From: Clostridia bacterium
Lineage (GTDB): Bacteria > Bacillota > Clostridia > Oscillospirales > Acutalibacteraceae
Assembly (NCBI GenBank): GCA_017502085.1
Contig: JAFVVQ010000018.1
Location: 1-39,141 of the forward strand
Length of the DNA stretch: 39,141 nt
Reading direction: 5' to 3'
Part shown: piece by piece, positions 1 through 39,141 of the stretch
Layout of the letters: each line of letters opens with the position of its first letter
How positions within the stretch are numbered: position 1 is the first letter of the stretch
Position numbers and translations under genes: made by a program
The notes under the pieces: generated by a model
What the model was told of the DNA's origin: nothing
Database searches by the model: none
What the model saw: the letters and a program-made list of their open reading frames with translations, nothing else

Positions 1-39
1 CCTACGTTTTTCAAACTATTAAAAGGAGTTTTTTATTTT

Positions 40-297
40 ATGATTAATAACATTATTTCTTGTGAATTTAATATCGATACCGCTTGTGTTGAGGTGAAAC
101 TCGCCGACGGTTCAATGGTGTCAATCGACTGCATTGCCGTTGAAAACGAATATGCAAACAATATGTACGAAACATCTGAACTTGATTTTCTCATTTATAA
201 CGAGCCGATGAGTTATGTCAGATTACTGCTCAGCGGTAAGATGGAAGAATATTTAAAAAACAGCACGGACTACACACCGTTGTCAGATTTGAGATAA
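40..297 (+). CDS. Small DUF6061-like protein
   Basis: This is an 85-residue acidic cytosolic protein with no signal peptide or membrane segment. The ATG at 40 is preceded by AAAAGGAG at 21-28, so the start is well supported. The pattern ISCEFN...VKLADGSMVSIDC...NMYETSELDFLIYNEP resembles, from memory, small conserved Clostridia proteins grouped as DUF6061, which are common on or near mobile elements. No function is known for that family and I see no catalytic motif. It ends 38 bases before the promoter of the sigma factor gene, which is therefore probably transcribed separately. The product is likely real, but its role is unknown. Confidence 0.7.
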   Translation: MINNIISCEFNIDTACVEVKLADGSMVSIDCIAVENEYANNMYETSELDFLIYNEPMSYVRLLLSGKMEEYLKNSTDYTPLSDLR

Positions 298-335
298 TAA
301 TTCTAGAAAACAATTTCCTAGGATAAATCTTTTCT

Positions 336-364
336 TTGACATAACCATATTAAACTGTTATAAT
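336..364 (+). promoter_or_regulatory. Sigma-A promoter of the ECF sigma gene
   Basis: TTGACA at 336-341 and TATAAT at 359-364 are separated by exactly 17 bases. Both hexamers match the vegetative consensus perfectly. The expected start site is near 371, giving a leader of about 37 bases before the sigma factor gene. The sigma gene thus looks constitutively transcribed, with control left to the anti-sigma factor. Confidence 0.85.
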
Positions 365-407
365 TAGACAAATGTGTAAATAATTTGACGAAAAAGGGTG
401 ATATTTG

Positions 408-956
408 TTGATAAGTTTTGAAAGAGCGACTGAGATTGCTAATTTATACTATAACGACATATATCATCTTTGTCTTTCAAGACTCAAAAAGGAAGAAAAT
501 GCTGCTGATGTTACTCAGGAGGTTTTTCTTTTCTTCCAGGAAAAATACAATGAACTTGAAGATGAATACATAAAAGCATGGCTATATAAAGTTGCCGACA
601 ACAAAATAAAAGAGCAGTTCAGAGCTATTGCCAAGAGAGAAAAAGAGCTTATTTACGGAACGGTTTTCGCTTCGCAAACAAGCACGGATATCCTTTATGA
701 AATGGAAGAAGATAATAAGGTGACCCCGGAAGAGCTTGAGGAAAAGAAGAAGAGCATTCTTTCTTCGTTAAGTGAAAAAGAGCTTGAGCTTTTCGAAATG
801 GTTTACACCAAACATATGGAATACAAAGAATTGGCAAAGACTTTTGATATTTCTGAACACGCAGTAAGGGCAAGAGTTTACAGACTGAGATTGAAAATAA
901 AAGAAAAAACAGCGTTCATATTCATGGCAATTCTGCTTCTTTTTATGCGTTTTTAA
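408..956 (+). CDS. ECF-family RNA polymerase sigma factor
   Basis: This 182-residue protein belongs to the extracytoplasmic-function sigma-70 family and would direct RNA polymerase to a small set of promoters. Region 2 lies at about residues 5-75 (NAADVTQEVFLFFQEKY, then KAWLYKVADNKIKEQFR). Region 4 lies at about 115-168, with the helix-turn-helix EYKELAKTFDISEHAVRARVYRLR. Two adjacent TTG codons (405 and 408) are possible starts; 408 gives the better spacing to AGGGTGAT at 395-402. The last 14 residues are strongly hydrophobic (FIFMAILLLFMRF), an unusual tail that could touch the membrane or a membrane anti-sigma. The gene directly precedes an anti-sigma-like operon. Its likely targets carry the TGCGTGACAAA/CGTCATATATA element at 985 and 2877. 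Confidence 0.88.
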   Translation: MISFERATEIANLYYNDIYHLCLSRLKKEENAADVTQEVFLFFQEKYNELEDEYIKAWLYKVADNKIKEQFRAIAKREKELIYGTVFASQTSTDILYEMEEDNKVTPEELEEKKKSILSSLSEKELELFEMVYTKHMEYKELAKTFDISEHAVRARVYRLRLKIKEKTAFIFMAILLLFMRF

Positions 957-984
957 AAAATTTTCAAAAAAATATAAATTTTTT

Positions 985-1015
985 GCGTGACAAAATGCAA
1001 TTCCCGTCATATATA
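985..1015 (+). promoter_or_regulatory. Putative ECF promoter, copy A (anti-sigma operon)
   Basis: TGCGTGACAAA begins at 984-985 and CGTCATATATA ends at 1015, with a 10-base spacer. The element is repeated almost exactly, with the same spacing and the same upstream T6 run, at 2876-2907. CGTC is a common ECF -10 core. TGAC (988-991) and GTCA (1006-1009) also form an inverted repeat, so binding by a dimeric regulator is an alternative. The element lies between the sigma gene and the anti-sigma-like gene. Confidence 0.65.
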
Positions 1016-1070
1016 CATGAAGGGAGGTATTGCATTTTATCAATCATAACTACAGGAGGTGAACAAATCC

Positions 1071-1880
1071 ATGGGAAACAGACAAGATTTCAGCGCCGAA
1101 AAACAGTCTTTAAAAGACAAGCTTATGGCTATAATTCTGCTTGAAACTTCAAAGGACTATAAGGAAATGGACAGCGACCTTGTAACGGAATGCGTTGATT
1201 TTCTCATGGAGCTTGAAGGAAAAGAAAGACTTACAAAATCAGAAATCGAAGAAAGAGTAAGCAAAATACCGTTCAAAGGAAAGGTAACGGCAATAAACTC
1301 ATATGCCAAGAAGAAAATAAGGGCAAAGAGAATTGCTGTTATAGCCGCCGTACTTGCGGTGCTGCTTGCAATTTTCTCAATTGTTGCCATTTCTTTGGGC
1401 AGCGCAGAAGACAGTATAGTCGACCGCTATATAAAACAAATCGTTGAATTTATGAAAGGCGGCGACGGTCTGGCTTTTGAAAATATAGAATTAATAAAAG
1501 ATAATAAATCAAAAACTTATTCTTCCACAGAAGAGCTTGTCAGAGATGAAAAAATAGCTATTCTGTTCCCGACCTGGCTTCCTGATAATGAAAAGATAAC
1601 AACATGCTGGTATATTGACGATGTTACGAGCAGCACGCATTATATTTTTGCGTCTGAAAATCCGAAACACGGAATCACCATTTATCTTAAAAGAACAATT
1701 GCAAATGAAATCAAAGAAGAAAGTCAGATGAAAAAGATTATAAACCTGAATGTTTATATCACAAAAGATGATATTTCAGTCCAAGGTATGTTTGAACACA
1801 AGGGATATTTATATTCTGTCGGAGCAAGTACGGAAGAAGAGCTTTTGAAAATTATAGAGAATCTTAAGGAGATTAAATGA
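1071..1880 (+). CDS. Membrane anti-sigma-factor-like protein (DUF4367-type C-terminus)
   Basis: This is a 269-residue single-pass membrane protein encoded just after the ECF sigma gene, and it is the probable anti-sigma factor. The cytosolic N-terminus (about 1-85) contains EMDSDLVTEC at 32-41. A basic stretch KKKIRAKR precedes one membrane helix at about 87-110. The extracytoplasmic part ends in a domain (about 155-269) resembling DUF4367, with PTWLP and a final ASTEEELLKIIENL. I start at ATG 1071, because the upstream GTG at 1059 lies inside the ribosome binding site AGGAGGTGA (1054-1062). Transcription probably starts from the ECF-type element at 985-1015, giving an autoregulated loop. The anti-sigma role is inferred from position, topology and the shared N-terminal motif with the gene at 2937; there is no classical zinc anti-sigma motif. 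Confidence 0.75.
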   Translation: MGNRQDFSAEKQSLKDKLMAIILLETSKDYKEMDSDLVTECVDFLMELEGKERLTKSEIEERVSKIPFKGKVTAINSYAKKKIRAKRIAVIAAVLAVLLAIFSIVAISLGSAEDSIVDRYIKQIVEFMKGGDGLAFENIELIKDNKSKTYSSTEELVRDEKIAILFPTWLPDNEKITTCWYIDDVTSSTHYIFASENPKHGITIYLKRTIANEIKEESQMKKIINLNVYITKDDISVQGMFEHKGYLYSVGASTEEELLKIIENLKEIK

Positions 1881-1881
1881 C

Positions 1882-2277
1882 ATGAAAAAAATTCTTGCTC
1901 TCATTCTGGCGATAGCCTCGGTTTTTTCTCTCGCAACCTTTTCAGCCTCCGCAGAGGATGCGGATGAAAATACAGTTGTCATAACAAGAGGTGACATGGA
2001 TTTCGTTTTTGAAGCGGGCGTTTCCGAAGACCTTATGAACAGCTTCATTCATTCAGTCGAAACGGATCACGATGACTGCGAAGATACCGCAGCCTACGGG
2101 CTCATGTGTACTCTTTTCGGTCATAAGATTGAAAGCTCGACTGCACATACAATAACTCATAATGCTAAGACTACTGCACCCCGCTGCCTTAAAAACACAT
2201 ACTATGTTGAGGCCTGCACAAGATGTGATTACACAGCAAAAGAGCTGATTCGTTCAGAATACATAAGCTGCTGCTAA
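1882..2277 (+). CDS. Small secreted Cys-rich protein of the ECF operon
   Basis: This 131-residue protein has a clear signal peptide (MKK, hydrophobic core, ASA at 22-24, predicted cut before EDAD). The mature part has seven cysteines at 66, 76, 102, 112, 115, 130 and 131. They include a CTRC pair and a terminal CC, spaced as if for disulfides or metal. The recognisable stretch is CTLFGHKIES...PRCLKNTYYVEACTRCDYT. I recall similar small secreted proteins of unknown function in Clostridia but cannot name a family. The start is one base after the anti-sigma stop codon, with TAAGGAG overlapping the end of the previous gene, so the two are translationally linked. It may be the extracytoplasmic effector or ligand of the sigma/anti-sigma pair (inference). 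Confidence 0.75.
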   Translation: MKKILALILAIASVFSLATFSASAEDADENTVVITRGDMDFVFEAGVSEDLMNSFIHSVETDHDDCEDTAAYGLMCTLFGHKIESSTAHTITHNAKTTAPRCLKNTYYVEACTRCDYTAKELIRSEYISCC

Positions 2278-2307
2278 ACATAAAAACGCAAAACAACTTC
2301 TAATTCT

Positions 2308-2337
2308 TTGCCGATGCGCCTTGCCGTGCATCGGCAA
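2308..2337 (+). other. Intercistronic hairpin without T tract
   Basis: TTGCCGATGC (2308-2317) pairs perfectly with GCATCGGCAA (2328-2337). No T run follows, so this is not a standard intrinsic terminator. It sits between the Cys-rich gene and the SLOG gene and could tune expression or stabilise mRNA ends. Confidence 0.5.
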
Positions 2338-2357
2338 TAACCTTTGGGTGAGAGAAA

Positions 2358-2834
2358 ATGAAAGAGAAATTAACCGTCAGCCTGTTCGGTCACAGGTTTA
2401 TTGATGAACATAACGCCGTCGAAGGCAAGCTTTATGAGCTTTTGCGTATTGTTATGCAAAACGGAAACAGAGAAATCGAATTTCTTCTGGGCAGAAACGG
2501 CGATTTTGACCTGATGGCGGCTTCGGTTATACGAAAGCTGAAAAAAGAAACGGGCAATGAAAATGCTTTTCTAACCCTTGTTCTTCCTTATGAAACCGCT
2601 GAACTCCGAAACAATACCGAATCATTTGAAAGCTACTATGATTCAATAGAAATCTGTGATTCGCAAAACTTCAAATTTGCAATTGTGGCAAGAAACAGAG
2701 ATATGATTGACCGTTCGGATATGGTTGTTGTTTATGTCAAAAACGAATCGGGCGGTGCCTTTCAAGCCCTGAAATATGCAGAAAAGAATCAAAAACGAAT
2801 CATAAATCTTTATTATACCCAAAACGAAGAATAA
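2358..2834 (+). CDS. SLOG-family Rossmann-like protein
   Basis: This 158-residue cytosolic protein has the hallmarks of the SLOG (Smf/DprA-LOG-like) fold. These are an N-terminal VSLFGHRFID strand-loop, a central LLGRNGDFDLMAASVIRKLKK segment, SDMVVVYV, and a closing GGAFQALKYAEKN helix. SLOG proteins bind nucleotides or related ligands, and many small phage/Firmicute members are uncharacterised. ATG 2358 follows GGGTGAG. The gene is the last member of the ECF-controlled operon and ends at a strong terminator. Its place with a sigma/anti-sigma pair and a Cys-rich secreted protein suggests a sensing or stress role, but no reaction can be assigned. Confidence 0.72.
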   Translation: MKEKLTVSLFGHRFIDEHNAVEGKLYELLRIVMQNGNREIEFLLGRNGDFDLMAASVIRKLKKETGNENAFLTLVLPYETAELRNNTESFESYYDSIEICDSQNFKFAIVARNRDMIDRSDMVVVYVKNESGGAFQALKYAEKNQKRIINLYYTQNEE

Positions 2835-2867
2835 CCGAGTCTGAAAAGAGACTCGGTTAATTTTTTT
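2833..2867 (+). terminator. Intrinsic terminator after SLOG gene
   Basis: AACCGAGTCT (2833-2842) and AGACTCGGTT (2849-2858) form a perfect 10-bp stem with a six-base loop, followed by AATTTTTTT. The stem overlaps the stop codon of the SLOG gene. The next ECF-type promoter starts a few bases later. Confidence 0.9.
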
Positions 2868-2876
2868 GAGTTTTTT

Positions 2877-2907
2877 GCGTGACAAATCCGATTTTTCGTC
2901 ATATATA
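2877..2907 (+). promoter_or_regulatory. Putative ECF promoter, copy B
   Basis: TGCGTGACAAA (2876-2886), a 10-base spacer, then CGTCATATATA (2897-2907). Both blocks are identical to copy A at 985-1015 while the spacer differs (TCCGATTTTT against ATGCAATTCC), so the blocks rather than the whole region are conserved. It stands directly upstream of the 68-residue gene at 2937. Confidence 0.65.
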
Positions 2908-2936
2908 AATATAGACAAAAATCAGGGGTGATCTTT

Positions 2937-3143
2937 TTGAAAGAATATAAACGCTGTCTTACTATAATAAGAACATATCTGAATGACAAAACTCTTAAAC
3001 TTAATGCAAAAAAGCTGGATAAGATTATCAGCGAAGAACTTGAAAAACCGATAAATGAAATGGATACACATTTGATTGATCTTTGCTTGAATGCTCTTGT
3101 TGCATACAGAACATATATGTCAGAACGTCAAAAGAAGAACTGA
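2937..3143 (+). CDS. Soluble anti-sigma-domain-like small protein
   Basis: This is a 68-residue helical protein of unknown family. Its segment KKLDKIISEELEKPINEMDTHLIDLCLNAL can be aligned with DKLMAIILLETSKDYKEMDSDLVTECVDFL of the anti-sigma-like protein at 1071, sharing the EMDxxLxxxC core. It has no membrane segment. I choose TTG 2937, because the GTG at 2928 lies inside the ribosome binding site AGGGGTGAT (2924-2932). It has its own copy of the ECF-type promoter and its own downstream hairpin. It may be a second, soluble partner of the sigma factor (inference). The paralogy is weak because the shared region is short. Confidence 0.7.
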   Translation: MKEYKRCLTIIRTYLNDKTLKLNAKKLDKIISEELEKPINEMDTHLIDLCLNALVAYRTYMSERQKKN

Positions 3144-3157
3144 ACTATAATACAACG

Positions 3158-3200
3158 AAGCCATACAAGTTGACCTTAAATCAGCTTGTATGGCTTGTTA
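3158..3200 (+). terminator. Long hairpin after the 68-residue gene
   Basis: AAGCCATACAAGTTGA (3158-3173) pairs with TCAGCTTGTATGGCTT (3181-3196), a 16-bp stem with one G-T pair. It is followed by GTTAGTTTTAT, a weak T tract. It lies between two convergent genes and probably terminates the plus-strand transcript. Confidence 0.65.
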
Positions 3201-3228
3201 GTTTTATGTCGAATTTTTATGACACATA

Positions 3229-4899
3229 TTAATTGTCGTTATCATCCTCATTATCATCAGACACATAATCCGTAGAATAAACAGCCTCACTTGAAATTGA
3301 CTGTCTGTAATCTTCCGCTGCCATTGTTTTTGTGAATTCGGCGGTAGGATCGATCTGATGAACAAGTGCTTCAAGTTCATCAACATTTGAATAGAAAAAT
3401 TCTTTTCTCAGGTTTACTTTGTTTACTCGTTTTTCGTTCAGTTGAGTATGGATTTGACTTTCAAGTTCAACCGCATTGTTTGAGAAAATAAAGCAATGAA
3501 CATCAAATTCAAACGGAACACTGGCACTGCCAAGCTCATCAACTCTTTCTTGAGGATTGAGGCGTCTTGTCATACCGATTTTAAACATATTTTCTCCGAA
3601 TGAACCAAGGTTACTGATAACGTAAATATTTCCTGCTTTACCGTTCTGCAACTTAACAATTTCGTCTTTCTTAATTATCATATCAGACATCTGTGCTTTA
3701 AGCTCGGCAATCTTTGCTTCTAATGCAGAAACCTCATCGGCGGAAGCACTCTGCATTTGTGCTTCAACACTGCTGATTTCATTACGGTATTTTTCTTCTT
3801 CAGCTTCGAATTTTGCTTTCTGAAGTTCAAGTTCTTTGCGTTCTTTTGCCTCCTGTCTCATCTGTTCACGGATCGCGATTTGTTCTTGTCTTGCCTGTTC
3901 TTTTTTAACGTAATAGTTGTATTCGATTTTTACAGCGTTGATATAAAGATACTCCATAGTACCGATAAAGGCAGAAAGCGTACCAACCATATTCTGATTT
4001 GCCTTGCTGACCATTTCAAGATATTTTGATGTCATGCTTTTTATTGAATCAACGCCAACATCAAGTTTTTCATATTTAAGGGATGTGAGAACGTTCTGCA
4101 ATTCGGAATCAAGTGCAACAACAATCAAATCATAAAGAGCCTGGTTAACTTTTGTTGTGTATCTGCCTCGATACTGTTCTTTGACTTTTTCAATCTCTTT
4201 TTTATTATCATTAAATGCTTTGCGAAGTTCCCTCATATCCATGCAGTGAAGCTTGAGGGTAACGGTAGGAGCAAGTTCTTCCAAATCACTTACGATAGAT
4301 TCAGGTATCTTACACTGTTCAAACGTCGGAACATATCCGAAATATGTATTTATGGAATAGTCGATTGCTCTGTATAACTCTTTTGTTTTATTAAGTTTAT
4401 TAGTAGCTGTTTTGAGCTGTTTCAGAGATTTTTCGTAATCTTCTTTTAAACCGGTGATTCTGTTTTGGTAGTTAACAACTTCGGAATTTAAAGTCGCAAT
4501 TTCACCGTTTAATTTGTCAACCTCTGCTTTTGTTTGGGTGTATTCTTTAAATCCCAGCTTTTCTGCTTGTTCTTCCAGTTCCTTCTTCTCTCGCTGACAT
4601 AAATCCAGGTTTTCTTTTTGTTTTTCCAAATCATTTTTCAGAGAGTCGATGTATTCCTTTTCCTTCTTCTTGTGAATGATGAAAGGTAACAGAATCAATA
4701 CAACTCCAAGGATAGTTGTAACGGGATTTGAAAGAATTGCAATTAAAATAGTGAGAACAACCAAATAAACAATTAATATTGTTCTTTGTTTCTTGGATTT
4801 TTCATCGTTTGACGGATTAACCGTGTTGAGTTCAGCTCCACACTTAGAACAATACCCGGTATTGTTTTTGCTTTCAAAATTACATTTTGGACAACGCAT
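3229..4899 (-). CDS. Zinc-ribbon, DUF4041 and GIY-YIG-type (T5orf172) membrane protein
   Basis: This is a 556-residue multidomain protein. An N-terminal zinc ribbon (C3, C6, C17, C20) is followed by a hydrophobic hairpin at about 37-80. Long coiled coils at about 80-170 and 320-410 flank a DUF4041-like middle. The C-terminus is a T5orf172/MUG113-type domain of the GIY-YIG superfamily (GNIYVISNLGSFGENMFKIGMTRR...ERVDELGSASVPFEFDVHCFI...ELESQIHTQLNEKRVN). DUF4041 plus GIY-YIG is a known pairing in phage- and defence-related proteins; the membrane and zinc-ribbon N-terminus is less usual. Nuclease activity is possible but unproven. ATG 4899 has AGGAGG at 4908-4913. The LytTR gene lies 66 bases upstream on the same strand, so they may share a transcript. 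Confidence 0.8.
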   Translation of the reverse strand: MRCPKCNFESKNNTGYCSKCGAELNTVNPSNDEKSKKQRTILIVYLVVLTILIAILSNPVTTILGVVLILLPFIIHKKKEKEYIDSLKNDLEKQKENLDLCQREKKELEEQAEKLGFKEYTQTKAEVDKLNGEIATLNSEVVNYQNRITGLKEDYEKSLKQLKTATNKLNKTKELYRAIDYSINTYFGYVPTFEQCKIPESIVSDLEELAPTVTLKLHCMDMRELRKAFNDNKKEIEKVKEQYRGRYTTKVNQALYDLIVVALDSELQNVLTSLKYEKLDVGVDSIKSMTSKYLEMVSKANQNMVGTLSAFIGTMEYLYINAVKIEYNYYVKKEQARQEQIAIREQMRQEAKERKELELQKAKFEAEEEKYRNEISSVEAQMQSASADEVSALEAKIAELKAQMSDMIIKKDEIVKLQNGKAGNIYVISNLGSFGENMFKIGMTRRLNPQERVDELGSASVPFEFDVHCFIFSNNAVELESQIHTQLNEKRVNKVNLRKEFFYSNVDELEALVHQIDPTAEFTKTMAAEDYRQSISSEAVYSTDYVSDDNEDDNDN

Positions 4900-4965
4900 A
4901 TTTTTTACCTCCTGATAATTAAATAAAAGAATTTATGTGTATGATATAAATCGAGAAATGTTATA

Positions 4966-5469
4966 TTACTTTTCACCGAATTTTAAAAATGAATTTCTGA
5001 ACGAATTAAATTTCCGTGAAGATATATAAACCGGATATTCTACGCTCTTGTATTTTACCTTTACCCACTCCCTTGTAACCTCATCGACATAATTAAGATT
5101 TACAATAAAACTGTGATGCGGTTGGGCAAATATTTTAAGGTCGAGAATACCTTTCCAATGGTCAAGTCGGTAGTTAGTTTCAATTTTTCTGTCAGTCAAA
5201 TACAATACAGATTTTCTGTCTTCAATTGCTATGTAAAGAATCTCGTGCGGGTAAATCCTGCAAACATCTTTATTGCTTGTTTGCACAATGATTCCTGAGT
5301 TGCAACAATATTTTTTGCAAGCGTTTTCTTCACCGCTGAAATCAAAACAAAATCTGTCACAGCCGCAACACTCGAGCAGATTATATGCAATATCATTTTG
5401 CTCCATAAATTCAATCAGTTTTGCTTTGGTTGCCTCCTTTTCTGCCGCACTGCATACTAAAAAACCCAT
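4966..5469 (-). CDS. LytTR transcriptional regulator with Cys-rich N-terminus
   Basis: This 167-residue protein ends in a LytTR DNA-binding domain (about 65-165: VCRIYPHEILYIAIEDRKSVLYL...FAQPHHSFIVNLNYVDEV). The N-terminus is not a receiver domain. It carries a Cys cluster (LECCGCDRFCFDF and ACKKYCC) that could bind metal or sense redox state (inference). I place the start at ATG 5469, which has GAGGAAGGTG five bases upstream; the earlier in-frame ATG at 5490 lacks a binding site. A degenerate copy of the ECF-type element lies at 5509-5548. Downstream is the DUF4041/GIY-YIG gene. Confidence 0.82.
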   Translation of the reverse strand: MGFLVCSAAEKEATKAKLIEFMEQNDIAYNLLECCGCDRFCFDFSGEENACKKYCCNSGIIVQTSNKDVCRIYPHEILYIAIEDRKSVLYLTDRKIETNYRLDHWKGILDLKIFAQPHHSFIVNLNYVDEVTREWVKVKYKSVEYPVYISSRKFNSFRNSFLKFGEK

Positions 5470-5508
5470 AAAAACACCTTCCTCATTCATAATACAGAAA
5501 TGAATTTC

Positions 5509-5548
5509 TATATATAAATGAGGAAAATCGCATAATGTTACGAAAAAA
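5509..5548 (-). promoter_or_regulatory. Possible degenerate ECF-type promoter, copy C
   Basis: Read on the minus strand, TTTTTT, CGTAACATTATGC, GATTTT and CCTCATTTATATA line up with copy A at 979-1015 in the same order and spacing: T6, GTGACA, ATGC, ATT, CGTCAT, TATA. By hand about 21 of 29 positions agree, but the -10 core is CCTC rather than CGTC and -35 is GTAAC rather than GTGAC. It lies about 40 bases upstream of the LytTR start codon. Confidence 0.35.
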
Positions 5549-5662
5549 TTTTTGCTTTTTCAGACTTTCTCTGTTTTATACAAATGAACCAACGTGTACT
5601 TGTGCAGAATTACAACAGTCCACCCGGCTGTACCAGATGTTTGTTCTTGCACTTAAATGCGT

Positions 5663-5707
5663 CTAAAAGTCCACACCACAGAAAGCTTCAGTGGTGCGGA
5701 CTTTTAG
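5663..5707 (-). terminator. Terminator hairpin after the SIR2 gene
   Basis: CTAAAAGTCCACACCAC (5663-5679) pairs with GTGGTGCGGACTTTTAG (5691-5707), 17 bp with one mismatch and an 11-base loop. It lies just past the minus-strand stop at 5740. The arm ends in a T4 run on either strand. The rest of 5491-5739 shows no gene. Confidence 0.6.
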
Positions 5708-5739
5708 TTCTAACAGAACACTTAACTAGTTAGGCGATT

Positions 5740-8219
5740 CTAATTTATTGACGGATTATAATTTTTGTCATCATTTGAGCAAACATTAAAAAGGAAACTT
5801 AAGCAACTGTAAGCATCTTCGTTTATCAAAGATTTATCGGATATAGAAGAAAATATGATTTTTGAAACAACATTATCATAATTATATACATCTTTTTTGG
5901 CGTACTCATAACTGTTAAAAGGAGAACTCAATGCCTCTTGTAAAAGAAGAATTGCTTCGCTATTCTCTTTAACATCTTTATAATCATTTATATTTGATTT
6001 ATGACACAATATAAGTGCGTGAGTATATTTTAAATGGGCTAATGATATCAAAATCTGTTCATTGCCGCTTTCAGTATATCTTTGTTCGAAAACTTGAATC
6101 GAAACATTGACATCTCTAAAAGCTTTATCAAGACACTCCATTTTTTTTAGTTGTTCTTTTTCAAAACGCGAAAGTCTTATATAGCACTTAGCTCTTTGAT
6201 GCATATAGTTAGGATCGACAGAAAGCAAGGAATTCAAACCATCATATATTGATTTTACAATCATTAAACTTTCTTTGCTGTTTGAGCAGCCCGTATTAAA
6301 AATACGATTGATATTGTCAAATAATATATAATCTTTATATGTTCCTTTTTTATTTACAGAATGAATATTGGGTCCTTGATCATTTTCAATTATTTTCTCA
6401 ATTAAATATTGATATGCAGAAACTATTTTGCTTAAATTCTGTGGTTTTCTGGCAAACATTGACAAATGACGGCAAAGCCAAAATTCTGCATTTAAAACAT
6501 ATTTATATGGAGAATTATTGCTTACATTTCTCTCGAAAGACCATGTTGCATCTATTTCTATTAATGGTGAAGAGATTTTCTTTTGAAGTTCCAATTCGTT
6601 ATGTATATCAAACATTACAGCTCTACTTGAATATATTTTGTGTTCTGTCGCCAGTGCAATTAGCGCTGCAAGCTGTTTCTGAGTATCTGTTTTAGGAATA
6701 ATAGAAGTGTATTTGCTTTTCTCATTTAAGCTATCACTTATATATAAGATATTGTCAAGAAGATTCTGTTTTTGTCTGAATACTCCCATATTTGTGGATG
6801 TCAGTAAAGGATTTATTCTATCAAGCTCAACTGTGTCAAATTTGTTTGAGATTTCAGTAACAGGGACATCTTTTTCGGAAATAATCTCTCTTTTTATGCA
6901 AAGCGATAATAGACCCAGTATATCGCGTTCACTTTTATTTATTGCAATAATTATTTTAATATTTTTCTTTTGAAGCCCGTCTATATTTTTTATAAGATAG
7001 TCGATTTGCGAAACAGAAAGCGAACTGCTATCGAATAGTATTACACTATTATTTTTTCCAAGCATTTGATAAAAGGCCTTTTCTGTTAGACTGTCTTTGG
7101 TTTGGAAAAGATAAGTATCTCTATCTTTGATTCTGGAAATAATGTCAAACAAAGTATATGTTTTTCCAGAGCAGCGCATTCCTAAAACAAATTGCAATGC
7201 ATATTGAGGGATATTTTTTATTATTTTGTCTGTATGGGTTCTTGATACAAAGAAATAGGGATATGTAACTTCATGATGTTTATCTAACAAGCTTTTTCCA
7301 TATAATAAATAATGTTTATTATCCTCATAATTATCAAGACATTTTTTAAATGAAAAATGTTTGTATTTTTCTAATTCATCGTTACATATTTTTTGTGATT
7401 CAAGTCCTAAGGCATGCAATTCTTCGTATATAGAATCAAAAGAATCAAAAACAACACAATGTGTTATACCATATCTTTTTAGATTGATTTCTTGTAAAAT
7501 AGATGGTTTTTGAGTTACACAAACATACCTTTTTACAACGCTTGAGGTTTTAGGCGAAGATTGCACGGATAACAAATCCAATTCATCGTCCAAACTACAA
7601 CCAATATAAATTAAATTCTGACATAAACTATCATGCTTTAACATTTGTAATAAAAAAGTGTTGTTTGACAAACTATCAACATACTGTTTTCTTGAAAAAA
7701 TTTCACTTTTATCATCTTGATATTTTATCATCTCCCACACATCTCCATGAATTTTAATAAGACATTTTTCTGTGTTGAAAATATGTTCTTCGACTTCGCG
7801 ATTACTGCAAATGACACAATTAAAATTACTGTTTTTTTCAATGCCATCATCAACGTTGAGGGTATAGATATATGGCCAATCCAACGACAAAAACTTTTTT
7901 TGTTTTCTTGTATGGATACATTTATAAAATTATCATATAAATATTTTCTTCGAGTATCTTTATCTGTTAGTTCAAAATATATATCACATATAGTCGAAAA
8001 GGACTGCTTTATTAGCGTTTCTTTATCTTCTTCATTAAATTTTTGGCTTTCAAGTAATTGATTAATCATATGTTGACTGTAATCTTCACCGGATGGAACT
8101 TTTCCATTTGTACTTGGACAATTCCGTGTGAATCCAGAACCTAATATCGGTATTAGGGTTCTTCTTTTAAGATTTGATAAAAGTTCTTCTTTAACTTCAG
8201 AAAAATTTACTGTTTCCAT
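5740..8219 (-). CDS. SIR2-P-loop NTPase (Avs5-like) defence protein, frameshifted
   Basis: Two overlapping frames (8219-7728 and 7890-5740) join into one protein of about 826 residues if one base is added at the A7 run at 7895-7901. The N-terminus is a SIR2-type NAD-binding fold: LIPILGSGFTRN, then across the shift YIYTLNVDDGIE, the HGD motif near residue 158 (LIKIHGDVW), and YIGCSLDDEL. A P-loop NTPase follows, with Walker A GMRCSGKT at about 347-354 and Walker B SVILFDSS near 395. The helical C-terminus looks repeat-like. SIR2 plus STAND-type NTPase is the architecture of Avs5 antiphage proteins, where SIR2 depletes NAD+. The assignment to Avs5 itself is an inference. The gene has GGAGGG before ATG 8219, its own promoter, and is visibly more AT-rich than its neighbours, suggesting transfer. 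As written it is broken, unless frameshifting rescues it. Confidence 0.75.
7895..7901 (-). other. A7 frameshift site inside the SIR2 gene
   Basis: On the coding strand the run is AAC AAA AAA AGT in the upstream frame. The downstream SIR2 frame reads AAA AAG TTT TTG. One extra A, or a -1 slip on A7, joins the frames at about residue 108, in the middle of the SIR2 domain. A sequencing or assembly indel, a true null mutation, and programmed or transcriptional slippage all fit. Confidence 0.75.
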
Positions 8220-8273
8220 CTTCGCCCTCCAAAATGTTTATATATTATCTTTGTTTTTTAAATACAGTTAATA

Positions 8274-8302
8274 ATTATATTTTTAACAAATCTATAAAAC
8301 AA
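8274..8302 (-). promoter_or_regulatory. Promoter of the SIR2 gene
   Basis: Minus-strand TTGTTT (8297-8302), a 17-base spacer and TATAAT (8274-8279) lie about 55 bases before the ATG. The rest of 8220-8544 is AT-rich and holds only this promoter and the hairpin at 8385-8423. Confidence 0.6.
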
Positions 8303-8380
8303 AAAGGTTCAAAATGCAACAGACATTTCAAAAATGTGAGTTTTTTTAACAAAAATGTTACTTTTATGTGTTACAAGCAA

Positions 8381-8423
8381 AAAGCTACCCTACATCATAG
8401 CGGTTGTGCTACAATGTAGGGTG
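8381..8423 (-). terminator. Terminator after the methyltransferase gene
   Basis: ACCCTACAT (8387-8395) pairs with ATGTAGGGT (8414-8422), with an inner TAGC/GCTA stem. On the minus strand the hairpin is followed by AGCTTTTTGC. It lies downstream of the minus-strand methyltransferase stop and upstream of the SIR2 promoter, insulating the two. Confidence 0.65.
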
Positions 8424-8544
8424 TAATATTTTTAGGCGGTATTCTATAATAAACAGAACCAGTTTCATCTTTATTCGGTATTTAAAACGCCAAAACAATT
8501 TTGAGATAAACATATCATCAACATAACAAGTATTTGTTATGCTT

Positions 8545-9288
8545 TTACATTTTCTTCGCTTTGACAATCAGGAAGTTAGGTTTGATATACTCCTTTACCC
8601 ATGCAGGTACTTTTTCGATTACCCATTCTTCGGGTGTGGGTTCGCAGACTTCTTCGATAACGAAACCTGCTTTGGCAAGTGCGTTGATAATGTTGCTGAA
8701 AGTGCGGTGATATTTTATTACGCCGTCAACGTACCAATGAATTTTGCGTTCGCCGGGTTGGTTGTAGTTTGAAAAAGTATAAGAAACTTTTTCGCCGTTT
8801 TCGTTCTTATTGAAATGGCCTGCACCGTCAACGGTTGAGGTGATGATCGGATGTTCCTGCGAAAACAAAAGCTGACCGCCTTCGCTCAGAACGGAATACA
8901 TATCCTTTGCGAAAGTATCAAAATCTTTAACATAATGAAAAGCAAGTGAGCTGTAAATGAAATCAAACTTTTCGTCAAGATTTGAAATATCCGTCATACT
9001 CATATTGCGGTATTCAATTTTGCTGTGTGCGGATTCTTCTTTTGCAACGGCAAGCATCTTTTCGGATATATCAATGCCGACAACCCTCGTTGCACCTCTG
9101 TTTACGAAATCGATGCAGTTATGACCGTAACCGCAGCCCAGATCAAGAACGGATTTGCCGTTCAAATCGGGCAGAAGTCTACGCATTGCAGGTTGTTCAA
9201 TTAAATCATTGGCGTTGCAATCGCTGTCACGCAGCGCCTTGTAGCCGCTGAAAAATGTTTTGTTGTCAAATATGTTTTGTCTACTCAT
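8545..9288 (-). CDS. Class I SAM-dependent methyltransferase (Methyltransf_11 type)
   Basis: This 247-residue soluble methyltransferase has motif I VLDLGCGYGHNCIDF (about 45-59), the acidic post-I residue in VVGIDISEKML, and motif IV-like FDFIYSSLAFHYV. This is the Rossmann fold that binds S-adenosylmethionine. The substrate cannot be read from sequence. The C-terminal half (SQEHPIITSTVDG, IHWYVDGVIKYHRTFSNIINAL, CEPTPEEW) resembles common small-molecule methyltransferases of Firmicutes. ATG 9288 has AAGGT upstream, nine bases after the histidine phosphatase stop, so the two genes form an operon. Confidence 0.9.
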   Translation of the reverse strand: MSRQNIFDNKTFFSGYKALRDSDCNANDLIEQPAMRRLLPDLNGKSVLDLGCGYGHNCIDFVNRGATRVVGIDISEKMLAVAKEESAHSKIEYRNMSMTDISNLDEKFDFIYSSLAFHYVKDFDTFAKDMYSVLSEGGQLLFSQEHPIITSTVDGAGHFNKNENGEKVSYTFSNYNQPGERKIHWYVDGVIKYHRTFSNIINALAKAGFVIEEVCEPTPEEWVIEKVPAWVKEYIKPNFLIVKAKKM

Positions 9289-9297
9289 AATTTTACC

Positions 9298-9900
9298 TTA
9301 AATTCCTTTGGTGTGTTCGTCAAAATTCGCTTTGATAACCCGTCTTTCTCTGTCTGTCAAACTCCAGATATGAATACCTGTGTCGGCGGTGTTGAAGAAA
9401 TAAATGCAATCAACGGGCATATTGAAGAATGAACGGTAAAGCTGATTTATCATTCCGCCGTGCGAAACAACAGCAATGGTTTCGTCATTCTCAGCTTCAT
9501 TCATAATTCTTGAAAGCGCATTCTCTGCCCTTTGTCTGAACTCGACCTGAGATTCCTGACCGTAAACTGCTTTGTCAATCGGCAAATCGAGAACTTCAGG
9601 ATATTTCTCTCTTACTACTGCTCGGGGTAACCCTGCAAGAAGTCCGTTATTGAACTCCATCAAGTTCTCATCAAAAACAATAGAAATCCCGGTTTTGTCG
9701 GATAAATGCTGTGCTGTCTGTTTTGCTCTTGTCAATGTGCTTGCATATATTTTGGAAATATCATAATTATCGGCAACATAATTTGCCATAGCTTCAGCTT
9801 GTCTGTGACCTCTTTCGGTTAATGCAAAATCTGCTCTGCCTTCGTGAACATCAAGCAAATCTGCTTCGGATTCACCGTGACGGATTACAAGTAATTTCAT
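9298..9900 (-). CDS. Histidine phosphatase (phosphoglycerate mutase-like) family protein
   Basis: This 200-residue protein of the histidine phosphatase superfamily begins LLVIRHGESEAD, where the RHG histidine is the phosphate acceptor. It also has the second-half motif VVSHGGMINQL carrying the other catalytic histidine. The arginine and glutamate of TLTRAKQTA and MEFNNGLLAG fit the family. Members dephosphorylate metabolites such as sugar phosphates; the substrate here is unknown. I start at ATG 9900, which follows AAAGGGGTTGATAC, rather than at an upstream in-frame ATG at 9936 that has no binding site. It is the first gene of a two-gene unit with the methyltransferase. Confidence 0.9.
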   Translation of the reverse strand: MKLLVIRHGESEADLLDVHEGRADFALTERGHRQAEAMANYVADNYDISKIYASTLTRAKQTAQHLSDKTGISIVFDENLMEFNNGLLAGLPRAVVREKYPEVLDLPIDKAVYGQESQVEFRQRAENALSRIMNEAENDETIAVVSHGGMINQLYRSFFNMPVDCIYFFNTADTGIHIWSLTDRERRVIKANFDEHTKGI

Positions 9901-9958
9901 TGTATCAACCCCTTTAAATCTGTTTTTATTATACACTACTTATTTTCTGTATGCAACA

Positions 9959-9985
9959 TCACCCCAACCGATTTGGTTGAGGTGA
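9959..9985. other. Hairpin downstream of the AAA ATPase gene
   Basis: TCACC-C-CAACC and GGTTG-A-GGTGA form a stem with one mismatch and loop GATTT. The T run (GAGTTTTTAT) lies on the plus side, although the neighbouring genes are on the minus strand, so its role as a terminator is uncertain. Confidence 0.4.
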
Positions 9986-9989
9986 GTTT

Positions 9990-10868
9990 TTATTTCAGAA
10001 ATTCGGAACGGTGTTGCTCAAAGAAATCAAAATATGCTCTTACGTTTTCAAGTTCTGTCCAATCGCAGGTTCTGACGGGAACGGAATCGAGATTATAAAT
10101 CTGTGCGTTTTTCATTGATAGGAATATCGGCGAATGGCTTGCGATGATGAACTGACAACCGAAAAATCTTGCCGAATCATAAATGAAATTTGCAAGCTCT
10201 GTCTGAAGCTTTATTGACAGACTGTTTTCAGGCTCGTCGAGCAGATAAAGAGCGTTTTCGCCTATGCGATCAACGAAAAATTTCATTGCCGTTTCGCCGT
10301 TTGAACACATATCAAGATTTTTGCCAACATTCTTTTTTACGTATTTTGAAAGCGAATTCTTCTTTGCTGCCGCATCGTGGATTTCTTTCCATCGGTCATA
10401 ATCGTCAAGACCTTTGAACCGCCTTTCTTCGGGGTCAAAAATTTTTGATTTCAGCTCAAAATACGTTTCGGAGGCTTCTTCTCTGCGGGTGTCAATTCCT
10501 TCGTTGATGTTGCGCAAATCAAGAACATAATCGAAAACATCGTCGCTCGAAATATAACGGATTTCCTGCGGTCTTTTGGCAAGTTCCGAACGGCAGTAAT
10601 TAACATATTCGCCGAAAAACGGACTGTTATTGAACTCGGACTGACGGGCGGCGTGAAGCTTCTGAGCAATAACGTTCAGAAGGGTTGTTTTGCCCGAGCC
10701 GTTACCGCCGTAAAAAATCGTTACGGGCGAAAAGCCGATGTGCTCCAATTCTTTGTCGGGAAAAATCTTGAACGGGTACATCGTGTTGAAACAAGTTCTG
10801 TTTTCAAATCTGATAAACTGAATTTCTGTATAGTCTGACGGCAGGGAAAAGCTTTCAAGATAAAGCAT
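9990..10868 (-). CDS. AAA-family (ABC-type) ATPase, AAA_21-like
   Basis: This 292-residue cytosolic ATPase has Walker A YGGNGSGKTT (about 53-62), a short signature-like MCSNGET, Walker B ALYLLDEPEN, and switch histidine FIIASHSPIF. This arrangement is typical of stand-alone AAA_21/AAA_15 ATPases related to SMC/ABC proteins. They occur as housekeeping paralogues and as components of defence pairs such as toxin-linked ATPases. No nuclease or partner gene is adjacent, so a defence role is not supported. ATG 10868 follows AAAGGAGGAGC. A TATAAT at 10898-10903 on the minus strand may be its -10 element. Confidence 0.85.
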   Translation of the reverse strand: MLYLESFSLPSDYTEIQFIRFENRTCFNTMYPFKIFPDKELEHIGFSPVTIFYGGNGSGKTTLLNVIAQKLHAARQSEFNNSPFFGEYVNYCRSELAKRPQEIRYISSDDVFDYVLDLRNINEGIDTRREEASETYFELKSKIFDPEERRFKGLDDYDRWKEIHDAAAKKNSLSKYVKKNVGKNLDMCSNGETAMKFFVDRIGENALYLLDEPENSLSIKLQTELANFIYDSARFFGCQFIIASHSPIFLSMKNAQIYNLDSVPVRTCDWTELENVRAYFDFFEQHRSEFLK

Positions 10869-10942
10869 ATTGCTCCTCCTTTTGGGGTTATGCTTTGATT
10901 ATACGCTCTTTACTGTGTCATAAAACGGACTTGTTACCGAAA

Positions 10943-11494
10943 TCACAAGTATTTCTGCATATAAACCAAGTTCTGATATGTACCGTCTTTGAGTTTGCAA
11001 TAATTCGGTTTGATGCAGGTGACTTTAAAACCGAATTTTTCGTAGAGTGCTTTTGCTCTGTCGTTGCCCTCAATAAAATCAAGCTCAACAATTTCTGTGC
11101 CTTCGTGATTTTGGGAGGCTTCAATAAGTGCCTCAAACATTGCGGAGCCGATGCCGAGATTCCAATATTTTTTTGTTATGGATATGCCCAATCCCGCACG
11201 GTGAAAGCTTTTACAACCGTTGAAGAACGTTATATCACAGCATCCGACGGGTCTGCCGTCTATGTAACACGCAATCACGAGGTTATTTTCAGATTCACGC
11301 TTACTGCGTATCCATTCTTTCTCTCTTTCGATTGAAATATTATCCCAATATTCTTTGTAATGGGACAGAAACTCTGTTTCACCGCAAGCGGTTTTGATGT
11401 TTTCAAGCATAGCTTCGGCATCTTCAATGCAAGGAGTTTTCAGAATTGCTTGCTGGCCGTTTTTAAGAATTATTATCTTTTCATCAAATATCAT
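10943..11494 (-). CDS. GNAT-family N-acetyltransferase
   Basis: This 183-residue acetyltransferase has a complete GNAT fold: GRPVGCCDITFFN, the hydrophobic AGLGISITKKYWNLGIGSAMFEALIE strand with the acetyl-CoA Q/RxxGxG/A-type loop (NLGIGSA), and the C-terminal DRAKALYEKFGFKV. The substrate is unknown. I start at ATG 11494, one base after the stop of the ABC transporter gene; a longer frame extends back into the transporter gene and is not real. It is the last gene of the transporter operon, so it may modify the exported compound or protect against it (inference). Confidence 0.88.
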   Translation of the reverse strand: MIFDEKIIILKNGQQAILKTPCIEDAEAMLENIKTACGETEFLSHYKEYWDNISIEREKEWIRSKRESENNLVIACYIDGRPVGCCDITFFNGCKSFHRAGLGISITKKYWNLGIGSAMFEALIEASQNHEGTEIVELDFIEGNDRAKALYEKFGFKVTCIKPNYCKLKDGTYQNLVYMQKYL

Positions 11495-11495
11495 A

Positions 11496-13385
11496 TTATT
11501 CACCATCTTTTTCTGTGTTTTCGGCATAATACTGCGCCTGTGCGTTCCAGAGCTCGGAGTATTTGCCGTTTGTATTTTCGAGGAGTTCTTCGTGAGTGCC
11601 TTCCTGAATAACTTTGCCGTTGTCGAAAACAACAATTCTGCTGCAGAAACGGCAGGATGAAAGTCTGTGGGAGATGTAGACCGCTGTTTTGCCGCCTGCG
11701 ATTTCATTGAATCTTGAATATATTTCGCTTTCGGCAATGGGATCAAGTGCGGCGGTGGGTTCGTCAAGAATAACAAACGGTGCATCCTTATATAGTGCTC
11801 TCGCAATGGCGATTTTTTGTTCTTCACCGCCCGAAAGATCGATGCCGTCTTTTTCATATAGTTTATAGATTGACTGTTTCAGCTTCTTCGGGAATTCTTC
11901 AACTCTGTCTTTTACACCTGCCATTTCAAGGCATTGCCATACTCTTTCTTCATCGTATTCATCGGAGCAGGCAACGTTTTCGCCCACGGGGAATGCAAGG
12001 AGCTTGAAATCCTGAAAGACGATTGCGAAAAGATTCAAGTATTCGGCATAGTCAAACTCACGGATGTCAATTCCGTTGAGCGTGATTCTTCCTTCGGTGG
12101 GGTCATAAAGACGGCAAAGGAGCTTTATCATCGTTGATTTACCGCTGCCGTTCATACCGACAACCGCAAGCCTTTCGCCCGACTTAATCTTCATACTGAA
12201 ATTCTTTAATATCATCGGTTCGGTTTCGGGATAGGCAAACGAAACATTGTGAAATTCAAAAACAGAGTTTGCAGGGTCGATACCGTCAACAGTTTTTGTG
12301 CCGTTTTCCATATCGGAAACGAGATTCAGATATTCGATTTCCTGCTTTAACTGAGCATTATTTGCGTGCAGATAACCTGCGTTGCCCGCAATATCCGTGC
12401 AAGCGGTTATCAGTTTTGTGATTGCGCCATAATATTCAACAACCTTGCCTGCACCGAATGCACCTGCAAGCGCTTTGAGTCCGACGAAAATATAAACAAG
12501 ACCGCCGAGCAGATTTGTTGAAATCGTGCTTACCTGACCGATGGTTGCCCAGACTCTGAAAGTATCCTTTCTCATCTTTGCGGTGGGGTTATAAATCTTT
12601 TCGGTAATTTCTTCGTTGATAAGTCCTTTTTCGTTGAAAATACGGACATCCTTGCCGCTTTCGTTTTCGTTGAGATATTTCTGATTGTAGTATTCAAGAA
12701 TCGGATTGAATTTCACAACTCTGTTGAAAATATTGAACTGCTTTTTCTCGCTCAGACTGTGATACTTAACCGAAAGCGCAATCATAACGGCAGAGAAAAT
12801 AACAAGCGACATACCGAGCAGGGGCGAATCAACAAACGCCATAAATCCCGTAAGCTTTGCAGGCGATTTGCTGAAAACCATACCCGAAATCATAACAATT
12901 GCAACGATAATTGAGAAAACGCAGGATATCATTTCTGCTACACATTCGGCAACCCAAGTAAGACCGTTGCCGTTGTTTGCATTTTCTTCGATTTTTCCTC
13001 GAAGTTCCTGAACGGATGAGCTTTCCGCCTTTGCATAGTCGAGTTCAAGAGCCTTTCGGGAGAGAAGTGCAGAGTGCTTTTCCCAACAGCTGTTGAGCAT
13101 TATCAAGGCTTTTCGGTTGATTGTTCGGATGATAACGTCAATAACGAGTGTTGTGATTGTTGCGATGAGAACGTATTTCAATATCTGCTCAAAGCCATGC
13201 TTTTCGGTGAGTGCAGTGATAACAAGACCCGTGCAGTAAATTGTGATATAAGGCGTAACGGCACGGAGAATTTTTACGATGAGATTTAATGAAAAATAGT
13301 TTTTGCCGAGATAGATTTTAACAAGCTTCAAGCCTTGTCTGATTATTTCAAAATCCTCTTTAAAGCCTGTGAAAAAGTTCTTCAT
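11496..13385 (-). CDS. ABC exporter half-transporter B (TMD-NBD fusion)
   Basis: This 629-residue protein has an N-terminal six-helix exporter membrane domain (about 1-350) and a C-terminal ATPase. The ATPase shows Walker A VGMNGSGKST, signature LSGGEEQKIAIARAL, Walker B FVILDEPTAALD and H-loop YISHRLSS. All catalytic elements look intact. No C39 peptidase domain is present, so it would not cleave a leader itself. Its ATG overlaps the stop of the preceding half-transporter (ATGA at 13382-13385), which indicates a heterodimer. The operon lies behind a LytTR-type operator, so it is probably induced by the adjacent sensor system. The substrate is unknown; peptides or lipophilic compounds are typical. 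Confidence 0.92.
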   Translation of the reverse strand: MKNFFTGFKEDFEIIRQGLKLVKIYLGKNYFSLNLIVKILRAVTPYITIYCTGLVITALTEKHGFEQILKYVLIATITTLVIDVIIRTINRKALIMLNSCWEKHSALLSRKALELDYAKAESSSVQELRGKIEENANNGNGLTWVAECVAEMISCVFSIIVAIVMISGMVFSKSPAKLTGFMAFVDSPLLGMSLVIFSAVMIALSVKYHSLSEKKQFNIFNRVVKFNPILEYYNQKYLNENESGKDVRIFNEKGLINEEITEKIYNPTAKMRKDTFRVWATIGQVSTISTNLLGGLVYIFVGLKALAGAFGAGKVVEYYGAITKLITACTDIAGNAGYLHANNAQLKQEIEYLNLVSDMENGTKTVDGIDPANSVFEFHNVSFAYPETEPMILKNFSMKIKSGERLAVVGMNGSGKSTMIKLLCRLYDPTEGRITLNGIDIREFDYAEYLNLFAIVFQDFKLLAFPVGENVACSDEYDEERVWQCLEMAGVKDRVEEFPKKLKQSIYKLYEKDGIDLSGGEEQKIAIARALYKDAPFVILDEPTAALDPIAESEIYSRFNEIAGGKTAVYISHRLSSCRFCSRIVVFDNGKVIQEGTHEELLENTNGKYSELWNAQAQYYAENTEKDGE

Positions 13386-15190
13386 ATAATCGCCTCCTCT
13401 CTGTAATATCGGCTCTGTGTTTCAAACATTTCGGCGTATTTGCCACCGAGTTCAAGCAATTCCTCGTGAGTTCCCATTTCGGCAATTTTCGCATCGTCAA
13501 GAAGAATGATTCTATCGCAGAAACGGGTTGACGAAAGTCTGTGGGATATGTAAATTGCGGTTTTATCTTTTGTAAGCTCGCTGTATTTGAGATACATATC
13601 GTTTTCTGCAATGGGGTCGAGTGCGGCAGTCGGCTCGTCAAGAATGATTATCGGAGCATCTTTATAAAGTGCCCTTGCAAGCAGAAGTCTTTGAAGCTCA
13701 CCGCCCGAAAACGCAACCGCACCTTCGTGAACTTCACGGACAAGCAGAGTGTTTTCTTTCTGCGGCAGACTTTCAACCTTATCGAGTATTCCTGCAAGCC
13801 TCATACATTCACGGAGTCTTTTGCGGTCAATTTTGCTTTCCTCGCAGAGTGCGATATTCTTTGCGACTGTTGCAGGCAGCAACGCACAATCCTGAAAGAG
13901 CGTCGAGAACAGCTGATAGTATTCGTCACGGTTGAAAAGTCGGCTGTCAATGCCGTTAATGAGAATCTGACCCTCGTTCGGAATGAACAGACCGCAGATG
14001 AGTTTAACAAGCGTTGATTTGCCTGCACCGTTAACCCCGACAATCGCAATTCTTTCGCCTTTGTTTATTCTGAGCGAAAGATTATCAACCGAAGGCTTTT
14101 CGGTTTCGTCATAAGAGAAAGTGAGATTCTTTATCTCGATTTCGCAGGGCAAATCCTTGCCTGACGGCAGCTTTTCGCCCTCTTTGGTGTTCATTTTATC
14201 CTCGATATCAAGGAAACCTCTGAAATCGCTGACGTTGTGTGCGCCCGAAATGATTTCGGAAATTGAGTCAACAAGCTTTGCAAGCCACTGACCGAATCCC
14301 GTTATCGCACCGAAATACAGAGAAAAATCGCCGAGTGTCATCTCAGAATTGAGCTTCAGATAAATAAGATAGATATATGCGCCAAGGCTTACGCCGAATT
14401 TAAAAACATCTTCAAGCATGCAGTTGAAGTAGTGACCGTTGTTCCTTTTGATGTTCCACCAATTTGCATCGTCAAGGTGCTTATCAATTTTTCTCATTAG
14501 GAAGTCGGACATATTGTAAATGCGCACGTCCTTTGCATTTGAAAAATCCTTTGAACGGTAGGTGACGTAGTGCAGGCGAAGGAAGATTTCGGCAACCTTG
14601 TCCTTCATTTTTTCTTTCCATTTGTTGAAAATCAGCCAACCTGCCATGCTGATGCCGTAGCAGAGAATAAGAATGGGGATAAACCACGGATTGCATTCAA
14701 CGATGATTGCCGTGAATGCCGTAAAGCCGAAAGCAGAGGATGCAACAGTTGCATTAAGCTCAATGAATCTTGCAACGCTTCCGTCCCAGCCGTGAATTGC
14801 ATTCCACGCTTTTTCACGCAGAACACGGGTTTCGTTGTAGGTGTAGTTGTTATAGTCCATACTCATAACCTTGTTGCAGATGAGTCTGTGGAGCATAATA
14901 TCCCTTGCAAGCATTCGTCCCTGCCAGCTTTTGTTATACATAACGTTATTCAGATATCCGAACATAATGAGCAGAGCAGAAAGAATACCGACTTTGAGAA
15001 GAAGCTCCGAAGCAGGTGTTTTGTTTTCAACGCAGTCGAGAACGATTTTTGGCAGATATGCCGCCACAATCGAGCTTACAGCGCCCAGCGGAGTCAGACC
15101 GATTTGCATAATCACATAGGATTTATCAAAACCCCAATGCTCTTTCAGCATAAATTTTAAGTTGCTGAAATAATTATATTTTTTCTTCAC
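13382..15190 (-). CDS. ABC exporter half-transporter A (TMD-NBD fusion)
   Basis: This 602-residue half-transporter has membrane helices in about residues 20-320 and an ATPase with VGVNGAGKST, FSGGELQRLLLARAL, IIILDEPTAALDP and YISHRLSS. The GTG start at 15190 overlaps the stop of the small membrane protein gene (GTGA) and follows AGGAGGG. The longer in-frame extension upstream runs through that gene and is rejected. It pairs with the next gene to form a heterodimeric exporter. Both ATPase sites keep a glutamate after Walker B, so there is no obvious degenerate site of the kind seen in some heterodimers. Confidence 0.92.
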   Translation of the reverse strand: MKKKYNYFSNLKFMLKEHWGFDKSYVIMQIGLTPLGAVSSIVAAYLPKIVLDCVENKTPASELLLKVGILSALLIMFGYLNNVMYNKSWQGRMLARDIMLHRLICNKVMSMDYNNYTYNETRVLREKAWNAIHGWDGSVARFIELNATVASSAFGFTAFTAIIVECNPWFIPILILCYGISMAGWLIFNKWKEKMKDKVAEIFLRLHYVTYRSKDFSNAKDVRIYNMSDFLMRKIDKHLDDANWWNIKRNNGHYFNCMLEDVFKFGVSLGAYIYLIYLKLNSEMTLGDFSLYFGAITGFGQWLAKLVDSISEIISGAHNVSDFRGFLDIEDKMNTKEGEKLPSGKDLPCEIEIKNLTFSYDETEKPSVDNLSLRINKGERIAIVGVNGAGKSTLVKLICGLFIPNEGQILINGIDSRLFNRDEYYQLFSTLFQDCALLPATVAKNIALCEESKIDRKRLRECMRLAGILDKVESLPQKENTLLVREVHEGAVAFSGGELQRLLLARALYKDAPIIILDEPTAALDPIAENDMYLKYSELTKDKTAIYISHRLSSTRFCDRIILLDDAKIAEMGTHEELLELGGKYAEMFETQSRYYREEAII

Positions 15191-15465
15191 ACGCTTTCCC
15201 TCCTGATAAGTGAAATGATTATTGAAACGATAACAGCGCAAATGACAAGATAAATAAATGCGCCCGTTGATTCCCGAAGTGCCGCAACGGCACAACCGAG
15301 CAAAACCAAGCCTATAGCAATGAAGTATCCGCCGAGAATTTTGTATCTTTCGGAATTTTTACACATTATATTAACGAAGGCTTTGAGCTTATTGCGGCAA
15401 ATCGAAATTCCGAGTGCGGAATGAATAACCGCAGAAATCAAAGCAACGATTGAATAGTATTTCAT
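15187..15465 (-). CDS. Small three-helix membrane protein
   Basis: This 92-residue protein has about three hydrophobic helices (near 4-20, 42-60 and 66-86) and a short basic C-terminus (IRRESV). I do not recognise the family. ATG 15465 has AAAAGGAGG upstream, and the stop overlaps the start of ABC half-transporter A, so it is the first gene of the LytTR-controlled transporter operon. It could be an accessory subunit, an immunity protein or a signal-processing partner; the sequence does not decide between these. Confidence 0.72.
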   Translation of the reverse strand: MKYYSIVALISAVIHSALGISICRNKLKAFVNIMCKNSERYKILGGYFIAIGLVLLGCAVAALRESTGAFIYLVICAVIVSIIISLIRRESV

Positions 15466-15484
15466 TTTATCTACCTCCTTTTAG

Positions 15485-15521
15485 CGATAAAAACAGCGGC
15501 GAAAGCATAGCCTCCGCCGCT
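15485..15521 (-). terminator. Terminator/leader hairpin between kinase gene and transporter operon
   Basis: On the minus strand, AGCGGCGGAGGC, loop TAT and GCTTTCGCCGCT form a 12-bp stem with two G-T pairs, followed by GTTTTTATCG. It sits between the kinase stop (15582) and the small membrane protein start (15465). It can terminate the sensor operon or act in the leader of the transporter operon. Confidence 0.75.
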
Positions 15522-15530
15522 TCAGTATTA

Positions 15531-15559
15531 ATGATAAATTAAAAATCAAATGATTGAAA
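15531..15559 (-). promoter_or_regulatory. Candidate activator-dependent promoter of the transporter operon
   Basis: Minus-strand TATCAT (15531-15536), matching five of six -10 positions, lies 17 bases from TTTCAA (15554-15559), a poor -35. A poor -35 next to the operator at 15569-15598 fits a promoter that needs the LytTR activator. The exact hexamers are uncertain. Confidence 0.4.
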
Positions 15560-15568
15560 TACGCTCTG

Positions 15569-15598
15569 CAATAGTGTGGATTTAATGTTCAAAAGTGT
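15569..15598 (-). promoter_or_regulatory. LytTR-type direct-repeat operator 2 (transporter operon)
   Basis: On the minus strand ACACTTTTG (15590-15598), 12 bases, then ACACTATTG (15569-15577). The nine-base boxes repeat every 21 bp, the spacing of AgrA/ComE-type LytTR sites, and match the form ACAnTTnnG. They overlap the last codons and stop of the kinase gene and face the transporter operon. The first box is identical to both boxes of operator 1 at 17845-17874. Confidence 0.65.
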
Positions 15599-16883
15599 TG
15601 CAGATATTTATACTGGCGGTGAATATATTTCCCTCGCAGGAAACGAAAACATCGCCGTCATATTTCTGTGCAATCGTTTTTATGCTCTTGAGTCCGTAGC
15701 CGTGATTGAGCTTATCGGCTTTTGCCGTGCCGATATGCTTTGTGTCAACCTGCGATTCAACGGGATTCTCAACGGAAACAACGATTCTGCCGCCCATTGT
15801 AATAATGCTTGCAAAAATCGTTTTCTCCGTGCCGTTTCCGAGACCCTCTGCAGCTTCAATCGCATTGTCAAGTGCGTTGCCGATAAGTACGCCGAGCTCA
15901 AGCAAATCAACATTGATTTTATCCGAAATTTTAACCGAATAATCGAGTGTTATTCCCTTGCTTTCGGCAATGGCGAGTTTGGATTGAAGAACGGCATCAA
16001 CTGCGGGGTTGCCCGAATTTATAACACCGTTGTTTGCTTCATCAAGAAAATCCACTTCGCCCTTTATTGCATCAATGGCAGACTGAGTCTGACCGTCTGC
16101 GAGAAGTCCCGAAACGGAAAGCAATTTGTTTTTTATATCATGTCTGAAAGTGCGGATTTCGCTCTGATAGCGATAAAGCTCCTCATAGTGAGCAAGCTGA
16201 TTTTTGATTTGTTCGTTGGCAAAACCAAGCTTTGCCTTTGATTCAACATAGTCCTTTTGTCTGTAAATAAGAAAGAGGGTAACTAAGTTTGCTGCAATCA
16301 TAAGAATTGCAACAGCAGAGAATAAAATCGCCGGAATACTATCAAGTTCGTAGGTGCATTTAAGAATAACAAGTGTAACAAAAACGGTTGCGATCGGCTG
16401 AATTATGAGCAATGCCGAAAGGCCGCCGGAAACACCTAGGTCAATTTTGCCTATTTTCTTTGAAACAAAGAAGATAAGGAAAAACGCAAAGAATTTGCAT
16501 ATAAGTCCCATTCCGAGAAAGATTTCATCATTCTGAAGAAAATCAAGAGACTCTTCGCCCATAAGCATTCCGCTCAAAAGTGTGACTATTGTTTCTGAAC
16601 CTGCCTGAATCATAACGAAAAGAACACTGCTGATAATGGCAAAATGCACTTTTACTCTGTAAACAAGAGCAAAAACGAATGCCGTAACAACGCCCAAAGC
16701 AAGAAGCATAATGCCCGTGCCTGCAAAGAAATATGAAACAACGGTATTGACCGTTATTGCTACACTCATAAATATTGCAAGATGTGCTCCTTTGAGTTTT
16801 CTTTTTGAAATGTTTGAAAAAAGAATATCCATTGTGTATATTTCAAAGCAAGCAAACAGAAAATAAGCAATTATTCTTACCAT
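15582..16883 (-). CDS. AgrC-like GHKL sensor histidine kinase
   Basis: This 433-residue membrane kinase has about six hydrophobic segments in residues 1-215. A coiled stretch and the phospho-acceptor box TFRHDIKNKLLSVSGLL follow. The HATPase_c_5 domain has the N box LGVLIGNALDNAIEAAEG and the G box NHGYGLKSIK. This is the AgrC/ComD/BlpH class that senses peptides through its membrane domain and phosphorylates a LytTR response regulator. Its ATG lies one base after the response regulator stop, so the two are a matched pair. The ligand cannot be read from the kinase sequence. The 24-codon ORF at 17689 is the nearest candidate. Confidence 0.92.
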   Translation of the reverse strand: MVRIIAYFLFACFEIYTMDILFSNISKRKLKGAHLAIFMSVAITVNTVVSYFFAGTGIMLLALGVVTAFVFALVYRVKVHFAIISSVLFVMIQAGSETIVTLLSGMLMGEESLDFLQNDEIFLGMGLICKFFAFFLIFFVSKKIGKIDLGVSGGLSALLIIQPIATVFVTLVILKCTYELDSIPAILFSAVAILMIAANLVTLFLIYRQKDYVESKAKLGFANEQIKNQLAHYEELYRYQSEIRTFRHDIKNKLLSVSGLLADGQTQSAIDAIKGEVDFLDEANNGVINSGNPAVDAVLQSKLAIAESKGITLDYSVKISDKINVDLLELGVLIGNALDNAIEAAEGLGNGTEKTIFASIITMGGRIVVSVENPVESQVDTKHIGTAKADKLNHGYGLKSIKTIAQKYDGDVFVSCEGNIFTASINICNTFEH

Positions 16884-16884
16884 T

Positions 16885-17595
16885 TCACCAGCCCCACTTT
16901 CTGATAAAAATATCGTACGCCTTCAATGCTTCCTGCTTCTTCCGAACGCTGACGGCAACTTTTGAACCGTCGGTCAGTTCAACCTCGTTTGCATTGAAGC
17001 TTTTTATGTAGTTCATATTAACGATGAACCCCTGATGAACACGAACAAATCCGTGCGGTTTCAGAATTTCGTATATCTCCGAAATTTTACCCACAGCCTC
17101 GTAAACACCGCTTGCGGTATGCACGGTCAGATGTCTGCGGTAACCCTCAACATAGCTTATTTTATTAATGGAAATTTTGTTTCGCACGCTTTCCCATTTC
17201 AGAATAACGCTCGCATTTGTTGCGGTGTATTTTTTCATCGCTCTTGTGAAAACTTCAGCAAATTCTTTTTCTTTGATCGGCTTCACAAGAAAATGCAGAG
17301 CCTCGATTCTGAACGCGTCAAAGATGTAACTTGAATGGCCCGAAACAAAAATAATAATCGTTTCGGGTGCAAATTCTCTTATTGTTTCGGCAGCTTCAAC
17401 GCCGTTGATACCGCCCATCTCAATGTCGATAAAAACAATATCAAAGCATCCGCCGTTTTTATATAATTCAATCAAATCTTCACCGCAGGAGAAATCGGAA
17501 ATGTCAAAACCGTCATCTTCGGTACGGAACGGCTCGAGCAGATTTCTGATTTCTCTCACGGCAAAACAGTCATCGTCACAAATACAGATTTTCAT
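16885..17595 (-). CDS. LytTR-family response regulator (AgrA/ComE type)
   Basis: This 236-residue response regulator has a receiver domain (1-120) with acidic pocket CICDDD, phospho-acceptor aspartate in VFIDIEMGG, the FVSGHSSY switch threonine/serine position and the KPI lysine. The C-terminal LytTR DNA-binding domain (about 135-235) contains ISYVEGYRRHLTVH and FVRVHQGFIVNMNYI. I start at ATG 17595, which has GTGAGG upstream; the TTG at 17613 is poorer. It probably activates its own operon and the ABC transporter operon through the paired boxes at 17845-17874 and 15569-15598. It is separated from its promoter by a 24-codon ORF and a terminator hairpin. Confidence 0.92.
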   Translation of the reverse strand: MKICICDDDCFAVREIRNLLEPFRTEDDGFDISDFSCGEDLIELYKNGGCFDIVFIDIEMGGINGVEAAETIREFAPETIIIFVSGHSSYIFDAFRIEALHFLVKPIKEKEFAEVFTRAMKKYTATNASVILKWESVRNKISINKISYVEGYRRHLTVHTASGVYEAVGKISEIYEILKPHGFVRVHQGFIVNMNYIKSFNANEVELTDGSKVAVSVRKKQEALKAYDIFIRKWGW

Positions 17596-17618
17596 ATTAT
17601 CCTCACAATTCAAATTAT

Positions 17619-17661
17619 TGAAATAAAAAATAAAAACACTTCCGTTTGCATTCGGAAGTGT
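17619..17661 (-). terminator. Terminator between the micro-ORF and the response regulator gene
   Basis: ACACTTCCG (17636-17644) and CGGAAGTGT (17653-17661) form a perfect 9-bp stem with an eight-base loop. On the minus strand it runs into TTTTTATTTTTT. It sits within the sensor transcript, after the micro-ORF and before the response regulator, so regulator and kinase would be made by readthrough. Confidence 0.85.
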
Positions 17662-17688
17662 CTGAAAAATGCAGATAAATTTATTCTG

Positions 17689-17763
17689 TCAACACAGCAT
17701 GGCAGACAAAACGACACTTCGATTCAAAACGTTCTGCATCACATCATTCTTTCTGTTTGTCAT
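17689..17763 (-). CDS. Candidate 24-residue peptide (signal or leader) ahead of LytTR/AgrC genes
   Basis: This is a 24-codon ORF, starting MTNRKNDV and ending VVLSAMLC, with a polar basic first half and a hydrophobic second half that ends in cysteine. ATG 17763 follows GGCAGGTGG with five bases between. A perfect-spacing sigma-A promoter begins the transcript only about 27 bases upstream, and an intrinsic terminator follows the stop. This layout would give a short abundant transcript encoding only the peptide. It is not AgrD-like (no acidic tail, no AgrB nearby), nor does it show a double-Gly leader. It may be a secreted signal, a leader peptide controlling readthrough, or chance. Confidence 0.45.
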   Translation of the reverse strand: MTNRKNDVMQNVLNRSVVLSAMLC

Positions 17764-17797
17764 TTTATCCACCTGCCTTTCTTTAAAATTTTTCTAT

Positions 17798-17826
17798 ATT
17801 CTAACAATACAAAACAAATTTGTCAA
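17798..17826 (-). promoter_or_regulatory. Promoter of the peptide/response-regulator/kinase operon
   Basis: On the minus strand TTGACA (17821-17826), 17 bases, then TAGAAT (17798-17803). Transcription should start near 17790. The paired LytTR boxes begin 18 bases upstream of the -35 hexamer. Confidence 0.8.
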
Positions 17827-17844
17827 CCGTTTTCTCCGATTGTG

Positions 17845-17874
17845 CAAAAGTGTTGATTTTAAATGCAAAAGTGT
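17845..17874 (-). promoter_or_regulatory. LytTR-type direct-repeat operator 1 (sensor operon)
   Basis: On the minus strand two identical boxes ACACTTTTG lie at 17866-17874 and 17845-17853, separated by 12 bases. The identity extends to a 12-base repeat (17843-17854 and 17864-17875) with a 21-bp period. This is the spacing of known AgrA/ComE-class LytTR operators. The promoter is immediately downstream. Confidence 0.75.
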
Positions 17875-18048
17875 TTGGAAAGACTGTTATATTTCCGAAT
17901 GGCGCACTTCTATACATATCCTGACGGAATGTAAAGTGCGCAGCCCCGCTGATAAAAAATCAAAGATTTTAAACAAGGGTTTTACCCTTGCGTTGTAGAA
18001 CGACTATCCCAATTTTTTATATTATAATTTAAGCCCAACGGGCGCAGC

Positions 18049-18085
18049 TCGGAGAGAAGATTTTTAAATTTTCTCTCCGATTTTT
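18049..18085 (+). terminator. Orphan plus-strand terminator-like hairpin
   Basis: TCGGAGAGAA (18049-18058) pairs perfectly with TTCTCTCCGA (18071-18080), followed by TTTTTG. No plus-strand gene precedes it. It may end a small unannotated RNA or be a relic. Confidence 0.45.
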
Positions 18086-18180
18086 GTTAGGGGTTTGAGG
18101 AAGAAATTCACCAACAAGCGGTAAAAACCGATGAGAAAAATTATGAACGAATTGTAAATCGGCATAATTTGAAAATGAGG

Positions 18181-18360
18181 TTTTTGCAAAAGTGGGTATC
18201 CACTCGCCCTGCTTGCAAAGATAGTGAACGGTTGAAAATAGGAACAACTTGCAAGCTGATTTTGGCAAGTTTGTATCCACATTTGCCTTGCTTGCCAAGT
18301 TACAAATAGGGCAAATCGGCAAGCAAAAATGCAAATCCTACGTAGGTTTGCACTGCTTGC
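18181..18360. repeat. Array of three imperfect hairpin-forming repeats
   Basis: Three units share TGCTTGC (18210-18216, 18289-18295, 18354-18360). Units 1 and 2 also share GTATCCAC (18196-18203 and 18273-18280) followed by GCCnTGCTTGC-AAG. Each can fold: TTTGCAA/TTGCAAA in unit 1, TTGGCAAG/CTTGCCAA in unit 2. Unit 3 has nested GCAAGCA/TGCTTGC, TGCAAA/TTTGCA and the palindrome CCTACGTAGG. The 630-base stretch 17830-18460 has no convincing gene; besides this array it holds operator 1 and two terminator-like hairpins. Confidence 0.55.
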
Positions 18361-18399
18361 TAAAAAGTGCAAAATCTTATCTTTCAAGCAAACAAGTAG

Positions 18400-18453
18400 C
18401 AATAAAACAGAAATCACCGCTGCGCTACAATTTACTGCGACGGTGATTTCTGT
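18400..18453 (-). terminator. Terminator of the esterase gene
   Basis: ACAGAAATCACCG (18407-18419) pairs perfectly over 13 bp with CGGTGATTTCTGT (18441-18453). On the minus strand it is followed by TTTATTGC. It is 14 bases past the esterase stop. Confidence 0.75.
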
Positions 18454-18466
18454 GATTTCAATTCAG

Positions 18467-19315
18467 TTATGTTTTTGAATAATCATTCTGCTCTGCATAA
18501 TATTTTTCGCAGGCATTCAGATATTCCTTTTCAAATTTTGCTATTGCTTCTTTGCTGACTTTTCTGAATGGTGTGAGCATATCGAATGCATGAAAACAGT
18601 TTGGATAAACATCAACCTTTGCTTCAATTCCTGCACTTTTCAAGTTGTCTATATAGGTAAGTGTTTCGCAATAAAACGGTTCAATATCTCCGACAAATGT
18701 GTAAGCGGGCGGAAGATTTGAATAGTCGGTCTGACGAGCGGCAGCCGCATACGGCGGAACATCTTTTCCGTATAAATCACCGAGATATTTCTTCCAACCG
18801 AAATGATTGAGCTTTGTGTTCCATACGGGTGCGTGATTATCTCTTGACGATTCGGTATCGAGATTATCAATCATCGGATAAAGCGGCATCTGAAATGCAA
18901 TGTTTACTTCACCTTTGTCACGGGCATACATACAAAGTGCTGCGGCAAGTCCACCGCCTGCACTTTCACCGCCGACCATAATCTGACTGCTGTTTGCTCC
19001 GAGTTCATCACAATGTTCTTTGAGATATTTCAAAGCGGCATAGCAATCTTCCAATGCGGCGGGATATGGTGCTTCGTTTGAAAGTCTGTATTCGGGAGTT
19101 ACAACAACCGCACCGTATTTTTTGACAAGGTCAATGGCTCGTGACATATAAATCATTCTTGCCATACCCGTTATGTAACCTCCGCCGTGAATCCATAAAA
19201 TCGCGGGAGTCTTATCTTTAGGCTTGGCATTCAGAGTCGGCTGAAAAATCAGCAGTTCGATTTTCTTTCCCGTTGATTCAATTTTTATGCTTTTAGATTT
19301 GTAATATTTGCTCAT
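18467..19315 (-). CDS. Alpha/beta hydrolase, hormone-sensitive-lipase (HSL)-type esterase
   Basis: This 282-residue cytosolic carboxylesterase has the oxyanion-hole motif HGGG in LWIHGGGYITG (about 44-54), the nucleophile elbow GGESAGGGLA, a later aspartate region VGDIEPFYCE and the catalytic histidine in NCFHAFDML. This is the HSL/acetyl-esterase family that hydrolyses short acyl esters, including deacetylation of sugars or drugs. The physiological substrate is unknown. ATG 19315 follows AAGGTGATTC. It is a single gene with its own terminator, divergent from the GNAT gene. Confidence 0.9.
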   Translation of the reverse strand: MSKYYKSKSIKIESTGKKIELLIFQPTLNAKPKDKTPAILWIHGGGYITGMARMIYMSRAIDLVKKYGAVVVTPEYRLSNEAPYPAALEDCYAALKYLKEHCDELGANSSQIMVGGESAGGGLAAALCMYARDKGEVNIAFQMPLYPMIDNLDTESSRDNHAPVWNTKLNHFGWKKYLGDLYGKDVPPYAAAARQTDYSNLPPAYTFVGDIEPFYCETLTYIDNLKSAGIEAKVDVYPNCFHAFDMLTPFRKVSKEAIAKFEKEYLNACEKYYAEQNDYSKT

Positions 19316-19380
19316 TGAATCACCTTGTTTACCTTTTTATTGTCATAAATTATATATCAGATTCACCGTCAATTCAAGTG

Positions 19381-19409
19381 TTGCAAAAATTGCTGATGAG
19401 CATTATAAT
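19381..19409 (+). promoter_or_regulatory. Promoter of the GNAT/MmcQ/transglutaminase-like genes
   Basis: TTGCAA (19381-19386), 17 bases, then TATAAT (19404-19409). The start codon of the GNAT gene lies 38 bases beyond, after AAAGGAG. Confidence 0.75.
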
Positions 19410-19446
19410 TAAATTCAGAAATACGGATTTTAAAGGAGTGACAGAT

Positions 19447-19998
19447 ATGAAACATTGCGGAACGCAAAGACTGGAAACGGAAAGACTGATTCTGAGAAGA
19501 TTTGTCAAAGAAGATTCTGAAGCTGTATATAAGAATTGGGCAACTGACCCTGAAGTAACAAAATATTTAACCTGGCAGGTTCATTCAAACGAAAAGGTAA
19601 GCAAACAAGCAGTAAAATCATGGCTGAAACAGTATTCTGACGATAATTATTATCATTGGGCTATTGTTTTAAAAGAAAACGGCGATGAACCGATTGGCGG
19701 TATTGACGTTGTATTGATCAACGAAGATGTTTCGATGATGCATATAGGATATTGTATCGGAAGAAACTGGTGGCATCAGGGAATTACTTCCGAAGCTCTC
19801 AAAGCAGTTATGGATTATTTATTTGATGTTGTCGATGTTAACCGAATTGAGTCAAGACACGATACGAGAAATCCCAATTCGGGCAAAGTGATGATGAAAT
19901 GCGGAATGAAATATGAAGGCACTCTGCACAGTGCAGACAGGAATAATCAGGGTATTTGCGACATCAGTTATTATGCATTGTTAAAATCAGAACGCTGA
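19447..19998 (+). CDS. GNAT acetyltransferase, RimJ/RimL type
   Basis: This 183-residue protein opens with TERLILRRFVKEDSEAVYKNWATDPEVTKYL, typical of RimJ/RimL-like acetyltransferases. It continues with PIGGIDVV, IGYCIGRNWWHQGITSEALKAVMDYLF (acetyl-CoA loop) and RIESRHDTRNPNSGKVMMKCGM. Members acetylate protein N-termini or small amines; the target here is unknown. I start at ATG 19447, because AAAGGAG at about 19431-19437 serves it and the longer in-frame extension covers the promoter. It is followed by the MmcQ/YjbR gene 33 bases later. Confidence 0.92.
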   Translation: MKHCGTQRLETERLILRRFVKEDSEAVYKNWATDPEVTKYLTWQVHSNEKVSKQAVKSWLKQYSDDNYYHWAIVLKENGDEPIGGIDVVLINEDVSMMHIGYCIGRNWWHQGITSEALKAVMDYLFDVVDVNRIESRHDTRNPNSGKVMMKCGMKYEGTLHSADRNNQGICDISYYALLKSER

Positions 19999-20031
19999 TT
20001 AATACGAACGAATTTTAAAGGAGGTTTCCAT

Positions 20032-20406
20032 ATGACGTATTCAGAATTACTTAGTTATTGTCTTTCAAAAAACGGAGCATATGTTGACCATCCTTTCGGT
20101 CCTGACAGTGATATAATTAAAGTTGAAGGAAAAATCTTTGCACAACTTTTTATCCTCAAAGGCAAAGAAACGGCAACTCTGAATTGTGAGCGAATGCAGG
20201 GCGATTTTTACAGACATCTGTTTCCTGATATTGTTGTAAGAGGTTATCATTGTCCGCCGGTTCAACAACCGTATTTCAACACATTCCCTCTTGACAGCGT
20301 TCCCTACGAAATGATTTTGGAAATGGCAGATCACAGTTATATAACGGTTGTAGGCAAACTTCCGAAATACAAACAGAAGAAGTTATTAGGTGAAGAAACA
20401 GATTAA
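20032..20406 (+). CDS. MmcQ/YjbR family protein
   Basis: This 124-residue protein matches the MmcQ/YjbR (CyaY-like fold) family: N-terminal YCLSKNGAYVDHPFGPDSDIIKVEGKIFAQLF, LNCERM, a tail Y/H-rich turn RGYHCPP and the closing MADHSYITVVGKLPK. Family members are small double-wing proteins with suggested DNA binding, but no established biochemical role. ATG 20032 has AAAGGAGG upstream. It is probably co-transcribed with the GNAT gene. Confidence 0.9.
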   Translation: MTYSELLSYCLSKNGAYVDHPFGPDSDIIKVEGKIFAQLFILKGKETATLNCERMQGDFYRHLFPDIVVRGYHCPPVQQPYFNTFPLDSVPYEMILEMADHSYITVVGKLPKYKQKKLLGEETD

Positions 20407-20447
20407 ATAATACTATAAATTTTAAGGTTAGCATAGGAGAAAAAATA

Positions 20448-21248
20448 ATGAATATCAAAACCTTGATTAAATGTCTTCCGTTGCAGATTAATCCCAAAAA
20501 ATACGAACGGTTTGTAAAAAAACTTGATTATAAAAAACTGCTTGCAGAAGACCCTGTAGAGATTAGAGATAAATACTATCTCGACAATGAGGATTTAGTT
20601 GAAACTGATTTAGCTCATACCGCTGCCTTTTTTGAGCTTCATGAAATAATTAATGAAAAATATAAACTTTCTGAAGTTGCCACCGCCGATACTGATTTTG
20701 AAAAAGTTATTCAGATATTGAATTGGCTAACGCAAAATACTTTTTATAACGGCGCATCACTTAACTATATGACAGATAACACAATAGATATTTTAAAAAA
20801 TTCATTCGGAAAATCTTTTAGAAAAGCAATTAATTGCAGGTTAAAAGCGATTTGTTTTGCAGATTGTCTGGTCGCTGTCGGAATAAAAGCATATCCAGTT
20901 TCTATGTGTTCTTCTATATTAAAAAACTGCCATTTTACCTGTCAAGCATATATAGGCGAACTTGATAAGTGGTGTGTTTTCGACCCCTCGTTTGGTTGTT
21001 GGTTTGCTGATAAAAGCGGAAATCCTATTGACATTTTTGAAATGAGAGAAATGTTTTTGAAAGGTGAAGAGCCTATTATTAACGGATATAATTTTAACGG
21101 TACAAAAGAATGCTTTGATGTTTATGTTAACGGTTATCTGAAAATGTGCATTTCAAATCTTTCAACTTGGCAAGATAATTCTATGGACAGAAGAAATAAA
21201 AAGAATTGGTCTGACAGAAAAAGATTTAACGGTAAAATTCCTTGTTAA
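20448..21248 (+). CDS. Transglutaminase-like superfamily protein
   Basis: This 266-residue protein carries a cysteine-protease-like triad of the transglutaminase core: Cys in INCRLKAICFADCLVAVGI (about 127-145), His in NCHFTCQAYIGEL, and Asp in WCVFDPSFGCWF. No signal peptide is visible, so it probably acts in the cytosol. The substrate is unknown. ATG 20448 follows AGGAG. The final basic stretch (SMDRRNKKNWSDRKRFNGK) runs up to the serine recombinase relic, so the original C-terminus may have been altered by that insertion, though the catalytic core is complete. Confidence 0.8.
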   Translation: MNIKTLIKCLPLQINPKKYERFVKKLDYKKLLAEDPVEIRDKYYLDNEDLVETDLAHTAAFFELHEIINEKYKLSEVATADTDFEKVIQILNWLTQNTFYNGASLNYMTDNTIDILKNSFGKSFRKAINCRLKAICFADCLVAVGIKAYPVSMCSSILKNCHFTCQAYIGELDKWCVFDPSFGCWFADKSGNPIDIFEMREMFLKGEEPIINGYNFNGTKECFDVYVNGYLKMCISNLSTWQDNSMDRRNKKNWSDRKRFNGKIPC

Positions 21249-22002
21249 TATAGCCGATTCGCAAACTGAGAAAGCTGTTGGGTGAAAGTATCGCATTGCA
21301 ACAAGCAGAAAGGCAACCGGACGAAGAACCGATGATGATGTGTATATTTTCACAACAAAATTGTTCTGCGAAACTTGCAAATAATATATGGTTGGCGAAA
21401 GCGGAACAAGTTGTACGGGGAACAAATATCATTATTACAGATTTGTAAACACAAAGAAAAAGAAACTTTGCGATGCAAAGCACAAATCAATCCGTAAGGA
21501 CAGGCTGGAAGATGTTGTTATCGGACACATAAAGAAAATGCTTATGGATGATGAATTTGTAAACCATCTTGCTACCAAAGCATTTGAACTTCAGGAAAAG
21601 GAAAGCAGCGAGCTTCCGTTGCTCAGAAAGCAACTCGAGGAAACAGAAAAAGGCATAGAGAATATGCTTAACGCAATTCAGGCAGGAATATTGAATGACT
21701 CAACGAAAAAACGTCTTGATGATTTGGAAGGGTTGAAATCCGAGCTTGAAGCAAGTATAATAAAAGAAGAAATCAGGAAACCTACGTACACATTCAAGCA
21801 GATTTATTTTTACATAATGAGCTTCAGGGATGTTGATACAGATACTGTAAAGGGTCGCAAAACCTTGGTTGACCACTTTGTTAACAGTATTGTGGTTTAT
21901 GACGATAAGATTTTGATTAACCTTAATTACAAAAAAGGTTCAAAACAAATTTCATTTAAAGAGATAGAAAATTCGGGGTTGAGTTCGGGATTGGTATCCT
22001 CT

Positions 22003-22014
22003 CTCGGACCATCT
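22003..22014. repeat. 12-bp direct repeat, left copy (possible attachment site)
   Basis: CTCGGACCATCT occurs here and at 24600-24611, bracketing the SGNH/MBOAT pair. Each copy is followed at once by a terminator hairpin. At the right copy it is the end of a tRNA-3'-like sequence ending in CCA. Confidence 0.5.
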
Positions 22015-22049
22015 AAAACCACTGAATTTGTTCAGTGGTTTTTGTTTTA
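22015..22049 (+). terminator. Intrinsic terminator at the recombinase end
   Basis: AAAACCACTGAA (22015-22026) pairs perfectly with TTCAGTGGTTTT (22031-22042), loop TTTG, followed by TGTTTTAT. It lies inside the tail of the recombinase frame, another hint that this tail is not original coding sequence. Confidence 0.7.
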
Positions 22050-22064
22050 TAAGGAGTGTGAAAT

Positions 22065-23078
22065 ATGAAAACCACTTCGTTCAAATCAATAGTTATATGG
22101 TTTCTGAAAGTTTTTGCCGCAAGTATTATTTCACTTGCGGTTTTATCTGCTATTTCTTATTTTTACAGTTACACGGGAATTCATATCACCAATCCAACAA
22201 AATCAACAGACTACACTTGGTTGCCTGGTCAAAAAATGAACAATATGAAAGAGGGATTTTCTTCCGTTAAAATAGATATTAACGGTTTTAATAACCTTGA
22301 AACTCCTAATCAGCAAATCGATATTCTCCTTATGGGGAGTTCTCATATGGAGGCTTATCAAGTTAACCAATATGAAAACTGCGGATTTCTTCTCAATGAG
22401 TTAATGACGGAATATTACACCTATAACATCGGAATTTCAGGACACACAATATATAGAATAACAGATAATATTGAATCTGCATTGAATAAATATACTCCGT
22501 CAAAATATGTTGTAATTGAAACAAATACCGTTCAACTTGATATCGATTTGATGAACGAGGTGATATCAGGTGAATCAACACCTATAAAATCTCACGACAG
22601 CGGGTTACTGTTTTATTTGCAGAAAATCCCTGCTTTCAAACCATTATATAATCAGCTTGATAATTGGATAAAAACAAAAAGCAATAAGGAAGATAACGAT
22701 ATTCCGCAAGAAACTGTTATCACCAACGAATACCGCTTGATTCTTTCAGATTTCCTGAAAATTACAGTACAAGAAGCAAATAAACATGGAGTCACACCGA
22801 TAATTTTTTACGCACCGAATGAACACCTTTCAAAAGACGGTAAGCTGACTTTTGAAACGGACGAAAAATATTTTAAGGTTTACAAAGAAACCTGTGAGGA
22901 ATTAGGCATTGTTTTTATTGATATGTCGCATTCGTTTTTTGAATTATATAATAATAACAAAACTCTTGCTCACGGTTTTTCAAACACTGCAGTAGGAGTC
23001 GGTCATCTTAATAGATACGGTCATAGCAAAATAGCTGAAACTCTTACTGCTGAAATACGTAAAATGGAGGGAAGATAA
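22065..23078 (+). CDS. Membrane-anchored SGNH/GDSL hydrolase-like acyltransferase partner
   Basis: This 337-residue protein has one N-terminal membrane helix (about 12-35) and an extracytoplasmic SGNH domain: block I LLMGSSHMEAYQ with the serine, the glycine/asparagine region YNIGISGHTIYR, and the catalytic His loop VGHLNRYGHSKIAE. The arrangement resembles AlgX/AlgJ- or DltD-like partners of MBOAT acyltransferases, which finish acyl transfer onto surface polymers outside the membrane. AAGGAG precedes ATG 22065. The stop abuts the MBOAT start, so the two form one unit. The polymer and acyl group are unknown; acetylation of an envelope polysaccharide is the usual role. Confidence 0.82.
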   Translation: MKTTSFKSIVIWFLKVFAASIISLAVLSAISYFYSYTGIHITNPTKSTDYTWLPGQKMNNMKEGFSSVKIDINGFNNLETPNQQIDILLMGSSHMEAYQVNQYENCGFLLNELMTEYYTYNIGISGHTIYRITDNIESALNKYTPSKYVVIETNTVQLDIDLMNEVISGESTPIKSHDSGLLFYLQKIPAFKPLYNQLDNWIKTKSNKEDNDIPQETVITNEYRLILSDFLKITVQEANKHGVTPIIFYAPNEHLSKDGKLTFETDEKYFKVYKETCEELGIVFIDMSHSFFELYNNNKTLAHGFSNTAVGVGHLNRYGHSKIAETLTAEIRKMEGR

Positions 23079-24503
23079 ATGTCGTTTACCGAATATAAGT
23101 TTTTTATCTTCTTTGCCATTGTTTATGCCACAATGTGGGTATCAAAATTCTGCATATCTGATAAACCATATTTTACAACTGTAAACAAGCTGTTGCTTCT
23201 GATATCGAGTTATGCCCTGACAGCGATTGTTGACTGGAAATTCTGCATAAGCCTCTCAGCTGTTACTCTGATAGTATATTTTGTTTCTTTAAAAATAACA
23301 GAAAATTCAAAATTCAGTAAATTGTTAATGGCTTTATGCATCACAGTTATTCTTATTCAGCTCGGTTTTTTTAAATATTTCAACTTTTTCTCTCAATCAA
23401 TCGGAAACCTGATAGGAACAGATTTTGTTACACTCAACCTTATCGCCCCTCTCGGGATTTCATTCTATTCTTTTTCTGCAATCGGCTATCTGATTGACGT
23501 TTACAGAAAAAAATACTCCGCAAACAAAAATTTTATCGACGTCGCTCTTTATATTTCTTTTTTTACAAAGCTCGTTTCAGGTCCGATTGTTAAACCCGAA
23601 AAATTTTTCGGTCAGCTTGATGCAGAACATTGTGTCTCACTGAAAAATCTTGAAACAGGTATACAAATAGTTGTTCTCGGATTGTTCAAAAAAATGGTTC
23701 TTGCCGATAATTTATCTGTATTTGTAAATGATGTTTTCGGAGTGCCGAAAGCCTTTGATTCGGTAACGATTCTGTTGGCAATGATTTCATATTCATTACA
23801 GATTTATTTTGACTTTTCTGGCTACTCGGATATCGCCATAGGTTTCTCAAAGATTCTCGGATTTGATTTTGACAAAAACTTTAATTTGCCTTATGCATCT
23901 TTGAACCCTACAGAATTTTGGAAGCGCTGGCATATCAGCCTTTCTCAATGGCTTCAGGAGTATTTGTATATTTCACTTGGAGGCAACCGGAAAGGGAAAA
24001 TCAGAACATACATCAATTTGCTGCTCACTATGCTTATAGGCGGTTTGTGGCATGGTGCTAATTTTACGTTTATTGTCTGGGGCGGAATAAACGGATTGGG
24101 CTTGATTATTCACAAATTATTCCGTAGCTTTAATAAAAAGAAAACAGAATCGCTCATTGCTAAAATTATTTCATGTGTTTTTTGCTTTTGTTTTGCAACA
24201 ATCACATGGGTTTTCTTCCGTGCCGAATCTTTCGGAAACGCCGCCGATATGTTTATTGGATTGACACAATCCGAAGGAATAAGACAAATTTACAGTTGGA
24301 GTTTTGTTGCTATCATTTTTGCACTTGCTGAAATTATCATTGCACTATTAAAGAAAAAGCATAATAGCGAAAAAATCTCTACCGAATACATAATATTAGA
24401 TTTAACAAAAATTTCAGGATTAGCATTATTTACAATATTTGCAGGAATAACAGTTTTATTTGCATATATAGGAAACACGGCATTTATTTACGGAAATTTT
24501 TAA
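23079..24503 (+). CDS. MBOAT-family O-acyltransferase (AlgI/PatA-like)
   Basis: This 474-residue polytopic membrane protein has about eleven helices. Family hallmarks are APLGISFYSFSAIGYLIDVYR, IYFDFSGYSDIAIGFSKILGF, NPTEFWKRWHISLSQWLQEYLYISLGGNR and the catalytic histidine in LLTMLIGGLWHGANFTF. AlgI/PatA-type MBOATs move acyl groups, usually acetyl, across the membrane to modify exported glycans. ATG 23079 starts one base after the SGNH stop, with GGAGG at 23066-23070. The pair has lower G+C than the glycosidase region downstream and sits between a recombinase relic and a tRNA-like sequence, suggesting acquisition by transfer. Confidence 0.93.
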   Translation: MSFTEYKFFIFFAIVYATMWVSKFCISDKPYFTTVNKLLLLISSYALTAIVDWKFCISLSAVTLIVYFVSLKITENSKFSKLLMALCITVILIQLGFFKYFNFFSQSIGNLIGTDFVTLNLIAPLGISFYSFSAIGYLIDVYRKKYSANKNFIDVALYISFFTKLVSGPIVKPEKFFGQLDAEHCVSLKNLETGIQIVVLGLFKKMVLADNLSVFVNDVFGVPKAFDSVTILLAMISYSLQIYFDFSGYSDIAIGFSKILGFDFDKNFNLPYASLNPTEFWKRWHISLSQWLQEYLYISLGGNRKGKIRTYINLLLTMLIGGLWHGANFTFIVWGGINGLGLIIHKLFRSFNKKKTESLIAKIISCVFCFCFATITWVFFRAESFGNAADMFIGLTQSEGIRQIYSWSFVAIIFALAEIIIALLKKKHNSEKISTEYIILDLTKISGLALFTIFAGITVLFAYIGNTAFIYGNF

Positions 24504-24540
24504 TTTAAATAACATTGGTAACTATAATTCAGGCTTATTC

Positions 24541-24608
24541 CAAAGGAGATGTCAAGCTCCTTACTGGGGGTCAAGAGGCCGTGAGTTCAAGTCCCGCCAC
24601 TCGGACCA
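24541..24608 (+). other. tRNA 3'-end-like relic (possible attachment site)
   Basis: GTGAG-TTCAAGT-CCCGC (T arm, one A-C mismatch), then CACTCGG, A and CCA ending at 24608 look like the 3' third of a tRNA with encoded CCA, followed by a terminator. Upstream I find AAGGAG/CTCCTT pairing but no credible D arm, anticodon loop or 5' acceptor strand, so this is not a working tRNA. Such 3' fragments are left when an element integrates at a tRNA gene. Confidence 0.4.
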
Positions 24609-24611
24609 TCT
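24600..24611. repeat. 12-bp direct repeat, right copy
   Basis: CTCGGACCATCT, identical to 22003-22014. Here it is the acceptor end of the tRNA-like sequence plus three bases. Confidence 0.5.
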
Positions 24612-24615
24612 TCAG

Positions 24616-24656
24616 AAAGGCTGAAATCGTTGATATACAACGGTTTCAGCTTTTTC
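24616..24656 (+). terminator. Intrinsic terminator after the tRNA-like relic
   Basis: GCTGAAATCGTTG (24620-24632) pairs with CAACGGTTTCAGC (24638-24650) over 13 bp with one G-T pair, loop ATATA, followed by TTTTTC. Confidence 0.8.
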
Positions 24657-24724
24657 ATTTATCTCCGTTTATTTTATTTGAACATTATCAGCTTAAAACG
24701 CCTGTTTTTGATGATTATATGAAC

Positions 24725-24773
24725 AAAAAGGACATTGCCGGAAACAGTTTTTACTGTCGGCAACGTCCTTTTT
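24725..24773. terminator. Bidirectional terminator
   Basis: AAAAAGGACATTGCCG (24725-24740) pairs with CGGCAACGTCCTTTTT (24758-24773), 16 bp with one mismatch and an inner ACAG/CTGT stem. T runs exist on both strands. It serves the minus-strand GH127-like operon, which ends 108 bases away at 24881. The 24504-24880 gap otherwise holds only the tRNA-like relic and its terminator. Confidence 0.75.
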
Positions 24774-24880
24774 ATATATTCAGATATTTGTATTCACCAA
24801 ATCGGAGTTTATCAATCGTCTTCTGTATGCAAATCATTGCTTTTGAAGACATTTTCAGAGACAAGCTCAATGCTGATTGA

Positions 24881-26692
24881 TTACTGACTGATTATCGGCA
24901 TTTCGGTCATACGGAGCCTTGCGCAGCCGTACGGACAAAGTTTGATTTCCTGAACTTCGGAAATGGGCTTTGTTGATTTCGGAGTTTTTCTTGCGATACT
25001 TCTGTAAGGGAATTTGAGTCCCCAATCAATCTGCCTCATTTTTGCCCTGATTAATACGGGCGGATTATCCTGCGAAAACGGTGTATCCGTGATTTGATTA
25101 TAAACTGTTTCAAAGTCCGAATCTGCATATCCGTAATTCCACGGCGTTTTCGGAATAAACTGATAATCGCAATACGGATATTTTCGCTCAACACCTTTTT
25201 TGATATACTCACGCATCTTCTTTTCATAAGCAACAGGAACCGAGAAAAGCAGTGATCCCATCTGCAATACGTAAAGATTATTCGGTCTTTCTTTAAGGAA
25301 CGGTGTTGCGGTAAATTCAATTTCGATTTCCGTTTTGCCCTGTTTTATTTCAAACTCAAGATCTTTTGCATCCGTTTTTTCGCCGTTGACATTAAGATTC
25401 TCAGCAAACGAAGGAATGCGGATAATAAAATCGAAATCGCTGTCCGTTTCAATGAAATAATGCATTTTGTTGTTGAAGGGATAACCTGTTTCGAGCCTGA
25501 TTTCCACCCCGTCAGTCTTAAGAACGGAAGGTATCATAACAGAATTGATTATCTTTTTTCCGCTGTGCATAAAGGCAGAAAGGGCAAACTTGGGCCATCC
25601 CTGATTAAAGTTTGCGGTGCAGCATCCGAAATTCGGTTCAAGTCCGAACGTGTGAGCAAAGGGACCGTTAGTGCTCCACGGAGCCATTATCATTGTTTTC
25701 TGACAGGCAATCTGATTGACCTGCTGAACATACTGATGAGTCCACATATCCTCGCTCAGCGTTGCGGGCAAAGCATTGAATGCAAGCATCTCGAGCCTTT
25801 CAGCCCATTTATTATCGCCTGTATGTGCAAATATTTCTTCATAGGAATACATCTGCTCAACGACCGCACAGCATTCGGTGCCTTTCGTGGGATCAAGACC
25901 CGAAAGCACTTCGTCACCGGTAAAGCCTTCAAATGCCGTTCCGTTATATTTGTCAAGAATCGTACGGAGTTTTTCGGCATTGTCGGTATAATCCTTGCCG
26001 AGCAATCCGTGAGATACCGCTTCGCTCTTGAGCATCATAGCAAGATTGACAATATGCGTTTTTCTCAGCCAGTTATGGCTGGGTTTTTTCCACGAATCAG
26101 TGACGTTGTTGTAGTCAAAGCCTTGTTCTGCAATGATTTTCGCAAAATCTTTTATCCATTCTTCACCGTATTTTTCATAAATGAAATTGAGAGAAATGAA
26201 CGTTTCAAACCATCTGTACTTTGCCCATTTGAAAAGCTTGATTTCGCCGTTTTTAAGAAGATCATAGTAATTACTGAGAACTTTATAGATGACCTGCGGA
26301 ATTTTTTCATCGCCCGAGCATTCGTAATAAACCTTAAGTGTTTTGCAGATAAGCTGAACTGCCCAAGTGTCATATTTTGCTCTTTTTTCTTTAGCGCAAG
26401 GGCAAATCCAGCCGTCTTCCTGTTGAGCGGAAACAATGGCATCAATATATTTTTTTGCAGATGCAATCATTTCTTCATCTTCAAGAAGATAGGCAAGAGG
26501 AATAAAGCCGTCGAGCCAATAGGGCACTCTTTCCCAACCCTCACGGTTTCCGCCAATCCACGCACTGTCGCGGATGTCAGGCCATATCTTGTGAAGATTG
26601 CCGCTTAAGCCTTCCGCCTGTATTTCAAGCTGACGGCGAAGCCAGCCTTCGGGCTTGAGTTCTTTTGATGTATAGAAATTCCACTTGTTCAT
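24881..26692 (-). CDS. GH127-like (DUF1680) glycoside hydrolase, beta-L-arabinofuranosidase family
   Basis: This 603-residue protein has an (alpha/alpha)6-barrel followed by beta domains. It matches the DUF1680/GH127 clan: opening RRQLEIQAEGLSGNLHKIWPD, GREGWERVPYWLDGFIPLAYLL, GTECCAVVEQMYS with the acidic and Cys residues, and FGCCTANFNQGWPKF. The Glu/Cys set corresponds to the zinc-thiolate site (one Cys plus a CC pair) known in GH127 HypBA1-type beta-L-arabinofuranosidases. There is no signal peptide, so it would act on sugars imported into the cytosol, consistent with the MFS transporter gene it overlaps (ATGA at 26689-26692). Substrate is uncertain, because the clan also includes GH146 and uncharacterised groups. 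Confidence 0.85.
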   Translation of the reverse strand: MNKWNFYTSKELKPEGWLRRQLEIQAEGLSGNLHKIWPDIRDSAWIGGNREGWERVPYWLDGFIPLAYLLEDEEMIASAKKYIDAIVSAQQEDGWICPCAKEKRAKYDTWAVQLICKTLKVYYECSGDEKIPQVIYKVLSNYYDLLKNGEIKLFKWAKYRWFETFISLNFIYEKYGEEWIKDFAKIIAEQGFDYNNVTDSWKKPSHNWLRKTHIVNLAMMLKSEAVSHGLLGKDYTDNAEKLRTILDKYNGTAFEGFTGDEVLSGLDPTKGTECCAVVEQMYSYEEIFAHTGDNKWAERLEMLAFNALPATLSEDMWTHQYVQQVNQIACQKTMIMAPWSTNGPFAHTFGLEPNFGCCTANFNQGWPKFALSAFMHSGKKIINSVMIPSVLKTDGVEIRLETGYPFNNKMHYFIETDSDFDFIIRIPSFAENLNVNGEKTDAKDLEFEIKQGKTEIEIEFTATPFLKERPNNLYVLQMGSLLFSVPVAYEKKMREYIKKGVERKYPYCDYQFIPKTPWNYGYADSDFETVYNQITDTPFSQDNPPVLIRAKMRQIDWGLKFPYRSIARKTPKSTKPISEVQEIKLCPYGCARLRMTEMPIISQ

Positions 26693-28086
26693 ACCGTCAC
26701 CTTATTGTCATCAGTTTTGTCTGTATCCAGACCTTTTTTGATAAGCAAATACAGAGGGATGAGCGCAAGCAAACCGATAATGCCCGCCCAGAGGAACATA
26801 TTTTTTGCAGGCACGATTACTTCCGCACCCACTTCATTTATGATTGTTCTTGCGGCATGCTGACAAGCTTTGTCACCGATAACGGGGCCGATAATCATGG
26901 GAAGAAGAACTGCAAATATCATTCGTATTCCCTGGAACATACCCGCTTTGCCTTCGGGGATAAAATCTTTGACTACCGCATTGAAAAGGATATTAACGAG
27001 AGCGTTGCCGAGCACAACGGGAACGATACTGATGAGAATAACATAAATCCCCGTGCTTGTTGAAAGAAGGAAGAAACCGAGCGATAAAACGATAACACCC
27101 GTAACAAGGCAGATGCCCTTTTTCGTTGCAGACAACCTGAGAAGTATTACAATACAAGCAAGAGTAACAACAAGAACAATAACGGCGGTGAGGATAACGG
27201 GAACTCTGAGGATATTCTCAACTCCTCCGTTGTCGGGGATAACAACGTACTGCACATAGGTGAGAAGATAGGGATAGAAAACCTGAAACGCGATGATTGC
27301 AAAGCAGAATGACGCAAGGGAGAGATAGAGTCTTGCGTTTTCTTTTATCACCGAAGGTCTGAAACCGTAGAAAAGGTCTTCCCAATAGTTTGATGAGCTT
27401 TCTCTCTGCAATGTGCGGGGCGGGTCCTGAATAAAGAATAAACCGAGCACGCCGCAAAGAGTAACAATAATGCCGAGACCTCCGAAGAAAACCTTATATG
27501 TAATAGTTCCTGCCTGTGCAAAACTGCCGACACCTGTTACTGCCAATGATGATACTGTGCCGACAACAGATAAAACCGTTTCGACAATCGGTCTTTGCTT
27601 CGGCACCGTAACATCAGTTACCCAAGCCTGAAAAGCGGCATCATTACTTGTTGAGCCCATAAACGTCATCACAATATCCATTATGATAACAAACCATACC
27701 GTTGTGCCGAGAATCCTGGCTTCATCTGAAAGATTAAAAAGATTGGCAACATTTTCTTTTGTGATAAAACCGAACATAGCGGTAACAATACCCCAGAAAA
27801 TATAACCGACAGAAATGAACATCTTACGGTTTTTCAGTTTATCGCTCAGAGCACCCATTATAAACGTGGTAAGCACAGCCGCAATGGCAGAAAGCGCAAC
27901 CATACGCGCAACGGCTGTTGTTGCTTCCATCGAGCCGAGAATAGCTGCCTGCGAAACATCGGCATATATTTCATTGGTGATAAATGTGTTGAAATACATA
28001 TTCTCTGTATTCCACGCAATACCGCCCATGAAACAGAAAAGGGTTATTATAAACCAATTTTTTGCACTGAGTTTTTCTTTGCTCAT
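26689..28086 (-). CDS. MFS transporter, probable sugar/oligosaccharide permease
   Basis: This 465-residue protein has about twelve membrane helices, with the conserved loop 2-3 motif GALSDKLKNRKMFISVGYIFWG of the major facilitator superfamily. The central cytosolic loop DPPRTLQRESSSNYWEDLFYGFRPS is followed by the second six-helix bundle. MFS proteins placed with intracellular glycosidases in Clostridia usually import oligosaccharides. The product overlaps the GH127-like gene by four bases and follows the metallophosphoesterase gene after about 30 bases. Start ATG 28086 has TGGAGAA. The specific substrate is inferred from context only. Confidence 0.88.
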   Translation of the reverse strand: MSKEKLSAKNWFIITLFCFMGGIAWNTENMYFNTFITNEIYADVSQAAILGSMEATTAVARMVALSAIAAVLTTFIMGALSDKLKNRKMFISVGYIFWGIVTAMFGFITKENVANLFNLSDEARILGTTVWFVIIMDIVMTFMGSTSNDAAFQAWVTDVTVPKQRPIVETVLSVVGTVSSLAVTGVGSFAQAGTITYKVFFGGLGIIVTLCGVLGLFFIQDPPRTLQRESSSNYWEDLFYGFRPSVIKENARLYLSLASFCFAIIAFQVFYPYLLTYVQYVVIPDNGGVENILRVPVILTAVIVLVVTLACIVILLRLSATKKGICLVTGVIVLSLGFFLLSTSTGIYVILISIVPVVLGNALVNILFNAVVKDFIPEGKAGMFQGIRMIFAVLLPMIIGPVIGDKACQHAARTIINEVGAEVIVPAKNMFLWAGIIGLLALIPLYLLIKKGLDTDKTDDNKVTV

Positions 28087-28116
28087 AATAATTCTCCAAA
28101 CATTTTATTACAGATA

Positions 28117-29376
28117 TTATGATTCCGCATACCGATATGAAGCACCTTCAAACTGCATTGTAACTTCTTCACGCCCGAATCCTTCAACATCGTATCTGTC
28201 GGAATAGAAATTATATTTATCGATCGAAAACGAACTGTCAGGCTTGCAGGTAATCATTGTGCAGCCTCTCTGCGAACCGAGTTCATCAATGCCCGAATAT
28301 GCAAAATAATCAACGCTGTATCCGTAGCTGAACTGAATTCCTTTATAATCAAATGTGGTGCTGTTAAGATGGTCGTGACCGTTGAACATAGCTTTTGTTG
28401 AACCGAGTTCAAGCATCTTTTCAAACATTTCGTCTTCACCTGAACCGCAATAAACTATCTTTCCGCCTTCGCCCATAATTCCGTCGATAAACCTGAAGTT
28501 TTCTGTGTCCTTATAACCGTTTTCGGTGAATTCGGTCCAGCCGTCAAGCATTTCCGTCAGAGGAATGTGGAAAAAAGCAAGAGATTTAACAGGAACACTC
28601 TTATTGCTGATTTTTTCGTTTTCGGCATTCATACGAAGAATCTCTTTTTCATACCACTCAATCTGATTGGTATGAATGTTATCATAATTACCCTTTATGC
28701 TTTCAATAATGCTATTATCCACATAAGCCTGAGAATCAATCAGTACCATTGCCTGAGTAATGATGCCCTCTGAGTTTTTCACCTCAATAACGTGATTGCC
28801 TTTTCCGTCAACATCTTCCGGACCCGACTGAAAAAGGCAGTATTTAAACTCTTCGTTTTCATAAAAATCCGCCATTGCTTTTCTGTTGAAATACGAATAA
28901 GCCTCAGCATCGTGATTGCCGAAAGTGACATCCCAATAAACGCCGAGATTTTCCATAAGATTTGCAAAAGCCTTTGCACCGCAGCGGTTATTGAAAGTAC
29001 CCGCTCTGTAAGGTACGGGGAACGCAATATCTCCCGTTGCGATAACGAGGTCGGGCTTCTCTTTTGTTACCATAAGAGCAATTGCGTTCAGGGCTTTCTC
29101 ATCAACGGTTTTGGTCATAAAACCGCCGCCGATATGAATATCGGTAATGTGCATTACCCTGAAATCTCTGTCGGTTGTGAAATACCAGTTTCCGTTACCG
29201 TCTTTCTGAGGAACAAGCTGATCTTCCACCTGAATTCTGCTGTATGAACCCCCTTTTTCCAGAAGATTGTTGACGGAAACAATATTTGCTCCCGTAACCA
29301 GCAAAACTATGACCGCAACCGCACAGACAAAAATCAGAAATCTCTTTTTTCTGTTTGATGATTTATTCTTTGCCAA
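28117..29376 (-). CDS. Membrane-anchored calcineurin-like metallophosphoesterase
   Basis: This 419-residue protein has an N-terminal membrane anchor (KKRFLIFVCAVAVIVLLVTGANIV) and an extracytoplasmic metallophosphoesterase domain. The metal-binding blocks are MHITDIHIGG, VIATGDIAF, FGNHDAE and, near the C-terminus, FNGHDHLN. Such enzymes hydrolyse phosphomono- or diesters with two metal ions. I start at TTG 29376 because the GTG at 29385 lies inside AAGGAGTG, the ribosome binding site. It is first in an operon with the MFS and GH127-like genes. Its contribution to sugar use may be dephosphorylation of substrates, but that is a guess. Confidence 0.88.
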   Translation of the reverse strand: MAKNKSSNRKKRFLIFVCAVAVIVLLVTGANIVSVNNLLEKGGSYSRIQVEDQLVPQKDGNGNWYFTTDRDFRVMHITDIHIGGGFMTKTVDEKALNAIALMVTKEKPDLVIATGDIAFPVPYRAGTFNNRCGAKAFANLMENLGVYWDVTFGNHDAEAYSYFNRKAMADFYENEEFKYCLFQSGPEDVDGKGNHVIEVKNSEGIITQAMVLIDSQAYVDNSIIESIKGNYDNIHTNQIEWYEKEILRMNAENEKISNKSVPVKSLAFFHIPLTEMLDGWTEFTENGYKDTENFRFIDGIMGEGGKIVYCGSGEDEMFEKMLELGSTKAMFNGHDHLNSTTFDYKGIQFSYGYSVDYFAYSGIDELGSQRGCTMITCKPDSSFSIDKYNFYSDRYDVEGFGREEVTMQFEGASYRYAES

Positions 29377-29451
29377 AGCTGTCACTCCTTAACTGTCAAA
29401 AATCGAATAAAGTTTGTCGTTTTCTATCTGTATTAAATCAGCCCAAAAATC

Positions 29452-29508
29452 AACAGTAATAATTACGTAAGTTTGTGTTTCCTTATCATTACCGTTTAAC
29501 AGTAATAA
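29452..29508. promoter_or_regulatory. Possible operator half-sites upstream of the metallophosphoesterase operon
   Basis: AACAGTAATAA occurs at 29452-29462 and again at 29498-29508. The second is part of an imperfect palindrome ATTACCGTTTAACAGTAAT (29489-29507, one mismatch). Placement in the 180-base gap upstream of the operon suggests a regulator site. No regulator gene is adjacent. I see no clear promoter hexamers here. Confidence 0.35.
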
Positions 29509-29568
29509 AAAAGATATGCATAATTCTTAATTGTTTCATTCTTCGTTATCTCTGCAAATCAGAATTTG

Positions 29569-30177
29569 TTATTCCGAATCAGGTTGTTGCCCGTTGTGAG
29601 CGTGCCATTTGCATTCTGTGACTTCCATATCAGTAAATTTTGCTTTGAAAGATGAGTTTTCCGGACTGCAAGCATAAATGCCGAATCGGATTGTATCGGC
29701 ACCGTTCCACATATGGCACACACGCATCTGTCTGAATGTGATGCCGTCTTCGGAACATTCGATACAATAGTCATCTTCACGGCGGCTGAATCTGTACCAC
29801 ATTGATTTTACAGCCGCATCAATTTCTGTTGTCGCCCAATCTGAATAGCCGTTATTTGTAACAACAGAGCCGAGGTGCTGAAACTTTTCGTTTTCATATT
29901 CAATCGAGGCCTTTAACCAATTTTCACTGTCAAGATACATAACAATACCGCATTGGTCAAACCTGTGTTTCGTTTCAAATTCAGTTTTTACGACAAAAGA
30001 GAAAAACTTTTCATCAGTTTCGATCTGTAAAACAGGAGCATTGTCGTTTCTGAAATGGTAGTATGTTCTTTGCCATAAATCGGTATGCGGATTTGTTGTG
30101 ATTTCAATTTTTTCAGAAGACAAGGAGTAATACGCAGGTTCCCTTGTCCATTGCAATTTCCCAACATCAAAAATCAT
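29569..30177 (-). CDS. DUF1349 (concanavalin A-like) domain protein
   Basis: This 202-residue soluble protein is built like DUF1349 family members: beta-sandwich strands, TDLWQRTYYHFRNDNAPVL, QCGIVMYLDSENWLKASIEYEN, the aromatic VVTNNGYSDWATTEI, and a closing IRFGIYACSPENSSFKAKFTDMEV. DUF1349 proteins accompany carbohydrate genes in many bacteria and may bind or process glycans, but the activity is not established. I start at ATG 30177 with GGAGAGG eight bases upstream rather than the overlapping GTG at 30186. It is a single gene between the MPE operon and the divergent rhamnosidase. Confidence 0.85.
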   Translation of the reverse strand: MIFDVGKLQWTREPAYYSLSSEKIEITTNPHTDLWQRTYYHFRNDNAPVLQIETDEKFFSFVVKTEFETKHRFDQCGIVMYLDSENWLKASIEYENEKFQHLGSVVTNNGYSDWATTEIDAAVKSMWYRFSRREDDYCIECSEDGITFRQMRVCHMWNGADTIRFGIYACSPENSSFKAKFTDMEVTECKWHAHNGQQPDSE

Positions 30178-30227
30178 ATACAACACCTCTCCATTCTCTT
30201 ATTTATCGGCAGTATTATGGTCACCGG

Positions 30228-30410
30228 TCAAAGCTTCGGGTTAAGCATCTGTAACGGTGTAATTGCTCTCCCCTCGCCCGACGCAGCACGGAATATCTTA
30301 TCTTTCAGAGCTTTTCTGACAACTTCAGATACTGTTTTATTTGCCGATAATCTCGTTGACAACGAGAATACGGATTTCGGCGCACCTTCCTGCTCCGCAT
30401 ATTTTCGCAT
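30228..30410 (-). CDS. Weak hypothetical small ORF
   Basis: A 60-codon ORF starts MRKYAEQEGAPKSVF and has a helical middle (KTVSEVVRKALKDKIF). There is no clear ribosome binding site, an in-frame stop directly precedes the ATG, and I recognise no family. It spans a 17-bp palindrome at 30351-30367. It may be a gene remnant or chance. The rest of the 30178-30580 gap holds the palindrome and the rhamnosidase promoter. Confidence 0.2.
   Translation of the reverse strand: MRKYAEQEGAPKSVFSLSTRLSANKTVSEVVRKALKDKIFRAASGEGRAITPLQMLNPKL
30351..30367. promoter_or_regulatory. 17-bp palindrome, possible operator
   Basis: TCTCGTTG-A-CAACGAGA is a perfect inverted repeat around one base. It lies in the gap between the divergent DUF1349 and rhamnosidase genes, about 140 bases before the rhamnosidase promoter. 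No regulator gene is adjacent. Confidence 0.35.
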
Positions 30411-30507
30411 TCAGTATTATTCCATCAACGTTCAAAGCTGATTATAACACTGCAACAAGCAAAAAATCAACCGTCAAGCCATTCTTTTCTGACCACACAC
30501 GGAAAAG

Positions 30508-30536
30508 TTGAATTTTCGAATCGGTTATGATAATAT
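30508..30536 (+). promoter_or_regulatory. Promoter of the rhamnosidase gene
   Basis: TTGAAT (30508-30513), 17 bases, then TAATAT (30531-30536), with about 45 bases to the ATG. Confidence 0.6.
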
Positions 30537-30580
30537 AGACACATCAGATTCAGGCAGTTCGTTTCACCAGGGAGGTTTAT

Positions 30581-32908
30581 ATGCAAATCATACAGACAAT
30601 CATTTCTTATCTCGCTATTGCGGCAGCTTTTATTTCCTCGGTTTTTTCATTCGGCAATCCTGAAACGGTGCCGTTCAGAAACGATTACGAGATACCCGAA
30701 ACCATTCCCGAATACCGCGTGATTCCCACAGAAGCCAAAACCGAATGGAAGGCAAAATGGATATGGGATAAGGAAAATCTGACGGAGAAAAACGTCTGGA
30801 TGTGCTTTCGCAAAAACGTCAGCATCGACAGTATTCCCTCAGAGCTTATTGCTCACATCTCTGCAGATTCAAAATATTGGCTCTTCATAAACGAGGAAAC
30901 CGTTGTTTTTGAAGGAGGCGTGAAACGCGGTCCGGATGAAAACAGCGGATATTATGACAGCATCGATATTGCACCGTATCTCAAATCGGGCGAAAACTTG
31001 GTCTGCGCTCTTGTGTGGTACTGGGATAATGAAACGAGCTATTCGTATAAAAGCAGCGGTCAGGGCGGTTTTATTTTCGAAGCGATCGGTAACGGTATCA
31101 GCATCCTCTCCGACAAAAGCTGGAAAGCGAAAAGAAACAGTGCTTACGTTGACAGCGCTCTCTATCCGCCCAATTACAGACTTCCCGAATACAGTATTTA
31201 CTATGATGCGAGGAAGGAAATCGGCGATTGGTCAAATAAAACTTATGACATTTCTTCATGGGAAAACGCAACCGAATATGCCGTTGGCGGCGAAGGTGCT
31301 TACGGTAAGCTCTATCCGAGAGGAATACCTTTTCTGAAGGATTACGGTCTCAGGGATTATGAAAATTCAAAGGATTTTGAGAATTATACCGTTAAAAAGC
31401 TTTTCGGCGAAAAAATCACCGTCGACATACCCTACAACGCACAGCTTACTCCGTATCTCAAGGTCATTGCGCCCGCAGGCAAAAAAATCCGCATAACCAC
31501 CGAAAACACCCTGATCGGTGCAGTTTCAACCACCTACAAAACAAAAGAGGGCGAACAGGAATTTGAAGCCGTGGGCTGGGTTAACGGAGAGCATATAACT
31601 TATAAAATTCCCAGAGGTGTCACGGTTGTTTCTCTGAAATACCGCGAAACGGGATATGACAGTTCATTCTGCGGTAACTTCGTTTGCGATGACGAATTCA
31701 TGAATTCACTGTGGCAAAAATCCCTGCGCACACTCTACGTTACAATGCGTGACAGTTTTATGGATTGCCCCGACAGAGAAAGAGCCCAGTGGTGGGGTGA
31801 CGTCACAAGCGAAATGATTATGACGATGTACTCTATGGACAGCAACTCCTATCTGCTCTATCAGAAAGGTGTGGAGGCTATGCTTTCTCACGTCGATGAA
31901 AGCAAGGTTCTTCAGACGGTTGTACCCATCAGCGGTGACTATTTCGAACTTCCCGTTCAACAGCTTGCAGGAATCGTCGGTTTCCTCACATACTATGAAT
32001 ATACGGGTGACAAAGCTTTTGTCGAAAAGGTTTACGGTGCTTCGCTTGACTATCTTAAGCTATGGGAAATCGGCGAAAACAATCTTGTTATTCACCGTGA
32101 AGGCTCGTGGGATTGGGCTGACTGGGGCAGCAAGGCGGATATGACTGCCATTGAAAACGCATGGGTCTATTATGCACTTTCCGCCGCCGAAGAAATGGCG
32201 GAAATTCTGGGCAAAAACGAGGATATACAGTTCTTCACCGAAAGAAAGAATACCATTGCAAAGGGTTATCAGTCTCTCTGGACCGAAAACGGATTCAAAA
32301 GCAAAAAAGTGAGAAAGCCTGATGACAGAGCAAATGCCCTTGCGGTTTTATCGGGTCTTGCAAAAGAAGAGCAATATGATACGATAACAAACGTACTCAT
32401 AACCACGAAGAATTCAAGTCCGTATATGGAATACTACGTTCTTGAAGCGCTTTGCAAAATGGGAGAATATGAAGCCGTAAGTAACAGAATCAAAGAAAGA
32501 TACGAGGGTATGGTATGCGAGGATTATTCAACCCTCTGGGAATTCTGGAACTCCTGGCAAGGCACAATGAACCACGCGTGGAGCGGTGGCCCGCTTGTTA
32601 TAATGAGCAAAAATTTTGCAGGTATCACTCCCCTTGAGGCAGGTTATGAAAAGGTTGAAATCAAGCCACAGTATGCTCTGTCCGACGGTATGAATTGCAC
32701 CGTTCCGAGCGTCAAAGGATTGATTACCGTGAATTATAAAATGGTCGGCGGAGATTACGTTATCAACCTTACTCTGCCGCAGGATATGAAAGCGGTTTTA
32801 TATGCACCCGACAACGCCGCAATAAGCATAAATTCAGAAATTTACTATCAGAACGGCGGATATGTAAACGGCGGAATCGGTAACGTGGAGATTGTGACTC
32901 TTGAATAA
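30581..32908 (+). CDS. Secreted GH78-type alpha-L-rhamnosidase
   Basis: This 775-residue exported glycosidase has a signal peptide or anchor at 1-28. A beta-sandwich domain (WKAKWIWDKENLTEKNVWMCFRK) typical of bacterial alpha-L-rhamnosidases follows. The (alpha/alpha)6 catalytic barrel carries DSFMDCPDRERAQWWGDVTSEM, with its conserved acidic residues, GSWDWADWGSKADM, and the late block LWEFWNSWQGTMNHAWSGGP. It would release terminal L-rhamnose from glycans or glycosides outside the cell. Start ATG 30581 has GGGAGG. It has its own promoter and terminator. RhaA at the window end supplies the first intracellular step for the released sugar. Confidence 0.88.
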   Translation: MQIIQTIISYLAIAAAFISSVFSFGNPETVPFRNDYEIPETIPEYRVIPTEAKTEWKAKWIWDKENLTEKNVWMCFRKNVSIDSIPSELIAHISADSKYWLFINEETVVFEGGVKRGPDENSGYYDSIDIAPYLKSGENLVCALVWYWDNETSYSYKSSGQGGFIFEAIGNGISILSDKSWKAKRNSAYVDSALYPPNYRLPEYSIYYDARKEIGDWSNKTYDISSWENATEYAVGGEGAYGKLYPRGIPFLKDYGLRDYENSKDFENYTVKKLFGEKITVDIPYNAQLTPYLKVIAPAGKKIRITTENTLIGAVSTTYKTKEGEQEFEAVGWVNGEHITYKIPRGVTVVSLKYRETGYDSSFCGNFVCDDEFMNSLWQKSLRTLYVTMRDSFMDCPDRERAQWWGDVTSEMIMTMYSMDSNSYLLYQKGVEAMLSHVDESKVLQTVVPISGDYFELPVQQLAGIVGFLTYYEYTGDKAFVEKVYGASLDYLKLWEIGENNLVIHREGSWDWADWGSKADMTAIENAWVYYALSAAEEMAEILGKNEDIQFFTERKNTIAKGYQSLWTENGFKSKKVRKPDDRANALAVLSGLAKEEQYDTITNVLITTKNSSPYMEYYVLEALCKMGEYEAVSNRIKERYEGMVCEDYSTLWEFWNSWQGTMNHAWSGGPLVIMSKNFAGITPLEAGYEKVEIKPQYALSDGMNCTVPSVKGLITVNYKMVGGDYVINLTLPQDMKAVLYAPDNAAISINSEIYYQNGGYVNGGIGNVEIVTLE

Positions 32909-32914
32909 TAAAAT

Positions 32915-32952
32915 AAAGGCGGTTGTAAGATTAACCTTACAGCCGCTTTCTG
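32915..32952 (+). terminator. Terminator of the rhamnosidase gene
   Basis: AAAGGCGGTTGTAAG (32915-32929) pairs with CTTACAGCCGCTTT (32936-32949) with one bulge and one G-T pair. A short T run (TTTC) follows. Confidence 0.55.
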
Positions 32953-33024
32953 CATTCAGCCGATAATATTTATCTGATAAAATCTGTTCGGATTCAGTTT
33001 TCGTTTTGCTCTGTATTATTTCCG

Positions 33025-33053
33025 TTGCAAACAGTAAACTTCCGTGATATAAT
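33025..33053 (+). promoter_or_regulatory. Promoter of the GH3 gene
   Basis: TTGCAA (33025-33030), 17 bases, then TATAAT (33048-33053), with about 32 bases to the ATG at 33086. Confidence 0.75.
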
Positions 33054-33085
33054 ATATCTAACAAATGCCGCGAGGAGGCTGCTAT

Positions 33086-35578
33086 ATGAAAAAGAAAAAC
33101 ATTTTCAAACGCACTGTATCTCTCGTTCTCGCTCTGATTCTTGTTTTCTCTGCATCCGCAAACGCTTTTGCGGCTTCGCTGATTTCATCGGAAACAACTG
33201 CGAAATCCGTTGAAATTGCGGAGCAGATTGAATCGGAAGGTATTGTTCTTCTCAAAAACGAAGACAGCGTTCTGCCACTGAAAACACGTAAGGTCAACGT
33301 TTTCGGCGCCGCATCCTGCTCAATTGCTTTCGCGGGTGCCGCAGGCTCGGGTGCAGTTCGTTCATCAGATGCAGTCGGATTCTACGACGCACTCGATAAT
33401 GCGGGAATCGAATATAACAAATCCCTCTATAATCTCTACGCAAAGAACACGGGCACAAAATACGACCTCGGTATTATCAGTTACGTCATCACTGTTCTCA
33501 AGCAGTTTTTCGGCGGCGGTCAGTCTGAAATGCCCGCAAAAAAGCTTACCGATTCCGTGATGAAACAAGCGGTTGATTTTTCGCAGACCGCAATCATCGT
33601 TATCGGCAGAGTCGGTACGGAAATGAAAGACCTCAGCATCGAAAAGCTCAATCTCACCGCTGATGAAACCGAAATGATTGACAAAGTCTGCTCGGCATTC
33701 AGCGACGTTATTGTTGTTTTCAACATTTCAAATATCACCGATATGTCCTGGCTTGAGGATTATGACAGCATAAAGGCAGCTATGATAATGTGGCTTCCCG
33801 GCGAGGTAGCAACGAACAGTGTCGGCAAGGTGCTGACGGGTGAAGTCAATCCCTCCGGCAAACTCGTTGATACAATTTCCTACGATATAGAGGACCACCC
33901 CGCATCCGAAAATTTCGGAAACTATATGTATAAAGGGGTTCCCGGTATTCCGAAATACTTCGTCGACTATGAAGAAGGCATTTACGTCGGCTACAGATAT
34001 TTTGAAACATTTGCACCCGAAAAAGTACAGTACCCCTTCGGATTCGGTCTTTCATATACCAATTTCGAATGGGATGTCACCGATTTCACCTCATCCGACG
34101 AAGAAATCTCCGTCACTGTGAAGGTCACCAATACGGGTAACGCCGCAGGCAAAGAGGTTGTTCAGCTTTATTTCTCCGCTCCCTATTATGAAGGCGGCAT
34201 TGAAAAGAGTGCAATCGAACTTGCCGCATACGGCAAAACAAAAGAACTCGCTCCCGATGAAAGCGATATTCTTGAAATCAGCTTTGACGTCAGGGATATG
34301 GCATCATATGATGCGGTAACAGAAGAAGCCTGGGTGCTTGACAAGGGTGAATATAAAATCCACGTTGCTCACGATATAAGAACGTTTGAAGAAAGCTGCA
34401 CCTACACCGTTGCAGAGAAGGTTGTTTATAAAACCGACGATAATTCAGGCAACGAAATCGGCAATCTGTTTGAGTTTGCCGAAGGTGACCTCACTTATCT
34501 TTCACGCTCGGATACCGAAGGCACCTACCCTGCCCCGCCTTCAGCCGAGGATTACAGAGCACCTTCCGAGGTTATCAACAGCGACAAACGCCCCGAACCG
34601 ACAACAGAGGGTGAAGCTCCGAAAATCGGCGTCAAATATGATAAAACCATCACCTTGCAGGACGTTGCAAAGGATGAAAGTCTCTGGGATGCATTCCTTG
34701 ACCAACTCACACTGAACGAAATTATCGCTCTTATCACAGACTGCGGATATGAAACAACCGCCGTCAAAAGACTCGGTATTCCTGCTACGTCGGATAACGA
34801 CGGTCCCTCCTGTGTCAAGGGAGAAGGCGGTCTGCTATATAGTCAGTGCGGTCTTGCATTCCCCGTTGCAACAGCTCTTGCCTGCACCTGGAATGACGAA
34901 CTTGCCGAAGAATTCGGTGAAATCATCGGCGAAGAAGCAAAGCAGCTTGGTACTCACGTCTGGTATGCTCCCGGATGCAACATTCACCGCAGTCCTCAGG
35001 GCGGCAGAAACAACGAATACTACTCCGAAGACCCGCTGATTTCGGGCAGAATGTCCGCAGCAGTCACAAGAGGTGCACAGTCCAAGGGGCTCGTTGTCAC
35101 CGTCAAACACTTCGCTGCCAACGAACAGGAAACCAACAGACAGTCCAACGGTCTTTATACCTGGCTGAACGAACAGTCACTTCGTGAAATCTATCTCGAG
35201 CCGTTTGAAATCACCGTTAAAGACGGTCAGGCAAAGGGAATTATGTCGGCATATAACCGAATCGGTACAGAATGGTGTGGCGGCAGCAAAACGCTCATCA
35301 CCGATCTCCTCCGTGAAGAGTGGGGCTTCGACGGCTTCGTTATCACAGATGCCAGCATCGACCTTACGGGCGAAGGTTATCTCGATCCCGTTCTTGCGGT
35401 TTATGCCCGTAACAGCGGAATTCTGACGATGCTCTACGTCGTTTCCGCTCCGCAGACAAAACTTGCTCTGCGTTTTGCATATATGAAAGACCCGATAGGA
35501 ATGGGCAAGGCAATGCGTCTTTGCGTATACGATATATGCAGAATGAAGATGGAAACCAACGCATTTATTACCGAATAA
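33086..35578 (+). CDS. Secreted GH3 beta-glycosidase with permuted domain order
   Basis: This is an 830-residue exported GH3 enzyme. The signal peptide (MKKKNIFKRTVSLVLALILV, then ANAFAAS) is followed by the domain that is normally C-terminal (EGIVLLKNEDSVLPL, MIMWLPGEVATNSVGKVLTGEVNPSGKL), then the FnIII-like part (PFGFGLSYTNFEW to GEYKIHV). The TIM barrel comes last: LTLNEIIALITDCGYETTAVKRLGIPATSDNDGPS, VKHFAANEQETNR, and the nucleophile aspartate in GFDGFVITDASID. Inverted domain order is known in some ruminal GH3 beta-glucosidases, such as that of Ruminococcus albus. Substrate could be beta-glucosides or related sugars. ATG 33086 has GAGGAGG at 33072-33078; the earlier in-frame ATG at 33065 lacks a site. 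Confidence 0.9.
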   Translation: MKKKNIFKRTVSLVLALILVFSASANAFAASLISSETTAKSVEIAEQIESEGIVLLKNEDSVLPLKTRKVNVFGAASCSIAFAGAAGSGAVRSSDAVGFYDALDNAGIEYNKSLYNLYAKNTGTKYDLGIISYVITVLKQFFGGGQSEMPAKKLTDSVMKQAVDFSQTAIIVIGRVGTEMKDLSIEKLNLTADETEMIDKVCSAFSDVIVVFNISNITDMSWLEDYDSIKAAMIMWLPGEVATNSVGKVLTGEVNPSGKLVDTISYDIEDHPASENFGNYMYKGVPGIPKYFVDYEEGIYVGYRYFETFAPEKVQYPFGFGLSYTNFEWDVTDFTSSDEEISVTVKVTNTGNAAGKEVVQLYFSAPYYEGGIEKSAIELAAYGKTKELAPDESDILEISFDVRDMASYDAVTEEAWVLDKGEYKIHVAHDIRTFEESCTYTVAEKVVYKTDDNSGNEIGNLFEFAEGDLTYLSRSDTEGTYPAPPSAEDYRAPSEVINSDKRPEPTTEGEAPKIGVKYDKTITLQDVAKDESLWDAFLDQLTLNEIIALITDCGYETTAVKRLGIPATSDNDGPSCVKGEGGLLYSQCGLAFPVATALACTWNDELAEEFGEIIGEEAKQLGTHVWYAPGCNIHRSPQGGRNNEYYSEDPLISGRMSAAVTRGAQSKGLVVTVKHFAANEQETNRQSNGLYTWLNEQSLREIYLEPFEITVKDGQAKGIMSAYNRIGTEWCGGSKTLITDLLREEWGFDGFVITDASIDLTGEGYLDPVLAVYARNSGILTMLYVVSAPQTKLALRFAYMKDPIGMGKAMRLCVYDICRMKMETNAFITE

Positions 35579-35583
35579 AAAAT

Positions 35584-35625
35584 ATCCGCAGAGGTATACA
35601 AAACATACTTCTGCGGATTTTTTCA
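35584..35625. terminator. Bidirectional terminator between GH3 and uppP
   Basis: ATCCGCAGAGGTAT (35584-35597) pairs with ATACTTCTGCGGAT (35605-35618), a 14-bp stem with one G-T pair, with T runs on both strands. It ends two convergent genes. Confidence 0.9.
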
Positions 35626-36453
35626 TCTTATAACGCACACACCGATAACGGCAATGCCGAGCAATATACGGTAGATTCCGAAAGCGGTAAAATCCCTACG
35701 GCGCACGTAATCCATAAGGAATTTAATCGAAAGCATCGAAATTGCAAAAGCGGTTGCCATACCGATTATCAGGGTCATAATTTCAGCCTGAGAAAAATCA
35801 AAACCGAATTTCAAAAGCTTCAGCGCACTTGCTCCGAACATCGTAGGTACGGCAAGATAAAACGTGAATTCAGCCGCCGCTGTGCGTGATACGCCGAGAA
35901 GAAGCGCTCCGATAATCGTTGCCCCCGAGCGGGATGTTCCCGGTATCATCGAAAGAACCTGAAACAAGCCGATAATCAGCGCAGTTTTCATATCAATCGC
36001 TCCGACGGTGAAAATCTTCGGGGAGGTTTTTCGGTTTCTTTTTTCAATAACGATAAACGCTATGCCGTAAAGTATCAGCATTGCCGCAACTGTCAGGGGT
36101 GAGCCGAAATTCGCTTCAAGCCAGTCATCGAGCAACAGACCGAGCACCGCCGACGGAACGCACGCAACCGCCACTCTGCCCCACATGCCGACGATATTTT
36201 TATTGACGGCAATTTTTTTCCTGCAAATAAAAAACGGAAAAATTCTGTTCCAAAACATTACCGCAACAGCCAGGATTGCTCCGAACTGAATAACAACGAA
36301 AAACATTTCCTTGAATCGTTCCGTCATTTCAAGCGGAACAAAAGCATCAAAAAGCAGCATATGACCCGTACTGCTGACGGGCAGCCACTCCGTTATTCCT
36401 TCAATAATACCGATAATCACCGTTTTCAGAAGCTCAATGATATTAAAATTCAT
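35623..36453 (-). CDS. uppP: Undecaprenyl-diphosphatase UppP/BacA
   Basis: This 276-residue integral membrane phosphatase removes one phosphate from undecaprenyl diphosphate, recycling the lipid carrier of peptidoglycan and other envelope polymers. Family motifs are clear: IIEGITEWLPVSSTGHMLL near the N-terminus (Glu-rich motif 1) and MIPGTSRSGATIIGALLLGVSRTAAAEFTFYLAVP (PGxSRSG motif 2). Eight or so hydrophobic helices follow the usual pattern, and the length is normal for the family. ATG 36453 is followed upstream by GGGGTGCAA. Overexpression of this family causes bacitracin tolerance; nothing in the context suggests a special role here. Confidence 0.96.
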   Translation of the reverse strand: MNFNIIELLKTVIIGIIEGITEWLPVSSTGHMLLFDAFVPLEMTERFKEMFFVVIQFGAILAVAVMFWNRIFPFFICRKKIAVNKNIVGMWGRVAVACVPSAVLGLLLDDWLEANFGSPLTVAAMLILYGIAFIVIEKRNRKTSPKIFTVGAIDMKTALIIGLFQVLSMIPGTSRSGATIIGALLLGVSRTAAAEFTFYLAVPTMFGASALKLLKFGFDFSQAEIMTLIIGMATAFAISMLSIKFLMDYVRRRDFTAFGIYRILLGIAVIGVCVIR

Positions 36454-36504
36454 ATTGCACCCCGCAACAATTTATACAATATAAATATATGTGCAGAGCA
36501 AAAA

Positions 36505-36540
36505 AAAATCCCGTGACCGCAGTCACGGGATTTTATTTTT
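36505..36540 (-). terminator. Terminator of glnN
   Basis: AAAATCCCGTGAC (36505-36517) pairs perfectly with GTCACGGGATTTT (36522-36534), loop CGCA. T-rich flanks are present on both strands; on the minus strand it follows the glnN stop. Confidence 0.9.
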
Positions 36541-38631
36541 TTACTGTACGCTGAAAAGAAGATCGCCGTATGAAGGATAGGGCCAGTATTTTGCGCTTGT
36601 TATTGATTCAGCTGCATCAACATCGGCTCTGATGCTCTCCATTGCGGGGAGAATGATATCCTTATACATATTGGCAACTTCAAGCTTGTCCTTGCAGGAG
36701 TTGATCTTTTCAAGATTCTTTTCAAACTCAGCAATTTTTTCACAGACGGATGCGCTCAATTCCGAAAGTCTGCTGACGGTTGACGTTTCATAGACACAGG
36801 GAGATGCCGGGCATACACCCTTGATCGCAAGAACACTGCCGCTGAGAACACCGATGTATTCGCTCATTGCAGGGAGAATGTCCTTATTGACCATATCAAT
36901 CATCGTGAGAGCCTCGATATTGATTGTCTTGCAGTAATTTTCAAGATAAATCTCGTATCTTGCTTCAAGCTCTTCTCTGGTGAAAACCTTATGGTTTCCG
37001 AAAAGCTCAACACTCTTTTCACTGATGAGTGCAGGCAGACAGTCGGGAGTTGTTCTGAGATTTGAAAGACCTCTCTTCTCGGCTTCCTTTATCCATTCGT
37101 CGTCATATCCGTTGCCGTTGAAGATGATTCTCTTGTGGTCTTTGATTGTTTTTTTGATAAGAGCGTGAAGTGCTTCTTCAAAGTTTTCAACGTTTTCAAG
37201 TCTGTCGGCATAGGATTTGAGGGATTCGGCAACCGCAGTGTTGAGAGCAATATTTGCACTTGAAATGGAGTTTGCAGAGCCGAGCATTCTGAACTCAAAT
37301 TTGTTGCCCGTAAAAGCAAAGGGTGACGTTCTGTTCCTGTCGGTCGTATCTTTGGGGAATCTGGGAAGAACGTGAACGCCGACCTTCATCTGCACCTTTT
37401 CTTTTGCATCGTACGCGGTATCGTTTTCAATTGCCTCAAGAATATCGTTAAGCTCGTCTCCGAGGAACATCGAAACAACTGCGGGCGGTGCTTCGTGAGC
37501 ACCGAGGCGGTGATCGTTACCCGCCGTTGCAACAGAGATACGAAGCAGATCCTGATAATTATCAACCGCTTTGATTACCGCACAGAGGAAAAGCAGAAAC
37601 TGTGCGTTTTCATAGGGTGTTTCGCCCGGCTCAAGAAGATTGATGCCCGTATTGGTCTGGATTGACCAGTTATTATGCTTACCGCTGCCGTTGACTCCCT
37701 TGAAGGGCTTTTCGTGAAGGAGACAAACGAGACCGTGCTTTCTCGCAACCTTCTGCATAATCTCCATCGTGAGCTGGTTATGGTCAGCGGCAATGTTTGT
37801 TGTTGTGAATATGGGAGCAAGTTCGTGCTGAGCGGGTGCACCTTCGTTATGCTCCGTTTTTGCAAGGATACCGAGCTGCCAGAGTTCCTCGTCAAGATCC
37901 TTCATATAAGCGGCAACTCTCGGCTTGATGCTTCCGAAATAATGGTCATCCATCTCCTGACCCTTGGGAGGTCTTGCGCCGAAAAGCGTTCTGCCCGTAT
38001 AACGCAGGTCTTTTCTCTTTTCATAAACTTCTCTGTCAACAAGGAAATATTCCTGTTCGGGACCGACGGTTGTTTTGACCGCCGTCATTTCCTGACCGAA
38101 AAGCTTCATAATTCTGACAGTCTGTTTGCTGATTGCTTCCATTGAACGCAGAAGCGGGGTTTTCTTATCAAGTGCCTCACCGCCGTAGGAACAGAAAGCG
38201 GTAGGAATATAAAGCACTTCTTCTTTGATGAATGCATATGAAGTGGGATCCCATGCGGTATAGCCTCTTGCCTCAAAGGTTGCACGTAATCCGCCTGAAG
38301 GGAAGGATGATGCATCGGATTCGCCCTTGACAAGTTCCTTGCCCGAGAATTCCATAATGATATTTCCGCCCTCACAGGGAGAGATGAAACTGTCGTGCTT
38401 TTCAGCAGTAATACCCGTCATCGGCTGGAACCAATGGGTATAGTGGGTTGCACCCTTTTCAATTGCCCAATCCTTCATTGCATTTGCAACAACGTTGGCA
38501 ACGCTCAGGTCAAGACGCTTGTTATCCTGAATCGCCTTTTTCATTGCCTTATACGTTTCTTTGGGCAGACGTGATTTCATCGTCTTATCGTCAAAAACCA
38601 TACAGCCGAAATACTCGGGAACGCTTCTCAT
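36541..38631 (-). CDS. glnN: Type III glutamine synthetase GlnN
   Basis: This 696-residue enzyme belongs to the large GSIII class, which makes glutamine from glutamate, ammonia and ATP. Class signatures are visible: [65 protein letters not shown] and [12 protein letters not shown] (catalytic His/Asn loop). [21 protein letters not shown] closes the set. The length is typical of GSIII (about 700) and much greater than GSI. ATG 38631 follows AAGGAGAG. It is monocistronic with its own promoter and terminator, and is divergent from rhaA. No GlnR-like operator was recognised in the upstream region. Confidence 0.96.
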
Positions 38632-38676
38632 CTTTTTCTCTCCTTATAACGCGGAATAGAATAATATAACAGATTA

Positions 38677-38705
38677 AGTATATAACTGTAACCCGCTAAA
38701 ATCAA
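38677..38705 (-). promoter_or_regulatory. Promoter of glnN
   Basis: Minus-strand TTGATT (38700-38705), 17 bases, then TATACT (38677-38682). A second possible pair, TTACAG-N17-TATATT, overlaps just downstream. Confidence 0.55.
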
Positions 38706-38806
38706 GCAAATTCGGAGCGTTTGAAAATATTCTTGCAAACTACCGATAAATCAGGTGCAAGTCAGAATATATTTTGTAAAAAATTCGCAAAGTCACGTTG
38801 CACGTC

Positions 38807-38835
38807 TTGACTATCTCTCCATAAAAAGATATAAT
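38807..38835 (+). promoter_or_regulatory. Promoter of rhaA
   Basis: TTGACT (38807-38812), 17 bases, then TATAAT (38830-38835), with about 31 bases to the ATG. The direct repeat CACGT-TG-CACGT just upstream may be a regulator site. Confidence 0.75.
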
Positions 38836-38866
38836 TAATTGGTTAATAATCTCACGGAGGTTAGTT

Positions 38867-39141
38867 ATGAACAGATTTGAAAGCGCAAAAGAAATATATG
38901 CAAAATACGGCATAGACGCCGAAAAAGCTCTTGCCGACCTTGCAGACGTTACCGTTTCCGTTCATTGCTGGCAGGGTGACGATGTCGGCGGTTTCGACGG
39001 CGACGATGCACTCTCGGGCGGTATTCAGACAACGGGCAACTACCCCGGCAAAGCAAGAACGCCCGACGAGCTTATGGCGGATATCGACAAAGCATTCAGC
39101 CTCATTCCCGGCAAGGTCAAGCTCAATCTTCACGCTTCTTA
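38867..39141 (+). CDS. rhaA: L-rhamnose isomerase RhaA, 5' part
   Basis: The first 91 codons of L-rhamnose isomerase, which converts L-rhamnose to L-rhamnulose in the cytosol, are present; the gene runs off the window. Close matches to the RhaA family are [47 protein letters not shown] and [14 protein letters not shown], a near-continuous match to the known N-terminus. ATG 38867 has CGGAGG upstream. The metal- and substrate-binding residues lie beyond the window. The promoter at 38807 suggests it begins a rhamnose catabolic operon, fed by the GH78 rhamnosidase encoded nearby. Confidence 0.94.

Follow-up and report, generated by a model that had tools for sequence, protein, structure and literature searches.

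The window, by which we mean the whole stretch of 39,141 nucleotides analysed here, from a Clostridia bacterium, contains a sensor operon and an exporter operon that are probably controlled by a two-key lock (we put the probability at about 0.7), in which activation by a LytTR regulator would be combined with ribosome stalling on a leader RNA. The boxes and their conservation, the anatomy of the leader, the conservation of its frame and the complementarity of its P1 and antiterminator strands are there to be read in the letters. The first key would turn at the level of DNA: the LytTR regulator, presumably phosphorylated by the neighbouring kinase, would bind the box pairs, switching on the sensor promoter via site 1 and the small-membrane-protein/exporter operon via site 2. 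The second would be made of RNA, a leader-peptide attenuator gating all transcripts of the sensor promoter. Without a ribosome, helix P1 would join the SD and start codon to the 3' end of the leader ORF, the antiterminator segment would be sequestered and the terminator would form (off state); a freely moving ribosome would mask the same segment, again leaving the system off. Were the ribosome to stall at or close to the start codon, P1 would stay open and the segment would be free to pair with the 5' arm of the terminator, which is the on state; a ribosome held at the stop codon would have the same effect, less clearly. We infer that the leader is translated and senses slowed translation, most likely as caused by ribosome-targeting compounds.

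Box pairs and the operons they precede

The preliminary description of this DNA had recognized two matched box pairs with an AgrA/ComE-type LytTR regulator encoded between them, and had read them as a closed sensor-to-exporter circuit. The parts hold: site 1 is an exact pair located 18 bases 5' of the −35 box of the sensor promoter, site 2 is an exact pair overlapping the final codons of the gene for the kinase and oriented toward the small-membrane-protein/ABC/ABC/GNAT operon, and the regulator matches both PF00072 (5.8e-19) and PF04397 (2.9e-17). The third box pair and the leader between the −10 box and the regulator gene were absent from that description, as was the hairpin that separates site 2 from the exporter operon (Table 1).

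Table 1. Features of the window, in minus-strand reading order, with the evidence for each assignment
Feature	Position	Strand	Basis and remarks
LytTR box pair, site 1: ACACTTTTG-N12-ACACTTTTG	17845..17874	-	pattern search, relatives
Sigma-70-like promoter TTGACA-17-TAGAAT	17798..17826	-	promoter scan; 11/12 consensus positions
Leader RNA: SD/start region, sORF, P1, antiterminator segment, terminator	17631..17781	-	folding, relatives
P1 5' strand (part of SD and start codon)	17758..17773	-	folding, alignment
24-codon leader ORF, MTNRKNDVMQNVLNRSVVLSAMLC	17689..17763	-	ORF reading; frame conserved in leader family
Antiterminator segment CGAAGTGTC, pairing with terminator 5' arm	17713..17721	-	predicted duplex
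P1 3' strand (ORF codons for V-V-L-S-A)	17701..17716	-	folding, alignment
Leader intrinsic terminator	17634..17663	-	terminator scan, folding
Response regulator, receiver and LytTR domains	16885..17595	-	Pfam search
GHKL sensor kinase, FRHD box	15582..16883	-	domain searches; AgrC-like, far below AgrC model cut-off
LytTR box pair, site 2: ACACTTTTG-N12-ACACTATTG	15569..15598	-	pattern search, relatives
Weak putative promoter TTTCAA-17-TATCAT, 3' of site 2	15531..15559	-	assigned by eye; similar region in relatives
Intrinsic-terminator-like hairpin	15495..15521	-	terminator scan
92-aa protein, membrane-type by eye	15187..15465	-	no Pfam or NCBIfam match
ABC exporter half 1	13382..15190	-	GTG start chosen by eye
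ABC exporter half 2	11496..13385	-	domain search
GNAT acetyltransferase	10943..11494	-	domain search; start by similarity to G033 homologue
Third, weak box pair: ACATTTTTG-N12-ACATTTTTG	8329..8358	-	pattern search; role doubtful

With up to three mismatches allowed, the box-pair pattern has four matches in the window, one of them overlapping site 1, against 0.14 expected, and none of 100 shuffles reached four. A search of the host genome, which the preliminary description had proposed as a check, gave seven matches at the same tolerance and 11 for a reversed-pattern control, so that matches with three mismatches are noise; the three best (0, 1 and 2 mismatches) all lie inside the 39-kb window. 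In five close relatives every box is exact, and sites 1 and 2 are found again at corresponding places in relatives. Site 2, with diverged spacers, is also exact in members of two other genera, G176 and G418 in the first and G360 and G119 in the second. It is conserved together with the small-membrane-protein/exporter operon; at two exporter loci (L036 and L243) it is absent, in the sense that there is no pair with at least 11 of 12 positions. Site 1 has the sequence layout of LytTR operators as PMC11347149 gives it, namely direct repeats of about 9 bp, 10–13 bp apart, 5' of the −35 box, while site 2 has the repeat layout and a weak promoter, assigned by eye and not reported by the promoter scan.

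In relatives, a box pair of matching layout stands at the front of the regulator operon, and a pair precedes all seven single-domain LytTR genes that were read (eight are listed), four of them scoring 11–12/12 and three 10/12, the latter a score not uncommon by chance. As box pairs thus precede both its operon in relatives and LytTR genes, the natural reading is that the LytTR protein autoregulates its operon through the predicted operator. Pairs with at least 11 of 12 positions also accompany 26 of the 130 leaders described below, 25 of them at −89 to −94, against a mean of 0.12 and a maximum of one in 100 shuffles of two-base blocks.

What becomes of the closed circuit can now be stated. The type of the regulator, the operators at LytTR genes and the retention of site 2 with the exporter operon speak for it; its closure does not stand. 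Transcripts from the first promoter feed into an attenuator before anything else, and relatives also use the operator for unlinked leaders ahead of GNATs and other genes. Four species of two other genera lack a kinase gene after the regulator, and there site 2 comes directly after the regulator's stop codon. Finally, leaders with boxes are present in six genomes where the window's LytTR domain has no close relative: G009, G018 (95% complete) and G026 have no LytTR-domain match at E <= 1e-6, while G010, G061 (99% complete) and G328 have matches of at most 33% identity.

A leader RNA found ahead of many genes

The leader lies between the sensor promoter and the regulator gene. Its predicted fold is a three-way switch, in which the SD/start region and the 3' end of the ORF form P1 and the ORF segment adjoining P1 can pair with the 5' arm of the terminator. 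Over 162 nt the fold reaches −48.9 kcal/mol (z = −4.84; 0 of 200 shuffles equal it). As far as sequence can tell, this layout is that of a ribosome-mediated transcription attenuator: as in BmrB-type attenuators, the leader holds a short ORF with an SD and an intrinsic terminator before the main gene, and the predicted pairings make terminator, antiterminator and anti-antiterminator mutually exclusive (the pairings were compared with a shuffle control and examined by mask folding, the latter with a high background). Rfam 15 has no match at gathering score in the window or in ten leader loci, so that a known RNA family was rejected; at E <= 5, positions 15400–18100 give mir-1 alone (E 0.33), on the other strand and outside the leader, which we take as chance. 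The switch is apparently undescribed so far.

Within one bacterial family, 61 of 398 genomes, spread over 35 of 135 genera, have matches of this leader type, up to five per genome, some of the weak ones being due to chance, since the threshold was E <= 0.01 per genome. The window's own genome has a second copy (L075). A class-wide scan at E <= 1e-4 found nine of 391 genomes, including that of the window; by eye, loci L213, L214 and L216 look genuine, and L217, L219 and L220 resemble terminators alone. The titles of the 65 pattern-found records are all of the MAG, uncultured or Candidatus kind. Carriage by phages or plasmids found no support in the viral contigs and the plasmid collection searched: the window's leader region has no match in the latter, and the scan of the former gave none, with an exact pattern too strict to match even the leader of the window. 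The genes that follow are GNATs, LytTR genes, exporters and others, including a peptidase S66 and methyltransferases (from Pfam searches of 20 representatives, out of 35 clusters); for 11 of 130 leaders no downstream ORF of 75 aa was found.

The set of 130 was assembled in three parts. One search covered 64 of the 65 pattern loci (L194 excluded), and 64 of its 73 matches were used, the others being a truncated match in L152 and eight weak matches; 40 of 45 further matches made the second part, and 57 genome-scan loci, a subset of the scan matches, the third. These 161 leaders reduce to 135 distinct ones, and to 130 after removal of the weak L066, L068, L071, L146 and L147. Counts taken over this set are not independent, because many leaders are related copies.

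The frame of the ORF relative to P1 is constant (d mod 3 = 1) in 118 of the 130, over ten different lengths. All 66 pattern matches have a length of 54, 57, 60, 66 or 72, where the pattern allowed any length in the range, and of the 67 leaders that only the model detected, 55 keep the same phase. A C-terminal [VILFAT][LM]S motif stands in the last nine residues of 116 of 130 leaders, loci that P1 strands helped to select, and the stop codon comes two to four codons past L-S in 114 of the 118 motif-bearing ones. In ten sequences 149 of 150 P1 cells are paired; P1 and terminator together are 94.9% paired, against 41–56% in slid controls, and variation in P1 is one-sided only (a two-sided change in 0 of 15 pairs, in the first ten sequences). 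The interior of the ORF has no excess of synonymous changes (synonymous to non-synonymous 17/149 at d = 52, 56/231 at d = 37 and 6/10 at d = 34), so that signs of selection are limited to frame, C-terminus and stop position.

The antiterminator could be tested in 114 leaders, 16 having been excluded for a P1 score below 11, for want of a terminator found by the script or as duplicate segments. The duplex averages −12.9 kcal/mol, against −6.7 kcal/mol for shuffled ORF segments; in 91 of 114 cases at most five of 100 shuffles match it, and in 112 the segment abuts P1, pairing stopping 0–5 nt from the end of the region.

Where the ribosome would be held

To imitate a ribosome, parts of the RNA, cut 5' of the 3' arm of the terminator, were masked during folding. 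Unmasked, 32 of 114 leaders form the antiterminator; with the antiterminator segment masked, a single one does. Masking the start codon gives it in 110, though the background is high, as 299 of 570 leaders form it under this mask even when shuffled. Masking the stop codon gives it in 74, and this is one of the grounds for a different reading, which we find rather unlikely: that V-L-S, near the C-terminus and the stop codon, is an arrest peptide stalling the ribosome through its nascent chain. TnaC and the Erm leaders are arrest peptides of this type. The N-terminal part of the ORF is variable and the motif keeps its distance from the stop, as such a peptide would have it, and a ribosome at the stop codon would cover much of the P1 3' strand. 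However, the V-L-S codons form the P1 3' strand too, so that RNA pairing may explain their conservation and they cannot separate selection on the peptide from selection on the RNA; moreover, the window's own leader yields no antiterminator under a stop-codon mask.

That the RNA acts with no translated ORF, as an attenuator binding a ligand or a protein, with an incidental ORF, appears improbable. The P1 pairing does survive the loss of frame in L064, L138 and L078, and the VL-x-P group as well as L117/L132 retain it with a different sequence. Against this stand the constancy of the ATG-to-P1 frame over so many lengths, the position of the stop, and a loop less conserved than a ligand pocket would be. 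The VL-x-P group itself also speaks against an incidental ORF: in these five leaders P1 lies in another register, yet lengths 36, 39 and 48 share one frame, and four still encode V-L (L110 has E-L).

As for the third box pair, third-best in the genome and about 110 bp 5' of the start of a disrupted Avs5-like defence gene, it is highly doubtful that it brings this gene into the LytTR regulon: its boxes are T-rich, inspection of the window sequence revealed no convincing promoter at the distance seen for either site 1 or site 2, a downstream orphan LytTR gene could use the pair instead, and a looser box pattern is expected about once per genome, by our estimate. Least probable is a LytTR circuit alone, with a leaky ordinary terminator and an ORF encoding the precursor of a secreted signal peptide, of AgrD or pheromone type: its 24 amino acids do come first in an operon near an AgrC-like kinase and an ABC exporter pair, but the peptide has no NCBIfam match, neither AgrB nor AgrD, encoded together with AgrC/AgrA in agr quorum sensing, appears in the NCBIfam matches shown for the operon's proteins and its leader peptide, leaders also precede GNATs and other genes without a kinase (L075 included), and the conserved C-terminus is encoded by the P1 3' strand while the variable interior has no sign of coding selection, so that we rejected it as the main reading.

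Returning to the lock with two keys, in relatives the leader, with or without LytTR operator, would gate GNATs, exporters and other resistance-like genes. With a little less than even confidence we extend this to a general picture: gut Clostridia would share a widespread, undescribed class of leader-peptide attenuators in which the start region pairs with the ORF's own last codons, a portable sensor of translation stress placed ahead of dozens of unrelated detoxification genes, a subset being fused to a LytTR operator such that their regulon would need an extracellular signal and stalled ribosomes at the same time in order to open. If true, this would be a compact case of AND logic between a two-component system and the ribosome. 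The finding of a two-site operator thus becomes a testable regulon and, if the leader answers ribosome-targeting drugs, it would mark candidate intrinsic resistance genes in gut Clostridia: GNATs, exporters, a peptidase S66 and methyltransferases.

Likeness to known systems

A literature search found no paper joining LytTR regulation with leader-peptide attenuation. Among LytTR systems, the LytTR Regulatory Systems (LRS) of Streptococcus mutans and the AgrA/ComE-type regulators, as the cited accounts have it, use pairs of about 9-bp repeats, mostly with a 12-bp spacer, 5' of the −35 box, as here (PMC6193735, PMC11347149). LRS are positively autoregulated and show a strong bias for 10 nt to the −35 box, whereas site 1 has 18 nt and an attenuator after it (PMC6193735, PMC11347149). 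LRS regulators are single-domain LytTR proteins with an inhibitory membrane partner, and the window's regulator is not one of them, because it has a receiver domain; orphan LytTR genes of relatives carry LRS-like direct repeats.

For the leader, the ilvB motif has a conserved uORF, an antiterminator sequence in P1 and a terminator as P2, and the hflX motif (uORFC-6-1) is similar to antibiotic leader peptides (PMC11109978, PMC8632094). Both share the conserved uORF with the window's leader; by their published descriptions they are set apart, being tied always or mainly to one gene, in Corynebacterium and Bacillales (PMC11109978, PMC8632094). In the toiL uORF of the Escherichia coli topAI-yjhQ operon, stalled ribosomes rearrange the leader RNA in response to several classes of antibiotics, with tetracycline stalling at the uORF start codon, according to PMC12121999. 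This is the kind of switch proposed here, except that toiL controls translation and Rho-dependent termination, where the window's leader has an intrinsic terminator (PMC12121999).

An analogue studied by experiment is BmrB, the leader of bmrBCD in Bacillus subtilis, described in PMC4191407 as a small ORF ahead of a drug-exporter operon with predicted terminator, antiterminator and anti-antiterminator, its promoter being under a second, DNA-level control, there by AbrB. The effect of BmrB was measured, that of the window's family is predicted (PMC4191407). BmrB has 53 aa and a terminator inside the ORF (PMC4191407), whereas the window's family has mostly 16–35 codons, a terminator 3' of the stop in the leaders whose layout was read, an anti-antiterminator made of the ORF's own SD/start region and its end, and a place ahead of many gene families.

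Operators of the window and their fate in relatives

The preliminary description placed two LytTR box pairs on the minus strand, and both are there, exact and with a 21-bp period: site 1, upstream of the sensor promoter (promoter 1) and, as described, 18 bases from its TTGACA, and site 2, facing the exporter operon (small membrane protein, ABC, ABC, GNAT). The genome-wide search which it proposed, carried out on the 2.63 Mb of the own genome (84.5% complete), puts the three best matches, with 0, 1 and 2 mismatches, all within the 39-kb window; matches with three mismatches are background, with 7 matches in all versus 11 for the reversed pattern. Of the four LytTR domains that a search of the same genome brought up, two lie in the window.

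Both pairs keep their exact boxes, each at its own place, in five same-genus relatives whose regulators are 96-98% identical. Two more distant members of the genus, G016 and G017 (regulator 55%), carry a site-1-like pair ahead of the regulator, without the leader considered below, and no exporter in the fetched stretch. G033 (regulator 44%) has two CACTTTTG boxes with the 21-bp period, in opposite orientation and adjoining the promoter. Among the 15 regulator-bearing loci with the downstream side fetched, site 2 is exact in ten (the window, L029-L033, L049, L239, L240 and L241) and not in L034, L035, L036, L242 and L243; it is present in 9 of the 11 exporter loci, L036 and L243 being those without it. 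Conservation of site 2 is not caused by kinase coding, because the pair is kept in four species of two other genera (L049, L239, L240, L241), where it follows the stop codon of the regulator, with no kinase match between the two. The site stands in L240 ahead of another small membrane-type protein, with no exporter found in the 6.6 kb of sequence available.

Several observations may be set beside these. Insertions of roughly 250-400 bp, possibly small mobile repeats, separate site 2 from the exporter operon (small membrane protein) in L030 and L033. In L243 (G364) a box pair lies around position 324, between leader and regulator gene, with TATAAT downstream, so that operator and leader have changed order. 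Part of the inverted repeat listed in the table, which may be a terminator or a small repeat, recurs ahead of site 1 in L029 and L032. The split Avs5-like gene, with a weak LytTR-like pair about 110 bp upstream, may be disrupted or reflect a sequencing error.

Further features of the window, with their coordinates
Feature	Position	Strand	Remarks
Orphan LytTR-domain protein	4966-5490	minus	Downstream of Avs5-like gene; N-terminal part Cys-rich (by eye); neither box pair nor leader in 260 bases upstream (by eye)
Avs5-like (SIR2/STAND) defence gene	5740-8219	minus	Split over two ORFs, matching successive parts of NF041814
Methyltransferase and histidine phosphatase genes	8545-9936	minus	Downstream of exporter/GNAT operon
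58-bp imperfect inverted repeat	17893-17950		Immediately upstream of site 1

A leader family with a conserved frame

Downstream of promoter 1 come an ORF of 24 codons, which has its own SD, an intrinsic terminator and then the regulator. This leader folds at -48.9 kcal/mol (z -4.84), far better than shuffles, and in the predicted fold the SD/start region forms a 16-base pairing, helix P1, with the end of the same ORF. The leaders of five close relatives fall into two sequence classes, class B being followed by an extra GNAT gene and then the regulator. Scanning 300 family genomes with a pattern gave a match in 6 and brought out the leader in other genera, ahead of a GrpB-like gene and of GNATs, without regulator. 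The second leader of the own genome, C62, lacks boxes (its best score is 8 of 12) and is followed by a gene for a P-loop-type protein, judged by eye.

A covariance model built from ten leaders was run on 45 same-genus genomes, 21 of which gave a match, and across the family, where 61 of 398 genomes, belonging to 35 of 135 genera, did so. The family figures hold at E <= 0.01 per genome, a cut-off at which some of the weakest matches are chance. An exact DNA pattern gave 66 matches, on 65 stretches, in named records; most of the titles read Clostridia or Oscillospiraceae, and many give a ruminant-gut source. Since P1 served to find the loci, its presence in them is in part built in; this does not hold for the ORF frame. 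Lengths are divisible by three in all 66 pattern matches (49 distinct sequences): 54 (18), 57 (35), 60 (3), 66 (1) and 72 (9). With duplicates and five noise hits taken out, the set comprises 130 leaders, and d, the length measure behind the ORF frame relative to P1, satisfies d mod 3 = 1 in 118 of them (31, 34, 37, 40, 46, 52, 55, 61, 64, 85), and in 55 of the 67 found by the model only. Five of the 12 off-frame leaders, the VL-x-P group, keep a constant frame of their own (lengths 36, 39, 48; V-L encoded in four, E-L in L110); in L135 and L137 the start spacer is longer by one base, and L064, L069, L070, L078 and L138 belong to neither kind. The ORF interior gives no sign of coding selection; a paired change in L117/L132 is also synonymous (TTG to TTA).

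The 119 genes downstream of leaders form 35 clusters. Those with a GNAT-like scanned representative have 38, 11, 3, 2 and 1 members; a sixth, of 6, resembles the window's GNAT, and a cluster of 13 unites relatives of the window's regulator with orphan LytTR genes. Other representatives include ABC and MFS exporters, peptidase S66, GrpB, an HNH protein, a histidine phosphatase and a methyltransferase, the last two being kinds that also occur in the window; likely homologues of those window genes stand behind the leader in other genomes.

Predicted antitermination, and the link between leader and operator

The ORF segment directly before the 3' strand of P1 is complementary to the 5' arm of the terminator. 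This predicted antiterminator duplex averages -12.9 kcal/mol versus -6.7 for shuffled segments, and in 91 of 114 leaders no more than 5 of 100 shuffles do as well. It ends 0-5 nt from the region end in 112 of 114; in some leaders a change in one partner is matched by one in the other (CGGAG with CTCCG, CGAAG with CTTCG). In the same 114 leaders, the RNA was cut before the terminator's 3' arm and folded with the ribosome position simulated by masking. The antiterminator is predicted in 110 with the start codon masked, in 74 with the stop masked, in 32 with no mask and in 1 with the segment itself masked. With the start masked, the antiterminator also forms for 299 of 570 shuffled segments, and the duplex test is therefore the stronger evidence. 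The window leader gives P1 unmasked and the antiterminator with the start masked; mid and stop masks yield no antiterminator.

With 150 nt of upstream sequence to hand for every one of the 130 leaders, 26 carry a pair scoring 11 of 12 or better, and 25 of these pairs sit between -89 and -94 relative to the start of the leader; 100 shuffles averaged 0.12 and never exceeded 1. By reading, ten of the 26 lie in regulator operons, 14 are ahead of other genes, and the last two, L079 and L134, lie at the ends of contigs and count in neither group. The genus scan listed eight single-domain LytTR genes; all seven that were read (L069, L070, L233-L237) have a box pair upstream of the promoter, scoring 10, 10, 10, 12, 11, 12 and 11, a score of 10 by itself not being rare by chance. 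The leader model matches L069 and L070; L233-L237 have, by eye, a short ORF and a hairpin. Against a link between operator and regulator stand six genomes with box-bearing leaders and no close relative of the window LytTR domain: G009, G018 and G026 have no match to it at E <= 1e-6, and the matches in G010, G061 and G328 are at most 33% identical. A different LytTR protein may read the operator there, or the operator may be a relic.

Proposed regulatory logic and known systems

The sensor-to-exporter circuit initially proposed was partly right: it appears as one member of a larger regulon, with box-bearing leaders ahead of other genes, and the attenuator, with its leader family, had been missed. 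Most likely, the mechanism is a two-key lock, in which activation by the LytTR regulator would have to coincide with antitermination caused by a stalled ribosome, each dynamic step being inferred. Within the open-licence literature, weak evidence of absence for that reason, no paper was found joining LytTR with leader-peptide attenuation, nor anything resembling the window leader, including in passages of PMC4191407, PMC2965389, PMC8632094 and PMC11109978. For toiL, a single uORF is described as able to sense several classes of drug (PMC12121999). Closest in logic to the window leader is BmrB (PMC4191407), which also has a layer of transcription control on top of attenuation.
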